DNA of 64,000 bases from Bradyrhizobium sp. in8p8 (lineage in GTDB: Bacteria > Pseudomonadota > Alphaproteobacteria > Rhizobiales > Xanthobacteraceae). The notes below the pieces were generated by a model. The model saw only the letters and a list, made by a program, of their open reading frames with translations. It did not search any database and was not told where the DNA came from. A program made the translations under genes and the position numbers. Positions 1-64,000 of the stretch are shown here, in pieces. Position 1 is the first letter of the stretch. Every line of letters begins with the position of its first letter. Where the stretch lies: contig NZ_AUGD01000010.1 of assembly GCF_000426845.1 (NCBI RefSeq), positions 62,001 through 126,000 on the forward strand, given 5' to 3'.

Positions 1-1
1 G

Positions 2-400
2 CCGCAGTTCGGCAACTCATACGGCGTGGCGAACTTGTTCGACGCCTCGACGGGAACGGCATGGGTGGAGGGCGCCTCGGGCAGCGGCATCGGCGAATGG
101 ATCACCATCGAGTTCGAGGCCCCGCGGCGGGTCAAATCGATCCATGTGCAGAACGGCTATCAGAAAACTCCCGATATCTTTGCCAAGAACAACAGGGTTC
201 GCCAGATCCGATTGCAGTTCTCCGGGGGAGAGTCGCAGACCTTCACCCTCGACGACAAGTTTTCAGCGCAGCTCCTGACGTTGCGGTCGCCGGTTACGGC
301 CTACTGGCTGCAATTCGTCATCGACGACGTCTGGGCCGGCAACAAATATACGGACACCGCGATCACGAAGCTTCTGGTCAACTCGGATCCGGTGCAATGA
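2..400 (+). CDS. NADase-type glycan-binding domain protein (C-terminal part; 5' end outside window)
   Basis: The frame is open from the first base, so only the last 132 codons are visible. They form a discoidin-like beta domain: an N-terminal NLFDASTGTAWVEG stretch, then GIGEWITIEF, a VKSIHVQNGY strand and an aromatic C-terminal strand. This matches the carbohydrate-binding domain found fused to or beside bacterial NADase and peptidoglycan-related proteins. A GTG at 26 could be read as a start, but the domain pattern already runs through the codons before it (PQFGNSYG), so the gene is truncated by the window edge. Its TGA overlaps the ATG of the VanX-type peptidase in an ATGA arrangement, suggesting translational coupling and a shared cell-envelope role. 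What the missing N-terminus carries (signal peptide, enzyme domain) cannot be seen. Confidence 0.72.
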   Translation, partial: PQFGNSYGVANLFDASTGTAWVEGASGSGIGEWITIEFEAPRRVKSIHVQNGYQKTPDIFAKNNRVRQIRLQFSGGESQTFTLDDKFSAQLLTLRSPVTAYWLQFVIDDVWAGNKYTDTAITKLLVNSDPVQ

Positions 401-1170
401 TTGCAAGGAAGGACATCACGGCGCGGGCCGCGCTCGTCGCGTTGCTTGCAACATTTGTCCTCGCCCCGGTGCGCGCGCAGACCTTGCCCGGCGGCTTCGT
501 CTATCTGCGCGACATCGAACCCAGCATCATCCAGGATATCCGCTACGCCACATCGAACAATTTCGTCGGCCGTCCGCTCGCCGGCTATGGCGCGGGCGAG
601 TGCGTCGTGAAGCGCGAGGTAGGGCTGCGACTGAAGGCGGTGCAAGAAGCGCTCGCCGCCCAGAATCTGTCGCTGAAGATGTTCGACTGCTACCGGCCGG
701 CGCGGGCCTCGCTCGACATGGTGAAATGGTCGCAGAACGGTCATGAGACGGCGGCCGAGCGGCGCTACAACCCGAGGATTCCCAAGACCGAGCTGTTCCG
801 CCTCGGCTACATCGCGAGCCGCTCGCAGCATTCGACCGGCGCGGCGCTCGATCTCACGCTGGTCGACCTCAAGGCTGACAATTCCGCCAAATATGATCCG
901 TCGAAGAGCTATGCCGATTGTACGGCGCCGGCCGAGGTGCGGGCGCCGGAGGGCAGCGTCGACATGGGCACAGGCTACGACTGTACCGACGTCAGGGGCC
1001 ATACGGCGGCACCATCGATCAATCCGGAGCAGCGTGCCTGGCGCAAGCGGCTGGTGGCCGCGATGGCCAGGCAAGGCTTTGTGAACTATTCGAAGGAGTG
1101 GTGGCATTTTTCCCTGCCGGGGGCGGGCGGGGCGGCCTATGATTTCCCGATCCAGCCGCGGACGAGGTAG
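397..1170 (+). CDS. Secreted M15 family D-alanyl-D-alanine dipeptidase (VanX-type)
   Basis: The product is 257 aa. A signal peptide (residues 1-27, charged MIARK then a hydrophobic core ending PVRA) precedes a peptidase M15 domain. The zinc site is complete: SRSQHSTGAALD gives His145 and Asp152, and EWWHF gives the base Glu234 and His237. DCYRP (98-102) matches the conserved arginine loop of VanX enzymes. The family hydrolyses D-Ala-D-Ala or related peptidoglycan-derived dipeptides, here presumably in the periplasm. The ATG at 397 was chosen because it starts the signal peptide and overlaps the upstream stop by 4 bases; the frame is open further upstream without protein-like sequence. A role in peptidoglycan turnover is more likely than vancomycin resistance, since no vanHA genes are present. 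Confidence 0.88.
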   Translation: MIARKDITARAALVALLATFVLAPVRAQTLPGGFVYLRDIEPSIIQDIRYATSNNFVGRPLAGYGAGECVVKREVGLRLKAVQEALAAQNLSLKMFDCYRPARASLDMVKWSQNGHETAAERRYNPRIPKTELFRLGYIASRSQHSTGAALDLTLVDLKADNSAKYDPSKSYADCTAPAEVRAPEGSVDMGTGYDCTDVRGHTAAPSINPEQRAWRKRLVAAMARQGFVNYSKEWWHFSLPGAGGAAYDFPIQPRTR

Positions 1171-1267
1171 ATTCAATTGAAGCGGATGCAGCCGCGAGCA
1201 GGTTTATCTCTCCCGACGGGAGAGGCGGCACTGCTCGCGTCGAGATGAATTCGATCGGAATTACCCC

Positions 1268-2911
1268 ATGACCCAGCCGAACTTTGCGACCCATGAAGTC
1301 TTCAACCAGTCACCGCCCTTCGAGGACGTCAATCTCTTTACCCTGGACCAGCCGTTGGTCGCGGCGGTGAAGGCCAATGGCGGCGCGGCGGCGGAACGGG
1401 AACTGTCCGCGTTCGGCAAGGAGTGGGGTTCTGCGGCGATGGCCGATCGCGGGCGCCTCGCGAACGAGAACACGCCGAAGCTGCGCAGCTTCGATGCCAA
1501 GGGTCACCGGCGCGACCAGGTCGAGTTTCATCCCGCCTATCACGAACTGATGGCGCACAGTGCGCATGCAGGCGTGCACAATTCGACGTGGACGGCCGAT
1601 GGACGACCGGCGGACGATGCCGCCGAGGTCATCCGCGCGGCAAAATTCTACATGGCTGCGCAGGTCGAGACCGGCCACCTCTGCCCGATCACGATGACGC
1701 GCGCTTCCGTTGGTGCGCTGGCGATGCAGCCCGACTTGCTGGCGCGCGTCATGCCGGTGCTGTCCACGAAGAGCTACGATCCCGGCTTTGCGCCGTGGTG
1801 GGGCAAGCGCGGCATGACGCTCGGCATGGGCATGACCGAGAAGCAGGGCGGCACCGACGTGCGCGCGAACATGACGCGCGCAGTTCGCGACGGGAATGCG
1901 TATCGCATCACCGGTCACAAATGGTTCATGTCGGCGCCCATGTGTGACGCGTTCCTGGTGCTGGCGCAGGCGGATGGCGGGCTGACCTGTTTCTTCATGC
2001 CGCGCTTCGCGCCGGACGGTTCGGTCAACGCCATCCAGTTCCAGCGATTGAAGGACAAGCTGGGCAACCGCTCCAACGCCTCGTCGGAGGTCGAGTTCGT
2101 CGGCGCTCATGCCGAACGGATCGGCGAGGAAGGCAAGGGCATCCGCACCATCATACAGATGGTGCAGTTGACGCGGCAGGATTGCGCGATTGCGTCCGTC
2201 GGGCTGATGCGTTCGGGGCTCGCGCATGCGCTTCATCATGCGCGGCACCGCAGCGTTTTCCAGAAGCATCTTGCCGATCAGCCACTGATGCAGGCGGTGC
2301 TGTCGGACATGGCGCTGCATGTGGAGGCGAGCACGGCGCTGGTGATGCGGCTCTGCCGCGCCTTCGACCGCACGCCGCGCGATGCGGCGGAAGCTGCCTA
2401 TATGCGGCTGCTCACGCCGGCGATCAAATACTGGACCTGCAAGAGTGCGCCGCCATTCCTCTATGAGGCCATGGAATGCCTCGGCGGCAACGGCTATGTC
2501 GAAGACGGCATTCTGGCGCGGCACTATCGGGAGTCGCCGGTCAACGCGATCTGGGAAGGCTCGGGCAACGTCATGTGCCTCGACGTGCTCCGCGCGCTCT
2601 CGCGCGAGCCGGACGCGGCGATGACGGTGCTGCACGCGCTGGCAGCCGAAACCAAGGGCTTGCCGGGAGCAGGGCAAGCGGTTGCGTTCATCGGCAAGAC
2701 CTTCCGCCGCGCCGACGGCGAGCGCGTCGCGCGCCTGGCGGTCGAGAAGCTGGCGTTGCTCGCCGCTGCGGCGGCGCTCCAGGCGGTGTCCCCACACAAT
2801 GCCGAACTGTTTGCGAGCACGCGGCTTGCGACCAATCATGCCAGCATGTACGGCGCGGTGGAACTCGAGAGTGCCGATGTGCGCATGCTGCTGGAGCGGG
2901 CGCTGCCATGA
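1268..2911 (+). CDS. aidB: Acyl-CoA dehydrogenase family protein, AidB-like
   Basis: The product is 547 aa, close to E. coli AidB (about 541). It has the acyl-CoA dehydrogenase fold: an N-terminal helical domain, the FAD-binding segment GMTEKQGGTDVRAN with ITGHKWFMSAPMCDAF, a TCFFMPRF strand, and a C-terminal helical domain with the YVEDGILARHYRESPVNAIWEGSGN segment split across about residues 415-440. The AidB branch is recognised by the long N-terminus with FNQSPPFEDVNLF and by the GGNGYVED/IWEGSGN region. In E. coli AidB is a flavoprotein of the Ada adaptive response that binds DNA and is proposed to protect it from alkylation. No ada or alk gene is adjacent, so a DNA-protective role here is inferred from similarity only; isovaleryl-CoA dehydrogenase activity is the alternative. 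Confidence 0.82.
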   Translation: MTQPNFATHEVFNQSPPFEDVNLFTLDQPLVAAVKANGGAAAERELSAFGKEWGSAAMADRGRLANENTPKLRSFDAKGHRRDQVEFHPAYHELMAHSAHAGVHNSTWTADGRPADDAAEVIRAAKFYMAAQVETGHLCPITMTRASVGALAMQPDLLARVMPVLSTKSYDPGFAPWWGKRGMTLGMGMTEKQGGTDVRANMTRAVRDGNAYRITGHKWFMSAPMCDAFLVLAQADGGLTCFFMPRFAPDGSVNAIQFQRLKDKLGNRSNASSEVEFVGAHAERIGEEGKGIRTIIQMVQLTRQDCAIASVGLMRSGLAHALHHARHRSVFQKHLADQPLMQAVLSDMALHVEASTALVMRLCRAFDRTPRDAAEAAYMRLLTPAIKYWTCKSAPPFLYEAMECLGGNGYVEDGILARHYRESPVNAIWEGSGNVMCLDVLRALSREPDAAMTVLHALAAETKGLPGAGQAVAFIGKTFRRADGERVARLAVEKLALLAAAAALQAVSPHNAELFASTRLATNHASMYGAVELESADVRMLLERALP

Positions 2912-2924
2912 GTGTTTGATCTGT

Positions 2925-3022
2925 GGTCCGGGCGATCCGAAGGACGAACCCGGGATCTCGAGAGTCTCGGGCGCGCAATTGCGCACCTGAGTTCGATGCT
3001 GCGCATCGCCCCGGAATGACGG
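2925..3022. repeat. Dispersed intergenic palindromic repeat, copy A
   Basis: The spacer after aidB contains a CTCGAGAGTCTCGGG segment, a near-palindrome GCGCGCAATTGCGCAC, and an end CGCATCGCCCCGGAATGA. The same order of blocks recurs at 55991-56093, where the central block is a perfect 16-base palindrome and the ends are inverted repeats. The left end here is degraded. It is a short non-coding repeat of the REP/BIME-like kind. Confidence 0.65.
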
Positions 3023-3046
3023 TGAAGCTCTAACGAAAGCCTCCTG

Positions 3047-3811
3047 ATGGACTCCCTCAATCCCGATCATCCGCCACTGACGGAAGCTCCTGTCGCGCCA
3101 CGCGTCTGGAAGTTCTGGGGCACTGCGCTCTGGGGGCTCTTCATCTTCGTCGCGATGTTCGTCGGGCAGATCGGCGCCGTCATCGTGCTCGCGGCGCAGC
3201 GCGGTCTTCCAATGGACCTCGCCTCGCTCCAGCTCGTCGGTCGCGAGCCCCAGACGCTCGCGTTCTCGGTCATCATGGGACTGCCGGCGACGCTTCTTGC
3301 GGTTTGGCTCGCCATTCGCATCAAGAGGGCTTCTTTCGTCGACTATCTCGCGCTGCATTGGCCGTCGTGGAAGCAGCTGCTGTTCGGCGCCATCGGCCTT
3401 ATCCTGATCGTGGTGGTCTGGGAGACCATGTCACGCGCGCTCGGGCGCGAAGCGACGCCGGGTTTCATGACCGATCTGTTGAAGTCAGGACGAGACAAGG
3501 GCGCCGCGCTGTTGCTTCTGTTCGCCTTCAGCGTAGCCGCGCCGACGTCGGAAGAGATTCTGGCGCGGGGCTTCCTCTATCGCGGCTGGTCGGCGAGCTT
3601 CCTGCGCATACCCGGTGCGATCCTCCTGTCGTCGCTGGTTTGGACAATCGTCCACCTGCAATACGACATGTACTTCCTCGCCGAAGTCTTCGCCATCGGC
3701 CTCTGGTTCGGCTACATGCGCTATCGTGCCAACTCTCTCTGGCTCACAATCATGCTCCATGCGTTGAACAACCTGACAGCAGTGGTGCTGACGATGTGGC
3801 TGGGGAGCTAG
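3047..3811 (+). CDS. CPBP family intramembrane glutamic endopeptidase
   Basis: The product is 254 aa with about seven hydrophobic segments. The CPBP/Rce1 (Abi) motifs are present: motif 1 EEILARGFLYRGW with paired Glu169-Glu170 and Arg174, motif 2 VWTIVHLQYD with His203, and motif 3 IMLHALNN with His238 and Asn241/242. Members cleave substrates within the membrane; bacterial ones have been tied to protein maturation, signalling or bacteriocin immunity, and the substrate here cannot be inferred. The gene ends in a 4-base tail-to-tail overlap with the AEC transporter gene. It follows a repeat-bearing spacer after aidB, so it probably has its own promoter. Confidence 0.86.
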   Translation: MDSLNPDHPPLTEAPVAPRVWKFWGTALWGLFIFVAMFVGQIGAVIVLAAQRGLPMDLASLQLVGREPQTLAFSVIMGLPATLLAVWLAIRIKRASFVDYLALHWPSWKQLLFGAIGLILIVVVWETMSRALGREATPGFMTDLLKSGRDKGAALLLLFAFSVAAPTSEEILARGFLYRGWSASFLRIPGAILLSSLVWTIVHLQYDMYFLAEVFAIGLWFGYMRYRANSLWLTIMLHALNNLTAVVLTMWLGS

Positions 3812-4731
3812 GCCGCCAGCCCGATCGCGATCGGCATCGTAATGGCTGCAAAGATCGTCTGCAGCGTGATGATCTGGGCCAGCAGCGGCGCGTCGCCGCC
3901 CATCTGGCGGGCGAGGACATAAGCGCTGGACGAGGTCGGCACCGCCGAGCAGATCGCCACGATCGCGAGGCTGTTGCCGGACAGCCCGAACCAGAAACCG
4001 AGCCCCATCGCGAGCGCGGGCATCAGCAAGAGCTTGAAAACGACGCCGACGGCTGCACCGAGGCTTGGACGGAAGAGCCCTTCGAGATGCAGCCCCGCGC
4101 CGGTGACGAGCAGGCCGATGGCGAGGGAGGAACTGCCGAGCGCGTCTGCAACCTCATGCCAGAGCCTTGGCAGCGGCAGGTGGGTGACATTGACGGTAAG
4201 GCCGATGATGCAGGCCCAGATCAGGGGATTGCGAACCAAGGTGATGACGATGGCGCGGCCGGATTGCTTTTCCGGCGATGCGTAGCGAGCGAGCACCGAG
4301 ACGCTGAACACGTTGACGAGCGGGATGATCGCCACCATCGCCACGGAGGCGAGCGCCAGCCCGACATCGCCGAACAGATTGGCGGCGATCGACAGCGCCA
4401 CGAAGGTCTGCCAGCGCGTCGCGCCCTGGAAGATCGAGGTGAAGGCGGGGCCGTCAACGCCGAGCCGCGACAGGGCTGGGCGCAGCGCGAGGCACAAAAG
4501 CGACATCGCCAGTGCCGACAGCAGCAGCGCGCCGCCGACGCCGGCGACCGGCACCTTGGACAGGTCGGCCTTCACCAGGGTCTGGATCAGCAGCATCGGA
4601 AACAACACGAAATATGTCAGCAGCTCCAACCCGTGCCATTGCGTGTCGAGCCGCATCAGGCTGCGCTTCAGCACGATGCCGAGCACGATGAGGATGAAGA
4701 CCGGCAGCAAGGCCGCGATCACGACGGCCAT
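3808..4731 (-). CDS. AEC (auxin efflux carrier) family transporter
   Basis: The product is 307 aa with about ten hydrophobic helices in two halves (residues 1-145 and 165-307), typical of the AEC/malonate carrier family. Recognisable features are the first helix LLPVFILIVLGIVLKR, the FVLFPMLLIQTL segment, NPLIWACIIGL and the C-terminal VPTSSSAYVLARQMGGD. Members export organic acids or other carboxylates across the inner membrane. The gene lies directly downstream of ruvX on the minus strand with a 3-base gap, so the two are probably co-transcribed, although no functional link is known. The substrate cannot be told from sequence. Confidence 0.85.
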   Translation of the reverse strand: MAVVIAALLPVFILIVLGIVLKRSLMRLDTQWHGLELLTYFVLFPMLLIQTLVKADLSKVPVAGVGGALLLSALAMSLLCLALRPALSRLGVDGPAFTSIFQGATRWQTFVALSIAANLFGDVGLALASVAMVAIIPLVNVFSVSVLARYASPEKQSGRAIVITLVRNPLIWACIIGLTVNVTHLPLPRLWHEVADALGSSSLAIGLLVTGAGLHLEGLFRPSLGAAVGVVFKLLLMPALAMGLGFWFGLSGNSLAIVAICSAVPTSSSAYVLARQMGGDAPLLAQIITLQTIFAAITMPIAIGLAA

Positions 4732-4734
4732 CGG

Positions 4735-5220
4735 TCAGGCGGCCCCGGGACGGAGATTGGCGAGACGGTCGAGCGCGCCTTGCAGGATGAACATCGCAGC
4801 GTGTTCGTCGATCACCTCGGCGCGCTTGGCGCGGCTGACATCCATGCCGATCAGCTCGCGCTCGACCGCCGCTGTCGACAGGCGCTCGTCCCACAGTCCG
4901 ATGGGGAGCGCGGTCAGACCGGCGAGGTTGCGGGCGAAGGCGCGGGTCGACTGCGCGCGCGGGCCCTCGCTGCCGTCCATGTTGATGGGCAGGCCCAGCA
5001 CGAACCCGGCCGCCTTGCGCTCGGCCGCAATCGCGAGCAGGCGCGCGGCATCCTGCTTGAATTGCTTGCGCTGGATCGTCTCGACGCCGGTCGCAAGCCG
5101 ACGATCGGGGTCGGACACGGCAACGCCGATGGTCTTGGTGCCGAGATCAAGCCCGACCAGCGCGCCGCGCGCGGGCCAGTGGGTTACAGCATCGACGAGG
5201 GGCAGGATAAGGGCCGACAT
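4735..5220 (-). CDS. ruvX: Holliday junction resolvase-like RuvX (YqgF)
   Basis: The product is 161 aa from the ATG at 5220. It has an RNase H-like fold with [15 protein letters not shown] (the first acidic residue of the active site), [28 protein letters not shown] and a C-terminal [10 protein letters not shown] carrying further acidic residues. YqgF/RuvX proteins are essential in several bacteria and act in 16S rRNA 5'-end processing or as a putative resolvase. An upstream in-frame ATG at 5283 would add 21 residues with no family similarity, so the internal start is preferred. The AEC transporter gene follows 3 bases downstream. Confidence 0.9.
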
Positions 5221-5706
5221 GGCGTTAGCGCATATCACGCGTCGTGCTGTGGCGTGAACCCGGAACAATGGATGTGCTGACATTATTCGACCTGTTCGCG
5301 GTCGCGGCGATGCCGATCACTTACGCCCTGGCGGAGTGCGGCCACCGATTCGTGCTGCTGTTCGCGCCTCATGCGCCTCCATCGTCGCACCGCGGCGGTG
5401 GCACCTGAAGGCGATAGGAAGAAGCGCGTGAAGATGACCACGCACAAATGCAGCGGCCATTTGTGGTGAATCTCACACGGGCGATGTTGCGGACCATGGC
5501 ATGATCTCGCGTCCTCAGCGGTGCACCTTGATTGACGTTCTGGTTGCGGTTCGGCAGTGATGTATGTATAAGTAGAGTGAGGCGCGTACCCCAATTTTCA
5601 GAACGATCGCCAGCGACCCGCAGTCGGGTCCGCCAGGCAACCTTGGCGCAGATTTTTGAGGCGCCGGCCACCTCCGACATTCGCTCAGTCATTTTGAGAG
5701 GTTCTG
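5221..5706. other. Spacer between ruvX and the protease-nuclease gene
   Basis: No convincing gene is seen in these 486 bases: the short open frames on both strands lack family similarity and protein-like composition. The spacer must hold the promoters of the divergent ruvX and protease-nuclease genes; one sigma-70-like candidate at 5544-5572 is listed separately. Confidence 0.5.
5544..5572 (+). promoter_or_regulatory. Candidate sigma-70 promoter for the protease-nuclease gene
   Basis: TTGCGG (5544-5549), a 17-base spacer and TATAAG (5567-5572) give a good housekeeping-type match and would leave a leader of about 125 bases before the ATG at 5707. This is pattern matching only. Confidence 0.33.
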
Positions 5707-7923
5707 ATGCTCATCAAGCCAAGCCTCATCGCGGGCTCCGAAAGGCGATTCAAGCAAGCCGAGTTCTCACCCGATGCCTTGAACCGGAAACTGGGCGACG
5801 GCCCGATCGAGATGTCCGTCGAAAAGATGCGCCTGCGCCAGCGCCAGCTACTGGCCGAGACGCACGACATGCAGGCAGCGGAGAAAGGGCTGGAGCGGAT
5901 CATCCAGGGCAATGATCTCGACAGCATCAATTATCTCGCAAAGGGGACGGCCGCCGCACGCTCTGTTTGCCGTATTCAGCTGAGGGATCTGAAGTCGAAC
6001 CTGCTCGGCTATGGCTCGGGCTTTCTGATCGGGCCCGGCCTGCTGCTGACCAACCATCATGTCTTCGGCAAGCCGGCGGACGCCGCGAATTCGATTGCCG
6101 ATTTCAACTATGAACTGGATATCTCGGGACAAGAGCGCCTGCCGGAGAGGTTCGGATTCGAGCCCGGCAGATTCTTCTACACCAATGACAGGCTGGATTT
6201 CTCGGTCGTCGCGGTGGCCCAGACTTCGCTGTCGGGCCACGAGCATCTTGACGACTGGGGATGGCTGCCGCTGAGCGGTGCACCCGGTAAGGCAGACCCG
6301 GGCGAATATCTCACCATCATCCAGCATCCCAGCGGCCAGATGAAGCAGGTCTGCGTCCGCGAGAACAAGCTGCTCAAATATGCCGGCGACTTCCTCTGGT
6401 ACAACACCGACACGACGGCTGGATCGTCGGGCTCCCCGGCGTTCAACCGCTTCTGGCAGGTGGTCGCGCTGCACCACAGCGGCGTTCCGCGGAAGGATGG
6501 GCAGGGCCGCACCCTGACCAAGGACGGCAAGGTATGGAAGCCCTCGATGGACGAATCCTCGATCGACTGGATCGCCAACGAAGGCATCCGAGTCAGCGCG
6601 ATCGTGGCCGATCTCAAGGTGGCCGTCGGCTCCCACCCGTTGATCAAGCCGGTGTTGGATGAGGAAGAGCCGCCAATCCGGCAAGAGAGCGCGAAAGTCC
6701 GGGCGCCGGAGGCCGTGCCTGCGTTCGGCGCCAATTTCTGGGTCGAGCAGTCCGTCGACGGCACCTCTCTCGTGGTTCCAGTGCGCGTGCCATTGCCGAT
6801 ACTCAGGAAGGAAATTCCGTTCGCTCCGCTCGCCCCCGTGCCGGGCCCGGCGGGAGCTGACGGAGGTACAGCGAACGGCAGCATACACAACGGCGGCAAG
6901 CCGCTGATCGCCCCGCCGGCTGGCCTCCTGCCTCACATCAGTCCGAGAAACGGCCTGCCCATGGAGGCCGTGCATATCGATCAGAGCACGCTGAAATCGC
7001 GTCCGGGGTACAAGGCGAACTTCCTCGGCACCGGAAAATTCTCGGTCCCGTTGCCGAAGATTCCGGCCGCCCTCAAGTCCAGGATCGCGATGCTCAAGGG
7101 CAGCTCCAGGCAGTTCGAGCTGAGATATTTCAACTACAGTGTGGTCATGAACAAGCAGCGCAGACTCGCCTTCTTCAGCTGCGTCAATATCGACGGCGCC
7201 AAGCAGCAGGACGTCGGCAAGCGTGAAGGCGATTCCTGGCTGCGCGATCCACGCATCGACGACGATGCCCAGATCGGCGACGAGTTCTACCGCAAGCAGG
7301 CGACCTTCGAGGCGGATCGCACCAGGAATCCGTTCGATCGGGGTCATCTCGTGCGCCGCCTCGATGCGACCTGGGGCGACACCGTCGCCGCGGCCAAGCA
7401 GCATGGCGACGATTCCTTCCATTTCACCAACTGCTCGCCGCAGTTCTTCTCGTTCAATCAGGGCAAGCAGCTCTGGGCCGGATTGGAGGACTACACCCGC
7501 GATGTCCTGCTCGAAGGCGAGGAGAAGGGCATCGTGATGAACGGTCCGGTGTTCGATGGACCGGACGCCGACGGATCCGATCTGCCCAATCCGAACGGCC
7601 GGCCGCACAAGGACCCGAGCTTCGGCGGCGTTCAGATTCCGAAATACTTCTGGAAGATAATGATCCGGCGCGACGAAGACGGCCTCAAGGCGGCGGCATT
7701 CCTGATGAGCCAGCGCAAGCAGGTCATGGAGATCGACCGCATCCGGGAGGCGGATCTGCTCGAGCGGATGTCCGAGGAGGACGTCAGCGTCTTCCAGGTC
7801 TCGATCGCCGATCTGACGAAATTGACCAAGCTCGACTTCGGCAATCTTGCCGACGCGGACTCGCACGAGGCGACCTCGGTCGGTCCGCGTCGGATCGAGT
7901 CCTATGAGGACATCCGGATCTGA
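5707..7923 (+). CDS. Trypsin-like serine peptidase fused to DNA/RNA non-specific (NUC1) endonuclease
   Basis: The product is 738 aa with no signal peptide. Residues 1-95 are charged and helical (GLERIIQGNDLDSINYLAKG). Residues about 96-300 are a chymotrypsin-fold peptidase with a complete triad: His118 in LLLTNHHVFG, Asp164 in NDRLDFSVVAV and Ser241 in TTAGSSGSPAFN. A low-complexity Pro/Gly linker (about 370-415) leads to a NUC1 domain (about 430-690) with the catalytic DRGHLVRR (His547) and metal-site asparagines in FTNCSPQF (Asn575) and FNQG (Asn584). The acidic tail ends in an EDIRI. Both active sites look intact. NUC1 nucleases cleave DNA and RNA without sequence preference and usually need export or control; here a protease is covalently attached. 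The gene stands alone, flanked by unrelated genes. Autoproteolytic activation, or an effector role in defence or conflict, is inference. Confidence 0.9.
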   Translation: MLIKPSLIAGSERRFKQAEFSPDALNRKLGDGPIEMSVEKMRLRQRQLLAETHDMQAAEKGLERIIQGNDLDSINYLAKGTAAARSVCRIQLRDLKSNLLGYGSGFLIGPGLLLTNHHVFGKPADAANSIADFNYELDISGQERLPERFGFEPGRFFYTNDRLDFSVVAVAQTSLSGHEHLDDWGWLPLSGAPGKADPGEYLTIIQHPSGQMKQVCVRENKLLKYAGDFLWYNTDTTAGSSGSPAFNRFWQVVALHHSGVPRKDGQGRTLTKDGKVWKPSMDESSIDWIANEGIRVSAIVADLKVAVGSHPLIKPVLDEEEPPIRQESAKVRAPEAVPAFGANFWVEQSVDGTSLVVPVRVPLPILRKEIPFAPLAPVPGPAGADGGTANGSIHNGGKPLIAPPAGLLPHISPRNGLPMEAVHIDQSTLKSRPGYKANFLGTGKFSVPLPKIPAALKSRIAMLKGSSRQFELRYFNYSVVMNKQRRLAFFSCVNIDGAKQQDVGKREGDSWLRDPRIDDDAQIGDEFYRKQATFEADRTRNPFDRGHLVRRLDATWGDTVAAAKQHGDDSFHFTNCSPQFFSFNQGKQLWAGLEDYTRDVLLEGEEKGIVMNGPVFDGPDADGSDLPNPNGRPHKDPSFGGVQIPKYFWKIMIRRDEDGLKAAAFLMSQRKQVMEIDRIREADLLERMSEEDVSVFQVSIADLTKLTKLDFGNLADADSHEATSVGPRRIESYEDIRI

Positions 7924-8008
7924 CGTGCGGGGCGGGTGAGGGCAGCAGTGCGCTCCGGAGAGACACTGCAAGACCTCACCCGGCCTTCTTTCCAGGCCCT
8001 CGCGGGCG

Positions 8009-8944
8009 TCAGCGGATCGCGATCGGGTTGATCATCGCCTGCACGCCGCCGGTCCAGCGCGGCTGTCCCAGCACGAAAAGGAACTCATAGCCCTTGTCGC
8101 GTGCGAGCGCGGCCGTGTCCATGTTTTCGAGAATGTAGGTCCCGTTCATCGCGAGCAGAATCTGGTGCACCTCGAACACGTTCTTGGATTCGAACGGCAG
8201 CACCTCGAGTCCCCAGGTATCGGCACCGACGGCGACGACACCCTTGCCGGTGAGATATTTTGCCCCCTCGACGCCGAGCCCGGGCTCGCCGGCCGAATAG
8301 CGCTTGTCGTCCTTGCCGACCAGGCTGAGCCAGCCGGTGTGGAAGATGACGACATCGCCCTGACGGATCTCGACGTTCTGCTGCTTGGCGGCCTCCTCGA
8401 TCTCCTTGACGTTGAACGCGGTGCCTTCCTTGACCACGTCGGTCTTGAAATAGGCTGCCATGTCGAGCAGGACGCCGCGGGTAACCATCGGCGGCACCTT
8501 CTCGATGCCGAGCTTCTTCAGCCCCGTCGGATCGGCGAAATCGGCGAGCTTGTTGCCGTTGTAATAGACGTGCTCGATGCCGAGATGGCCGAGGCCGTCG
8601 AGCTGGCTGCCGACGCCGACCCAGCTGTCGAGGATATCGTCGTTGTAGGTGGCCTTGTTGGGGCCAAGACCGGAACTGCCGGCCTGACCCGGCTGCACAA
8701 CGGTGATCTTGTAACTGCGCGGCGGGTAGGCCGGCGTTTGGGATGTGACGGGCATGCCGAGGGCGTAGGTCTTGCCGGTCTTCACCAGTGAGGCGGCCTT
8801 CACCACGAGCTCGGGCGTCATGTAGTTGGCGGAGCCGATCTCGTCGTTCGGCCCCCATTTCGACTTGGTCCAGTCCTGGGCGTTTGCTGTTCCTGATATC
8901 GCCGACAATGCGACGACACAGCACAACACGAGCGTATTGCGCAT
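8009..8944 (-). CDS. Secreted cyclase family protein (kynurenine formamidase-like fold)
   Basis: The product is 311 aa. A signal peptide MRNTLVLCCVVALSAISGTANA precedes a PF04199 cyclase domain with NYMTPELVVKAASLV, the metal-site region SQLDGLGHLGIEH, QGDVVIFHTGW and a C-terminal VFEVHQILLAMNG. The start at 8944 is fixed by the signal peptide and by GGGAGGAC placed 7 bases upstream; a longer frame to 9013 adds only 23 unlikely residues. Family members include kynurenine formamidase and isatin hydrolase, metal-dependent amide/lactam hydrolases. An exported form is common in Bradyrhizobium-type genomes but its substrate is not known. The LysR gene that follows upstream on the same strand is about 190 bases away and could be its regulator. 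Confidence 0.85.
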   Translation of the reverse strand: MRNTLVLCCVVALSAISGTANAQDWTKSKWGPNDEIGSANYMTPELVVKAASLVKTGKTYALGMPVTSQTPAYPPRSYKITVVQPGQAGSSGLGPNKATYNDDILDSWVGVGSQLDGLGHLGIEHVYYNGNKLADFADPTGLKKLGIEKVPPMVTRGVLLDMAAYFKTDVVKEGTAFNVKEIEEAAKQQNVEIRQGDVVIFHTGWLSLVGKDDKRYSAGEPGLGVEGAKYLTGKGVVAVGADTWGLEVLPFESKNVFEVHQILLAMNGTYILENMDTAALARDKGYEFLFVLGQPRWTGGVQAMINPIAIR

Positions 8945-9133
8945 CGAATAGTCCTCCCGATGTTCTTGCCGATGTCCGGCTTCGTTATGGTTTTGCGCTG
9001 GCCAGCCAGTCATCCTAACGTAGAACGATCGAGGGCTTCAAAGCTTTTCGATGTGCTGCGTTGCCGCGGCAGAATATGCGCGGACGCGCGGTGGATTTGT
9101 GACGAATTTCGTGGAGTGGAACGCTGCGTCGCG

Positions 9134-10024
9134 TCAGGCCGCGATGACCTCGTCGTCCCTGGCAAGGGACTCGACAAAACCGCTCAGCGCGCTCGTTTGA
9201 TGTCCGGCGCGGCGGTGGATGAACAATGTCTCGACGCGCGCATGCGACGGGCTCAGCGTGTGGATCGAGATGCTGGCGCTCATCGCGCTGCATTCAATCA
9301 CCGCGCGCGGCAGCAGCGTCACTCCCATGTCGGCGGCGACACATCCGATCATGCCGTCGAGCGTGCCGAGCTCGAAGCGTGCCGCCGACGGCCAGCCGAA
9401 CTCGACGAATATTTGCTCGAGCCGCTGACGGTAGGTACAACCGGTGCGGAACACCAGTGCGGTCGGGCCGGACTCCGGCGTGCCAGCGCGCAGCTCGGCC
9501 AGCGAAGCCCAGCGCCGCGCGCTGACCAGCACCAGCTCCTCGCGGAATGCAATCGTAGCCGTGAGATCGGCGTGCGTGATGGGCCCCGCGACGAAGGCGC
9601 CGTTAAGCGTGCCGTCGAGCACGTCGGCGACGAGGTCGGCGGTCGGCGCGGTGCGCAAGGAAAGACGCACGGCGGGACAACGGCGATGGAAATCCGCCAG
9701 CAAGGGTGGCAGGCGCACGGCCGCCGTCGTCTCCATCGATCCGATCGAGAGCGGTCCACTCGGCTCGCCATCATCGCGCGCAGCAAGCACGGCCTCACGC
9801 GCCAGTGCCGCCATCTTCAGCGCGTAGGGGAGGAGGCGCCTGCCGGCGCCCGTCAGCGTCATACCGCGCGAATGCCGTTCGAACAGCGCCGTGCCGATCT
9901 CCGCCTCCAGCGCCTTCACGCGCTGGGTTACGTTGGACTGCACTGTATTCAGCGCTTCCGCAGCGCGGGTAATGCCGCCGACGCGAGCCACTGCCGCAAA
10001 GGTCTGGAGATCGCTGAGTTCCAT
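9134..10024 (-). CDS. LysR family transcriptional regulator
   Basis: The product is 296 aa. The N-terminal winged helix-turn-helix runs MELSDLQTFAAVARVGGITR, then AAEALNTVQSNVTQRVKALE and the wing IGTALFERHSRGMTLTGAGRR. A periplasmic-binding-protein-like effector domain begins near residue 90 (GPLSIGSMETTAAVRLPPLL). The full family length is present. It is divergent from the first nitronate monooxygenase gene (98 bases apart), the classical LysR regulator-target layout, so that enzyme is a plausible target. The cyclase gene downstream is the alternative. The effector cannot be inferred. Confidence 0.92.
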   Translation of the reverse strand: MELSDLQTFAAVARVGGITRAAEALNTVQSNVTQRVKALEAEIGTALFERHSRGMTLTGAGRRLLPYALKMAALAREAVLAARDDGEPSGPLSIGSMETTAAVRLPPLLADFHRRCPAVRLSLRTAPTADLVADVLDGTLNGAFVAGPITHADLTATIAFREELVLVSARRWASLAELRAGTPESGPTALVFRTGCTYRQRLEQIFVEFGWPSAARFELGTLDGMIGCVAADMGVTLLPRAVIECSAMSASISIHTLSPSHARVETLFIHRRAGHQTSALSGFVESLARDDEVIAA

Positions 10025-10121
10025 ATCTCGTTTCTCTTTTGAGATGGCAACGTTCGCAAGAATTCAATTTTCGAGAATGTAAGTCAGGCTTAGTCTCTCT
10101 GTCCAGATCGGGGGAGGGACC

Positions 10122-11147
10122 ATGCCCATTGCGACATCGCTGACCAGGCTGCTGGAGATCAGGCACCCCATCCTGCTGGCGCCGATGGATATTGTCGCCG
10201 GCAGCCGTCTCGTCTCGGCTGTGAGTCGCGCCGGTGGGTTCGGCATTCTCGGCGGCGGCTATGGCGAGCGGACTTGGCTGAAGCGGGAGACGGCGAAACT
10301 CGCGGATCTGCGTGCGCCGTTCGGGATCGGCTTCATCACATGGAGCCTTGCCAGGCAGCCCGAGCTTCTCGACATCGCACTCGGCGCAAAGCCTTCCGCG
10401 ATCATGTTGTCATTCGGCGATCCCGCGCCGTTCGCGCCGCGCATCAAGTCGGCCGGCGCGCGCCTGATCTGTCAGGTGCAGGATGAAGCGATGGCACGGC
10501 AGGCGCTCGAGGCCGGCGCGGACATCCTGATCGCGCAGGGGACCGAGGCGGGCGGTCACGGCGCTTCGCGGACCAGCATCGATCTGCTGCCGGCCATCGT
10601 CGATCTTGCCGCGGGTCGTGTTCCCGTGGTGGCGGCCGGCGGCATCGCCGACGGGCGCGGGCTCGCCGCCATGATGATGCTGGGCGCGAGCGGCGTGCTG
10701 CTGGGCACGCGCTTCTATGCGAGTCAGGAGGCCGATGGCGCGGAGGAAGCCAAGCGGCGCATCTGTGCGGCGAGCAGCGGCTCGACGCTCCGCGGCATCA
10801 TCTTCGATCTCTCCCGCAACAACGTCTGGCCGGCGCCATTCACCGGCCGGTGCCTGATCAACGACCATGCCAGGCGCTGGATGGGACGCGAAGTCGAACT
10901 GATGCAGAATGTCGCCGCAGTCGCGGCGGAGTATGCGGCGGCAAAGGCGGCCGGCAATTTCGACGTGGCCGCCGTGATCGCGGGAGAGGCGGTCGGCTTG
11001 ATTCATGATATTCCGCCGGCGGCCGAGATCGTCGATCGGATTGCGGTTGAGGTCGAGCAGTTGCTGGAGGGGCGGCGGAATTCCGGTGCTTCTTTTCCTT
11101 CTCCCCTTGTGGGAGAAGGTGGCGCGGATGCAATCCGCGCCGGATGA
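10122..11147 (+). CDS. Nitronate monooxygenase (class I NAD(P)H-dependent flavin oxidoreductase)
   Basis: The product is 341 aa. The FMN-binding TIM barrel of PF03060 is clear: LLEIRHPILLAPMDIVAG at the N-terminus, QGTEAGGHGASRTSIDLLPA (phosphate and active-site His loop), VPVVAAGGIADGRGLAAMM and MMLGASGVLLGTRFYAS. These enzymes oxidise nitronates such as propionate 3-nitronate and related nitroalkanes. The last 22 or so residues (from NSGASFPSP) are encoded by an intergenic palindromic repeat at 11097-11150, so the ancestral stop was probably lost. A paralogue lies directly downstream, and a LysR gene is divergent upstream. Confidence 0.88.
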   Translation: MPIATSLTRLLEIRHPILLAPMDIVAGSRLVSAVSRAGGFGILGGGYGERTWLKRETAKLADLRAPFGIGFITWSLARQPELLDIALGAKPSAIMLSFGDPAPFAPRIKSAGARLICQVQDEAMARQALEAGADILIAQGTEAGGHGASRTSIDLLPAIVDLAAGRVPVVAAGGIADGRGLAAMMMLGASGVLLGTRFYASQEADGAEEAKRRICAASSGSTLRGIIFDLSRNNVWPAPFTGRCLINDHARRWMGREVELMQNVAAVAAEYAAAKAAGNFDVAAVIAGEAVGLIHDIPPAAEIVDRIAVEVEQLLEGRRNSGASFPSPLVGEGGADAIRAG

Positions 11148-11272
11148 GAGGTTCTATCCGCGGAGCGTAAAGTCAAATTTGAGAGGTCTGTCTCTGCGGA
11201 TGCAAACCCCTCACCCGTCTCGCCGCTACGCGGCGATCCACCCTCTCCCTCAAGGGGAGAGGGCAAGAGCGA
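11094..11272. repeat. Composite palindromic repeat between the two nitronate monooxygenase genes
   Basis: Two arms face each other. The left arm has a hairpin CCTTCTCCC-N5-GGGAGAAGG (11097-11119) followed by GCGCGGAT-GCA-ATCCGCGC (11122-11140). The right arm has CGCCGC-TAC-GCGGCG (11221-11235) then CCCTCTCCC-N5-GGGAGAGGG (11241-11263). The arms are inverted relatives of each other, separated by about 70 bases. I recognise the consensus as a very common Bradyrhizobium/Rhodopseudomonas intergenic mosaic. The left arm is translated as the C-terminus of the upstream gene. Confidence 0.8.
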
Positions 11273-11282
11273 GGCAAGAACC

Positions 11283-12359
11283 ATGTGGCCTGACCGTCGA
11301 CTGATCGATCTCTTCAAGACCGAATTCCCCATCGTGCTGGCGCCGATGGCTGGCGTGATGGATGCGGAGCTGGTGATTGCGGCGGCGCAAGGCGGGGCGC
11401 TGGGCTCGCTGCCGTGTGCGATGATCTCGGCGGAGAAGGCGCGCGAGCAGGTCGGGCTCATCCGCCAGCGCGTAAAGGCGCCGGTGAACATGAACTTCTT
11501 CTGCCACACACCGGTCGAGCTGACGGCGGAGGCCGAGGCGCGGTGGAAGCAGCGGCTGGCAGGGTACTACGCCGAGCACGGTCTCGATCCGGCGGCGCCG
11601 ATCGCCGCGGCCGACCGCGCGCCCTTCGACGCCGCCTTCTGCGAGGTCGTCGAAGAGCTGAAGCCGGAGGTCGTCAGCTTCCATTTCGGTTTGCCGGAGC
11701 CGTCGCTGCTCAAGCGGGTCAAGGCGGCCGGATGCCGCGTCGTCTCGTCTGCCACGACGGTGAAAGAAGCGGTCTGGCTGGAAGAGCGCGGCGTCGACGC
11801 CGTGATCGCACAAGGTGCCGAGGCGGGCGGCCATCGCGGCATGTTCCTCACTGACAAGATTGCAGAACAGCCCGGCACCTTCGCGCTGGTGCCGCAGGTC
11901 GTCGATGCCGTGAAGGTGCCGGTGATCGCTGCCGGCGGCATTGCGGACGGTCGCGGCATTGCCGCAGCCTTTGCGCTCGGTGCCTCCGGCGTGCAGATCG
12001 GCAGCGCTTACTTGCGCTGTCCGGAGTCCAAGGTCAGCGCGGGCGGCCGCAAGGCGCTCGCCGAGGCACGAGACGATTCCACGGTTATCACCAATGTCAT
12101 GACCGGCCGTCCGGCGCGCGGGGTCCAGAACCGGCTCATGCGCGAGGCCGGCCCGGTCTCGCCGGATGCGCCGCCCTTTCCCCATGCCGCGACCGCCCTG
12201 GGGCCGCTGAAGGCCGCCGCCGAGAAGCAGGGCAGGGTGGATTTTACCAATCTCTGGGCCGGACAGGCCGTGGCCCTCGGTCGCGAGGTCCCCGCGGCAG
12301 AATTGACCCGCGATCTCGCCAGATCGGCGCTGGCTCGCCTGAAAGCGCTCGCCGGATAG
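11283..12359 (+). CDS. Nitronate monooxygenase (class I), second paralogue
   Basis: The product is 358 aa and the ATG at 11283 follows the repeat element directly. The NMO barrel is full length: TEFPIVLAPMAGVMDAELVI, VNMNFFCHTP (a longer loop than in the upstream paralogue), VDAVIAQGAEAGGHRGMF with the active-site His, VPVIAAGGIADGRGIAAAF and GASGVQIGSAYLRCPES. Compared with the neighbour it has an insertion around WKQRLAGYYAEHG, so it belongs to a different subgroup rather than a recent duplicate. It probably catalyses FMN-dependent oxidation of nitronates. It may be read through from the upstream gene, although the hairpins between them could reduce that. Confidence 0.88.
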   Translation: MWPDRRLIDLFKTEFPIVLAPMAGVMDAELVIAAAQGGALGSLPCAMISAEKAREQVGLIRQRVKAPVNMNFFCHTPVELTAEAEARWKQRLAGYYAEHGLDPAAPIAAADRAPFDAAFCEVVEELKPEVVSFHFGLPEPSLLKRVKAAGCRVVSSATTVKEAVWLEERGVDAVIAQGAEAGGHRGMFLTDKIAEQPGTFALVPQVVDAVKVPVIAAGGIADGRGIAAAFALGASGVQIGSAYLRCPESKVSAGGRKALAEARDDSTVITNVMTGRPARGVQNRLMREAGPVSPDAPPFPHAATALGPLKAAAEKQGRVDFTNLWAGQAVALGREVPAAELTRDLARSALARLKALAG

Positions 12360-12379
12360 GCCTCCAGGTTATTGTTTCC

Positions 12380-12424
12380 GCATGATCTTTTCGGAAAACC
12401 GCTTCACACTTTTCCGGATCATGC
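12380..12424. repeat. GCATGATC inverted-repeat element
   Basis: GCATGATCTTTTCGGAAAA at the left and TTTTCCGGATCATGC at the right form an imperfect 15-base inverted repeat around CCGCTTCACAC. I recognise this as a frequent intergenic element of Bradyrhizobium-type genomes. It lies between the nitronate monooxygenase gene and gatC. Confidence 0.7.
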
Positions 12425-12429
12425 GCTAG

Positions 12430-12786
<357 letters not shown>

Positions 12787-12790
12787 CATT

Positions 12791-12844
12791 GCGTTTTCGA
12801 GCGAAGTGGAAGCCGGTTCGCGTGAAGAAAACGCGTCAAACAAA
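12791..12844. repeat. GCGTTTTC inverted-repeat element between gatC and the next gene
   Basis: GCGTTTTC (12791-12798) and GAAAACGC (12827-12834) flank GAGCGAAGTGGAAGCCGG and neighbouring bases. The arrangement followed by GTCAAACAAAGA is one I recognise as a common alphaproteobacterial intergenic repeat. It sits inside the gat operon, so it would be transcribed as a hairpin. Confidence 0.65.
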
Positions 12845-12864
12845 GAGTCTTAGGACGTGGTCCG

Positions 12865-13077
12865 ATGTGCCTGCTTTGCGACGATGAGAAGGCCTATCAG
12901 GCCTATATGAACTATCTCGACAAGATGGAGCGGCAGGGCAAGGCTGCCGATCCCAATGTCGCCGTCAATGCCGTGCTCGATGAGCTCGAGGCTGCTGCGA
13001 ATGCCGCTGCCAAGAAAGACGACCCGGCCAACGACAAGACCTTGTCTCCGTTCTTCTGCAGCCCGATCAATAAATGA
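12865..13077 (+). CDS. Small conserved protein between gatC and gatA
   Basis: The product is 70 aa, acidic and Ala-rich, starting with a CxxC pair ([20 protein letters not shown]), a helical middle, and a third cysteine near the end ([10 protein letters not shown]). No family is recognised. Its stop overlaps the gatA start by 4 bases (ATGA), so it should be translated together with gatA. Codon use matches its neighbours. I believe related small genes occur at this place in other Bradyrhizobium genomes, but that is from memory. The cysteines could bind a metal; no function is proposed. Confidence 0.72.
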
Positions 13078-14549
13078 CCGATTTGACATCGCTGACGCTC
13101 GCAGAGGCCCGCAAGGGCCTCGCGGCCAAGACTTTCACGTCACTCGAGCTGACCGACGCGCACTTGTCCGCGATCGAGGCTGCGCGCGTGCTCAACGCCT
13201 TCGTGATGGAGACGCCCGACAAGGCACGGGCCATGGCGCGCGAGGCGGACAGCAAGATCGCCAAGGGCGATGCGGGGCCGCTCGCCGGCATCCCGCTCGG
13301 CATCAAGGATCTGTTCGCGACCAGGGGCGTGCGCACCACGGCGTGCTCGAAGATCCTCGGCAATTTCGTGCCGACCTACGAGTCCACCGTCACCTCGCAG
13401 CTCTGGCGCGACGGCGCGGTGATGCTCGGCAAGCTCAACAACGACGAGTTCGCGATGGGCTCGTCGAACGAGACCTCCTGCTTCGGGCCCGTCGGCAATC
13501 CCTGGCGGCGCGACGGCAGCAACACCACGTTGGTGCCGGGCGGCTCGTCCGGCGGTTCGGCCTCGGCCGTGGCGGCGCTGCTGTGCATGGGCGCGACCGC
13601 GACCGACACCGGCGGCTCGATCCGCCAGCCGGCGGCGTTCACCGCGACCGTCGGCATCAAGCCGACCTATGGCCGCTGCTCGCGCTGGGGCATCGTCGCC
13701 TTTGCCTCCTCGCTCGACCAGGCTGGTCCGATCGCACGCAGCGTCCGCGATGCCGCGATGCTGCTGCGCTCGATGGCGGGTCATGACCCCAAGGACACGA
13801 CCTCGGTCGACATTCCCGTGCCGGACTACGAGACCGCGATCGGCAGGTCCGTGAAGGGCATGAAGATCGGCATCCCCAGGGAGTATCGGCTCGACGGCAT
13901 GCCGGCCGAAATCGAGAAGCTGTGGCAAGCGGGCGCGGATTGGCTCAGGAGCGCCGGCGCCGAGCTCGTCGAGGTCTCGCTGCCGCACACCAAATATGCT
14001 CTGCCGGCTTATTACATCGTGGCGCCGGCGGAGGCCTCCTCCAACCTCGCCCGCTATGACGGCGTCCGCTACGGTCTGCGCGAGCCGGCCAAGAACATCA
14101 TCGAGCTCTACGAGAACACCCGCGCCGAAGGCTTTGGCGCCGAAGTGAAGCGCCGCGTCATGATCGGCACCTATGTGCTCTCGGCCGGCTATTACGACGC
14201 GTACTATTTGCGCGCCCAGAAGGTGCGCACGCTGATCAAGAAGGACTTTGAGGACTGCTTCGCCCAGGGTGTGGATGCCATCCTGACGCCGGCGACGCCG
14301 TCGGCGGCCTTCGGCATCGGCGAGAAAGGCGGCGCCGATCCGGTCGAGATGTACCTCAACGACATCTTCACGGTGACGGTGAACATGGCGGGCCTGCCAG
14401 GTATCGCCGTGCCCGCGGGCAAGGACGCGCAGGGCCTGCCGCTCGGCCTGCAACTGATCGGCCGTCCGTTTGACGAGGAGACGCTGTTCTCGCTCGGCGA
14501 AGTGATCGAGCAGGCCGCCGGCCGGTTCACGCCCGCGAGGTGGTGGTGA
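13074..14549 (+). CDS. gatA: Glutamyl/aspartyl-tRNA(Gln/Asn) amidotransferase subunit A
   Basis: The product is 491 aa, typical for GatA. It is an amidase-signature enzyme with the Ser-cisSer-Lys triad: Lys78 in [10 protein letters not shown], the cis-Ser in [12 protein letters not shown] (about Ser158) and the nucleophile in [12 protein letters not shown] (Ser182). It releases ammonia from glutamine (or asparagine) and channels it to GatB. The C-terminal part has the family segments [39 protein letters not shown] and [10 protein letters not shown]. The start overlaps the preceding small gene by 4 bases; another small gene starts inside its last codons, so the operon is tightly coupled. Confidence 0.97.
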
Positions 14550-14842
14550 ATGTCGCTGACTTCATCGCGAGCCTCGACGGCGCGGCGCCGGCGCAGGAGC
14601 TGAGTGCGCCGCTCGTAGGCCTCTGGTGGGCAGCGAAGGGTGACTGGGACCGCGCGCACAAGATCGTCCAGGACGACAACGGCCGTGAAGCCGCCTGGGT
14701 GCATGCATACTTGCACCGCGTCGAAGGCGATCTGGGCAATGCCGGCTATTGGTACCGCCAGGCCGGCCAGGTCGCAGCAAAGGATTCATTGGAAGCGGAG
14801 TGGGAGCGGATCGCTGCCACGCTGCTTGGGAGCAGGACATGA
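14540..14842 (+). CDS. Small conserved TPR-like protein between gatA and gatB
   Basis: The product is about 100 aa. Consecutive GTG codons at 14540, 14543 and 14546 can all serve as start, the first overlapping gatA by 10 bases. The sequence is helical and Trp/Ala-rich: [39 protein letters not shown] and WYRQAGQ, which resembles one or two TPR/Sel1-type helical hairpins. Its TGA overlaps the gatB ATG by 4 bases. The protein-like composition, full overlap at both ends and codon use support a real gene. Function is unknown; the position suggests a partner of GatCAB or merely a coupled passenger. Confidence 0.75.
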
Positions 14843-16317
14843 GCACGGCAACGCACAAGCTTCTCAAGGGCGCCACCGGGGATTGGGAGATGGTCATCGG
14901 CATGGAGATCCATGCCCAGGTGACGTCGAACGCCAAGCTGTTCTCGGGTGCCTCGACCGCGTTCGGCGGGGAGCCGAACAGCCAAGTCTCGCTGGTCGAC
15001 GCCGCGATGCCGGGCATGCTGCCCGTGATCAACGAGGAATGCGTCAGGCAGGCTGTCCGGACCGGACTTGGCCTCAACGCGAAGATCAACCTGCGCTCGG
15101 TGTTCGATCGCAAGAACTATTTCTATCCGGACTCGCCGCAGGGCTATCAGATCAGCCAGTACAAGTCGCCGGTGGTAGGCGAGGGCGAGGTGCTGGTCGA
15201 GCTCGACGGCGGCCGCAGCGTCACCATCGGCATCGAGCGGCTGCATCTGGAGCAGGATGCCGGCAAGTTGCTGCACGACCGGTCGCCGACCATGTCCAAT
15301 GTCGATCTCAATCGCTGCGGCGTGGCGCTGATGGAGATCGTCTCCAAGCCCGACATCCGCGATGCCGAGCAGGCCAAGGCCTACGTAGCGAAGCTGCGCT
15401 CCATCCTGCGCTATCTCGGCACCTGCGACGGCGACATGGAGAAGGGATCTCTGCGCGCCGACGTCAACGTCTCGGTGCGCAAGCCCGGCGGGCCGCTCGG
15501 CACCCGGTGCGAGATCAAGAACATGAACTCGATCAATTTCATCGGCCAGGCGATCGAGTACGAGGCGCGGCGCCAGATCGAGATCCTCGAGGATGGCGGC
15601 CAGATCGACCAGGAGACGCGGCTCTACGATCCCAACAAGGGCGAGACGCGCTCGATGCGCTCGAAGGAAGAGGCGCACGATTATCGTTACTTCCCCGACC
15701 CCGACCTGTTGCCGCTGGAGTTCAGCCAGGCGTTCGTCGACGAGCTGAAGGCCCAGCTGCCGGAGCTGCCTGACCAGAAGAAGACGCGCTTCGTCGCCGA
15801 TTTCGGGCTCTCGGCCTATGACGCGAGCGTGCTGGTCGCCGAGCGCGAGAGCGCGGTCTTCTACGAGACGGTGCTCGACAGGCTCGCCAACCGCGCCCGC
15901 GACGGCAAGATGGCGGCGAACTGGGTGATCAACGAGCTGTTCGGCCGTCTCAACAAGGAAGGCCGGGGCATCACGGACTCTCCGGTCGATGCCCAACAGC
16001 TTGCAGCCATCATCGACCTGATCGGCGAGGGCACGATATCGGGGAAGATCGCCAAGGATCTGTTCGAGATCGTCTGGCAGGAGGGCGGCGATCCCCGCGC
16101 GCTGGTGGAAAGCCGCGGCATGAAGCAGGTCACGGATCTTTCGGCGATCGAAAAGGTTGTCGACGACATCATCGCGGCGAACCCCGACAAGGCCGCGCAG
16201 GTCAAGGACAAGCCGCAGTCGCTCGGTTGGTTCGTCGGCCAGGTGATGAAGGCGTCGGGCGGCAAGGCCAACCCGCAGAGCGTCAACGACCTGCTCAAGT
16301 CCAAGCTGGGCGTCTAG
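14839..16317 (+). CDS. gatB: Aspartyl/glutamyl-tRNA(Asn/Gln) amidotransferase subunit B
   Basis: The product is 492 aa. It has the GatB cradle domain ([72 protein letters not shown]), [13 protein letters not shown], and the C-terminal YqeY/tail domain from about residue 345 ([13 protein letters not shown] to [13 protein letters not shown]). GatB phosphorylates the mischarged Glu or Asp on tRNA and transfers ammonia delivered by GatA. The ATG at 14839 overlaps the upstream stop; the open frame further upstream lacks similarity. A hairpin after the stop is a possible operon terminator. Confidence 0.97.
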
Positions 16318-16332
16318 CCTCGCACGTGCGTA

Positions 16333-16365
16333 CGAGGTGACGGACACGCTTCGTCACCTCGCTTT
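16333..16365 (+). terminator. Candidate terminator after gatB
   Basis: CGAGGTGACG (16333-16342) and CGTCACCTCG (16352-16361) form a perfect 10-base stem with a 9-base loop, 15 bases after the gatB stop, followed by CTTTCC. The T-tract is short, so efficiency is uncertain. Confidence 0.5.
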
Positions 16366-16882
16366 CCGCTTCGGTGCGACGCTCGCGCGCATGCTCGGAA
16401 GAAAACTTCATCCCGATCCACGCTGCTGCCGCGACCGAATCGCCGTCACGCGATTCGCGCAAAACGGCGGCTTGCACAGGCTCCGACGAGCGATTGCGCC
16501 GTTAAGCACGAAAATATTTTCGTTGCCAAAATTCGCGACTCAGAGTCCGCGAAGCGCCCCGGCAACGTGATCGCCGAGGTGTCGATGCACATCATCGCAT
16601 CGATCGCGCGTGATGCGCGCGTGCAGAAAAATACTTGCTGCATAGTGTTTTCATGCAATCGCGTCTCTCTCGAACGCCGATGCTGCGAGTGCTCCTTGCG
16701 ATCGCTCGCGCGCGTCGCGCAGTGTGCTTGCGTCGCGCTCGCAAGCGCACGCGCGTTGCGTCGTCAACACTTCTTTAAGCGAGACGCTGTTTTTTTCTTC
16801 GTGTTGGTGTATTCGGGATGAAGTGCATTCGATCCCCGAATGCACGCAGCGATTAAAGCCATCTCACACATCGGAGGGCAAC
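16366..16882 (+). promoter_or_regulatory. Structured upstream region and leader of the H1-like gene
   Basis: No gene is seen in these roughly 520 bases, but several structures are. CGAAAATATTTTCG (16509-16522) is a perfect palindrome. A 10-base stem with one G-T pair spans 16723-16749. GTGCATTCG-ATCCC-CGAATGCAC (16823-16845) is a perfect 9-base hairpin 37 bases before the ATG. An upstream ATTCGGGAT (16811-16819) could instead pair with 16832-16841, giving two mutually exclusive folds. The start is preceded by GGAGGGCAAC. The region is rich in CGCG and GCAAGC words unlike neighbouring spacers. Confidence 0.5.
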
Positions 16883-16981
16883 ATGGCCAAGAAAGCGAAG
16901 AAGGCGAAGAAGGCGAAGAAGGCGAAGAGCGCAGTGAAGAAGACTGCGAAGAAGACCCGCAAGGTCGCAAAGAAGAAGTAA
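16883..16981 (+). CDS. Lysine-rich histone H1-like mini-protein
   Basis: The product is only 32 aa: 18 lysines plus Ala, Thr, Val and one Arg, with no acidic residue. It begins with four AKK-type repeats (MAKKAKKAKKAKKAK), followed by SAVKKTAKKTRKVAKKK. A strong ribosome-binding site GGAGGGCAAC lies directly upstream. The composition matches the C-terminal tails of bacterial histone H1-like proteins (AlgP, HctA/Hc1 type) that bind DNA and compact the nucleoid, but no globular domain is present. The AAGAAGGCG repeats in the DNA are prone to slippage, so length may vary between strains. It stands alone in a gene-poor stretch. DNA or RNA binding is inferred from charge. Confidence 0.72.
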   Translation: MAKKAKKAKKAKKAKSAVKKTAKKTRKVAKKK

Positions 16982-16997
16982 CTTCGCTTCTGAAGTT

Positions 16998-17792
16998 GCC
17001 GGCTTCAGATAGCCGGCACGTCATCAGCGCCTTCGAGGTTCTGGTCGACGATAGAGGGTGTCGGCGAGACATCAGGTCAACGGTCGGATCGTTCTCCTTC
17101 ACGGTCCGGCAGAAGAAACGAGTTTTCTTCGTTCGGTGCGGGTATCCTTTTTGAGAGCCCCGCAATTTCGCAAGCAGCCTTCGGGCTCATGTGAAATCTG
17201 GTCCTGACGTGTTCGCCGACGCCCTCGTTCTCCTGAGGCCGGGGTATTGCCGGCATTCCTTTCCCCACATTGCTGATCTGACCGGGACGGCGCCCAGCTG
17301 ACGTCTCTGCCTCCGACCGTGGGCAGGCGAGGGTTGCGGCTTGACTTGCGCCGCTCGCGCGCCGCGTCTGGAGTTGCGGTGCCTTCGCCTGGCTCCGACG
17401 GGACAATCCAGCACACCGTGGCTTCTCGGTGGATCGCCGTTGTCTCTGGAAGCTGCATCACCGCTCTGGGAAGATGCGATGCGCGGCGCGCGATAGGCCA
17501 CAGCGCGCATCCGACTGCGCGTGATGGTTATCGATGTCCTGAATTCCAACGGTAAACCGAATCTGACGAATCGCAGAAGTGCCTGCAACTCAGGAGCTTT
17601 TTGGATTCCGCAGCTCGGCGTCGCACACCCGCGTTTACGTCTGCTTCATCGCGATACTTAAACTGCCATTCAAATTTGCCCGCCATCATCGTCTCCAACA
17701 AGCCGGCAAACGGCATGGGATGAGTCGAACAGCTTTTTGGACGGGAGCCGCGCTCGGGGGACGAGGCGGCATAAGAACAAAGGGGATGCGTG
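16998..17792. other. Gene-poor spacer after the H1-like gene
   Basis: The first bases hold two adjacent inverted repeats, AACTTC-N6-GAAGTT (16980-16997) and GCCGGC-N8-GCCGGC (16998-17017), which could end the H1-like transcript although no T-tract follows. The remaining 770 or so bases contain only short frames without protein-like composition on either strand; I see no RNA gene or mobile element. Confidence 0.5.
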
Positions 17793-18059
17793 ATGTTTCA
17801 GGGTACTTTCGATCTGGAGACGGCAACGCCGATCGATGCGAGCGCGCTGTCGGACGTGCTGTTCGAGCGCGGAATCTACTGGGCGAGCGGCCGCTCCGGG
17901 ATCGTCGATCTCGTCGCCGCGCACAAATGGTTCAACCTTGCCGCGTTGAAGGGCCGCAAGGACGCCGTAGCGCTGCGCCAGGAAGTCGCCGGGCAGATGT
18001 CGGAAGCCGAGATCTCGGCCGCACAGCGCGAGGCGAGGGCCTGGGTCTCCGCGCACTGA
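17793..18059 (+). CDS. Small Sel1-repeat-like protein
   Basis: The product is 88 aa. The middle, RSGIVDLVAAHKWFNLAALK followed by GRKDAV, matches one Sel1-like repeat (the AHKWFNLAA core is diagnostic), and the C-terminus MSEAEISAAQREARAWV is the helix typically following the last repeat in small alphaproteobacterial proteins of this kind. The N-terminus MFQGTFDLETATPIDASALS has no signal peptide, so a cytoplasmic location is likely. An ATG at 17793 is favoured over the GTG one codon before. Sel1 proteins act as protein-protein interaction scaffolds; the partner is unknown. Confidence 0.75.
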   Translation: MFQGTFDLETATPIDASALSDVLFERGIYWASGRSGIVDLVAAHKWFNLAALKGRKDAVALRQEVAGQMSEAEISAAQREARAWVSAH

Positions 18060-18148
18060 TGAGAATCGCACCTGCCCCCGTAGTCGCACGGGGCGGCCAG
18101 TTGCGCTGAAGCAAGTGTCTTCGTCTTGCCGCGCATAAACTGGGCGGT

Positions 18149-18388
18149 ATGGGCAACCAAGACACGAATGAACGATGGCTGCCGATTCAGATCGCTCCCG
18201 ATGAGTGCGATCTGGAGCTCGGACGTCTCGACAAGACCGGAATCTTGCCCTGGTCCTTTCCCTGCCGGCGGACGGACGGCGTGTGGTTCAATGTCTGGGC
18301 CGGCGAGGCCGTGCTGATATCGCCTTCGCATTGGCGGATCTGGCGATCTGGTATCTGGGTGCGGGCAGGCACGCGCGACTCGCGGTGA
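18149..18388 (+). CDS. Small conserved hypothetical protein (FPCRR...HWR motif)
   Basis: The product is up to 79 aa. The pattern DLELGRLDKTGILPWSFPCRR, then a Trp-Phe-Asn-Val segment and SPSHWRIW, resembles a family of very small Bradyrhizobium proteins I know with an FPCRR...GW.N...PTHWR.W layout. The residues after the HWR motif (RSGIWVRAGTRDSR) look unlike the family, so the 3' end may be degraded. It lies on the plus strand immediately beyond the 3' end of tRNA-Ser. No function is known. Confidence 0.5.
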   Translation: MGNQDTNERWLPIQIAPDECDLELGRLDKTGILPWSFPCRRTDGVWFNVWAGEAVLISPSHWRIWRSGIWVRAGTRDSR

Positions 18389-18454
18389 GCTCAGTGTGGT
18401 CACCATCGTTCTCAGGTGAAAGAACGCCTGGAACTTGATTGATTCTGCTGCCGA

Positions 18455-18547
18455 TGGCGGAGAGGGAGGGATTCGAACCCTCGATACAGCTTGAGACCGT
18501 ATGACGCTTTAGCAAAGCGTTGCCTTCAGCCACTCGGCCACCTCTCC
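18455..18547 (-). tRNA. tRNA-Ser (anticodon GCU)
   Basis: Read on the minus strand the sequence starts GGAGAGGTGGCCGAGTGG, has the anticodon loop with GCT in TTGCTAA, a long variable arm typical of class II tRNAs, the T arm GAGGG-TTCGAAT-CCCTC, and ends CCTCTCCG with an encoded CCA. The acceptor stem GGAGAGG/CCTCTCC is perfect. It decodes AGC/AGU serine codons. It is 93 bases including CCA. Confidence 0.96.
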
Positions 18548-19368
18548 GGTGCGAGCCTTATGCATCTAATTGCTCGCGCGGGTCAAATTGGAAGCGCGTG
18601 TTTCGCTCGAATTCCCAGTGAATTTCGAAACATAGGGGTGCTCTGAGCGGCCAAGAGCGTGGCGCCGCCAAGGCAGATCCGAGGCCTGTCCATGTGAGCA
18701 TGGATACAGGATGCTCTGTGGAGGGAGACTTCCTTGCTCCCCTCGATGTCCGATTTTCCCTTGAAGTTCAATGGTCTGCGAGAAGGCTAGGGAAGATTGA
18801 CCTCCCTGCGTCTTGTCTTGCGAGCTGCCGGCGCGATCCCGATCTTCGCCATCTCTATAAAGAGTCATTGCCGGCGCGCCAAAGGCATTGCGGCGACTGC
18901 GCTTACCGGGGCGAAGGCGCTGATGTCTGTCCATTGAGTCTCTTCGTGATTCCACGATTCGAGCGCGTCAAAGCCACTCCAGGCCGATGTCTTCAGAAGC
19001 GGCGCCCCATGTGGGGAACTTTGATGGCAAATGGAACCGCCTCAAAAACGTTAGTGAAAACAGTAGGTTGCAAGCGCGATCTGATCACATCTGCGTGTTA
19101 TTTGTGCAACACCCACCGGAAAACACGCTTCCTCGGCCCGTTTGGGAGCGTTCTCTTGTTGTGTGTGCAAGGCCGTTCGGTAATTGTGACTGAGCGACGG
19201 AGGGGGGCATCCCGAGGTCGTCCCGTTTAGGTCTTTCGCTTAAGTCCCTCGCGTTCATGCGGGTGTGTCCGAAGGCGCGAAGGGGCCCAAAGCGGTGATT
19301 TAGAGGGGGCTGGGGAATTGACCATCCGGTCAGTGACCTTCCCTGAAAGAGCAACTTGGAGGTTTAAC
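18548..19368. other. Spacer between tRNA-Ser and the porin gene
   Basis: No gene can be supported in these 820 bases. A hairpin CCTGTCCATG-TGAGC-ATGGATACAGG lies at 18684-18710. An open frame on the plus strand (about 18694-19230) has unnatural composition and no start signal. The last bases carry the porin ribosome-binding site GGAGGTTTAAC; the promoter of this highly expressed type of gene must lie within the final few hundred bases but I cannot fix it. Confidence 0.5.
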
Positions 19369-20886
19369 ATGAAGTTGGTTAAGAGCCTTTTGCTCGGCTC
19401 AGCGGCGGGTCTGATCGCCGTGGGCGGAGCGCAGGCAGCCGATCTCCCCGTGAAGGCCAAGGCGGTCGAATACGTGAAGATCTGCTCGCTGTACGGTGCG
19501 GGCTTCTACTACATCCCGGGCACTGACACCTGCATCAAGCTGGGTGGTTATCTCCGCGCTGAAGTCGCGCTGGGCACCAACAGCGTCTACAATGGCGCGT
19601 TCAACGGCGCTGCTGGCGCTCACAACCGCCTCAGCAACTACTACACGATGCGGGCTCGTCAGGATCTCAACATCGATACCCGCACCGCGACCGAATACGG
19701 CGTGGTTCGCACGTTCTTCGATGCGACCTTCTCGTGGACGACCGGCGGATACACCGGTGGCGGTACGACCGCATACGACTCGGCTCCGGCGGGTACCTCG
19801 GGCAACGGCTCGGTGGCCGGTGGTTCGCTCGGCGTGTACTACGCCTTCATCCAGTTCGCTGGCTTCACGATGGGTAAGGCGGTCTCCCAGTTCTCAGCTC
19901 CCTGGACCAACTATCCCGGTAACAACTTCGACGGTCTCGTCGGCGGCGGCGGCACGGTTACCGGCGTCAACCAGTTCACCTACACCGCTGACTTCGGTCA
20001 GGGCATCACGGCATCGTTCTCGGCGCAGGATCAGGTCCAGTACTATCAGGCTGGTATCAACAACCTCGCTGTTCCGGGCACCTTCGGCTACGGCACCAAC
20101 AACACCGCCGGCTCGCGCTCGCCGGACCTCGTCGCCATGGTTCGCGTGGACCAGGCTTGGGGTCTGTTCCAGGCGTCGGTTGCGGCGCATGAGAACCATG
20201 CGGGCTACTACGGAGCGACCGAACCCACCGGTCACCCCGGCGACAAGTGGGGTTGGGCGGCTCAGCTGGCTTTGTCGATCAAGAACATCCCGACGGGTGC
20301 GGGTGACACGATCAACATCCAGGGCGTCTATACCGACGGTGCGACCCGCTACAACATCCAGGACCTCGCCGGTGGCACCGGTGCCTGGACGAGCTATGGC
20401 AGCACCGGCCTGGCCGGCGCATATCAGAGCATCGGCATCGGTTTCGCACCTGACGCGGTGCACGTGACCGGTGGCGGCCTGGAGCTGGTCCAGACCTGGG
20501 GTATGCGCGGTGCGTACACCCACAACTGGGATCCGTACTGGAACACGGCTCTCTACGGTGCGTACGCTGGAGTTCGCTACACTGGCGCAGCGAAGACCGC
20601 GATGTGCGGCGTGGGCGGCACCGTGTCGGTTGCACTCGGCATTGCTTCGGCTGCCTGTAACCCCGACTACAACATCGCTCAGCTGGGTCTCATCACCCGC
20701 TGGACGCCGGTCAAGAACCTGACCTTCTCGGCCGACTTCAACTGGACCCATCTGGACCAGAAGTACGCAGCCGGAACGGTCACCGCTGCTGGCGCCAGTG
20801 CGGCGTTGGCTAAGCCCGTCGCGGCTTACGAGCTCAAGGATCAGGACTCGTTCACCCTGCTCCTCCGCGCTCAGCGCAACTGGTAA
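19369..20886 (+). CDS. Outer-membrane porin (alphaproteobacterial Porin_2 family)
   Basis: The product is 505 aa. A signal peptide MKLVKSLLLGSAAGLIAVGG ending AQA precedes ADLPVKAKAVEYVKICSLYG, the standard mature N-terminus of rhizobial porins. It continues with GAGFYYIPGTDTCIKLGGYL, alternating beta strands, YTMRARQDLNIDTRTATEYG and a C-terminal strand ending LLLRAQRNW with the aromatic residue needed for barrel insertion. It should form a 16-stranded trimeric channel for small solutes. The start was placed at 19369 because of the signal peptide and GGAGGTTTAAC upstream. Codon use is even more biased than in its neighbours, and a strong terminator follows; both fit high expression. Confidence 0.95.
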   Translation: MKLVKSLLLGSAAGLIAVGGAQAADLPVKAKAVEYVKICSLYGAGFYYIPGTDTCIKLGGYLRAEVALGTNSVYNGAFNGAAGAHNRLSNYYTMRARQDLNIDTRTATEYGVVRTFFDATFSWTTGGYTGGGTTAYDSAPAGTSGNGSVAGGSLGVYYAFIQFAGFTMGKAVSQFSAPWTNYPGNNFDGLVGGGGTVTGVNQFTYTADFGQGITASFSAQDQVQYYQAGINNLAVPGTFGYGTNNTAGSRSPDLVAMVRVDQAWGLFQASVAAHENHAGYYGATEPTGHPGDKWGWAAQLALSIKNIPTGAGDTINIQGVYTDGATRYNIQDLAGGTGAWTSYGSTGLAGAYQSIGIGFAPDAVHVTGGGLELVQTWGMRGAYTHNWDPYWNTALYGAYAGVRYTGAAKTAMCGVGGTVSVALGIASAACNPDYNIAQLGLITRWTPVKNLTFSADFNWTHLDQKYAAGTVTAAGASAALAKPVAAYELKDQDSFTLLLRAQRNW

Positions 20887-20910
20887 GTTTGGTCTAACGA
20901 CCTGACAGAG

Positions 20911-20945
20911 AGCCCCGGCGGGAAACCGCCGGGGCTTTTCCTTTT
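20911..20945 (+). terminator. Rho-independent terminator of the porin gene
   Basis: AGCCCCGGCGG-GAAA-CCGCCGGGGCT is a perfect 11-base stem with a GAAA tetraloop, 25 bases after the stop, followed by TTTCCTTTT. Confidence 0.9.
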
Positions 20946-21336
20946 GGCCCTGGGCGCCTGTGTTCTCGTCGTGCCGAGAGCGCGACCGCGCACCCCTTCT
21001 CGATGGTTCGGTGTGGCCCGATGCAGGCTGTCGTGGAGAGGGGATCCGTGCAAGTCCTGTCGACCGAGATGCATCGAGCAGGGATGCAGCATTGCCGGCC
21101 CGGCCATGCCAGCGCCTCATGGATCGCGAGCTGCAGCCGCCGCCTTCATTGTCGCGCGGCGGGTCTCGGCCGAAATGCTGATTGAACCGTGGCCGCCGCG
21201 CCGCTCGAGAGACCCGTCGAGCAGGCGTAAGCAGAAGGTCGCCGACCGCTGGACAGGTTCCGCCGGTTCAGCTCACTACCAGTCGGGCGCTTGCCGCCCT
21301 TGCTCCGGGGCTGCGAAGTGAAAGAGGGAACCGCTA
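20946..21336. other. Spacer between porin and transglycosylase genes
   Basis: These 391 bases separate two convergent genes. Open frames exist on both strands but none has a start signal, family similarity or natural composition. Nothing else is seen. Confidence 0.45.
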
Positions 21337-23841
21337 CTATTCCAGGCTGACCGCGCCGCGGCGCAGATCGGCCTCGATCTGCAGGCGCGTGCCCCCGCCG
21401 AAGCGGGCGCGGTAGACCTGAAGGTTTTCCATGATCCGCTGCACGTAGTTGCGCGTCTCGGAGAACGGAATCAGCTCGACCCAGTCGACCGCGTCCACCT
21501 TCGGGTTGCGCGGATCGCCGTAACGCTCGACCCACTTCTTCACGCTGCCGCGGCCGGCATTATAGGCGGCGAAGGTCATGATATAGGAGCCGCGATAGTC
21601 CTCGAGCAGCCCGCCGAGCTCGGCCGAGCCGAGCGTGGCGTTGTAGACCGAATCGTTCTTCAGCCGCCCCAGGTCGTATGTCGCGCCGTGGCGTTTGCAC
21701 ACGTAGCGGGCGGCGTCCGGGGTCACCTGCATCAGTCCATAGGCCTGCGCCGGCGAAACCACACGCGGATTGAACGCGCTCTCCTGCCGCGCGATCGCGT
21801 AGATGATGCTGCGCTCGACCTCGGGGCCGATCGGCGTGAACTGCGGAATGCCGTTGACGGGATAGGCGTAGAAGTCGAATGGCAGGCCGCGATTGAGCGC
21901 AGCCTTGCCGAGCAGCAGCATGCCGCGCGCGTCGCTGTAGCGCTGGGCGAGCTCGCCGAGGCCGGCGAGCGCCTCCGGGTCGCCATTCTCCCCCATGTCG
22001 GCGAGCATGGGCACCGCCAGCTCGCGCTCGTCGAGCTCATAGAGCAACTGCGCAGCGCGCACGATCTCCAGCCGCTCGGCGCCGCGCCCGCGCGGCTGGC
22101 TGTTGAGCTCGATCTGCGGCAGGCCGAGCTTGGCGCGGGCGAGCTGGCCGTAATAGCTGGTCGACTGCTCGGCGGCTCTCGCATAGGCGTTGCGCGCCTC
22201 TTGATGACGGCCCATTGCTTCCGCGGCGCGGCCCTGCCAATAGCCGGCGCGCGCCAGCGCGGTCGGATTGACGCTGCCGACCCCGATCCGCGCAAAGTGC
22301 TGGGCGGCGGTCGCGGGATCGTTGAGGAAGCGCAGCGCGATCCAGCCCGCGGTGAACTCCTGCTCCGTCTTGTAGATGTCGCGCGAGGGCAGTGCCGCAT
22401 CGCGCGCGATCAGGTACGCGCTGCGGAATTCCTCGGTGTCGATCATCTTGCGCGCCAGAAGGCGCCGCTCGATCCACCATTCGTCGAGATTGCGGAGGCG
22501 GCCCGGATCCTTCGGCGCGGACAGCATCAGCTGGGCGGCTTCAGTGAACTTCTCTTCGCGGCGCAGGAGCTGGATCTTGCTGAAGATGTAGCCGGTGTCA
22601 TTGTGCAGCTCACGCGGCACCGCGTCGAGCAGCGCCCGCGCGTTCGGCGCTTTCTTGACGGCGGCGATGCGGGCCCTTGCAAGCGCCACATAGCCTGCCC
22701 CGAGGCGCTTTGCGGCGCGGAGCGCCGCCTCGGTCTCGCTGCCGTAGAGCAGGGTGTCCATCCGCGCTTTCTGATCGCCCGGCGTGAGCAGGGCGCCGAA
22801 CTGGTCGAGCGCATTGTTCTCGGTGTCCTCCGACATCGGATCGCTGCGCCAGGCATCGCGCACCAGCCGCTCGGCATTGGCGCGGTCGCCACGTTCCAGC
22901 ATCGCCTTGGCGAGCATGAAGCGGCCCTTGGCGGAGATCGGGGACTCGTTCTCGAACCACGACCATGCGACCGAAGCGTCGCGCCTGTCGTCCCACATCG
23001 CAGCCTCGAGGCGCCGGCGCAGGAAGGTTTGCGACGGCCAGCTCGGATTGGCGGAGAGGAAGGCCCGATAGCGTTCCACCGTCGCGCCATTGTCGTCGCT
23101 GCGCAGGATGATCCATTCCGCGAGCTTCCGCGCAACCGGATCCGCGATCGAGGCGGCATGGTTGGTGGCGTCGGCGGCCTTGCGCTTGCGCACGAGCTCG
23201 ATGACGTTCTCCAGCGTGTCCTTGTCGGCTTGCGACGTCGACGAGGTCGCTGCGACCGCGGCCGGCATGGCCGGCTTGCGCGGTGCTGCGTGCTGGCGGG
23301 TCGCAGGGGCCAGCACGGGAGCCGCGAGCGGTTTGGCAACCGCCGCCGGGGCGGTCGGTCTGATGGTCGCCGTCGAAGCCGGAGCGGCCGCGGCTTTGGG
23401 GGCTGAACTGCTGGCAGCTGGATGCGTCTTTGGCGCGGCCGCAGGCTTGGGCGCTGCTGGTTTCGATGCCGCCGCGGGATTGGCAGCGGCCGCGGGTTTG
23501 GTGGCTGCCGCGGGCGTAAGCGCTGCCGCGGGCTTGGACTTGCCCTTCGCCGCTTCCCTGCCTGCGTTCTTGGTGGCGTCCTTGGCCGCCCCTTTACTCG
23601 CGCCCTTGGCCGTATCCTTCGGCGTTTCCTTGCCGGTTCCCTTGGACGAGTCCTTCCCAGCCGGCTTCACGGAGTTCTTGCTGGCCTCCGCGGTCGTGTC
23701 ATTGGACTTGGCCAAGGCAGCGCAACCGACCGACAGCCCTGCCATCAGGGAGACGATCAGGCCGAGGTATCGCCATGCGGCGCGAGGGAGGGAGATCACG
23801 GCGTTTCGTCGCCCCGAATCAGTCAAGTGGCCCAAGACCAA
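21337..23841 (-). CDS. Soluble lytic murein transglycosylase (Slt70-type)
   Basis: The product is 834 aa. An N-terminal hydrophobic segment (YLGLIVSLMAGLSVGCAALA) looks like a signal or lipoprotein signal peptide. Residues about 45-200 are a low-complexity Ala/Lys/Pro linker with repeated AAAKPAAA words. A long alpha-superhelical region follows (about 210-650). The catalytic domain (about 670-800) has IIYAIARQESAFNPRVVSPA with the catalytic Glu, AYGLMQVTPDAA, ATLGSAELGGLL and FAAYNAGRGSV. It cleaves peptidoglycan glycan strands to 1,6-anhydromuropeptides in the periplasm. A GTG 14 codons downstream is an alternative start. It is divergent from dapA across 190 bases; no functional link except that both concern cell-wall precursors and turnover. 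Confidence 0.93.
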   Translation of the reverse strand: MVLGHLTDSGRRNAVISLPRAAWRYLGLIVSLMAGLSVGCAALAKSNDTTAEASKNSVKPAGKDSSKGTGKETPKDTAKGASKGAAKDATKNAGREAAKGKSKPAAALTPAAATKPAAAANPAAASKPAAPKPAAAPKTHPAASSSAPKAAAAPASTATIRPTAPAAVAKPLAAPVLAPATRQHAAPRKPAMPAAVAATSSTSQADKDTLENVIELVRKRKAADATNHAASIADPVARKLAEWIILRSDDNGATVERYRAFLSANPSWPSQTFLRRRLEAAMWDDRRDASVAWSWFENESPISAKGRFMLAKAMLERGDRANAERLVRDAWRSDPMSEDTENNALDQFGALLTPGDQKARMDTLLYGSETEAALRAAKRLGAGYVALARARIAAVKKAPNARALLDAVPRELHNDTGYIFSKIQLLRREEKFTEAAQLMLSAPKDPGRLRNLDEWWIERRLLARKMIDTEEFRSAYLIARDAALPSRDIYKTEQEFTAGWIALRFLNDPATAAQHFARIGVGSVNPTALARAGYWQGRAAEAMGRHQEARNAYARAAEQSTSYYGQLARAKLGLPQIELNSQPRGRGAERLEIVRAAQLLYELDERELAVPMLADMGENGDPEALAGLGELAQRYSDARGMLLLGKAALNRGLPFDFYAYPVNGIPQFTPIGPEVERSIIYAIARQESAFNPRVVSPAQAYGLMQVTPDAARYVCKRHGATYDLGRLKNDSVYNATLGSAELGGLLEDYRGSYIMTFAAYNAGRGSVKKWVERYGDPRNPKVDAVDWVELIPFSETRNYVQRIMENLQVYRARFGGGTRLQIEADLRRGAVSLE

Positions 23842-24031
23842 GATCTAGCTGTATTTGATTGAATATGCGGACAAAATACCAACAGCCGCTTACCTCGGGC
23901 CGATTTGCACCATCACCGCGGCAAAATCGCGGCCTAAACGGTGCGTCACAGGGCAGCGGCCCTTTTACCGGCGGGACAGACCCGATATGAATGGGGCTTG
24001 CTCAAGAGATCGCCGCGTACGGAGGAAGTCC

Positions 24032-24922
24032 ATGGCAGCCAAGACGAAGTTCCGGGGGTCGTTCACCGCCTTGGTTACGCCGTTCAAGAACGGCTCACTG
24101 GACGAGGCGGCGTTCCGCTCTCTGGTCAACTGGCAGATTTCGGAGGGGACCAATGGCCTCGTCCCGGTCGGTACCACCGGCGAGAGCCCGACGCTCAGCC
24201 ATGACGAGCACAAGAAGGTCGTGGAATGGTGCATCGCTGAAGCCAAGGGCCGCGTGCCCGTGATCGCGGGCGCCGGCTCCAACTCGACCCAGGAGGCGAT
24301 CGAACTGTCGCAGCACGCCGAGAAGGCGGGCGCGGATGCCGTGTTGATCGTCACGCCCTACTACAACAAGCCGACCCAGGAAGGGATGTACCAGCACTTC
24401 AAGGCGATCAACGACGCGATCGGCATTCCGATCATCATCTACAACATCCCCCCGCGCTCGGTGATCGACATGTCGGTCGATACCATGAAGCGGCTTTGGG
24501 AATTGAACAACATCGCCGGCGTCAAGGACGCCACCGCCAGCATGGTCCGCGTGTCGCAGCAGCGTGCGGCCATGGGCGAGGACTTCAACCAGCTCTCGGG
24601 CGAGGACGCCACCATCATCGGCTACATGGCCCATGGCGGCCATGGCTGCATCTCGGTGACCTCGAACGTCGCGCCGCGCCTGTGCTCCGAATTCCACGCA
24701 GCCTGGCAGAAGGGCGACACCAAGGCTGCGCTTGCGATCCACGACAAGCTGATGCCGCTGCACAACAACCTCTTCATCGAGAGCAATCCGGCGCCGGTCA
24801 AGTACGCGATGTCGCTGCTCGGCAAGCTGGAGGAGACGCTGCGGCTGCCGATGGTACCGGTGTCCGAGCCGACCCGCGTTGCCGTGCGCAGCGCGATGGT
24901 GCACGCGGGGCTGATCAACTGA
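24032..24922 (+). CDS. dapA: 4-hydroxy-tetrahydrodipicolinate synthase
   Basis: The product is 296 aa. It is a TIM-barrel lyase with [53 protein letters not shown] (catalytic Tyr), the Schiff-base Lys in GVKDATASM and [20 protein letters not shown]. It condenses pyruvate with aspartate semialdehyde, the first committed step to lysine and meso-diaminopimelate. The start at 24032 is set by GGAGGAAGTCC; the open frame runs further upstream without similarity. The position beside a murein transglycosylase gene and upstream of mscL-smpB is usual in this group. Both promoters of the divergent pair lie in 23842-24031. Confidence 0.96.
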
Positions 24923-24979
24923 GAGGCTGGCTTTTCCGGGGGGCGTCTCATGAGCGCGGTCGAGGAAAAGGGTAGGCGG

Positions 24980-25393
24980 ATGCTCAAGGAGTTCCGAGAG
25001 TTCGCCATGAAGGGCAACGTCGTCGACCTCGCGGTCGGCGTCATCATCGGCGCGGCCTTCGGTGCCATCGTCAACTCGCTGGTCGGCGACGTCATCATGC
25101 CGATCATCGGCGCCGTGACCGGCGGCCTCGACTTCTCGAACTACTTCACCCCCTTGTCGAAGGCGGTCACCGCCACCAACTTAGCTGATGCCAAAAAGCA
25201 AGGCGCCGTGCTGGCTTGGGGGAGCTTCCTCACGCTGACACTCAACTTCATCATTGTCGCCTTCGTGCTGTTCCTGGTGATCCGTGCCATGAACACGCTG
25301 AAGCGCAACGAAGAGGCGGCACCCGCCGCTCCCCCGAAGCCGACCGCCGAGGTCGAGCTTCTGACCGAGATCCGCGATCTCCTCAAGAAGTGA
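24980..25393 (+). CDS. mscL: Large-conductance mechanosensitive channel
   Basis: The product is 137 aa from the ATG at 24980. It begins [20 protein letters not shown], the conserved MscL N-terminal helix and TM1 with the pore-lining [16 protein letters not shown]2 is [20 protein letters not shown], followed by a cytoplasmic helix ending TEIRDLLKK. It forms a homopentameric channel in the inner membrane that opens under high membrane tension and protects against osmotic downshock. An ATG 30 bases upstream (24950) would add [10 protein letters not shown]; the internal start is preferred because family members begin there. After the stop, GCGCGC...GCGCGC repeats (25394-25430) can form a hairpin. 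Confidence 0.94.
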
Positions 25394-25452
25394 CGCGCGC
25401 GCTTCATCCTGACTGTTAGGATCCGCGCGCATCTCAATCAGGTTTGTCCGTG

Positions 25453-25926
25453 ATGGCCGATAAGAACGAACGTCCAATCAAGGTCATGGCGGAAAATCGC
25501 AAGGCCCGCTTCAACTATGCCATCGAGGACACGATCGAGGCGGGCATTGCGCTGACCGGCACCGAGGTGAAGTCGATCCGCAACGGCAAGAGCACGATCG
25601 CGGAGTCCTATGCCGATTCCAAGAACGGCGAGATCTGGCTGATCAATGCGACCATTCCCGAATATCTTCAGGGGAACCGCTTCAACCACGAGCCCAAGCG
25701 GCCGCGCAAACTGCTGCTCCACCGCCGACAGATCAACAAGTTGATGGGCGCGGTCGACCGCGAGGGCATGACGCTGATCCCGCTCAAGCTTTATTTCAAC
25801 GAGCGCGGGCGTGCCAAGCTGCAGCTGGCGGTTGCAAAAGGCAAGAAGCTGCACGACAAGCGCGAGTCCGAGAAGAAGCGCGACTGGAGCCGGGAGAAGG
25901 GACGGCTGATGCGGGCGAGGGGATGA
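25453..25926 (+). CDS. smpB: SsrA-binding protein SmpB
   Basis: The product is 157 aa. It has [20 protein letters not shown], the OB-fold core [37 protein letters not shown], and a C-terminal basic tail [20 protein letters not shown] that enters the mRNA channel during trans-translation. It binds tmRNA and rescues ribosomes stalled on damaged mRNA. The ATG at 25453 is chosen over one 9 bases upstream because family members begin MADKNERP. The tmRNA gene itself is not in this window. The peroxiredoxin gene starts 4 bases after its stop, so the two are co-transcribed. Confidence 0.96.
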
Positions 25927-25930
25927 GCCG

Positions 25931-26521
25931 ATGAATCAACGGAACCTGCTCGAAGTTGATTGGAGCCAGATTCCCGCGCCCTCCGACGACGGCGGCGCCG
26001 CGCATCTGAAGGGTATGCCGCTGCCGCCGATCGACCTGCTCGCGACCGACGACACATCGGTCAGCCTATCGGCGCTGCGCGGCCGCACCGTCGTGTTCGC
26101 CTATCCCCGCACCGGCGAGCCGGGCAAGATCGCGCTGGTCGACGATTGGGACATGATCCCGGGGGCGCGCGGTTGCACGCCGCAGACGTGCGCATTTCGC
26201 GATCTCTACGCCGAGCTGAAAGCCGCCGGTGCCGCACACGTGTTCGGCCTCTCGACCCAGAGCAACCAATATCAGACCGAGATGGCCTCGCGCCTGCATC
26301 TGCCCTTTCCGGTGCTGTCGGACGAGAAGCTGGCGCTCACGCGCGCCTTGAACCTGCCGACCATGGAGGTTGCAGGCCTGACGCTGATCAAGCGCCTGGC
26401 GCTGATCATCGACGACGCCAGGATCACGCAAGTCTTCTATCCGGTGTTTCCGCCCGACCGGAACGCCGCGGACGTGCTGGACTGGCTGAGGGCAAATCCA
26501 GCCGACGGCATCAAAGCCTAA
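25931..26521 (+). CDS. Peroxiredoxin (AhpC/TSA-Bcp-like)
   Basis: The product is 196 aa. A thioredoxin-fold peroxiredoxin: LPPIDLLATDDTSVSLSALR, then VVFAYPRTGEPGK, and the peroxidatic cysteine in GARGCTPQTCAFRDLYAEL. The second Cys five residues later resembles the intrahelical pair of PrxQ/Bcp-type enzymes. VFGLSTQSNQYQTEMASRLH and FPVLSDEKLALTRALNLP complete the fold. It reduces peroxides in the cytoplasm. The typical PxxxTxxC motif is altered to the GCTPQTC form, which is seen in this subfamily. It is probably transcribed with smpB and ends in a 4-base tail-to-tail overlap with the uracil-DNA glycosylase gene. Confidence 0.87.
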   Translation: MNQRNLLEVDWSQIPAPSDDGGAAHLKGMPLPPIDLLATDDTSVSLSALRGRTVVFAYPRTGEPGKIALVDDWDMIPGARGCTPQTCAFRDLYAELKAAGAAHVFGLSTQSNQYQTEMASRLHLPFPVLSDEKLALTRALNLPTMEVAGLTLIKRLALIIDDARITQVFYPVFPPDRNAADVLDWLRANPADGIKA

Positions 26522-27192
26522 TCGAGGTCCGCCTTCACCTTCGCGAACACGCGCCGGAACATGTCCGGCGTCAGCACGCCAGTGTTCGTGTTGTAGCGCG
26601 AGCAATGATAGCTATCGTAGAGCCTGAGCCCGCCGGCCTGATGCACCGCGCCGTGGCCGAACGGGGCCTGCGAGCCCTTCAGGTTCAGCGGCTTGAGCAC
26701 GCTGTCGTGCGCGATCCGCCCGAGCGCGATGATCGCGCGCAGGTTCGGCATCGACGCGAGATTCGCCACAAGAAACCGGCGGCAGGTGTTGATCTCGATC
26801 GGCAGCGGCTTGTTCTGCGGCGGCACGCAATGCACCGCATTGGCGATCCGGCAATCGACCAGCTTCAGGCCGTCATCTGGACGCGCCCGATAGGTACCCC
26901 TTGCAAAGCCGTATTCGAGCAGCGTCGCGTAGAGCAGGTCGCCGGCATAGTCGCCGGTGAACGGCCGTCCGGTGCGATTGGCGCCCTGCATCCCCGGCGC
27001 GAGGCCGACGATCAAAAGACGCGCCTTGATGTCGCCGAAGGGGGCAACCGGTGCATTGTGCCAGGATGGCTCGCGCGCGCGGTTCGCCTCGCGAAAGGCG
27101 AGCAGGCGCGGACAGAGCGGGCAGTCACGGTCGGGAACGACCTCGAGAGGCTGGGGGGCTGACCGTGCCGCCTCACTCCTCGAAGTCGTCAT
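26518..27192 (-). CDS. Uracil-DNA glycosylase, family 5 (UdgB-type)
   Basis: The product is 224 aa. Motif A reads GLAPGMQGANRTGRPFTGD, the form of family-5 enzymes (family 4 has GEAPG). Cysteines in RDCPLCPRLLAFREANR, NAVHCVPPQNKP, EINTCRRF and YHCSRYN can ligate the 4Fe-4S cluster. The enzyme removes uracil, hypoxanthine and related lesions from DNA. The ATG at 27192 lies inside the last 20 bases of the NYN gene; the longer open frame upstream overlaps the NYN gene and has unnatural composition. It is therefore the second gene of a two-gene operon on the minus strand. Confidence 0.88.
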   Translation of the reverse strand: MTTSRSEAARSAPQPLEVVPDRDCPLCPRLLAFREANRAREPSWHNAPVAPFGDIKARLLIVGLAPGMQGANRTGRPFTGDYAGDLLYATLLEYGFARGTYRARPDDGLKLVDCRIANAVHCVPPQNKPLPIEINTCRRFLVANLASMPNLRAIIALGRIAHDSVLKPLNLKGSQAPFGHGAVHQAGGLRLYDSYHCSRYNTNTGVLTPDMFRRVFAKVKADLD

Positions 27193-27817
27193 CGCCCCTC
27201 GGCGCCATCGTGGTCGCGCGCTGGAGGAATTGCGGGGCATGGTGGCGTTCGCCACGCTCGCCGCGGTCACGCGGGGCGGGGCGCTCGGACGGGTCGCGGC
27301 CGAGCTTGGATTGCAGCTCGACAAGGTCGGTGAAGACGTCGGCCTGACGCCGCAGCTCGTCGGCGATCATCGGAGGCTGGCTGGCGATGGTTGAGACCAC
27401 GGTGACGCGCACGCCGCGGCGCTGCACGGCCTCGACAAGGGAGCGGAAGTCGCCGTCACCGGAGAACAGCACCATCTGGTCGATATGCTCGGCGAGCTCC
27501 ATGGCATCCACAGCGAGTTCGATGTCCATGTTGCCTTTGACCTTGCGCCGGCCGGAAGCGTCGATGAATTCCTTGGTCGCCTTGGTAACGACGGTGTAGC
27601 CGTTGTAGTCCAGCCAGTCGATCAAGGGGCGGATGGAGGAGTATTCCTGGTCCTCGATGATCGCGGTGTAGTAGAACGCCCGCAACAACGTCCCGCGACT
27701 CTGAAACTCCTTCAACAGGCGCTTGTAATCGATGTCGAAGCCCAGAGTTTTCGCGGTTGCGTAGAGATTGGCCCCATCGATGAAGAGCGCGATCTTGTTG
27801 GTCGAAGAAGGTGACAT
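27173..27817 (-). CDS. NYN domain protein (LabA/DUF88-type)
   Basis: The product is 214 aa. A PIN-like NYN nuclease domain covers residues 5-165: KIALFIDGANLYATAKTLGF with the first catalytic Asp, VKGNMDIELAVDAMELAEHI and QMVLFSGDGDFRSLVEAVQR with further acidic residues, then GVRVTVVSTIASQPPMIADE. The C-terminus is charged and Arg-rich (RPAPRDRGERGERHHAP). NYN proteins are predicted RNases; LabA-like members have been linked to clock control in cyanobacteria and to RNA processing elsewhere. The uracil-DNA glycosylase gene begins inside its 3' end. The substrate is unknown. Confidence 0.9.
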   Translation of the reverse strand: MSPSSTNKIALFIDGANLYATAKTLGFDIDYKRLLKEFQSRGTLLRAFYYTAIIEDQEYSSIRPLIDWLDYNGYTVVTKATKEFIDASGRRKVKGNMDIELAVDAMELAEHIDQMVLFSGDGDFRSLVEAVQRRGVRVTVVSTIASQPPMIADELRRQADVFTDLVELQSKLGRDPSERPAPRDRGERGERHHAPQFLQRATTMAPRGDDDFEE

Positions 27818-28146
27818 TCAGTTTGCTCGCGTAGTAGCCGTGATTGATCGTTTTTTGTTGGCGCGGCAACAGCAAGCCGCGCAGTTCTAGAGTGCTGCAA
27901 AAATCCGTCGAAACCGCACGTCCGGAGAAGTCGGGGCAATCAAGGTATAGTTATGGCGGACCTGCATAGACTTGGGGCCGCCCTCAATGGCAGCCCCGAA
28001 TATCACCCGTCCCAGCCCCAATGTGGGGTTAGCAGAGCCGTTTGGCGAGGCCAAATCACAAATTGGCCTTGCGAAACCCTCCCGGCCCCTATAACTAGCC
28101 CCAATCATCCACATATTTCGTCCCACCCACAACGGAGCGACAGTCC
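27818..28146. other. Spacer upstream of rpoZ with a long inverted repeat
   Basis: This spacer separates the divergent NYN and rpoZ genes and holds no gene. TTTGGCGAGGCCAAAT (28041-28056) is nearly the inverse of ATTGGCCTTGCGAAA (28062-28076), and overlaps the candidate -35 box of rpoZ. Confidence 0.5.
28068..28095 (+). promoter_or_regulatory. Candidate rpoZ promoter
   Basis: CTTGCG (28068-28073), a 16-base spacer and TATAAC (28090-28095) precede the rpoZ ATG by 51 bases. The -35 box lies within the right arm of an inverted repeat. Pattern match only. Confidence 0.3.
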
Positions 28147-28539
28147 ATGGCTCGCGTCACCGTAGAAGATTGTATCGACAAGGTCGACAACCGGTTTGAC
28201 TTGGTCCTGCTGGCCGCCCACCGCGCCCGCATGATCTCATCCGGTTCACAACTAACGGTTGACCGCGATAACGACAAGAACCCTGTTGTGTCTTTGCGCG
28301 AAATTGCCGAGACGACGATCTCGCCGGAGGACCTCCGCGAGGAGCTGGTGCACTCGCTGCAGAAGTTCGTCGAGGTGGATGAGCCCGAGCCGGATGCGGT
28401 GCCGCTGATCGGTTCCGCGGGTGCGAGCGTCGATGCGGACGATACCGAAGTCGCCGTGGAGCGCATGACCGAAGAGGAGCTCCTGAAGGGTCTGGAAGGC
28501 CTTGCGCCTCCCGAGGAGCAGCCCGAGGAAGACGAGTAA
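28147..28539 (+). CDS. rpoZ: DNA-directed RNA polymerase subunit omega
   Basis: The product is 130 aa, the longer alphaproteobacterial form. [20 protein letters not shown], then [13 protein letters not shown] and [20 protein letters not shown] are the conserved omega segments that wrap the beta-prime C-terminus. The tail from about residue 75 is strongly acidic ([12 protein letters not shown], ending PEEQPEEDE). Omega helps RNA polymerase assembly and is part of the ppGpp binding site in proteobacteria. It is followed by a terminator and then by rsh, the ppGpp synthetase gene, the common rpoZ-rsh order. Confidence 0.97.
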
Positions 28540-28577
28540 TTCCTCCGTCGCGTCCATCGATTTGTTGTGATCTGATC

Positions 28578-28610
28578 AAAGGCCCGAACCCTCGTTCGGG
28601 CCTTTGCTTT
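28578..28610 (+). terminator. Rho-independent terminator of rpoZ
   Basis: AAAGGCCCGAA (28578-28588) and TTCGGGCCTTT (28595-28605) form a perfect 11-base stem around a 6-base loop, followed by GCTTTTG. Confidence 0.88.
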
Positions 28611-28745
28611 TGTTGACGTTTTCGTGGTTACCATAGCTTGTCGGTTGGCGCTCCGTTCCTGTCACTGAATTGATCGGACACGCGGGCGATCGGAGCTAGG
28701 ATGTGTGCAACGGGTCGGGGCACGGTCCGTTGAAGGCAGGATGGG

Positions 28746-31028
28746 ATGGTATATCGGCGCCGCAGATCCACGCAGATGCAGGCCGCAACCGAATCGGTTG
28801 CAGTGGCCCCGACTGCGCCGGTCGCGCGCCCGGCCAGGCCCCGCGCGCGCATGATGCGTCAATATGACCTCGTCGAGCGCGTCAGATCCTACAATCCCAA
28901 CACCGACGAAGACCTGCTGAATCGGGCGTATGTCTACGCCATGAAGGCGCACGGCTCGCAGACCCGGGCCTCGGGCGATCCTTATTTCTCGCACCCGCTT
29001 GAAGTGGCGGCGATTCTCACCGACATGAAGCTCGACGACGCCACCATCGTGGCCGCGCTGCTTCACGACACGATCGAGGACACCGAGGCGACGAGGGCCG
29101 AGATCGATCAGATTTTCGGGCCGGAGATCGGCGCGCTCGTGGAGGGACTGACCAAGCTGAAGCGCCTCGAGCTGGTCTCGCGCGAGGCCAAGCAGGCCGA
29201 GAACCTGCGGAAATTGTTGCTGGCCATTGCCGACGATGTCCGTGTCCTCCTGGTGAAGCTTGCCGACCGCCTGCACAACATGCGCACGCTGGATTTCGTG
29301 CCGACGGAATCGCGCCGGCGCATCGCCGAGGAGACGCTCGACATCTACGCGCCGCTGGCCGGGCGCATGGGCATGCAGGAAATGCGCGAGGAGCTGGAGG
29401 ATCTGTCCTTCCGCACTCTCGATCCCGAAGCCTATTCGGTCGTGATGCAGCGGCTCGACGCGCTCGCCGAGCGCAACCGCAACCTGATCGGCGAGATCGA
29501 GGACCAACTCTCCAACAATCTGCGCCACAGGGGCTTGGGGGCGCGGGTCTATGGCCGCCGCAAGAAGCCGTTCTCGATCTGGACCAAGATGGAGCGCAAG
29601 TCGGTCGGCTTCGAGCAATTGTCGGACATCTTCGGCTTCCGCCTCGTCGTCAACGACATCGAGGCCTGCTATCGCGCGCTCGGGATCGTCCACACCACCT
29701 GGCCGGTCGTGCCGGGGCGCTTCAAGGACTACATCTCGACGCCGAAGCAGAACGACTATCGCTCGATCCACACCACCGTGATCGGCCCCGGCAACCAGCG
29801 CGTCGAGCTCCAGATCCGCACCGAGGCGATGGACCAGATCGCCGAGCGCGGCATCGCCGCGCACGTGTTCTACAAGGAAGGCGTGGGCTCGCCGACCGAA
29901 TACCTCAAGCGCGAGTCGAACGCGTTCGCCTGGCTGCGTCACACAATCGGCATCCTCTCCGAGAGCGCCAATCCGGAGGAATTCCTCGAACACACCAAGC
30001 TCGAGCTGTTCCACGACCAGGTGTTCTGCTTCACCCCCAAGGGCAAGCTGATCGCGCTGCCGCGCCACGCCAACGTGATCGACTTCGCCTATGCGGTGCA
30101 TACCGACGTCGGCAACAGCGCCGTGGGCTGCAAGATCAACGGCAAGTTCGCACCGCTGTCCTCCGAGCTCCAGAACGGCGACGAAGTCGAGGTACTGACC
30201 TCGGAGGCGCAATCCGCGCCGCCGTCGGCCTGGGAGACGCTCGCGGTCACCGGCAAGGCCCGCGCCGCGATCCGCCGCGCCACGCGCACCGCAGTGCGCG
30301 ATCAATATGTCGGCCTCGGCCGGCGCATCGTCGAGCGCCTGTTCGAACGCGCCAAGATCGAATATGCCGACGATAAGCTCAAAGGCGCGCTGCCGCGGCT
30401 CGCGCGCACCTCGATCGAGGACGTCATGGCGGCGGTGGGCCGCGGTGAGATCAAGGCGTCGCACGTCGCACGTGCGATGTACCCGGACTACAAGGAGGAG
30501 CGCATCGCGCGCTACGGGGTCAAGAAGGGGCTTGCGGCCAAGCTCAAGGAGAAATCCTCGGAGCCGCGCAGCCCGGTTGCGATCCCGATCCGCGGTATCA
30601 ATTCCGACCTTCCGGTGAAGTTCGCGCCGAACGGCGGCGCCGTGCCAGGGGATCGCATCGTCGGCATCGTCACGCCGGGCGAGGGCATCACGATCTATCC
30701 GATCCAGGCGCCCGCGCTGAAGGATTTCGAGGAGGAGCCGGAGCGCTGGCTCGACGTCCGCTGGGACATCGAAGACTCCGCGCCGCAGCGCTTTCCGGCC
30801 CGCATCAGGGTGGAGAACGTCAATGAGCCCGGCGCGCTGGCGCAGATCGCGACCGTGATCGCCGAGCACGACGGCAACATCGACAACATCAGCATGCAGC
30901 GCCGCTCGCCTGACTTTACGGAGACGACGATCGATCTCGAAGTCTACGATCTGAAGCATCTGAGCGCGATCCTGGCCCAGCTGCGCGCAAAGGCGGTCGT
31001 TGCCCGCGTCGAACGTGTTAATGGATGA
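28746..31028 (+). CDS. rsh: Bifunctional (p)ppGpp synthetase/hydrolase Rsh (RelA/SpoT family)
   Basis: The product is 760 aa. The HD hydrolase domain (about 45-190) has SHPLEVAAILTD and the complete HD motif ALLHDTIEDTEAT, with VKLADRLHNMRTL. The synthetase domain (about 230-345) has GRRKKPFSIWTKM, FGFRLVVND and YRSIHTTVIGP. A TGS domain (CFTPKGKLIALPRHANVIDF) and a C-terminal ACT domain (VENVNEPGALAQIATVIAEH) follow. Both catalytic centres look intact, so this is the single bifunctional stringent-response enzyme usual in alphaproteobacteria. An internal ATG at 28776 is an alternative start. Its location beside rpoZ is typical. Confidence 0.96.
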   Translation: MVYRRRRSTQMQAATESVAVAPTAPVARPARPRARMMRQYDLVERVRSYNPNTDEDLLNRAYVYAMKAHGSQTRASGDPYFSHPLEVAAILTDMKLDDATIVAALLHDTIEDTEATRAEIDQIFGPEIGALVEGLTKLKRLELVSREAKQAENLRKLLLAIADDVRVLLVKLADRLHNMRTLDFVPTESRRRIAEETLDIYAPLAGRMGMQEMREELEDLSFRTLDPEAYSVVMQRLDALAERNRNLIGEIEDQLSNNLRHRGLGARVYGRRKKPFSIWTKMERKSVGFEQLSDIFGFRLVVNDIEACYRALGIVHTTWPVVPGRFKDYISTPKQNDYRSIHTTVIGPGNQRVELQIRTEAMDQIAERGIAAHVFYKEGVGSPTEYLKRESNAFAWLRHTIGILSESANPEEFLEHTKLELFHDQVFCFTPKGKLIALPRHANVIDFAYAVHTDVGNSAVGCKINGKFAPLSSELQNGDEVEVLTSEAQSAPPSAWETLAVTGKARAAIRRATRTAVRDQYVGLGRRIVERLFERAKIEYADDKLKGALPRLARTSIEDVMAAVGRGEIKASHVARAMYPDYKEERIARYGVKKGLAAKLKEKSSEPRSPVAIPIRGINSDLPVKFAPNGGAVPGDRIVGIVTPGEGITIYPIQAPALKDFEEEPERWLDVRWDIEDSAPQRFPARIRVENVNEPGALAQIATVIAEHDGNIDNISMQRRSPDFTETTIDLEVYDLKHLSAILAQLRAKAVVARVERVNG

Positions 31029-31030
31029 TG

Positions 31031-31083
31031 CTCGTCGTTGCCGGGCTTGACCTGATGCGCAGGTCGATCCCGCGCATGACGAG
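31031..31083. repeat. Short inverted-repeat element between rsh and pdxJ
   Basis: CTCGTCGTTGCCGGGCTTGA and CGCGCATGACGAG have complementary ends (CTCGTC/GACGAG) and an internal ACCTG-ATGCGC-AGGT hairpin. I recognise the GCCGGGCTTGACC core as a widespread Bradyrhizobium intergenic repeat. Confidence 0.6.
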
Positions 31084-31112
31084 TTGGGAAATGTCACTTC
31101 GTGAGTCCTGAA

Positions 31113-31865
31113 ATGCCCGCAGCTCCGCTCCGCCTCGGTGTCAATGTCGACCATGTCGCGACCCTCCGTAACGCGCGCGGCGGCCGCAATCCGGATCCGG
31201 TGCGCGCCGCGTTGCTGGCGATCGAGGCCGGCGCCGACGGCATCACCGCGCACCTGCGCGAAGATCGCCGGCACATCCGCGACGAGGACATGGCCCGGCT
31301 GAAGGCCGAGATCTCGACGCCACTCAATTTCGAGATGGCTGCGACCGAGGACATGTTGCGCATATCGCTCGCCACCAAGCCGCACGCGGTGTGCCTGGTG
31401 CCGGAGCGACGCCAGGAGGTGACGACCGAGGGCGGGCTGGATGTGGTCGGCCAGCACAACGCGCTCGCACCCTATATCGCGCGGCTGACCGATGCGGGCA
31501 TCCGGGTCTCGCTGTTCATCGCGGCCGATCCCGCCCAGATCGAGATGGCGGCACGGCTGCGCGCGCCCGTGATCGAGATCCATACCGGCGCTTGGTGCGA
31601 CGCCGTCGCCGAGAGCCGCACGGACAAGGCCGAGGCCGAATGGCGGCGGATCGTCGCCGGTGCGAGACTGGCGAAGTCCGCCGGGCTCGAGGTCCATGCC
31701 GGGCACGGGCTGGACTATGCCACGGCGGAGACGATCGCGGCGCTGCCTGAGATCATGGAGCTCAATATCGGCCACTACATGATGGGCGAGGCGCTCTTCG
31801 TGGGTCTGGCAGAGACCGTGCGCAGCATGCGGGCGGCGATGGACCGCGGCCGGAGCCGGGCATGA
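31113..31865 (+). CDS. pdxJ: Pyridoxine 5'-phosphate synthase
   Basis: The product is 250 aa from the ATG at 31113. The PdxJ barrel is shown by [68 protein letters not shown] and [12 protein letters not shown]. It condenses 1-deoxyxylulose 5-phosphate with 3-amino-2-oxopropyl phosphate in the DXP-dependent vitamin B6 pathway. A GTG at 31101 adds four residues and cannot be excluded. The stop overlaps the acpS start by 4 bases; pdxJ-acpS-lepB is the classical order. Confidence 0.96.
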
Positions 31866-32281
31866 TCATCGGCATCGGCTCCGATCTGATCGACATCACC
31901 CGCGTGGCCGGGGTGATCGAGCGCCACGGCGAGCGCTTCCTCGACCGCATCTTCACCGCGGCCGAGCGGGCCAAGGCGGAGCGGCGCGCCAAGAACGAGA
32001 AGATGGTGGTGGCGACCTACGCCAAGCGCTTCGCCGCCAAGGAGGCCTGCTCCAAGGCGCTCGGTACCGGCATCAGGCGCGGTGTCTGGTGGCGCGACAT
32101 GGGGGTGGTCAACCTGCCCGGCGGGCGGCCGACCATGCAACTGACCGGCGGCGCTCTGGCCCGGCTTCAGGCCCTGACGCCGGAGGGGTTCGAGGCGCGG
32201 ATCGACCTTTCGATCACCGACGACTGGCCGCTGGCGCAGGCCTTCGTCATCATTTCCGCCGTGCCGCTGGCAAAGCCCTGA
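31862..32281 (+). CDS. acpS: Holo-[acyl-carrier-protein] synthase
   Basis: The product is 139 aa. [20 protein letters not shown] carries the first Mg-binding Asp, [15 protein letters not shown] and [19 protein letters not shown] the second (Glu of AAKEA). It transfers 4'-phosphopantetheine from CoA to acyl carrier protein, activating fatty-acid synthesis. Translation is coupled to pdxJ by an ATGA overlap. The middle shows the family WRDMGV, GRPTM and [13 protein letters not shown] segments. A 249-base spacer separates it from lepB. Confidence 0.96.
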
Positions 32282-32530
32282 CGTCATCCGTTCTATTTTA
32301 TAATTCATATGTAAAATCAATGGCTTATTCAGTTTTGATGTGATCCTTGATTGCGTGGCCTGCGACAACCGTCTAAAAGTCCGCGGACGCAAATCAGCCT
32401 GGGCGAATTCGGCTTTACGCCGGAATTGGCCCTCACTATCAGAATCAGGACAATCTCCATGGGCCGCGAAGCAAAGGGCTGTTCGCGCCAGGAGGGCGCT
32501 CTGTGACCGCCGGCCGGAATTGAGAGAGCA

Positions 32531-33295
32531 ATGAGCGTGACTTCAGGAACGAAAACTGAGAGCGGCGTCGGTGAAACAATCCGGGTCGTGATTCACGCTC
32601 TCCTGATCGCGCTGGTGATCCGCACCTTCCTGTTTCAGCCTTTCAACATCCCATCCGGCTCGATGAAGGCGACATTGCTGGTCGGCGACTATCTGTTCGT
32701 CTCGAAATATTCCTACGGCTACAGCCACTATTCGATCCCGTTCTCGCCGAACCTGTTCTCGGGCCGGATCTGGGGCTCGGATCCCAACCGCGGCGACATC
32801 GTGGTGTTTCGCCTGCCCAAGGACGATTCCACCGATTACATCAAGCGCGTGATCGGTCTTCCCGGCGACCGCATCCAGATGCGGGACGGTCTGCTCTACA
32901 TCAACGACGCGCCCGTCGAGCGGCAGCGCATGAGCGAATATGTCGGGGAAGACCCTTGCGGTTCGGAAGGCGGCGGCATCTCCCGGGTGAAGCGCTGGAA
33001 GGAGACGCTGCCGAACGGGGTGTCCTACGAGACGCTGGACTGTGCCGACAACGGCTACATGGACAACACCAACGTCTATAACGTGCCGCCGGGCCACTTC
33101 TTTATGATGGGCGACAACCGCGACAACTCCACCGACAGCCGCTTCCTCGGCCAGGTCGGCTACGTGCCTCAGGAGAATCTGATCGGCCGCGCCCAGATGA
33201 TCTTCTTCTCCATCGCCGAAGGCGAGCATGCCTGGATGTTCTGGCGCTGGCCCTGGGCCGTGCGCTGGAATCGCTTCTTCAAAATCGTCCGATGA
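32531..33295 (+). CDS. lepB: Signal peptidase I
   Basis: The product is 254 aa. One N-terminal membrane helix (VVIHALLIALVIRTFLFQPF) is followed by the catalytic region: Ser44 in FNIPSGSMKATLLVGDY and Lys105 in DYIKRVIGLPGDRIQ, giving the Ser/Lys dyad. The box E segment GDNRDNSTDSRFLGQVGYVP is present. It removes signal peptides from secreted proteins on the periplasmic face of the inner membrane. The stop overlaps the rnc start by 4 bases, so lepB-rnc-era form one unit. Confidence 0.97.
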   Translation: MSVTSGTKTESGVGETIRVVIHALLIALVIRTFLFQPFNIPSGSMKATLLVGDYLFVSKYSYGYSHYSIPFSPNLFSGRIWGSDPNRGDIVVFRLPKDDSTDYIKRVIGLPGDRIQMRDGLLYINDAPVERQRMSEYVGEDPCGSEGGGISRVKRWKETLPNGVSYETLDCADNGYMDNTNVYNVPPGHFFMMGDNRDNSTDSRFLGQVGYVPQENLIGRAQMIFFSIAEGEHAWMFWRWPWAVRWNRFFKIVR

Positions 33296-34128
33296 AAGAT
33301 GAAGCCAAGGACATCGTGAGCCAACCGGTCGAGGCGCAAGCTGGCCCCGAGGGGGAAGCTGCGACCAGGACGGCTGCAAACAAGACGCCCGCGAAGAAGA
33401 AGCGGGCGCGGAGCAGCAAGGCCAAGAGCACGGATGCGAGCGCATTGCTCGAGGCGCGCATCGGCCACAGCTTCACTGACCCGAACCTGTTGATGCAGGC
33501 GATCACGCATGTCTCGGCGCTGAAGTCCGGACGCAAGCGCGGCGACAGCTATCAGCGGCTGGAATTCCTCGGCGACCACGTGCTGGGGCTTGTCGTCTCC
33601 GACATGCTCTATCATGCATTCCCGAACGCCGACGAGGGCGAGCTGTCCAAGCGCCTTGCCGAGCTCGTGCGCAAGGAAAGCTGCGCCGAAGTCGCCAAGT
33701 CGCTCGGTCTGCTCGACGACATCAAGCTCGGCTCGGTCGGCTCCAGCGCCGACGCGCGCCTGCGCAAGTCCATCCTCGGCGACATCTGCGAGGCCGTGAT
33801 CGGCGCCATCTTCCTCGACGGCGGTCATGCGGCGGCAGCCGAATTCGTCAGGCGCAACTGGACCGAGCGCATGCACAAGCCGCGTCGTCCCTTGCGAGAC
33901 CCCAAGACCGTCCTCCAGGAATGGGCGCAAGGCAAAGGGCTGCCGACGCCGGTCTATCGCGAGGTCGAGCGCACCGGGCCGCATCACGATCCGCAGTTCC
34001 GCGTCGCTGTCGATCTGCCGGGACTGGCCCCGGCCGAAGGCATCGGCGGCAGCAAGCGGGCGGCAGAGAAGGTGGCCGCGTCAGTCATGATCGAACGCGA
34101 AGGCGTTGGCGGCAGCAATGACGGCTGA
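33292..34128 (+). CDS. rnc: Ribonuclease III
   Basis: The product is 278 aa, about 50 longer than E. coli RNase III because of an N-terminal Ala/Lys-rich extension (NKTPAKKKRARSSKAKS). The catalytic domain has YQRLEFLGDHVLGLVVSDML with Glu91 and Asp95, and ILGDICEAVIGAIFLDGG with Asp164 and Glu167. A double-stranded RNA-binding domain follows from about 200 (DPKTVLQEWAQGKGLPTPVY to GGSKRAAEKVAASVMIE). It cuts double-stranded RNA in rRNA and mRNA processing. The ATG overlaps lepB; era begins inside its last codons. Confidence 0.96.
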   Translation: MKDEAKDIVSQPVEAQAGPEGEAATRTAANKTPAKKKRARSSKAKSTDASALLEARIGHSFTDPNLLMQAITHVSALKSGRKRGDSYQRLEFLGDHVLGLVVSDMLYHAFPNADEGELSKRLAELVRKESCAEVAKSLGLLDDIKLGSVGSSADARLRKSILGDICEAVIGAIFLDGGHAAAAEFVRRNWTERMHKPRRPLRDPKTVLQEWAQGKGLPTPVYREVERTGPHHDPQFRVAVDLPGLAPAEGIGGSKRAAEKVAASVMIEREGVGGSNDG

Positions 34129-35044
34129 AGCAAGCGGCGAGGCCCCCACCGCGACGCGCTGCGGCTTCGTTGCGCTGATCGGCGCGCCGAACGTCGGCAA
34201 GTCCACGCTCGTCAATGCGCTGGTCGGAGCCAAGGTCACGATCGTCTCGCGCAAGGTGCAGACCACGCGCGCGCTGATCCGCGGCATCGTCATCGAGAAC
34301 AATGCACAGATCATCCTGGTCGACACGCCTGGCATCTTCCTGCCCAAGCGCCGGCTCGACCGCGCCATGGTCTCCACCGCCTGGAGCGGGGCGCACGACG
34401 CCGATCTCGTCTGCGTGCTGCTCGACGCCAAGACCGGGATCGACGAGGAGGCCGAGGCGATCCTCGCCAAGGCGGCCAGCGTCAATCACGAGAAGATCCT
34501 CGTCATCAACAAGGTCGACCTGGTCCAGCGCGAGAAGCTGCTGGCCCTGGCGCAAGCCGCCAATGAGCGCATGAAGTTCGTGCGGACCTTCATGATCTCG
34601 GCGATCTCGGGCGACGGCGTCGACGACATCCGCAAGACGCTCGCGGAAATGGTGCCGCCGGGCCCGTTCCTCTACCCCGAGGACCAGATGTCCGACGCGC
34701 CGATGCGGCAGCTGGCGGCCGAAATCACGCGCGAGAAGATCTATCAGAAGCTGCACCAGGAGTTGCCCTACCAGTCCACGGTCGAGACCGACAAGTGGGA
34801 GGAGCGCAAGGACAAGTCGGTGCGCATCGAGCAGACGATCTTCGTCGAGCGCGAGAGCCAGCGCAAGATCGTGCTCGGCAAGGGTGGCGCCACCATCAAG
34901 TCGATCGGCGCGGATTCTCGGAAGGAATTGATGCAGATCCTGGACGTCCCGGTGCATCTGTTCCTGTTCGTCAAGGTGCGCGAGAACTGGGGCGACGACC
35001 CCGATCGCTATCGCGAGATGGGCCTGGACTTCCCGAGGGAATAA
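34118..35044 (+). CDS. era: GTPase Era
   Basis: The product is 308 aa from the ATG at 34118, which overlaps rnc by 11 bases; a TTG at 34106 is a weaker alternative. The GTPase domain has G1 GAPNVGKSTLVN, G3 DTPG, G4 NKVD and G5 SAISGDGV. The C-terminal KH domain contains VERESQRKIVLGKGGATIKS and LFLFVKVRENW. Era binds the 3' end of 16S rRNA and acts in 30S assembly. The lepB-rnc-era-recO order is conserved in alphaproteobacteria. Confidence 0.97.
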   Translation: MTAEASGEAPTATRCGFVALIGAPNVGKSTLVNALVGAKVTIVSRKVQTTRALIRGIVIENNAQIILVDTPGIFLPKRRLDRAMVSTAWSGAHDADLVCVLLDAKTGIDEEAEAILAKAASVNHEKILVINKVDLVQREKLLALAQAANERMKFVRTFMISAISGDGVDDIRKTLAEMVPPGPFLYPEDQMSDAPMRQLAAEITREKIYQKLHQELPYQSTVETDKWEERKDKSVRIEQTIFVERESQRKIVLGKGGATIKSIGADSRKELMQILDVPVHLFLFVKVRENWGDDPDRYREMGLDFPRE

Positions 35045-35065
35045 CCGAGAAAAGACAGATCACCG

Positions 35066-35446
35066 ATGAGCGTGCCCAGCAATGTCCGGCGCTTCGAAGC
35101 GCTGCTCTATGCATCTTTGATGCTGGATGCCCTGTCGGTCGCGGTGCATGACCGCACGCCCAACGCCGGAATGACCGAGCAGATGATCATGACCGAGACT
35201 CTGCTTGCCGGTGGCATGATCCTGCTGCTGGTCTATTTCGTCCGTCTGGCTGCGCATGGGCGCAAGAACTGGCCACGCTGGGTGCTCACGGCAGCGCTTG
35301 TGCTGTCGGTGATCTCGCTCGGTCAGATCATCGGCGAAAAGGGCCTGGCACTGGACAGCGCGATCGAGATCGTCTCCTGCGCGCTGACGACGATGGGCCT
35401 CTATTTCTCCTTCACCGGCGACGCGCAGGGCTGGTTCAACGCCTAG
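35066..35446 (+). CDS. Small conserved integral membrane protein
   Basis: The product is 126 aa with three to four hydrophobic segments: ALLYASLMLDALSVAV, ETLLAGGMILLLVYFVRLAA, WVLTAALVLSVISLGQII and a last amphipathic EIVSCALTTMGLYFSF. No family is recognised. It lies 21 bases after era and before recO and may be co-transcribed with era. The N-terminus has no cleavable signal peptide. Proteins of similar size and layout occur in rhizobia as unnamed membrane proteins; function is unknown. Confidence 0.8.
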   Translation: MSVPSNVRRFEALLYASLMLDALSVAVHDRTPNAGMTEQMIMTETLLAGGMILLLVYFVRLAAHGRKNWPRWVLTAALVLSVISLGQIIGEKGLALDSAIEIVSCALTTMGLYFSFTGDAQGWFNA

Positions 35447-35488
35447 CGTCATTCGGGGGGATGCCTCGCACCGCCCTGGCATGACGGA
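35446..35488. repeat. Degenerate short inverted repeat before recO
   Basis: GCGTCATTCGGGG and CCCTGGCATGACGG form imperfect inverted ends about 15 bases apart; it resembles a worn copy of the GTCAT...ATGAC-ended intergenic repeats of this genome. Confidence 0.4.
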
Positions 35489-35530
35489 GAGGGCACTGCA
35501 CCCCTCACGGAAATCCGCTAAGCTTCCCCC

Positions 35531-36283
35531 ATGGAATGGACCGACGAAGGGATCGTGCTGGGCGTGCGGCGGCATGGCGAGAGCAGCGCCATCGTCGAGC
35601 TCTTGACGCGCGAGCACGGCCGGCATCTCGGCCTGGTCCGCGGCGGCGCCAGTTCGCGGATGCGGCCGCTGTTGCAACCCGGGAACAGCGTCAGCGCGGT
35701 GTGGCGGGCGCGGCTCGATGAGCACCTCGGCACCTACACCATTGAAGGGCTGAAGCTGCGCGCGGCGAACCTGCTGACAACATCGCATGGTGTCTACGGC
35801 GTCACCCATCTCGCCTCGATTGCGCGCCTCCTTCCGGAGCGCGATCCACACGAGGAGATCTTCGCGCTGCTCGAACATTCGCTCGACGATTTCGACGAAA
35901 TCGGCGGCGCCGCCGTGCACGTCATCCATTTCGAGCTGGCGATGCTTGCCGAGCTCGGCTTCGGCCTGGCGCTGGAGAATTGTGCGGTGACCGGCGAAAC
36001 CACGGACCTGATCTATGTCTCGCCGAAATCCGGCGGTGCGGTGTCGCGCGGCGCGGGCGAGCCGTGGCGCGACCGGCTGTTGCGCCTGCCCCCATTCCTG
36101 CGTCAGGGCGAAGCTGCGAGCGATCTCACCGAGCAGGATCTCCAGGACGGCTTTCGGCTCACCGGCCTGTTCCTGCTGCGCCACGTGCTGGAGCCGCGGG
36201 GACAGGGCCATTCCGATGCGCGCGCCGGCTTCATCAATGCCCTGATCCGGCAGCAGGCAAGGGCATCGCTGCCGGCACCCTAG
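35531..36283 (+). CDS. recO: DNA repair protein RecO
   Basis: The product is 250 aa. An N-terminal OB fold ([20 protein letters not shown], then [19 protein letters not shown]) is followed by a helical domain with [20 protein letters not shown] and a C-terminal helix. The zinc-finger cysteines of many RecO proteins are mostly absent here, as in other alphaproteobacterial members; only Cys in ENCAVTG is kept. RecO works with RecR to load RecA at single-strand gaps. The start ATG lies 9 bases after a weak purine stretch. It is followed by parC after 111 bases. Confidence 0.95.
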
Positions 36284-36394
36284 ACTGTCCGTCTGGGCTC
36301 TTCCCGGCGAATTCCAGCGTCCAGCCGCGGGAAGCTCGCTTGCAGGGCTGATTCGCGTCTTGCCCGATTTGCGCCGAGGGTTTAACCGGTCGGC

Positions 36395-38653
36395 ATGGGA
36401 AAACGAATCGTTCCGCCGGAGGAACCGGCCGAAATTCACGAGGTGCCGCTGCGTGAAGCGCTGGAAGAGCGCTATCTCGCCTATGCGCTCTCCACCATCA
36501 TGCATCGCGCGCTGCCGGATGCGCGCGATGGCCTGAAGCCGGTGCACCGGCGCATCCTCTACGGCATGCGCCTGCTGAGGCTCGACCCGGGCACGGCGTT
36601 CAAAAAGTCAGCCAAGATCGTCGGCGACGTGATGGGCTCGTTCCATCCGCACGGCGACCAGGCGATCTACGACGCCATGGTGCGCCTCGCGCAGGATTTC
36701 TCCTCGCGCTACCCCCTGGTGGACGGCCAGGGCAATTTCGGCAACATCGACGGCGACAATCCCGCCGCCTACCGTTACACCGAAGCGCGCATGACCGACG
36801 TCGCGCGGCTTCTGCTCGACGGCATCGATGAGGACGGCGTCGAGTTCCGCGCCAATTATGATGGCCAGTCGAAAGAACCCGTCGTGCTGCCCGGCGGCTT
36901 CCCGAACCTGCTCGCCAACGGCGCACAGGGCATCGCGGTCGGCATGGCCACCTCGATCCCGCCGCACAACGCCGCAGAGCTTTGCGATGCCGCGCTGCAT
37001 CTGATCGAGAAGCCCGACGCGAAATCCAAGGCGTTGCTGAAATGGGTCAAGGGACCGGACTTCCCGACCGGCGGCATCATCGTCGATTCCAAGCAGGCGA
37101 TCGCGGAGGCCTATACGACGGGGCGCGGCTCGTTCCGCGTCCGCGCGCGATGGCAGCAGGAAGAGGGTGCGCGCGGCACCTGGGTGGTCGTCGTCACCGA
37201 GATCCCATTCCTGGTGCAGAAGTCGCGGATGGTCGAGAAGATCGCCGAACTGCTCGACCAGAAGAAGCTGCCGCTGGTTGGTGAAGTCCGCGACGAATCC
37301 GCCGAGGACGTCCGCCTCGTCATCGAGCCCAAGTCCAAGAACGTCGATCCCGCGCTGATGATGGAATCGCTGTTCCGGCTGACCGAGCTCGAGAACAAGA
37401 TCCCGCTGAATCTCAACGTCCTGATCAAGGGGCGCATCCCCAAAGTGGTCGGCCTCGCGGAAGCCTTGCGCGAATGGCTGGATCATCTGCGCGACGTCCT
37501 GATCCGCCGCACCAACTACCGCAAGGGCGAGATCGAGCACCGGCTCGAAATCCTCGGTGGTCTGCTGATCGCCTATCTCAACATCGACGAGGTGATCCGG
37601 ATCATCCGCAACGAGGACGAGCCGAAGCCGGCCTTGATCAAGGCGTTCAAGCTCACCGAGTTGCAGGCCGACTCCATCCTTAACATGCGGCTGCGCAATC
37701 TGCGCAAGCTCGAGGAAATGGTGATCCGCACCGAGGACAAGGATCTGCGGAAGGAGCTGAAGGGCATCCAGGCCCTGCTGGCCTCCGAGCCGGAGCAGTG
37801 GAAGAAGGTCAGCGAGCAGGTCGGCAAGGTCCGAGAGATGTTCGGACCGAAGACGCCGCTCGGCAAGCGCCGCACCACATTTGCAGATGCGCCCGAGCAC
37901 GATCTCGCCGCGATCGAGGAGGCCTTCGTCGAACGCGAGCCGGTGACGGTCGTCGTCTCCGACAAGGGCTGGATCCGCACCATGAAGGGGCATGTCGAGG
38001 ATCTCTCGGGCCTTGCCTTCAAGCAGGACGACAGGCTCGGCTTTGCGTTCTTTGCCGAGACCACTTCGAAGCTGCTGCTGTTTGCCACCAACGGCAAGTT
38101 CTACTCGCTCGACGTCGCAAAGCTCCCGGGCGGCCGTGGCCATGGCGAGCCGATCCGCCTGTTCATCGACCTCGAGCAGGAGGCCGCGCCCGTCGCGCTG
38201 TTCGTCCACAAGGGCGGACGCAAATTCCTGGTCGCGAGCCATGAGGGCCAGGGCTTCGTCGTCAACGAGGACGATTGCGTCGGCACCACCAAGAAGGGCA
38301 AGCAGGTCCTCAATGTCGACATGCCGAACGAGGCGCGTGCGATCACCGAGGTGACCGGCGACACCGTCGCGGTGATCGGCGAGAATCGCAAGATGCTGGT
38401 CTTCCCGCTCGACCAGGTGCCGGAGATGGCCCGCGGCCGCGGCGTGCGCCTGCAGAAGTACAAGGACGGCGGCCTTTCGGATGTTGCGGTATTCGATTCC
38501 AAGACGGGCCTGACCTGGAAGGATTCGGCGGGCCGTGAATTCTCGGCGACCATGAAGGAGCTCGCCGAGTGGCAGGGCACCCGCGCCGATGCCGGCCGCC
38601 TGCCGCCGAAGGGATTTCCGAAGTCGAACAAGTTCGGTCGGGGGATCGGGTAG
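36395..38653 (+). CDS. parC: DNA topoisomerase IV subunit A
   Basis: The product is 752 aa, ParC-sized and shorter than GyrA. The breakage-reunion domain has [53 protein letters not shown] and the catalytic Tyr128 in [14 protein letters not shown]. The coiled-coil and C-gate follow ([11 protein letters not shown]-like [14 protein letters not shown]). The C-terminal domain has degenerate beta-pinwheel blades ([29 protein letters not shown]) without a GyrA box. With ParE it decatenates daughter chromosomes. Position 89 of the quinolone-binding helix is Gln instead of the Ser found in E. coli ParC. Confidence 0.96.
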
Positions 38654-38663
38654 GTGGTCGCGT

Positions 38664-38710
38664 GTCCCGGACGCGCTGCAGCTTGCAACGCTGCTGTGCA
38701 GAGCCGGGAC
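38664..38710. repeat. GTCCCGG inverted-repeat element after parC
   Basis: GTCCCGG (38664-38670) and CCGGGAC (38704-38710) flank ACGCGCTGCAGCTTGCAACG and neighbouring bases. The sequence down to CGCTCGCAATGACGAG (about 38787) continues in a style that I recognise from Bradyrhizobium intergenic mosaics. It separates parC from the solute-binding protein gene. Confidence 0.6.
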
Positions 38711-38931
38711 CCACGCCATGCGCACTGCCAGGAGAAATGGAGCCCGGCCCAGCAGGGCAACTTTCCGCACTGCGCTCGCAATGACGAGAAGTGGCAGCCG
38801 CGCGCTTCCATCCGCATCGTGCAAACGCGTGGCTGATAGTCGTGAGCGCATACGTGCTGCGGCCGTATGGGCACGAACATTGCTTTTTGCTGGCGACCGT
38901 AACCGTGTCGCGAAAAGGCAAGAAGAAACCG

Positions 38932-40479
38932 ATGTTCAGACTCAAGTCCCTCATCCCGGCGCTGCTCGCTTTGGCGCTGGCGGCGCCTGCGCATGCGGCG
39001 GGCAATCTCGTCGCCGTGCTGGAAGCGGAGATCGTGACGCTCGATCCGCATTTCTCCACGGCCTATATTTCGCGCACGTTTGGCTACATGGTGTTCGACA
39101 CGCTGTTTGCGAAGGACTCCAAGGGCGACGTCAGGCCGCAAATGGTGCAGGACTGGAAGGTCTCGCCCGATGGACTGACCTACAGTTTCACGCTGCGCGA
39201 CGGCCTGAAGTGGCATGATGGCCAGCCGGTCACATCAGCCGATTGCGTGGCCTCGCTGCGTCGTTGGGGCACCCGCAGCGCGCTCGGTCGCCGCATCTTT
39301 GCGATCACCGTGTCGCTGGAGCCGATCGATGCCAAGACCTTCGTGCTGACGCTGAAGGAGCCGTCCGGGCTCGTCATCGACGCGCTCGGCAATCCCGTCA
39401 GCCCCGTCGCGTTCATGATGCCCGAGCGCATCGCCAAGACACCGGGCGACCAACGCATCACCGAGATCATCGGCTCCGGCCCGTTCGTCTACAGCAAGGC
39501 CGATCACCGCACCGGCGACCGCATGATCCTGAAGAAATTCGCCGACTATGTGCCGCGTCCAGAGCCGGCCGACTTCCTCGCCGGCGGCAAGCGCGTGAAC
39601 GTCGATAGCCTGGAGATCCGCGTCATTCCCGATGGTGCAACCGCAGCCTCTGCGCTCCAGGCCGGCGAAGTCGATTTCATGCAATACGCGCCGTTCGATC
39701 TGTTGCCGCAATTGGAGAAGAACTCGCGCGTGAAGCTGCTCAATTTTACCGGCGGCAACATGTTTGCGGGCGCCTACCGCCTCAACGCCGCGTCGAAACC
39801 GTTCGACGACCCCGAGATCCGTCGCGTGCTGTGGAAGCTGGTCGATCAGCGCGAAGTGCTGGATGCGCTCGGGCTCGATGCCAAATATGCCACGCCATGC
39901 GCGACATTCTTCACCTGCGGCACGACCTATGAGACCAAGGCGGGCACCGAGGCCGCGGCGAAGCCGTCGATCGATGCGGCGAAGGCTGCGCTGAAGGCCA
40001 CCAAATATGCCGGCGAGCCCGTCGTCGTCATGCAGGCCAATGATCTCGAAGCCCCGCGCGTCTCGGCACAGGTGCTGGCCGAGCGCTTGAAGGCCGCCGG
40101 CTTCAATGTCGATCTGCAGGTAATGGACTGGGCGAGCGTGCTGGCGCGGCGTGCCAAGAAGGAGGGCTGGAGCGTCTATGGCGTTCACGCCGGCGGTTTT
40201 GATCTCGGCTCCCCGTTGACGAACGTCATGGTCGCCTTCAACTGCGCAGACTTCACCGGCTGGCAATGCGATGCGCGCATCACGCCATTGCTGGAAGCCT
40301 TCGCCAAGGCGCCCGCCGAGGAGGACCCCAAGAAGATCGCGGCCGAGATCCAGGCCGTCATGTACGAACAGGCTCCCGGAATCCCGTGGGGCCAGTTCGC
40401 GCAGCCCGCCTCCTATCGCGCGACCTTGCGCGGTCTGATACCGTCCGCCATCCCGGTGTTCTGGAACGTTGAGAAGTAA
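38932..40479 (+). CDS. ABC transporter substrate-binding protein, family 5 (peptide/opine/nickel type)
   Basis: The product is 515 aa. A signal peptide (MFRLKSLIPALLALALA, ending APAHAA) is followed by the SBP_bac_5 fold: LDPHFSTAYISRTFGYMVFD, DWKVSPDGLTYSFTLRDGLK with WHDGQPVTSADCV, and the late DPEIRRVLWKLVDQREVLDA. It should bind its ligand in the periplasm and deliver it to a permease, but no permease or ATPase gene is adjacent. The frame is open further upstream; the ATG at 38932 is chosen for the signal peptide. The GMC oxidoreductase gene starts 4 bases after its stop, so the two are co-transcribed and may act on a common substrate. Confidence 0.92.
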   Translation: MFRLKSLIPALLALALAAPAHAAGNLVAVLEAEIVTLDPHFSTAYISRTFGYMVFDTLFAKDSKGDVRPQMVQDWKVSPDGLTYSFTLRDGLKWHDGQPVTSADCVASLRRWGTRSALGRRIFAITVSLEPIDAKTFVLTLKEPSGLVIDALGNPVSPVAFMMPERIAKTPGDQRITEIIGSGPFVYSKADHRTGDRMILKKFADYVPRPEPADFLAGGKRVNVDSLEIRVIPDGATAASALQAGEVDFMQYAPFDLLPQLEKNSRVKLLNFTGGNMFAGAYRLNAASKPFDDPEIRRVLWKLVDQREVLDALGLDAKYATPCATFFTCGTTYETKAGTEAAAKPSIDAAKAALKATKYAGEPVVVMQANDLEAPRVSAQVLAERLKAAGFNVDLQVMDWASVLARRAKKEGWSVYGVHAGGFDLGSPLTNVMVAFNCADFTGWQCDARITPLLEAFAKAPAEEDPKKIAAEIQAVMYEQAPGIPWGQFAQPASYRATLRGLIPSAIPVFWNVEK

Positions 40480-40483
40480 CGCG

Positions 40484-42028
40484 ATGTACGATGTCATTGT
40501 TGTCGGCGGCGGTTCCGCCGGCGCCGCCGTGGCCGCAAGGCTCTCCGAAGATCCCGCACGCCGCGTGCTGCTGCTCGAAGCCGGCCTCGACTGGCGCGCC
40601 GACGAAGCGCCCTGGGAGGTGAGGACGCCAAATCCCATCCCGATCATCCACAAGCGCGAGTATCAAGAGAAATGGCAGTGGCCCGATCTGCTGACGCGCC
40701 GCGTGGCCGGGCAGGAGCCGCGCTTCTACTGGCGCGGCAAGGGCCTCGGCGGCTCGTCGATGATGAACGGCCAGATCGCCATCCGCGGCGTTGCCGATGC
40801 CTTCGACGAATGGGCCGCCAATGGCTGCACCGGCTGGTCGGCCAAGGAGGTGATGCCGCTGTTCTGGGTGATCGAGGACGATCTGGAGTTCGGTGACGCC
40901 GCGGGCCACGGCCGCGGCGGGCCGTTGCCAGTGTATCGCGCGCCCACCGAGAAATGGGGCCCGATCGACCGCGGCTTGCGCGACGCGGCGCTGGCGAGCG
41001 GCTATCCCTGGTGTGCCGACGTCAACGGCCCGGATGGCGAGGGCGTGGCCTGCTATCCCATCAACAGCCGCGACGGCCGCCGCATCACCACCAATGAGGG
41101 CTATCTCGAGCCCGCGCGCGGCCGCGCCAATCTGGAGATCCGCGGGCATGCGCTGGTCGAGCGCGTGCTGATCAGCGACGGAAGGGCGACCGGCGTCCGC
41201 GTCCGCATCGAGGGGCAGGGTACCAGCGACATCAGCGCGCGCCAGATCGTGCTGTGCGCCGGCGCCATCCACAGCCCGGCGATCCTGCTGCGCTCCGGCA
41301 TCGGACCCGCCGGGGAATTGAAGGCGATGGGGATCGCGGTCGCGCGCGATCTGCCGGTCGGCAAGCATTTCTTCGACCATCCGCTGTTTCGCGCCACGAT
41401 CCAGCTCCGGGAGGAGCTTCGTCCCACCGATCCCGACACGCGCCACACCAATTGCTGTGTGACCTATTCGTCGGGCCTCGCCGATGGCGGCAAGCGCGAC
41501 ATGATCCTGATCGCGTTCAACCATCGCGGCATTGGCAACGCCGGCGCGATCGGCGCGGGCCTGTTCAACGCTTATTCGCGCGGCACGCTTAAGCTGGCCT
41601 CGACCGATCCTTCGATCGATCCTGTCGTCGAGGAGAACATGCTGGCCGACCCCCGCGACATGCTCCGCATGATCGATGCGGTCAGACGCCTCGCTGTGAT
41701 CACCTCGCAACCGGCGCTGTCAGGCATCGCCGAATGGATCCGGCTCGCCGACACGGACCTCACGCTGCCGCAGGCCGCGGCACTGCCGGATCACGAGCTC
41801 GACGCCGTGTTGCGCCGTGAGACCGGCGACATCCAGCACGCCGCGGGCAGCTGCCGCATGAGCGGCGTTGGTGATGCCGACGGCGTGGTCAATCCTGATG
41901 GGACGGTGAAAGGCATCAGCGGCCTGCGTGTCGCCGACGCCTCGATCATGCCGTCGGACTGCCGTGCCAACACGCACTTCACGACGGTGGTGATTGGGGA
42001 AGCGATCGCTCGGATGATGATGCGATAG
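40484..42028 (+). CDS. GMC family FAD-dependent oxidoreductase
   Basis: The product is 514 aa. The N-terminal Rossmann motif is YDVIVVGGGSAGAAVAARLS with the Glu of LLLEAG. The GMC signature is RGKGLGGSSMMNGQIAIRG, and the second signature is VLCAGAIHSPAILLRSGIGP. The C-terminal active site has HAAGSCRMSGVG with a His and NTHFTTVVIGEAIA with the second His. Such enzymes oxidise alcohols (choline, glucose, long-chain or aromatic alcohols). It follows a substrate-binding protein gene by 4 bases, suggesting uptake and oxidation of a shared carbon source; the substrate is not predictable. Confidence 0.93.
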   Translation: MYDVIVVGGGSAGAAVAARLSEDPARRVLLLEAGLDWRADEAPWEVRTPNPIPIIHKREYQEKWQWPDLLTRRVAGQEPRFYWRGKGLGGSSMMNGQIAIRGVADAFDEWAANGCTGWSAKEVMPLFWVIEDDLEFGDAAGHGRGGPLPVYRAPTEKWGPIDRGLRDAALASGYPWCADVNGPDGEGVACYPINSRDGRRITTNEGYLEPARGRANLEIRGHALVERVLISDGRATGVRVRIEGQGTSDISARQIVLCAGAIHSPAILLRSGIGPAGELKAMGIAVARDLPVGKHFFDHPLFRATIQLREELRPTDPDTRHTNCCVTYSSGLADGGKRDMILIAFNHRGIGNAGAIGAGLFNAYSRGTLKLASTDPSIDPVVEENMLADPRDMLRMIDAVRRLAVITSQPALSGIAEWIRLADTDLTLPQAAALPDHELDAVLRRETGDIQHAAGSCRMSGVGDADGVVNPDGTVKGISGLRVADASIMPSDCRANTHFTTVVIGEAIARMMMR

Positions 42029-42069
42029 CTCGCATCCCAAACGCCAGCGTTCTGCGCGGCCCAGGAGGC

Positions 42070-43284
42070 CTAGCGTTCGACAGCGAGGCCGAACAGCGGC
42101 CGAAGCTGCGTTCCCAGGATGTTGCCGACGAAAGCCGCGACCAGCCAGCACCAGCCGTGCAGACTGCCGGAAGCGATTCCGCTGAAATAGGCGCCGATGT
42201 TGCAGCCATAGGCGAGGCGCGCGCCGTATCCGAGCAGCAGGCCGCCGATGACGGCAGCGAGCAGCGAGCGGGGCGAGATACGCCAGGTGGGGCTGAACTT
42301 GCCGGCGAGACCCGCGGCCAGCAACGCTCCCAGGATGATACCGAAATCCATGACGGAGGTGATGTCGGCGAAGATGCTTTGGTTGAGCGAGGCGGCGCGC
42401 GCGCCTTGCCAGTACGGCCATGACGCGGCGTCGATGCCAAGGCCCATCAGGATCTTCGATCCCCAAAGCGCGAAAGCTGAGGTGATGCCCCATGGCCGCC
42501 CGGCGAGGTACAACGTGGCGAAATTGCCGATCGCGAGCAGGACCGCGCCCCACAGGAGGGGCCACGGCCCTTGGAGAAAGCGGCGTGCTCCGCGCAGTTT
42601 CGTCCGCGCTCCCGGCTCCAGCTCTCCATGCCGCCGGAGCTCGGCCCTGACGGTGAACAGATGGATTGCGGCCACTGCGGCCCAGCAGAGCAGCAGTGCC
42701 GGGAGCCACCCGAACTGGTCGATCAGCGATACCGAGCCGACGTTCGGCAGCTCGCTCCACCACGGCAAATGCATTGCACCGATCGTCGAACCGGCGATGA
42801 AGGCCGCCAACGTCACCAGCATGCGCGTGTTGCCGCCACCGGCCGTGTACAGCGTTCCGGAGGCGCAGCCGCCGCCGAGCTGCATTCCAAGGCCGAACAG
42901 GAACGCTCCGCTCAACATGCCCACCCCGACCGCGCCGAGCTCGCCACGGACGGCGTTGCCGAACAGCGAGCCGTGCGCCAGCGCTGGGAAGAACAGGGCT
43001 GTCGCCAGCGCAAGCATGACCATTTGTGCGCGCAGTCCCGCTCCTCTGCGTGAGACGATGAAGACGCGCCAGGCCGAGGTGAACCCGAACAGCGCATGAT
43101 AGAGCGTCAGGCCAAGGCCGCCGCCGAGGAGAAACAACAATCCCTGCTGCCAGGAGATCGTGCCCGACAGCGCCATCGCTCCCCCGAAGAGAATTGCCGC
43201 TGCAATGGCGGCGATCGGGAGATTGGCGCGGTGCCGATCATTGTCGGGAGCGAGGAGCCGGGCATCGATGGAAAGATCGGTCAT
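42070..43284 (-). CDS. YeeE/YedE family sulfur-compound transporter
   Basis: The product is 404 aa with about ten membrane helices in two YeeE/YedE repeats. Both repeats keep the signature cysteine: GMQLGGGCASGTLYTAGGGN in the first and GARLAYGCNIGAYFSGIASG in the second. In the thiosulfate importer TsuA these cysteines guide thiosulfate through the pore. The combined length matches full two-repeat members. No sulfurtransferase (TusA-like) gene is adjacent. It is convergent with the GMC gene and has its own upstream spacer. Confidence 0.9.
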   Translation of the reverse strand: MTDLSIDARLLAPDNDRHRANLPIAAIAAAILFGGAMALSGTISWQQGLLFLLGGGLGLTLYHALFGFTSAWRVFIVSRRGAGLRAQMVMLALATALFFPALAHGSLFGNAVRGELGAVGVGMLSGAFLFGLGMQLGGGCASGTLYTAGGGNTRMLVTLAAFIAGSTIGAMHLPWWSELPNVGSVSLIDQFGWLPALLLCWAAVAAIHLFTVRAELRRHGELEPGARTKLRGARRFLQGPWPLLWGAVLLAIGNFATLYLAGRPWGITSAFALWGSKILMGLGIDAASWPYWQGARAASLNQSIFADITSVMDFGIILGALLAAGLAGKFSPTWRISPRSLLAAVIGGLLLGYGARLAYGCNIGAYFSGIASGSLHGWCWLVAAFVGNILGTQLRPLFGLAVER

Positions 43285-43467
43285 GCTCTATTCCCAGGCC
43301 TGTCTTGCTGGCAAAGGAGAGCTAACCTTGGCAGACAGGCGCCGTTCCAATCTGCTCACGATGAGATATCTGCACCCGAGACGGACGAAGGCCACATTGA
43401 TCCTGCCCCAAAAGGCGGCTGCAAGCTGGCGCAGCGGCCTTTCAGGTCGTCGAGAGATATCCGGCGT

Positions 43468-44223
43468 TCAGATCATCTGACCGCCCGATACTTCGATCCG
43501 TTGCCCCGTAACCCACCGATTGTCGTCGCTCAACAGGCTCGCGACCATCGGACCGATATCGTCGGGGACGCCGACGCGGCCCAGCGCCGTCATGTCTGCA
43601 AACTGCTTGTTCACGTCCGGATTGTCACGCACCAGACCGCCACCAAAGTCGGTTTCGATCGCACCCGGCGCAACGCTGTTGACGCGGATGCCGCGCGGTC
43701 CGAGTTCCTTGGCCATGCAGACCGCCATCATGTCGGCGGCGGCTTTCGCGATGGTATAGACGGCGAAGCCCGGGTAGGTGACACGCGTCAGGCCACTGCC
43801 GAGGGTCACGATCGAGCCACCGTCGGCCATCAATGGCAAGAGAGCCTGCGTCAGGAAGAAAACGCCTTTGACGTGCAGGTTCATCTGCTGATCGAACTGA
43901 GCCACGGTTGTCTCGCCGAGCGTGGCGAAAAGGCCGTCGCCGGCATTGTGCACGAGGTAGTCGAAGGTCTCGCGCCCGAATGTCTCCTTCAGCGTCTGGC
44001 TCAGTGCTCGCGCGAAATCGGGAAATTTGGCGACATTGGCACTGTCCAACTGGAAGGCCACGGCCCGGCGTCCCAGCGCTGTGATCTCGGAAACGGCGCT
44101 CTCCGCGAGATCTGCGCGGCTCCGGTATGTGATGATGACATCGCTCCCCTTGCGCGCGATGTTGACCGCCATGTTGCGACCAAGTCCGCGGCTCGCGCCG
44201 GTGACGATTGCGATTTTAGCCAT
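43468..44223 (-). CDS. SDR family NAD(P)-dependent oxidoreductase
   Basis: The product is 251 aa, a classical short-chain dehydrogenase. MAKIAIVTGASRGLGRNMAV holds the TGxxxGxG cofactor motif, LVHNAGDGLFATLGE the NAG motif, IVTLGSGLTRV the catalytic Ser and VYTIAKAAADMMAVCMAKEL the YxxxK pair (Tyr-Thr-Ile-Ala-Lys). The C-terminus RWVTGQRIEVSGGQMI is canonical. It is divergent from an AraC regulator gene across 213 bases, so it is a likely target of that regulator. The frame continues open upstream over the AraC gene, but the ATG at 44223 gives the standard start. Confidence 0.93.
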   Translation of the reverse strand: MAKIAIVTGASRGLGRNMAVNIARKGSDVIITYRSRADLAESAVSEITALGRRAVAFQLDSANVAKFPDFARALSQTLKETFGRETFDYLVHNAGDGLFATLGETTVAQFDQQMNLHVKGVFFLTQALLPLMADGGSIVTLGSGLTRVTYPGFAVYTIAKAAADMMAVCMAKELGPRGIRVNSVAPGAIETDFGGGLVRDNPDVNKQFADMTALGRVGVPDDIGPMVASLLSDDNRWVTGQRIEVSGGQMI

Positions 44224-44436
44224 GTGATGTCTCCTTCTTGACACCGCGAAGGTGGCACAGACCGTTGCACCTCGGTTGCCGGATCCTTGAGTCTTCTTGC
44301 CTATTCCTCCAAATGGCAGTCCGCGGGCCTCACATCCGGCCGGCACAACGAGGCGATCGATTCCACAAACGCCCAAAGTTGGAGCAGTCCAGCAATGGCC
44401 GGTTGCTGGAGCTCTCGGTTGGTATAAATTCGCGGA

Positions 44437-45327
44437 ATGACGACCTTGCTCGACGTTGTTCGCCGCTACGCGCATTTGCATTCCGATCAAAACGGCGCCG
44501 CCAAGACCCCGATCCCGGGCCTTACGGCCATTCGAGCTACGACGCAGGGTCAGCTCCAGCACGCAATCAACAGGCCGCTCGTTGCGCTCGTCCTGCAGGG
44601 TCGCAAACGCGTGACGATGGGATCGCACACCTTCGATTTCGGGGCGGGGGAGTCGCTCTTGATCTCGGCCGATGTGCCGACGGTAAGCCAGATAACCCGC
44701 GCCAGCGCAAAGGCTCCCTATTTTTCCCTGATCGTCGAGCTCGAGCCGGCGGTGATCGCGAATCTGATCGTGGAGATGAATCTGGCTCCCGAGCAGCGAG
44801 GCGCCCCTGTGAGCGTCGATCCGACTGAGTCGGAGGTTGCCGATGCCGCGCTGCGACTGATGCGGCTGCTCGATCGCCCGTCTTCTCTGCCGGTTCTGCA
44901 ATCCCAGTTCGTCCGCGAAATCCATTACTGGCTGCTGGCGGGGCGGCACGGCGCGTCGATACGAGCTCTGGGGGTGGCCGACAGCCACGCGCAACGCATC
45001 GCGCGCGCTGTCGCAATCATTCGATCCGAATACGCAAGGCCGTTGCGCATCGAGCGCCTGGCGGACGCGGCTGCCATGAGTCCTTCCTCGTTTCACCAGC
45101 ACTTCCGCGCGATCACATCGCTCAGTCCCCTGCAATTTCAGAAGCAGCTGCGGCTCATCGAGGCGCGCAGGATGATGCTCGAGGAGGGCTCCGAGGTGAG
45201 CAGCGCCGCCTTTGCAGTAGGCTACGAGAGCGTCCCGCAATTCACCAGAGAATATGGACGCATGTTCGGCCTGCCGCCGGCCAGGGATATCAAGGCCGCC
45301 CTCGGTCAAATGGACACTGCCGCCTGA
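44437..45327 (+). CDS. AraC family transcriptional regulator
   Basis: The product is 296 aa. The N-terminal AraC_N domain (about 25-170) has RPLVALVLQGRKRVTMGSHT, then FDFGAGESLLISADVPTVSQ and YFSLIVELEPAVIANL. The C-terminal DNA-binding domain has two helix-turn-helix motifs (RIERLADAAAMSPSSFHQHF and VSSAAFAVGYESVPQFTREY, then GRMFGLPPARDIKA). It is encoded divergently from an SDR gene, the usual layout in which the regulator activates the oxidoreductase in response to a small carbonyl or alcohol. The effector is not known. Confidence 0.93.
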   Translation: MTTLLDVVRRYAHLHSDQNGAAKTPIPGLTAIRATTQGQLQHAINRPLVALVLQGRKRVTMGSHTFDFGAGESLLISADVPTVSQITRASAKAPYFSLIVELEPAVIANLIVEMNLAPEQRGAPVSVDPTESEVADAALRLMRLLDRPSSLPVLQSQFVREIHYWLLAGRHGASIRALGVADSHAQRIARAVAIIRSEYARPLRIERLADAAAMSPSSFHQHFRAITSLSPLQFQKQLRLIEARRMMLEEGSEVSSAAFAVGYESVPQFTREYGRMFGLPPARDIKAALGQMDTAA

Positions 45328-45387
45328 GGCCATGCCAGTCTGCGCTCGGAACGTACGAGCCCGGACAGCGCAGTGCGCCGCTCTTCC

Positions 45388-46773
45388 CTAGATCACCGCC
45401 GCCAGCCTCAGTGCCAGGCCCGCCGCGCAGCTTCCCGCCAGCACGGTCAGCATGCCGAGCTTGAACCGGAAGATCGCAGTCGCCGCCGCGACCGCGAGCA
45501 ACAGCGCCGGCAGGTCGACGCTCCTCGGCACCGGCATGTCGAAGTCGAGCGGAAACGCATGCACCGGCACGGTTTCGCGGAACAGCGTGTGCAGTGCGAA
45601 CCAGATCGAGAGGTTGAGGATCACGCCGACCACGGCCGCAGTGATCGCACTGAGCGCGCCGGCGAGCCCGGTGTTGCCGCGCAGGCGCTCGATATAGGGC
45701 GCGCCGAGGAAGATCCACAGAAAGCAGGGCGTGAAGGTGACCCAGGTCGCGAGCAGGCCGCCGAGCGTGGCCGCCAGCATTGGTGACAAGCCGCTCGGAT
45801 CGCGATAGGCAGCCATGAAGCCGACGAACTGCAACACCATGATCAGCGGCCCCGGCGTGGTCTCGGCCATGCCGAGGCCATCGAGCATCTCGTGCGGCTT
45901 CAGCCAGTGATAATGCTCGACCGCCTGCTGGGCGACATAGGCCAGCACGGCATAGGCCCCGCCGAAAGTGACGAGCGCCATCTTCGAGAAGAACAGCGCG
46001 ATCTGGCTGAAGACGTTGCCTTGACCGAAGGCCAGGAGCAGTCCGATCACCGGCACCAGCCAGAGCGCCAGCCACAACGCGCTGAGCCGGATCGCGCGCG
46101 CTGTGTCGGGCTTGACGTGGTCGGGCATGGCCTCGCCGAGCATGCTGTCGACCGCGGCGCTGCTGTCGCCATGGCCGTGACCGGCCGGGGCGAATTCGGA
46201 GCGGCCGCTGCGCGCGCCGACATAGCCGATGATACCTGCCGCGATGATGATGATCGGGAAGGGGACTGCGAAGAAGAAGATCGCGATGAAGGCCGCGGCC
46301 GCGAGCGCGACCATGATACGGTTCTTCAGCGCGCGCTTGCCGACACGCACGACGGCCTCGACGACGATGGCGAGCACTGCAGCCTTGAGCCCGAAGAACA
46401 GTGCCTCGACGAAGCTGACATTGCCGAATGCCGCATAGATGTAGCTGAGGCCCATGATGGCGACGACGCCGGGCAGGATGAACAGCCCGCCCGCCATCAG
46501 CCCGCCGGCGGTGCGATGCATCAGCCAGCCGACATAGGTCGCAAGCTGCTGCGCCTCGGGTCCCGGCAGCAGCATGCAGTAGTTCAGCGCATGCAGGAAA
46601 CGGCCCTCGGAGATCCACCTCTTCTCCTCGACCAGGATGCGATGCATCACCGCGATCTGGCCCGCGGGCCCGCCGAAGCTCAAGGACGCGACACGCAGCC
46701 AGACTCGAAAGGCCTCCCCGAAGCTGACGCCGTGACCGGCGTCAGCCTCCGCTTGAACGTTGCGGATATCCAT
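45388..46773 (-). CDS. chrA: Chromate transporter ChrA (long-chain CHR family)
   Basis: The product is 461 aa with two homologous CHR halves: VWLRVASLSFGGPAGQIAVM, then ALNYCMLLPGPEAQQLATYV in the first, and FFSKMALVTFGGAYAVLAYV with LDGLGMAETTPGPLIMVLQF in the second. A His/Gly spacer (FAPAGHGHGDSSAAV) joins them. The family exports chromate using the proton gradient. The ATG at 46773 overlaps the stop of the rhodanese-ChrB gene by one base (TAATG), so both are translated from one mRNA. The frame extends upstream but only over that gene. Confidence 0.94.
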   Translation of the reverse strand: MDIRNVQAEADAGHGVSFGEAFRVWLRVASLSFGGPAGQIAVMHRILVEEKRWISEGRFLHALNYCMLLPGPEAQQLATYVGWLMHRTAGGLMAGGLFILPGVVAIMGLSYIYAAFGNVSFVEALFFGLKAAVLAIVVEAVVRVGKRALKNRIMVALAAAAFIAIFFFAVPFPIIIIAAGIIGYVGARSGRSEFAPAGHGHGDSSAAVDSMLGEAMPDHVKPDTARAIRLSALWLALWLVPVIGLLLAFGQGNVFSQIALFFSKMALVTFGGAYAVLAYVAQQAVEHYHWLKPHEMLDGLGMAETTPGPLIMVLQFVGFMAAYRDPSGLSPMLAATLGGLLATWVTFTPCFLWIFLGAPYIERLRGNTGLAGALSAITAAVVGVILNLSIWFALHTLFRETVPVHAFPLDFDMPVPRSVDLPALLLAVAAATAIFRFKLGMLTVLAGSCAAGLALRLAAVI

Positions 46774-47591
46774 TACGCCTTCACCTTGTTGGTGGGCCAG
46801 TTGTGGGTCTCGGCGGTGGCGTCGCGGCACCAGCGGAAGAAGGCATCGTAGAGCAGCATGCCGGCCTCGAGTTGATCGAGGTCGTCGTCATACATGCGCG
46901 ACAGCCCGAGCGAGGCCGCGAGCAGGCCGGGCGCCTCCGGCGCGAGATCCGGCCGCGCGGTGTCGGCGCCGCGCACCAGCGTTGCGAGCCGGAGCAGGGG
47001 CGGGAAGGCGATGCCGAACTCCTCGATCATGACGTCGAAGGTGCAGAGCTCGCCACGGTGGCTCCAGAACACGTTCTCGATGTCGAAGGGTGCTGCATTG
47101 AACCGCTCGCCGACGCCGACGACCTCCGACGGTGCCACATACAGGAACACCGCGTCGGGATCGACGAAGCGGCGGATCAGCCAGGGGCAGGCGATGCGAT
47201 CGACCTTAGGCCGCGCCCGCGTCACCCAGACGGTGCGCCCCCTGGCATCGCGTGGCGGCAGCTTGCGGGTATCGACCAGCGGCAGCCTGGCGGCCTTCCA
47301 GGCCTCGAAGCCGCCCTCCAGCGTTTCGGCTTGCACGCCGAGCTGGCGCAGCCAGGCTGCGGTGCCCTGCGCGAGCTTCTCTCCGCGCAGGCAGGATACG
47401 ACGGCACGGCGCCCGGCGAACGCGCCGCCCCAGTCCGTCACATTGTCGTGGCCGAACTTGATGGAGCCGGGGATCAGCCTCCGGTCGGCAGCAAAATCCT
47501 CCTCGGTGCGCACATCGATCAGCGCAGGCGCGTTCGCCGTGCCGATCAGCCGTGCCAGTTTGTCGGATGAGATGGTGGTGAATGTAGACAT
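46773..47591 (-). CDS. Rhodanese domain fused to ChrB-type chromate resistance domain
   Basis: The product is 272 aa. Residues about 5-105 are a rhodanese domain: ALIDVRTEEDFAADRRLIPG, the active-site Cys in VVSCLRGEKLAQGTAAWLRQ, and LEGGFEAWKAARLPLV. Residues about 118-270 match the ChrB C-terminal domain (RTVWVTRARPKVDRIACPWL, then IRRFVDPDAVFLYV and SEVVGVGERFNAAPFD). ChrB proteins act with ChrA as chromate sensor or resistance protein. It is the first gene of the two-gene chr operon. The rhodanese part could supply persulfide or reduce the oxyanion; that is inference. Confidence 0.9.
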   Translation of the reverse strand: MSTFTTISSDKLARLIGTANAPALIDVRTEEDFAADRRLIPGSIKFGHDNVTDWGGAFAGRRAVVSCLRGEKLAQGTAAWLRQLGVQAETLEGGFEAWKAARLPLVDTRKLPPRDARGRTVWVTRARPKVDRIACPWLIRRFVDPDAVFLYVAPSEVVGVGERFNAAPFDIENVFWSHRGELCTFDVMIEEFGIAFPPLLRLATLVRGADTARPDLAPEAPGLLAASLGLSRMYDDDLDQLEAGMLLYDAFFRWCRDATAETHNWPTNKVKA

Positions 47592-47787
47592 GATGCGTCC
47601 TCGCAAGAAACGAACGGGACGCGATGCTTGGGCCTGTCGCCTCGTGGGGAGATCGCTCAAATCCCCATGACGCCAATTACAGCGAAACTAAGAAGCACTG
47701 TCAATCCGCGGGACGATTGGACCTTAGAAAATTGCGGCCCGCCGTCTATATTGCACGCCGACAGAGCTGAATCTTCGAGAGAATTCG

Positions 47788-48751
47788 ATGCATTCCCACT
47801 CCATCGAACAATGGACCCACGACCACGCCTTCCTCGGCGAGAAGCACGACGACAACGAGCGCCGCACCTGGCTGGTGGTCGTCCTGACGCTGATCATGAT
47901 GGTCGGCGAGATCGTTGCCGGCTCGGTGTTCGGCTCGATGGCGCTTCTCGCCGACGGCTGGCACATGGGCACGCACGCGGCGGCGCTGGGCATTGCGGCC
48001 TTCGCCTATTGCTTCGCGCGGCGGCACCTGGGGAATGCGCATTTCACCTTCGGGACCGGGAAGTTCGGGGATCTTGCCGCCTTTGCCAGTGCCGTCATCC
48101 TCGGCCTTGTTGCGGTGGAGATCGCCTATGAGAGCGTGCTGCGGCTGATCACGCCGGTGCCGATCGTCTACGGCGAGGCCATGGCCGTGGCTGCCCTCGG
48201 CTTGTGCGTCAATCTCGCCAGCGCCTGGTTGCTGCGCGACGGCCATGATCATCACCATCACGGTCACGACCATGGCCATGCGCATGATGACCACGACGAT
48301 CGTGACCGCGATCATCACGGCCATCATCACCACGACAACAACCTTCGCGCGGCCTATGTCCATGTCATGACGGATGCCGCAACTTCTGTGCTGGTGATCG
48401 CAGCGCTCGCCGTCGCCATGCATTCGGGGTGGGTCTGGGCCGATCCGGCGGTCGGCCTGATCGGCAGCGCCGTAATCGCGAGCTGGGCGTTCGGCCTGAT
48501 CAAGTCATCGGGTGCGGTGCTGCTCGACGCGGGCCGAGGAGAAGCTGGAGCGGGTGATCCGGGCCCGCATGGAAGTCGGCGACGATCGGGTGACAGACCT
48601 CCATCTGTGGCAGGTCGGCCCCGGCCATTGTGCCGTGCTGCTCTCGGTGGTGTCTGACAAGCCGAAGGAGCCGTCCGTCTACAAGCGCCGGCTCGCGGGG
48701 TTGAAGGGCCTCGGCCATGTCACGGTCGAGGTCGAGACCTGCCCGCATTGA
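47788..48751 (+). pseudogene. dmeF: DmeF-type cation diffusion facilitator, interrupted by a single-base frameshift
   Basis: Reading begins MHSHSIEQWTHDHAFLGEKH and carries the CDF membrane domain with LLADGWHMGTHAAALGIAAF (the HxxxD-type metal site) and a long His/Asp-rich cytoplasmic loop (HDHHHHGHDHGHAHDDHDD and following). At SSGAVLLDAG, near 48526-48533, the family sequence stops and continues in the next frame as EEKLERVIRARMEVGDDRVT, then DLHLWQVGPGHCAVLLSVVS, up to the stop at 48751. Deleting one G from the GCGGGCC run restores a normal protein of about 320 aa. Full-length members export Co and Ni from the cytosol. Either the gene is broken in this strain or the base is a sequencing error; the frames on both sides are otherwise intact. 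A weak promoter candidate (TTAGAA-17-TATATT) lies at 47724-47752. Confidence 0.82.
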
Positions 48752-48795
48752 CGGGCCGTCACAGATCGCTGGCGTGTGCGCGAGACGCCCCAAGG

Positions 48796-49953
48796 TCAAT
48801 CCGGGCGCGGGCCCGTGCGGATCAGGAACAGCGCTGCAAGCGCCGAGAGGCTGAGCGCGGAGGACACGATCAGCACCTTGGCGCCCATGAGATCGATCAG
48901 CAGGCCGAAGGCGAGCGGCGCTACCGCCTGCGCCATTCGCGCCGGGGCGCCGATGATGCCGAGGCGATAGCCGAAATCCTTCTGGCCGAAGATCGACAGC
49001 GGCAGCGTGCCGCGCGCGATCGTCAGAATGCCGTTGCCCGAGCCGTGGAACAGCGCAAAGGCGCTTGCCGCAGCGCCGCCGAAGATTGCGACGATCACGG
49101 CTCCGATCGGGTGGGTGAGGCTGGCGAGCCGCGTCGACCAAAGCGGGTGGAAGCGGCTGAGAAAGCCGGCCTCCAGCATGCGCGCACCGACCTGCGCAGG
49201 GCCGATCAGTGCGCCGGCCGCGATCGCCTCTGCCGGCGTGGCTCCCGTCGTCTCCAGGATGCGCGGGAAGTGCGCGGCCATCGCGCCGGTCACGGTCCAG
49301 ACCGCCGCAAAGACGAAAGCCAGCAGGAGCATGGTGCGGTCGAGCGGCACATGCGGCTTCTCGGCCGTGGCCGCCGCCTGTTTCGCGCCCTTGATCACCG
49401 GCAACATGAAGAAGTTGAGCGGCAGTCCGATCAGGATGTTGGCGGCGGCCCAGGCAAAGCAGGTGTCGCGCCAGCCGATATGGGACAGGCCCCAGGCGGT
49501 GAGCGGCCAGCCGACCGTGGAGGCAAAGCCCGCCATCAGCGTGATGCCGGTGATGGGCCCGCGCGCCTCGGTGCCGTAGATGCGCCCCAGAGCGGCGAAG
49601 GCGGCGTCGTAGAGACCCATCGCCATGCCGATGCCGAGCACGAGCCAGGCGATCGCCATCACCGCCACCGACTGTGACAGACCGAGCAGGACAAGTCCGG
49701 CGGCCATGATCAGGTTCGAGGCCGAGAGCACCTGCCTGCCACCGAAGAGATCGATCTGCCGTCCGATGCGCGGGCCGAGCATCGCCGAGAGCACCAGCGC
49801 GGTCGAGAATGCGCCGAAAATCCAGTTGGAGGAGATGCCGAGTTCGTGCGCCATTGGATCGGCGAGAAGCGCCGGCAGATAATAGCTGGAAGCCCAGGCC
49901 AGGGTCTGCGTGGTGCCGAGCGCCAGGATGATCGGAAGCCGACGCTGGCTCAT
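48796..49953 (-). CDS. MFS transporter
   Basis: The product is 385 aa from the ATG at 49953, with twelve predicted membrane helices. MSQRRLPIILALGTTQTLAW and ASSYYLPALLADPMAHELGI start the family; LGPRIGRQIDLFGGRQVL is the loop-2/3 MFS motif region. It resembles the small group of MFS proteins that take no known substrate but commonly sit beside metal or drug exporter genes. The frame stays open far upstream, over the adenylate cyclase gene, which is a shadow. The direction is convergent with dmeF. Confidence 0.86.
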   Translation of the reverse strand: MSQRRLPIILALGTTQTLAWASSYYLPALLADPMAHELGISSNWIFGAFSTALVLSAMLGPRIGRQIDLFGGRQVLSASNLIMAAGLVLLGLSQSVAVMAIAWLVLGIGMAMGLYDAAFAALGRIYGTEARGPITGITLMAGFASTVGWPLTAWGLSHIGWRDTCFAWAAANILIGLPLNFFMLPVIKGAKQAAATAEKPHVPLDRTMLLLAFVFAAVWTVTGAMAAHFPRILETTGATPAEAIAAGALIGPAQVGARMLEAGFLSRFHPLWSTRLASLTHPIGAVIVAIFGGAAASAFALFHGSGNGILTIARGTLPLSIFGQKDFGYRLGIIGAPARMAQAVAPLAFGLLIDLMGAKVLIVSSALSLSALAALFLIRTGPRPD

Positions 49954-50112
49954 GTCCTTGTGCTTTTGGTCTTTGTCATCTCGTGCATTTGCGGCTTGCC
50001 GCGAGAGTGCGTCAACAGCGTCTGCGGCATATTCGCCCTGCTGCGGGCGGGAGACTTGCGAGCGTGCGGACATCCGCCTTTCGCTCGTCACGAATGCACG
50101 CCATAATGGCGT

Positions 50113-51372
50113 ATGCAACTGACTTCGCGCCTTGCGCTGATGAACTGGCTGGCCGGCCAGGGGCTCACGGGCCTGCCTGAAAGCGAGCTGCTCCGCGGCT
50201 TCTGCGAGCGTTGCTGCGCCGAGGGGCTGGAACTGTCGCGTGGGCTCGTCGTCATCGACACGCTGCATCCAATCTATGAGGGCCGCGGCTTCCGCTGGAG
50301 TGACCGGTCCAGCAACGAGAGTGATGCGTTCGAATACGGCTCGACCGCCGACGGGGACGCGGCCAAGAACTGGCGCCGCTCCGTGTTCTTCCACATGCTC
50401 GAGAACGGCCACGACGAGATGGTGATCGATCTCGCGGAGGCGCCGTCGCTCGATTTTTCGCAGATCGGCGAACTCGCCGACAAGGGCCACAAGCACTATC
50501 TCGCCTTCGTGCATCGCTTCGGCGAGAATGGTGCGCTCGGCCTGATGGATTGCCTTTATTCCTGCTGGACCACCCGCCGCGAGGGCGGCTTCTCCGGATT
50601 GGAATTGGAGGCGCTGCGCGATCTCGTGCCGGTGCTCGGCCTCGCCATCAAGTCGGCGCAGCAAGTCGATATCGTGCGTACCCTCGGCAGGGTCTATCTC
50701 GGGCGCGATGCCTCCGAGCAGGTCTTGCGCGGGCGCATCTCGCGCGGCGTCACCGAGCGCATCAACGCCGTGCTTTGGTATTCGGACTTGCGCGGCTCGA
50801 CCGGGATCAGCGAGAGCATCGGCCCAGACGAGATCATTCCGTTTCTCAACGACTACGCGCAGGCGGTGATCGACGCGATCCACGACGCGGGTGGGGACGT
50901 GCTGAAGCTGATCGGCGACGGCGTGCTCGCGATGTTCTGGGGCGAGGATATGGCGGATGCGCGGCGAGCAGCACTGCGGGCCGAGCACCTGTTCCGCAAG
51001 AACGTCGCCGCACTGAATGAGCGGCGCGCGGCGGAGGGCCGTCCGATCACGTCGGCCTATATCGGCCTTCATGTCGGCGAGGTCTTTTACGGCAACATCG
51101 GAAGCGAGGACCGGCTTGATTTCACCGTGGTCGGCCCGACCGTGAACGAGGTCAGCCGCATCGCCTCGATGAGCCGCTCGGTGGACCGGGAGCTGCTGGC
51201 CTCATCCGAGTTCTACAAGGGTCTCGATGCAGCCGGCCGCCGCTATCTCGTCTCGACCGGCCGCTACGCGCTGCGCGGCATCGGCCGCGCGCAGGATCTC
51301 TACACGCTGGATCCGGAGGTCGATGCGAACGAGCCGGTGATGGGGAGCTACGAGCGTTACCTGGCGGGTTAG
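50113..51372 (+). CDS. Class III adenylate/guanylate cyclase
   Basis: The product is 419 aa. The C-terminal half is a class III nucleotide cyclase: INAVLWYSDLRGSTGISESI carries the first metal Asp, GGDVLKLIGDGVLAMFWGED the second, SAYIGLHVGEVFYGNIGSED the transition-state loop, and LDFTVVGPTVNEVSRIASMS the ATP-binding strand. The N-terminal 215 residues are soluble, without membrane segments, with FFHMLENGHDEMVIDLAEAP and FGENGALGLMDCLYSCWTTR, a sensory domain common in Bradyrhizobium cyclases and of unknown ligand. It makes cAMP (or cGMP) in the cytoplasm. These genomes carry many cyclase copies. Confidence 0.92.
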   Translation: MQLTSRLALMNWLAGQGLTGLPESELLRGFCERCCAEGLELSRGLVVIDTLHPIYEGRGFRWSDRSSNESDAFEYGSTADGDAAKNWRRSVFFHMLENGHDEMVIDLAEAPSLDFSQIGELADKGHKHYLAFVHRFGENGALGLMDCLYSCWTTRREGGFSGLELEALRDLVPVLGLAIKSAQQVDIVRTLGRVYLGRDASEQVLRGRISRGVTERINAVLWYSDLRGSTGISESIGPDEIIPFLNDYAQAVIDAIHDAGGDVLKLIGDGVLAMFWGEDMADARRAALRAEHLFRKNVAALNERRAAEGRPITSAYIGLHVGEVFYGNIGSEDRLDFTVVGPTVNEVSRIASMSRSVDRELLASSEFYKGLDAAGRRYLVSTGRYALRGIGRAQDLYTLDPEVDANEPVMGSYERYLAG

Positions 51373-51393
51373 GACAGGCTGCCCACACATACT

Positions 51394-51479
51394 CCGTCAT
51401 GGCGAGGAGCTCTTGCGACGAAGCAATCCAGACCTCCTCCGCGGGAAGCCCGGATTGATCGCTTCGCTCGCACTGACGG
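51394..51479. repeat. Inverted-repeat element between the cyclase and MFS genes
   Basis: CCGTCATGGCGAGGAGC at the left and GCTTCGCTCGCACTGACGG at the right are inverted ends; inside, GCGACGAAGCAATCC pairs with GGATTGATCGCTTCGC. I recognise this as one of the commonest Bradyrhizobium intergenic repeats. It fills the spacer between two convergent stops. Confidence 0.75.
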
Positions 51480-51484
51480 TCAAA

Positions 51485-52729
51485 CTAGCACCGCACCGCC
51501 GCTTCGTCCCCGACCATGTGCGGCTGCCGATCGAGCGACACTGCCGGCGACAGCAGGATCACCAGCGCCTGCACGCCGAACACGGCGGCGGCGAGATAGA
51601 GGCAGGCTTCCGCGCTCCAGAGCCCGCCGACGCCGGCGCCCAGCGCCGAGCCGAGCGGACGGGCGCCGTAGCTCATGATGTTGATGGCGGAGACGCGGCC
51701 GAGCAGGCGCGACGGCGTCACGGACTGGCGCAGCGTGGTGGTCGAGATCACCCACAGGATCGGACCGACGCCGAGCAGGAAGAAGCTGAAGGCCGCGAGC
51801 CAGGGCGAGGGGAGCGGCACCGTCAGCGCCATCACCAACGCCGCGACGAAGCCGGTTACCGGTCCGAGGCCGACGACGGTGCCGAAGGAGAGGCGCCGCA
51901 TCACACGCGTGGCAACCAGCGCGCCGATCACCATGCCGACGCCGTACATGGTCAGCACGGTGCCGACGCCCAAAGCCGTGAGGCCGAGATGGCGTACGGC
52001 GTAGGGCACGAATACGGCGATCTGCAGGAACCAGCCGGTGTTGAAGATGAACTGGGTGATGAACACCGGCCGCAGCAGCGGGTGGCGAAACACGAACGCC
52101 GCGCCCTCGCGGATGTCCTGTAAGGGATGGCGCCGCGGCACAGGCGCGCGGGCCGGCTCGTAGATGCCGGAGAGGAGCACGACGGCAATCGCCGACAGCG
52201 CCGCAGCGAAACCGAAGGCCGGGCTCGCGCCCCACCATCCCACCAGTGCGCCGCCGAGTGCGGGGCCGCTGGCGAAGGCGATGGTGCGCGCGAGCTCGAT
52301 GCGAGCATTGGCCGCCGGCAGGAGGTCCGAGCTCACCAGCGAAGGCACCAGCGCCGGCGCGGCTACGCTGTAGACAACGGTGCCGCACACGGCAGCGAAG
52401 CCGAGCAGCGCGAGCAGCGGGAGATTGAGCGCGCCGAGCGCGAGCAGCAGCACTATGGCCGCAAGGGCCGCCGCCCGCAGCGCCTCGGCTGCCGCCATCA
52501 GCGCGCGGCGGGAGATACGGTCGGCGAGCAGGCCGGCCGGAATGGCGAAGATAACGAAGGGCAGGGTCAGTGCGGTCTGCAACAGGCCGGTCCGGCCTTC
52601 CGCCACGCCGAGCGTGAGCACCGCGACGATGGGGGCCGCAGCCAATGCGATCTGCTCGGCCGACTGCGCCGCGAGGTTGGACCAGGCGAGGCGGTTGAAC
52701 GTGTCCGGGAGGCGAGCTGGCATTGACAT
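51485..52729 (-). CDS. MFS transporter (MFS_3, enterobactin-exporter-like)
   Basis: The product is 414 aa from the ATG at 52729, with twelve helices. MPARLPDTFNRLAWSNLAAQ and SAEQIALAAAPIVAVLTLGV, then IFAIPAGLLADRISRRALMA with the loop-2/3 motif, and ARIELARTIAFASGPALGGA are typical of the EntS-like MFS_3 family of multidrug or siderophore exporters. The start has AGGA 9 bases upstream; another ATG two codons later is possible. It is divergent from mntH across about 160 bases and so shares its regulatory spacer, which may couple it to manganese status. Confidence 0.87.
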   Translation of the reverse strand: MSMPARLPDTFNRLAWSNLAAQSAEQIALAAAPIVAVLTLGVAEGRTGLLQTALTLPFVIFAIPAGLLADRISRRALMAAAEALRAAALAAIVLLLALGALNLPLLALLGFAAVCGTVVYSVAAPALVPSLVSSDLLPAANARIELARTIAFASGPALGGALVGWWGASPAFGFAAALSAIAVVLLSGIYEPARAPVPRRHPLQDIREGAAFVFRHPLLRPVFITQFIFNTGWFLQIAVFVPYAVRHLGLTALGVGTVLTMYGVGMVIGALVATRVMRRLSFGTVVGLGPVTGFVAALVMALTVPLPSPWLAAFSFFLLGVGPILWVISTTTLRQSVTPSRLLGRVSAINIMSYGARPLGSALGAGVGGLWSAEACLYLAAAVFGVQALVILLSPAVSLDRQPHMVGDEAAVRC

Positions 52730-52846
52730 GGCGCATATCCTGCAAAGTCGAATTTGTTCAATGTGCGCTCCTGAGGACCAGCAGACCCACCCGCTTCCCG
52801 ACAAGCCGCTACGGGCCGCCTGAGAAATTGCAGCGGCTAGATGCAG

Positions 52847-52863
52847 TTGCAAATGAGTTGCAA
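52847..52863 (+). promoter_or_regulatory. Candidate Mur/Fur-family operator of mntH
   Basis: TTGCAA (52847-52852), a 5-base spacer ATGAG and TTGCAA (52858-52863) make a symmetrical site 29 bases before the mntH ATG. In Bradyrhizobium japonicum, mntH is known to be repressed by the Fur-family protein Mur when manganese is plentiful, and TGCAA-rich sites are typical of rhizobial Mur binding. Assignment rests on position and symmetry. Confidence 0.55.
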
Positions 52864-52891
52864 TAAGAACAAAGTTGGGTATTGTGGCCGC

Positions 52892-54256
52892 ATGGATGCC
52901 CGATCACCCGACCTGACCGAAGCCTTGAGCCAGCCCGCCAGCGGCTGGCGTTCTGATGCGCCCACCACGAAGAGCCTTGCCGAGGTCAATTCCACGGTCT
53001 CGATCCCGGTTGCCGGCCACTGGTCGCGGCGGCTGCTGGCCTTTGTCGGTCCCGGCTATCTCGTCTCCGTCGGCTACATGGACCCCGGCAACTGGGCGAC
53101 GGACCTCGCCGGAGGCTCGAAGTTCGGCTACACGCTGCTCTCCGTCATCCTGCTCTCGAACCTGATGGCGATTCTGCTGCAGTCGCTGGCAGCGCGGCTC
53201 GGCATCGTCACCGACCGCGACCTTGCTCAGGCCTGCCGCGCCTCCTATCCGCCGGCGGTGAACTTCCTGCTCTGGCTCGCCTGCGAGGCGGCGATCATCG
53301 CCTGCGATCTCGCCGAGGTGATCGGCACCGCGATCGCGCTCAAACTGCTGTTCGGCATCCCCCTGATCGGCGGCGCGCTGCTCGCCGCGCTCGACGCCTT
53401 CCTGCTGCTGCTCCTGATGAACCGCGGCTTCCGTTTTCTCGAGGCTTTCGTCATCGCGCTGCTCGTGGTGATCGCGGTCTGCTTCGCGGTCCAGATCGCA
53501 GCTGCGGCCCCGCCTGTCGCGGAGGTTCTGCGCGGCTTTGTGCCGACGAGCGAGATCTTCACCAACTCCGACATGCTCTACATCGCGATCGGCATCATCG
53601 GCGCGACCGTGATGCCGCACAACCTGTACCTGCACTCCTCGATTGTGCAGACGCGGGCCTATGAGCGCAACGACACCGGCCGGCGCGAAGCGATCAAATG
53701 GGCTACGACGGACTCCACGATCGCCCTGATGCTTGCGCTGTTCATCAACGCCGCGATCCTCGTGGTCGCTGCCGCGACCTTCCACAAGAGCGGCCATTCC
53801 GACGTGGCCGAGATCGGCCAGGCATTCGAGCTGCTCTCGCCGTTGCTTGGTCTCGGCATTGCCTCGACGCTGTTTGCGGTGGCGCTGCTTGCTTCCGGCC
53901 TGAATTCGACGGTGACGGCGACGCTCGCCGGCCAGATCGTGATGGAAGGCTTCCTCGACCTGCGCCTTCCGAGCTGGGCGCGCCGCCTGCTCACGCGCGG
54001 CATCGCCATCATCCCGGTGATCGTGGTCACGGCGATCTATGGCGAGCGCGGCACGGCTGATCTGCTTGTGTTCAGCCAGGTCGTGCTCTCGATGCAGCTG
54101 CCCTTCGCCGTCATCCCGCTGGTCCGTTTCGTCTCCGATCGCCGCAAGATGGGCAAGTTCGCGATCCCGATGTCAGTCGCCGCGGTCGCGTGGATCGTCG
54201 CGAGCGTCATCGTGATTTTGAACGTCAAGCTGCTGGCAGATACGCTGTTCGGGTGA
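52892..54256 (+). CDS. mntH: Nramp-family Mn(II)/Fe(II) transporter MntH
   Basis: The product is 454 aa with about eleven helices. TM1 carries [20 protein letters not shown] with the metal-binding DPGN, and TM6 carries [20 protein letters not shown] with the MPH motif. These two sites bind Mn(II) and drive proton-coupled uptake. MntH is reported as the main high-affinity Mn importer in B. japonicum. The ATG at 52892 is preferred because the regulatory TTGCAA pair lies just upstream of it; a longer frame from 52841 would run through that site. The N-terminal 55 residues are a polar cytoplasmic tail. Confidence 0.94.
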
Positions 54257-54478
54257 GCGGGATCAGTGGCGATGGCGGCGACGCGGCGCCTAGGGGCCGA
54301 GCGGATTGACGTCGAGATCGACGTCTTTCACACATTGCTGCGCGGGGCAGATTGCGCGCGGGTAGCCCTGATACAAGCAGTAAACCTGCCGTCGTTCGAT
54401 GATCGCGCAGGCGATCAATCGTAGGTTTGACTCGACAAGGATACCTCCGCATACACTGGCGCATACGGCGTATGATCG

Positions 54479-55255
54479 TCAGTCCTGCGGCTCGGACGCA
54501 ACATCTCCCTGTGCATCGATACGCAGCCAGCCCGAAGGCGCGAGGCGCTGCTGCGGCAGGAAGCGGGCCTTGTAGTCCATCTTCTTGGAGCCCTCGATCC
54601 AGTAGCCGAGATAGACGTAAGGCAGGCCTTGGCGGCGGGCGCGCGCGATGTGGTCGAGGATCATGAAGGTGCCCATCGAGCGGCTGACCTGGCTCGGCTC
54701 GAAGAAGGAATAGACCATCGACAGGCCGTCGCTGAGCACGTCGGTGAGCGCCACCGCGATCAGCTCTTCACCGCGGCCGGTCAGGCCACTGTCGGGGCCG
54801 CGTTTGCGATATTCGATGATGCGAGTCTCAACGTGGCTGTCCTCGACCATCATGGCGTAGTCGAGCACGGTCATGTCCGCCATGCCGCCATGGCGATGGC
54901 GCGCGTCCAGATAGGCGCGGAACACCGAATATTGCTCCGACGTGGGAACCGCGCTGCGCTGCTCGCCGATGATATCGGCATTGCGCGTCATGACCTTGCG
55001 GAAGTTGCGCGAAGGCCGGAACTCATTGGCGATGACCCGGACCGAGACGCAGGCGCGGCACTGGTCGCAGGCCGGCCGGTAGGCGATCGACTGGCTGCGG
55101 CGGAAGCCGCCATGGGTGAGGAGATCGTTGAGGTCGCCGGCGCGGTCCCCGACGAGGTGCGTGAACACCTTGCGCTCATGCCGGCCGGGCAGATACGGGC
55201 AGGGGGAGGGCGCCGTGAGGTAAAACTGGGGCGTGTCGCGCGAGTGCTGGGTCAA
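54479..55255 (-). CDS. bpt: Aminoacyl (leucyl/arginyl)-tRNA-protein transferase Bpt/Ate
   Basis: The product is 258 aa. N-terminal ATE segments are [20 protein letters not shown] and a Cys-rich [20 protein letters not shown]; the C-terminal catalytic segment has [35 protein letters not shown] and [20 protein letters not shown]. The enzyme attaches leucine or arginine from tRNA to the N-terminus of proteins, making them N-end-rule substrates for ClpS/ClpAP. Length and motifs match the bacterial Bpt/Ate branch. The RDD gene lies upstream on the same strand, 68 bases away, and may be co-transcribed. Confidence 0.94.
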
Positions 55256-55323
55256 GGGACGTCGTGGGCCTCCGAAACGGGCGACAGCATCGCGCTCCAG
55301 AAGCGCCCGGTCAATCGATTAGC

Positions 55324-55866
55324 TCACCAGGTCCGCGCCGTCTGAGGCGCGGGCACGCGAACGGAATTGTTGATCACCACCGTTCCCAGCAAGAAGTCGT
55401 GCAGCAGGCGACGGCGGCCGTTGAACAGGCCGACCAGCACCACGAAGGGCGTCAGGAACGAGACCGTCACCCAGAACAGCACGGCATGGGTGGCGCCGAG
55501 CACGAAATAGCCGGGCGCGCCGTACCAGGTGCGCAATTCCAGGTCCATCAGGCGCATTCCGACCGTCGCGGACGAGGGTCCGCCGATGCTGGCGCCGTAG
55601 TAGACGATCGCCCAGACCACGGAGGCCGGCCACGCGATCCAGAACAGGACCCAGCCGATCCCGAGCGTGACCACGCCGAACAATGCGATGAAGATGTAGC
55701 CGAGGATCACCGGCACGGAGATCACGACCATGTCGATCAAAAAGGCGAAGACCCGCCGTGTCGCGACGCCACGAAACAGTTCCGGATGCAGGTCAGGGTC
55801 GTAGGCATGCGGCTGCACCCCGCCGTCATTGCGCCAAGCGCCTGAATTGCCCGGATCATACGACAT
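55324..55866 (-). CDS. RDD family membrane protein
   Basis: The product is 180 aa. The RDD domain begins at RRVFAFLIDMVVISVPVILG with the Arg and Asp signature residues; further helices are WVLFWIAWPASVVWAIVYYG and YFVLGATHAVLFWVTVSFLT. The C-terminal GLFNGRRRLLHDFLLGTVVI is typical, with the second conserved Asp. A signal-like GGAGGACGGACG precedes the ATG at 55866. RDD proteins are poorly understood; some have been linked to ion transport. The gene lies between bpt and hemB on the minus strand. Confidence 0.88.
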   Translation of the reverse strand: MSYDPGNSGAWRNDGGVQPHAYDPDLHPELFRGVATRRVFAFLIDMVVISVPVILGYIFIALFGVVTLGIGWVLFWIAWPASVVWAIVYYGASIGGPSSATVGMRLMDLELRTWYGAPGYFVLGATHAVLFWVTVSFLTPFVVLVGLFNGRRRLLHDFLLGTVVINNSVRVPAPQTARTW

Positions 55867-55990
55867 CGTCCGTCCTCCAACGGGAAAGCCCCCGAGGCAG
55901 GACATGGGCACAAGCCATCCCGATGCCAAGGGCGCCCTGGCATTAACAAGCCGAAATATTCCGGCGATTCGGGGGCGGTTCTCTCGCCAC

Positions 55991-56093
55991 CGTCATTCCG
56001 GGGCGGTCCGCAGGACCGAACTCGGAAATCTAGAGATTTTCGGGTGCGCAATTGCGCACCATCGTTCGATCCTATCGCATCGCCCCAGAATGA
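55991..56093. repeat. Dispersed intergenic palindromic repeat, copy B
   Basis: CGTCATTCCGGGGCGG and CGCCCCAGAATGA are inverted ends. Between them lie CGGAAATCTAGAGATTTTCG and the perfect 16-base palindrome GTGCGCAATTGCGCAC (56045-56060). The same blocks in the same order are found at 2925-3022, so this is one repeat family with at least two copies in the window, both in the plus orientation. Confidence 0.72.
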
Positions 56094-56128
56094 TCGGCGT
56101 TGCCCGGCGCGGTTCGCGCTGCGGCAGC

Positions 56129-57813
<1,685 letters not shown>

Positions 57814-58204
57814 CCGGTCACAACGGCGCACGCCCATCCCGGACGCGAGCGCGCAGTTGTTCGCTCTTGGTTGACCGTTGGTTGCCTAAAATTCGCGATA
57901 AGTTTTCGTTGACCAGCCGTTCCGCCACAGCCGTTACGCGCCCGTTTCGAAACGGGGCGGGGCTGTTCTGGAATGCGACAATCGCCGCGGACGGAGGGTG
58001 AACAGGACCTTGCGAAGGTCAACAGAGGCTTTCAAAAAGTGCTTGTGGCACAGGCTTAATCCGCAATTCACTGTCTTAAATTCATGATCTCTTTATTCTC
58101 TTATTTAAGCCGATCTTCAAACGCGCCCCTTAAGTTGCACCTATCAGGCGGGACACAAGTTTCGTCGAATAAGTGTCGATAAAAACGACAACAGGGGAAG
58201 TGTC
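57814..58204 (+). promoter_or_regulatory. AT-rich upstream region of ldtR with two inverted repeats
   Basis: No gene is seen in these 391 bases. The last 160 or so are markedly AT-rich for this genome. CTTAAAT and ATTTAAG (58075-58109) form an inverted repeat with a 21-base spacer, and TGTCG-N7-CGACA (58174-58190) lies 15 bases before the start codon. Either could be an operator for LdtR itself, but the assignment is untested. Confidence 0.45.
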
Positions 58205-58723
58205 ATGATGAAAGCCGTCGCAACTGCGGCAGATACCGCAGAGCGCGTCTCCGGCCAGCAGGGTTCGGTGCAGGCGCTCTATCTGGAAGCTTTGACTCTG
58301 GTGGAGCGGCTGCATCGCCGGCTCCTCGACGTGATCAAGGATGAGTTCGATCGCCGCGGCCGTGCGGACATCAATTCGGTGCAGGCTCTCCTGCTCTACA
58401 ACATCGGCGACAAGGAGCTGACTGCGGGCGAGCTGCGCACGCGCGGTTACTATCTCGGGTCCAACGTCTCCTACAACCTGAAGAAGCTCGTCGAACTCGG
58501 CTTCCTCGATCATCAGCGTTCGCGCGTTGATCGCCGTTCGGTGCGCATCCGCCTGACTCCGCAAGGTCAGGAAGTCCGCCGCATCGTCGATGCGCTCTAC
58601 CAGAAGCACGTCAAGACGGTGGAGCAGGTCGGTGGCATCTCCGGCGACGAGTTTGCGACCCTCAACAAGTCGCTGCACCGCCTCGAGCGGTTCTGGACCG
58701 ACCAGATCCTCTATCGCCTCTGA
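58205..58723 (+). CDS. ldtR: MarR-type winged-helix regulator LdtR
   Basis: The product is 172 aa. A MarR-like winged helix: SVQALLLYNIGDKELTAGEL, RTRGYYLGSNVSYNLKKLVE as recognition helix, and LGFLDHQRSRVDRRSVRIRL as the wing. The N-terminal helix ALTLVERLHRRLLDVIKDEF and the C-terminal LHRLERFWTDQILYRL make the dimer interface. It matches LdtR, which in Liberibacter and Sinorhizobium regulates an L,D-transpeptidase gene and stress tolerance. No L,D-transpeptidase gene is in this window. The hemB-DUF6163-ldtR-glyA order is conserved in Bradyrhizobium. Confidence 0.92.
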   Translation: MMKAVATAADTAERVSGQQGSVQALYLEALTLVERLHRRLLDVIKDEFDRRGRADINSVQALLLYNIGDKELTAGELRTRGYYLGSNVSYNLKKLVELGFLDHQRSRVDRRSVRIRLTPQGQEVRRIVDALYQKHVKTVEQVGGISGDEFATLNKSLHRLERFWTDQILYRL

Positions 58724-58894
58724 GTTTCTAAATGGATCAGGGCCAAGCCGGCCCCTGACAAGACCGGCAGCCCTCCCGAACGTGCCTGACTTCCCCAAGC
58801 GCGCCGGCCCGGAGTTGCTCCGGACCGGTGCGCCGTTCGCGCGTTTGCAGAAGCGCCGCGCAGCGCGGTCGTTTTCCTCCGCCCGGCTCGGGTC

Positions 58895-59905
58895 TCAGCG
58901 CAAGCGCTCCTCCCAGTGGCGAAACAGGGCGACCTCATCGTCGGCCACAACGACCGGGTCTGACAGGCCGCCGAGGCGCGCACGCCGCGGACTGAATCCG
59001 AATTGCTTGCGAAAGGCCCGGCTGAAATGCGCAGCGCTCGGAAAACCGTATTCGCGCGCAACGTCGCCGATTGCGAGGCCTTCGCCGGCATTGAGGCGGG
59101 CGTGGATCGTCTCCAGCCGCCGCTTTCGAACATAGGCCGTGACGCCGCCTGCATTGGCGAAGGCACGATAGAGATTGGATTTCGAGGTTGCCAGAGCCCG
59201 GCTCATGGCCGCGATGTCGAGCCGGTCGGACGAAAGGTTCTGGTCGATATAGGCTTCCGCGCGCTCGCGCAGCGTGGCCACCGGGCTGCGGGACGCGGGC
59301 TCGCTGCCTGGCGGCCGTGCGCCCAGCACCGTCGCCAGCAGCCCGACAAAGGCCGCCGACAGGCTGGCGGCGTCCTGGACGGTCATCTCCTCGAGTTGTT
59401 GCACGAACGACAACAGGAAGTCGGCGACGAGGCGGCCCCATGCACCGTCGATGATGACGCCGTGGGTGGAGGGATCATATCCCGCTCGCTCGAAGGCGCG
59501 TCGCGCTATGGTGCAGGTGATGCAATCCAGCGCCGTCCCCTCGGTCACCAGGGTCCGGCGCGTATCGAAGGCGGCCAGCTCGCCTTGTCGCATCGTGCGC
59601 GGGGAGGGCTCGTCCTCGGTGGTGAAGGTCACCGCTCCGGCCTTGACGAAAACGACCTGGATCATGTCGATGCCATCGGCCCGCGCCATCTCCGCGGTTC
59701 GCACCATCCTGACCGGGCCGAAACGGGAATGCGTCACGACCATGTCGCCGAGAGTCCAGGCATCCACGACGGCCTCGAAGGGGCCGTCGGCCGGGCCGGC
59801 TCGGGTGATCTGGTGCGTGGCGATGCCCGAGCGCCAAATGTCGAATCTCTCGGTCTCGGGGAAATTGCTGGTGTCGAAATGCAGCACCGGAATGGGGGTG
59901 GACAT
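58895..59905 (-). CDS. AraC family transcriptional regulator
   Basis: The product is 336 aa from the ATG at 59905. Residues 1-200 form an AraC-binding-like sensor (FPETERFDIWRSGIATHQIT, then MIQVVFVKAGAVTFTTED, AAFDTRRTLVTEGTALDCIT). The C-terminal DNA-binding domain has DIAAMSRALATSKSNLYRAF and IGDVAREYGFPSAAHFSRAF, then RKQFGFSPRRARLG. It is encoded divergently from the autotransporter gene with 209 bases between them and is a candidate regulator of it. Other targets or effectors are unknown. Confidence 0.92.
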   Translation of the reverse strand: MSTPIPVLHFDTSNFPETERFDIWRSGIATHQITRAGPADGPFEAVVDAWTLGDMVVTHSRFGPVRMVRTAEMARADGIDMIQVVFVKAGAVTFTTEDEPSPRTMRQGELAAFDTRRTLVTEGTALDCITCTIARRAFERAGYDPSTHGVIIDGAWGRLVADFLLSFVQQLEEMTVQDAASLSAAFVGLLATVLGARPPGSEPASRSPVATLRERAEAYIDQNLSSDRLDIAAMSRALATSKSNLYRAFANAGGVTAYVRKRRLETIHARLNAGEGLAIGDVAREYGFPSAAHFSRAFRKQFGFSPRRARLGGLSDPVVVADDEVALFRHWEERLR

Positions 59906-60114
59906 GATCTTTCTGCGAAGTCCCAAACGCTTTCGAAGCTGGTTATAAGACGGCGCCTCGCCTGTGCCGAAGACTATTTTGACTTCCCGGACCAAGAGAG
60001 TTGACCGTTGAACTCAAAATCAATCTGGCGCGCTTCGTAGACCCCGAATCCATTGTACGATGAGGTGCCGGCAATTTATTGATCGCAAGTGATTTGACGC
60101 TCAAGGCCCATGCA

Positions 60115-62700
60115 ATGCCCACTTCCGACTTGTCGCGCGTAGCTTCCCGTCTGTCGTCGCGTGCGTTCGGGATCCGTAGCGCGCTGCCGGCCGGCTTCGG
60201 ATCGCGCGGCTGGATATCTCCGGTTCGCTGCCTCGCCATGGTCGCCGCAGCTTCTGCCGCCATGACGCTGCTCTCGGCGCCGGCTCAGGCGGCCTGCACG
60301 CCCGTTGCTGCCAACGATGCCTCGGCGACCTGCACCGGGGTCACCACGGATCAGAATGGAACGAACGGTTACGGCTCCGGCGCGATCGACAATCTCAGCG
60401 TCACCGTCGTCCAGGGGGCGTCCGTGACCGGGACGAGCTACGGCATCAGGTTCAACACCGGAACGGTCGTGAACTCGGGCACGATCACTGGGATCAACGA
60501 CCGCGGTATCTTCGGCGCGACCAGCGCGAACGTGACCAATTTCGGGACGATCAGCGGCTATCTCGGGGTGGATACGGGTGGAAACGGCGTCGTGACGAAT
60601 TTTGGAGCCATCTCCGGCACCACGAGCGATGGCGTCCGCGGCACTACCATCACCGTCGTGAATTCCGGGACGATCACGGCGGCCTATGACGGCGTCTTTG
60701 CCATCGGCACGAGCACGGTCGTCAATTCGGGCAGCATCACCGGAAACTCGCACGGCGTCTATGCCCTTGCCGATATCAGCGTCGACAATTCCGGCTCGAT
60801 TGCCTCGGTGGGCGGCGCCATCTATGCGCCGAACGGCAGCGCAACCGTGGTCAATTCAGGCACCATCGCGATGACCGATACATTCGGCAGCGTCATGTAT
60901 GCGCTGACGAACCTGACGCTGATCAATTCGGGGATCGTCACTTCGACGTCGGTGGGACCTTCTTCCAGCGGCACGATCGACGTGACGAATTCAGGGTCCA
61001 TTCTCAACAATGGATTCGGCCCGGCCATTTCCGGCACGGTTGCGAAGGTGACGAATTCCGGCATCATCATCGCCGTTGATGGCGCGGCGGTCAGCGCCTC
61101 GAACGTCACCGTCACCAATTCCGGGTTGATCCGCGGCTATTGGGAGGGCATTGGTTCCCAGTACGCCACAGTCACCAATTCTGGCACGATCATCGGTGAG
61201 CATTCGGCAGGCGTGCAGGCCTCGTTCGATGTGATCGTCACGAATTCGGGCGCGATCACAGGGAGCGGCGCGGGCATTCGCACCTTCAACGGCAGCATCA
61301 ACACGGTCAACTTCGGGACGATCACGGGCAAAGGGCCTTCCGGCATCGGCATTTTGTCCGGGACGACGGGCACCGTGGTCAATTCCGGCACGATCATCGG
61401 CGAGGGCGGGACGGCGATCCAGTTCGGCGCGACGACGCCAGCGCAATCCGACAGCCTGACCGTGCTGCCCGGCGCACGCTTCGGCGGCGTGGTCGATTTC
61501 ACCGGGGGCGCCGACACTGTCACTTTCGGTCTCGGAAGCTGGATCCTGAACACCGCCAATTTTGACAAGACGCTCTCGACCGTGACCACCGCCGGCAATC
61601 CTTACGTCGTCACGTCGAACCAGATCATCGTCGCCGACCTCTCCAGCTTCGGCGCGCAGAACCGCGCGATCATGGACATCACCGGATGGATCGGCTCGGT
61701 CCTGCCTGATGCGCCCGTGTTCGCGACGGGTGCGGCCACCGCCAGTGCGTTTGCCGCACCCGAACCGGCGGCGTCGCCGTTCGATGCATTCGCCAGTTTT
61801 CCCTCGGGCGCCCTGGGATATGCCCCGACGCCTGCGTTCAAGGGGGCAAGCACAAATTACGGCGACGGGAATGTGGTCTGGGCCAAGGCCTTTGGCGGCC
61901 AGCGCCTGCAGGACAACAGCGGCGCGTTGATCGGTGGGACCACGACCGGCTATGGCGGCGCGGTCGGCTACGAGCGGCTGATCAGTTCCGACCTCAGGTT
62001 AGGGATGCTCGCGGGCGGCAGCAGCAACAAGACGAATCTGTATTTCAACGCCGGAAGCACCAGCACCGACGCCGTGTTCGGCGGCGCCTATGGCCGCAAG
62101 ACCTGGGGCGGCACATTCCTGGATCTCTCCGTGATCGGCGGAAGCCTCGACAATTCCAGCGTGCGCAACATCGGCGGCGGTCTCGCCTTTGCGACGGCAA
62201 CGGCGTCCTATGGCGGCTGGTTCGTCAATCCGGCGCTGATGTTCGGGCGCCGCCTGGATGTAGATGGGCGCGGCTTCACGGTCACGCCGGCGGTGAAGGT
62301 GCGCTACGTGGCCGCGCATTTTGGCGGCTATGCCGAGACGGGCGCGGGCGCTGCCAACTTGAGCGCCGCCGGACGCGACTTTCAGGCCTGGGAGGAGCGG
62401 GCCGAGATCACGTTCGCCAACACCAGGACGCTGGCCAACGGAAACCGGGTCACGACCCGAGTTGCTGCGGGGGCGCTTGCCCAGCAGCGCAGCGCGGGTG
62501 GTCTGCTCGATGTCGTTTTGCTGGGGCAGAACTTCATCGTAGCGACCCCCGAGCGCAGCAGCGTGGCAGGCGGGTACAGCAGCGCAGGGGTCGACTGGCA
62601 AATGGGCCGCCTGACCTTGTTTGCCGCCGGAGAGGCCACCTACACCAACGATGTGTCGCGCACCTACTCGGGCAAGGCCGGCGCGCGGGTGAGCTGGTAG
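60115..62700 (+). CDS. Autotransporter with repeat-built passenger domain
   Basis: The product is 861 aa. A long signal peptide, residues about 1-60, ends with AAASAAMTLLSAPAQA. The passenger (about 65-500) is built of some 15 repeats of about 20 residues centred on VVNSGTITG or VTNSGxI.G, the pattern of a right-handed beta-helix. A linker with AAPEPAASPFDAFASFPSG leads to an autotransporter beta-barrel of about 270 residues (VVWAKAFGGQRLQDNSGALI to YSGKAGARVSW) ending in Trp. It should insert in the outer membrane and display an adhesin-like passenger. A TTG at 60079 is a possible longer start. A divergent AraC gene may regulate it. Confidence 0.92.
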   Translation: MPTSDLSRVASRLSSRAFGIRSALPAGFGSRGWISPVRCLAMVAAASAAMTLLSAPAQAACTPVAANDASATCTGVTTDQNGTNGYGSGAIDNLSVTVVQGASVTGTSYGIRFNTGTVVNSGTITGINDRGIFGATSANVTNFGTISGYLGVDTGGNGVVTNFGAISGTTSDGVRGTTITVVNSGTITAAYDGVFAIGTSTVVNSGSITGNSHGVYALADISVDNSGSIASVGGAIYAPNGSATVVNSGTIAMTDTFGSVMYALTNLTLINSGIVTSTSVGPSSSGTIDVTNSGSILNNGFGPAISGTVAKVTNSGIIIAVDGAAVSASNVTVTNSGLIRGYWEGIGSQYATVTNSGTIIGEHSAGVQASFDVIVTNSGAITGSGAGIRTFNGSINTVNFGTITGKGPSGIGILSGTTGTVVNSGTIIGEGGTAIQFGATTPAQSDSLTVLPGARFGGVVDFTGGADTVTFGLGSWILNTANFDKTLSTVTTAGNPYVVTSNQIIVADLSSFGAQNRAIMDITGWIGSVLPDAPVFATGAATASAFAAPEPAASPFDAFASFPSGALGYAPTPAFKGASTNYGDGNVVWAKAFGGQRLQDNSGALIGGTTTGYGGAVGYERLISSDLRLGMLAGGSSNKTNLYFNAGSTSTDAVFGGAYGRKTWGGTFLDLSVIGGSLDNSSVRNIGGGLAFATATASYGGWFVNPALMFGRRLDVDGRGFTVTPAVKVRYVAAHFGGYAETGAGAANLSAAGRDFQAWEERAEITFANTRTLANGNRVTTRVAAGALAQQRSAGGLLDVVLLGQNFIVATPERSSVAGGYSSAGVDWQMGRLTLFAAGEATYTNDVSRTYSGKAGARVSW
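60453..61416 (+). repeat. Degenerate tandem repeats coding the autotransporter passenger
   Basis: Words of the form GTGACGAATTCNGGNACGATC recur about every 57-69 bases, with roughly 15 copies between 60459 and 61401. They encode the NSGxI turns of the beta-helix. Similarity is high at the amino-acid level and moderate in DNA, so recombination between copies is possible. This is a coding repeat, not a CRISPR array. Confidence 0.85.
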
Positions 62701-62818
62701 TCGATCGGCTCGCCCGATCCGGGACAAGGAACCGACGCTTTCGCACTGCGAAAAAATTGGCTCGGGGCGGGGAACCAGATCCTTGCCTCGTCGTTGTTCC
62801 TTCCAACCGGAGGGTGCG

Positions 62819-63055
62819 ATGTTGGTCGAGCGCGGGCTGCAGGCGATGAACGTGGAACTCGTAAGCGAGGCCTACGCGATCGCTGCGAACTACCTTCGCC
62901 GGTCCGGGGCGATTCCCGATTCTCTCGTCACCGACGAACGCCTGCTCGGGATTGTCGTCAAGCTGATCCAGCACGGCGAATTCAACAAGATCAGGCTCGC
63001 CAACAAGGCGATCACGTGGTTCGAGACGCAGTCCGAGGCCCGCGCGGTTGCCTGA
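62819..63055 (+). CDS. Small conserved hypothetical protein
   Basis: The product is 78 aa from the ATG at 62819, which has GGAGGGTGCG directly upstream; an internal ATG at 62846 (MNVELVSEAYAIAANYLRRS) may instead be the start. It is predicted helical: SLVTDERLLGIVVKLIQHGE, FNKIRLANKAITWFE. I recall similar small proteins before glyA in Bradyrhizobium. No domain is recognised and no export signal is present. The next small gene follows after 37 bases on the same strand, probably in one transcript. Confidence 0.75.
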   Translation: MLVERGLQAMNVELVSEAYAIAANYLRRSGAIPDSLVTDERLLGIVVKLIQHGEFNKIRLANKAITWFETQSEARAVA

Positions 63056-63092
63056 TCAAAACTCCCAGAACAGCGACGAACCAGAGGGTGCC

Positions 63093-63314
63093 ATGGAAGC
63101 CGCCATCGACCGCATCATGCAGACCTACGACCTGCTCGCCAACCGCACTGCGGCGGCCAGCGTGGAGGCGCGGGCCAAGGTCACGAACTACCTCAACATC
63201 CTGATGGAGGCCGGCGAAACGGACACCCACAGGTTGACAGTGTGCGGCCTGACATACTTGCGCCAGCTCGACGGCAGTGTGGACCCGGTTAAGGCGGGTT
63301 ATACGGGGCTGTAA
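63093..63314 (+). CDS. Small conserved hypothetical protein
   Basis: The product is 73 aa from the ATG at 63093, preceded by AGAGGGTGCC. It is helical (MEAAIDRIMQTYDLLANRTA, then AASVEARAKVTNYLNILMEA) with a single Cys in LTVCGLTYLRQLDGSV. A TTG at 63048 gives a longer frame overlapping the previous gene and is less likely. The helical N-terminus could form a coiled coil. It resembles other small Bradyrhizobium proteins of unknown role and lies between the previous small gene and glyA. Confidence 0.72.
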   Translation: MEAAIDRIMQTYDLLANRTAAASVEARAKVTNYLNILMEAGETDTHRLTVCGLTYLRQLDGSVDPVKAGYTGL

Positions 63315-63573
63315 AGAGAGGCCAGCCGGCTTAGTGCCTGCCGAAAGGCGAGGCCCAAACGCTTGCACTTCCGTTTCAGACGAGCGGTTCCATAGGACCG
63401 CTCCGCAGCGAAAGTCCTCCAATCCCACCATATCTTGCATAAATATCAGGCCCGACCCGCAAATGCTTGGCCGGGGGCGGGCAATGTGGTAGATCGCGCT
63501 CGCCGCTTCCGATCGCCACACCAGACCCGTCCGTAGCCCGCCAAGAGGCTGCGGCGGTGGAGATATTCGCAAG
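63315..63573. other. Spacer upstream of glyA
   Basis: A hairpin GAGCGGT-N8-ACCGCTC occupies 63382-63403 without a T-tract. The start of glyA is preceded by GGTGGAGATATTCGCAAG. I looked for a glycine or tetrahydrofolate riboswitch and saw no convincing conserved core. Confidence 0.4.
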
Positions 63574-64000
63574 ATGACCGCACCCAAGACCGCCTCCGCG
63601 CCCGATTCGTTTTTCTCCGCCTCGCTGGAGCAGGCGGACCCTGAGATCGCCGCCGCCATCAGGGGCGAACTCGGCCGTCAGCGCCACGAGGTCGAACTGA
63701 TCGCCTCCGAGAACATCGTCAGCCGGGCCGTGCTGGAAGCGCAGGGTTCGGTGATGACCAACAAATATGCGGAAGGTTATCCGGGCGCGCGCTATTACGG
63801 CGGTTGTGAGTGGGTCGACGTCGCCGAAAACCTTGCGATTGATCGTGCCAAGAAGCTGTTCGGCGCGAACTTCGCCAACGTGCAGCCGAACTCCGGCAGC
63901 CAAATGAACCAGGCGGTGTTCCTGGCGCTGCTGCAGCCCGGCGACACCTTCATGGGTCTCGATCTCGCGGCCGGCGGTCATCTCACCCACGGCTCGCCCG
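63574..64000 (+). CDS. glyA: Serine hydroxymethyltransferase (5' part; runs off the window)
   Basis: The first 142 codons are visible. The sequence starts [20 protein letters not shown] and shows [20 protein letters not shown], then [21 protein letters not shown] (one residue per site of the substrate and cofactor pocket), [40 protein letters not shown] and [20 protein letters not shown], all canonical for SHMT. The PLP lysine is beyond the edge. It interconverts serine and glycine while charging tetrahydrofolate with a one-carbon unit. The position downstream of hemB-ldtR agrees with the conserved order. Confidence 0.95.

Follow-up and report, generated by a model that had tools for sequence, protein, structure and literature searches.

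Among described bacterial proteins, those closest to the peptide reported here are the chlamydial Hc2 and Hc2-like proteins and Bordetella BpH1 (PF07382), which in the accessible text of the source (PMC2848022) share with it a richness in lysine and alanine, repeats, few acidic residues and length polymorphism by whole repeats. The same text gives 165-237 residues for Hc2 in Chlamydia trachomatis (PMC2848022), versus 18-54 residues for the orthologs found here (128 loci). Also unlike Hc2, the present peptide matches no profile, and its gene is linked to gatB and a structured RNA. Pseudomonas aeruginosa AlgP likewise carries basic repeats resembling an H1 tail, and KPAA-like stretches occur in some orthologs of the peptide (L170, for example); as far as the available part of the report goes, AlgP counts 352 residues with a 124-residue N-terminal domain (PMC9239181), whereas here the basic tail stands alone. 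The AlgP layout, an N-terminal helical domain followed by a KPAA tail, was not found in the peptide, which has 32 residues and one predicted helix.

Bacterial dual-function RNAs, such as RNAIII and SgrS, combine a short open reading frame with a structured regulatory part. The present locus resembles them in joining a short reading frame and a large conserved structure on one presumed transcript, and differs from them in that it has no known target, its structure is apparently derived from a terminator and it is restricted to one family. Conserved RNAs have been described from the same lineage, namely BjrC1505, BjrC80 and BjrC174 (RF02356, RF02354 and RF02355), all located elsewhere in the genome under study, and start-site positions on USDA 110 have been given for the B. 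japonicum small RNAs BjsR1-BjsR10 (PMC5082802). Promoters controlled by CcrM and GcrA and shielded by MucR bear clusters of GANTC sites upstream of the gene, four in the case of Caulobacter P169, according to the accessible portions of two reports (PMC3667746, PMC5172544). Unlike these, the GANTC sites described below keep constant positions along some 395 bp throughout a family. Neither the peptide gene nor the RNA is mentioned in the literature searched, mostly open-access main text, nor in the accessible parts of PMC5471319 and PMC9549626.

The locus was analyzed within a stretch of 64,000 nucleotides (the window hereafter), in which its features are arranged as follows.

14749-16317, plus strand: gatB, glutamyl/aspartyl-tRNA amidotransferase subunit B, the upstream neighbor (Pfam GatB_N and GatB_Yqey on 14788-16314).
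16436-16457, no strand assigned: block A, two facing GANTC (CcrM) sites, CGAATC at 16436-16441 and GATTCG at 16452-16457.
16503-16551, no strand assigned: block B, an A/T tract (holding the palindrome at 16509-16522), TTGCCA and two GANTC sites (16537 and 16543).
16623-16660, no strand assigned: block C, moderately conserved in conservation profiles.
16762-16822, plus strand: 5' half of block D, with CTTC(C/T)TTAAG, a T tract and GTTGGTGTATTC, strongly conserved in 93 loci; probable promoter region.
16823-16845, plus strand: hairpin P1, supported by covariation.
16873-16878, plus strand: Shine-Dalgarno sequence GGAGGG.
16883-16981, plus strand: gene of the H1-like, Lys/Ala-rich peptide of 32 residues, open reading frame MAKKAKKAKKAKKAKSAVKKTAKKTRKVAKKK.
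16998-17017, plus strand: hairpin T1 after the stop codon, GCCGGC...GCCGGC (7 pairs, 52 sequences).
17019-17050, plus strand: helix P0, between T1 and R2.
17054-17226, plus strand: R2 domain, a 24-pair closing helix around four hairpins, supported by covariation.

A sequence-only reading of this DNA had proposed a very small H1-like gene behind a strong ribosome-binding site, and had named a lack of conservation of leader and coding sequence among close relatives as grounds for dropping the idea. Both parts of the proposal are borne out, as GGAGGG lies upstream of the start codon, its GAG being without variation in 56 aligned sequences, and the coding sequence and the adjacent leader are both conserved among relatives; its count of 18 lysines has to be corrected to 17 in 32 residues. 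A 683-bp query covering leader and reading frame matched all 146 congeneric genomes, counting the source genome. E<=1.4e-45 was reached in 143, and the weakest three matches (G045, G097 and G101) come from incomplete assemblies with completeness of 89, 75 and 67%. The reading frame follows the same leader in each of the 132 loci read. These derive from 101 loci, eight duplicates among them (L001, L032-L035, L037, L039 and L041, omitted from most counts), and from sets of 20, 16 and 3, with L110 and L166 cut by contig ends; in one batch, four of 20 new loci had no reading frame by pattern, three of which were then read by hand, the fourth (L184) being a paralog outside the 132.

Alignment gaps between orthologs comprise whole codons, and in the conserved C-terminal block, variation at codon position 3 is about fourfold that at positions 1 and 2 (0.055 vs 0.014, 86 loci). 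Aspartate and glutamate are absent from the 128 short orthologs, in which lysine makes up 52% on average with a minimum fraction of 0.37, and arginine replaces lysine in many orthologs from distant genera. At one locus with the same leader and position (L183:16-627, minus strand), the ortholog is a Lys/Ala-rich H1-like protein of 204 residues, more than six times the 32-residue form, with 44 lysines and 5 acidic residues. A single-sequence AlphaFold2 model of the peptide predicts one helix over residues 2-31 (pLDDT 94). Pfam and NCBIfam gave no match for the 32-residue peptide, and the 204-residue ortholog, similar to Hc2 in its composition, stays below the Hc2 cut-offs (PF07382, 12.3 vs 40 bits; NF038052, 6.5 vs 135 bits). 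A search of solved structures returned no sequence relative at E<=10, but such a search has little power with a peptide this short and simple. Two broad features of an H1-like basic tail are present, a composition rich in lysine and alanine with few or no acidic residues, and a repeat number varying by whole codons. On this comparative evidence the peptide gene is real and is H1-like in a loose sense only, falling outside the Hc2 family.

The gene has gatB upstream in 129 of 132 loci (93/93 distinct ones, 15/20, 9/16 and 12/13 re-fetched); as for the others, L103 has no gatB within 2.3 kb, L102 lies at a contig end and L166 was outside the gatB test. In the window, Pfam identifies both gatA and gatB; the listed reading frame of the latter starts at TTG, a start near 14839 appearing to fit GatB better. 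A leader model built from block D (R1) detects its target in 100 of 149 genomes of the family and in 35 of 47 genera; among 249 genomes of the order, it matches eight, all family members, and the R2 model matches ten, eight of them in the family and two weakly (8.1e-5 and 5.2e-4). An order-wide presence was rejected on these grounds, and among the genomes searched, the transcription unit behind gatB appears to be confined to Bradyrhizobium and its family relatives. A plasmid-borne element was likewise rejected, with no match among 72,556 plasmid records, as was a position at the chromosome origin, GC skew keeping its sign at the locus. The next open reading frame (17790-18059, plus strand, 89 residues) has no Pfam match and only a weak NCBIfam one (MerG, 16.2 vs 350 bits). 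Similar proteins lie farther downstream at 64 of the 101 loci examined; this count includes duplicates, and many loci end before that point.

The strongest feature of the locus, absent from the sequence-only reading, is the R2 domain. This stretch, first taken as a folding control, folds best: of 22 loci, 19 reach a z of -2 or below, and the mean is -3.94. Across 49 sequences, 92.5% of cells pair and 29 of 56 pairs are doubly changed; double-change cells number 97, versus 34 after shuffling and at most 53 in slid controls, and the closing helix is nearly invariant. G-U pairs outnumber A-C pairs (267 vs 62) and the R2 model, which has one strong match in its own genome, scores 169.6 bits on the plus strand vs 36.3 on the minus strand; the G-U excess and the strand scores together indicate an RNA with the same orientation as the peptide gene. 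At E<=0.01 the model finds 65 of 149 genomes of the family, 47 of them at E<=5e-23, compared with 100 for the leader model. The three alignments used comprise 56 of 107 distinct references (A1), 28 of 42 (A2) and, once a 92% identity filter had cut the 107 to 68, 49 of these (A3). That the gene and R2 are both real is held with high confidence.

R2 or a hairpin form of it lies 3' of the peptide reading frame at 111 of 113 loci, the exceptions being a contig that ends at the gene and a locus with a single arm only. The distance from the stop codon is 71-138 nt in 110 of the 111 and 268 nt in L118. R2 is represented by a plain hairpin of 39 nt in four loci (L108, L113, L114 and L115) and of 39-43 nt in six of 16 further distant loci. 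This short form often has a T-rich tail; three or more T in a row are found within 9 nt of the end of R2 or the hairpin in only 24 of 111 loci, so that termination at R2 is uncertain. Since a terminator-like hairpin occupies this place in distant genera, R2 probably forms the 3' end of the mRNA for the peptide, and its simplest history would be the enlargement of a terminator hairpin, through its loop, into a structured 3' domain. Our confidence that peptide gene and R2 form one transcript is moderate.

R2, P1 and the spacer match no curated Rfam family. Searches there yielded two sub-threshold matches for 16200-17900 at E<=5 and another two for seven relatives at E<=1; over the whole window, gathering thresholds were passed only by tRNA and chrB-a, both elsewhere. 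The chrB-a RNA motif lies at 47589-47671 on the minus strand (79.6 bits vs a gathering threshold of 43.9). An identity of R2 with BjrC1505, BjrC80 or BjrC174 was rejected, these having above-cut-off matches elsewhere in the genome (contigs C1, C6 and C3). The R2 stem sequence also occurs in L231, titled Frankia sp. RB7, an assembly that is probably misnamed or contaminated.

On the other side of the gene, conservation of the leader across 93 loci clusters in blocks A to C and most strongly in D (16762-16882). Block D looks promoter-like 5' of P1, with CTTCCTTAAG, a T tract and GTTGGTGTA[T/A]TC; a sigma-70 consensus scan detected no promoter in the leader. From the look and conservation of the block, transcription probably starts there, in which case the true 5' UTR would be about 60-70 nt long, not more than 500. 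The P1 loop reads CGATTC in many relatives and CGATCC here. In this hairpin, 17 double-change cells were counted, versus 6.6 after shuffling and at most 8 in slid controls, in five of ten pairs, and the excess of G-U over A-C pairs (26 vs 7) points to an RNA of the plus strand. A possible helix of GCCAUCUC with the Shine-Dalgarno sequence and start codon pairs in 96.1% of cells and has no covarying pairs. Two genomes, G187 (L125/L184) and G237 (L126), hold another, paralogous Lys-rich peptide gene that has a hairpin resembling P1, its loop GATTC, and an ordinary terminator; these paralogous copies are without block A and without R2. P1 and the peptide thus travel together, and block A and R2 are tied to the main locus. 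The present genome has another small Lys-rich gene, MAKKAKKAAKKKAKKAKKAKKK (L122, G000:C8:356227-356292, minus strand), with a different leader; L123 and L124 are similar.

The sequence-only reading had further described more than 500 bases of structured leader, to be checked by compensatory changes. The 565-nt spacer between the gatB stop and the reading frame is there, as are hairpins in this genome, whose 16430-16990 segment folds better than shuffles on both strands (z of -3.2 on plus and -2.9 on minus). A conserved long structure is another matter. Over 23 loci, spacer folds average z of -0.97 on plus (4/23 at -2 or lower) and -1.03 on minus (6/23), the locus of this window being among those at -2 or lower, and RNAalifold on 28 near relatives found scant compensation; with both results against it, the long structured leader is not supported, and the compensatory changes sought are those of P1. 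Nor is an open reading frame in the spacer, the longest open frames being scattered over all six frames. The perfect 14-base palindrome reported in the leader, CGAAAATATTTTCG, is indeed present at 16509-16522; the window holds 13 such palindromes vs about 4 expected under uniform base frequencies, the leader copy being unexceptional by count, and relatives keep the A/T tract, not the palindrome.

What the spacer does conserve is the length between block A and P1. CGAATC is found at -425 to -470 relative to the ATG in 129/129 loci and in three of three more, hence 132/132, L103 with no nearby gatB included, and only 8 times elsewhere in 54,180 nt of those spacers; the loci had been picked by similarity to block D or the reading-frame region, not by CGAATC. 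Position analyses relied on the 125 of 129 loci with a pattern-matched loop, on 56 mutually diverged loci and on the 114 with a usable gatB end. In these 114 loci, CGAATC lies 394.9+-2.9 nt from the P1 loop (range 382-406) and 130.6+-49.7 nt from the gatB end (range 44-456). Between blocks, identity among the 56 diverged loci is 0.27-0.32, near chance; the A/T tract of block B is conserved by position in these sequences, and its TTGCCA/GANTC part was not found in most of the distant loci. Folding over 23 loci, covariation and open frames give no explanation for the rigid length. Pairing of block A with the P1 loop as RNA was rejected, the hexamer being invariant in 129/129 loci while the loop varies.

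The four GANTC sites are kept in 93/93 and 84/93 loci (block A) and in 91/93 and 82/93 (block B), with four cases in which the middle base is altered yet the site retained; GANTC is depleted in the window as a whole (125 vs 210 expected). Clusters of four GANTC within 120 nt number two in the window, the other one starting at 18862 and spanning about 120 nt. The GANTC of the P1 loop has been lost in the clade of this strain, with GATCC in 42/93 loci. The locus thus bears conserved upstream GANTC sites, which are a sequence feature of CcrM/GcrA-controlled promoters. In the accessible parts of the respective reports, nearly all GANTC of B. diazoefficiens is methylated (PMC4840208), and GcrA and MucR act at GANTC sites in other alphaproteobacteria (PMC3667746, PMC5172544). 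Together with the conserved CcrM hexamer, these observations make methylation-linked control of the upstream region plausible.

Collectively, we favor, with a probability of about 0.6, a model deduced from these comparisons in which a structured mRNA encodes an H1-like peptide and is governed by a control region that is rigid and perhaps tied to methylation. The unit behind gatB would yield a minimal H1-like peptide, a short and almost purely basic Lys/Ala helix that may bind nucleic acid by charge. Transcription would begin at conserved block D, the mRNA carrying the P1 hairpin in its 5' part near the ribosome-binding site and ending in the elaborate domain of T1, P0 and R2, probably grown from a terminator hairpin. 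The 450 bp upstream would work at the DNA level and not as an RNA leader; the GANTC sites and A/T tracts at fixed promoter distances suggest methylation-linked control, by GcrA, MucR or similar. Our confidence in the mechanism of the locus is low.

Several other explanations bear on parts of this model. The peptide could be associated with RNA or ribosomes instead of packing DNA, and possibly bind its own 3' domain, a reading we consider possible, if clearly the less probable one. Composition cannot tell DNA from RNA binding, RNA binding is reported for an H1-like protein of Chlamydia in the accessible text of the source (PMC2848022), and the adjoining structured RNA would be a natural first ligand; however, the structure search returned no relative that could speak for it (for so short a peptide, a weak test), the paralogous genes do without R2 and ten loci keep the peptide with a hairpin only. 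It is rather doubtful that R2 constitutes a small RNA gene in its own right, driven by a separate promoter that would lie after the stop codon and before R2, and is a chance neighbor of the peptide gene. Its structure does go far beyond what a terminator needs, with a nearly invariant closing helix, and the available text on BjrC174 describes an abundant Bradyrhizobium small RNA without mapped promoter (PMC4842269). This reading has to contend with the constant position of R2 or its hairpin behind the gene (111/113 loci), with T1 and P0 occupying the intervening space, and with the plain terminator-like hairpin held at the same place by distant loci. A further proposal goes beyond the favored model, namely an RNP-type unit in which the mRNA 3' end, R2, is the preferred ligand of the peptide, combined with a promoter "molecular ruler" in which a methylation-marked site acts from about 395 bp away and the intervening sequence is irrelevant. 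We know of no precedent for such a cis element, and we deem this combination unlikely.

The upstream 450 nt might instead be transcribed, as a long noncoding RNA or a true leader in which length matters and sequence does not. The rigid spacing of block A and P1 (sd 2.9 nt) would agree with this, as would the better-than-shuffled fold in the source genome and a z of -2 reached by 4/23 loci on plus and 6/23 on minus; but the mean z of about -1 on both strands, the scant compensation among the 28 near relatives and a hexamer that never co-varies with the P1 loop in 129 loci render it distinctly improbable. Least probable of all, to the point of being nearly dismissed, is that the Lys-rich frame encodes an attenuator control peptide, with ribosomes that stall at its lysine codons refolding the downstream RNA. 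It would agree with the 17 lysine codons among 32 and with the conserved structured domain, its closing helix terminator-like, that comes after them, and is the strongest form of the sensing of lysine-tRNA supply suggested in the sequence-only reading. That suggestion is unsupported, as is a lysine attenuator, given that single-amino-acid control codons are not conserved: many orthologs use arginine in place of lysine, and both length and lysine fraction vary, the latter from 0.37 upward. In addition, R2 begins at least 71 nt past the stop codon, which is far for the classic competition between ribosome and terminator, and the next reading frame is without a Pfam match.

Short basic genes of this kind slip past annotation and transposon sequencing; the Tn-seq screen of USDA110spc4, in the accessible part of its report, excluded genes shorter than 310 bp (PMC8225791). 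The present gene is retained throughout a family comprising symbionts and soil bacteria. Its locus combines a minimal H1-like peptide, a covariation-supported RNA outside Rfam and a cis region conserved in length and not in sequence. The fixed spacing, the GANTC sites and the R2 helices offer handles on how such peptides are regulated, and the locus lets one ask whether terminator hairpins evolve into structured mRNA 3' ends.
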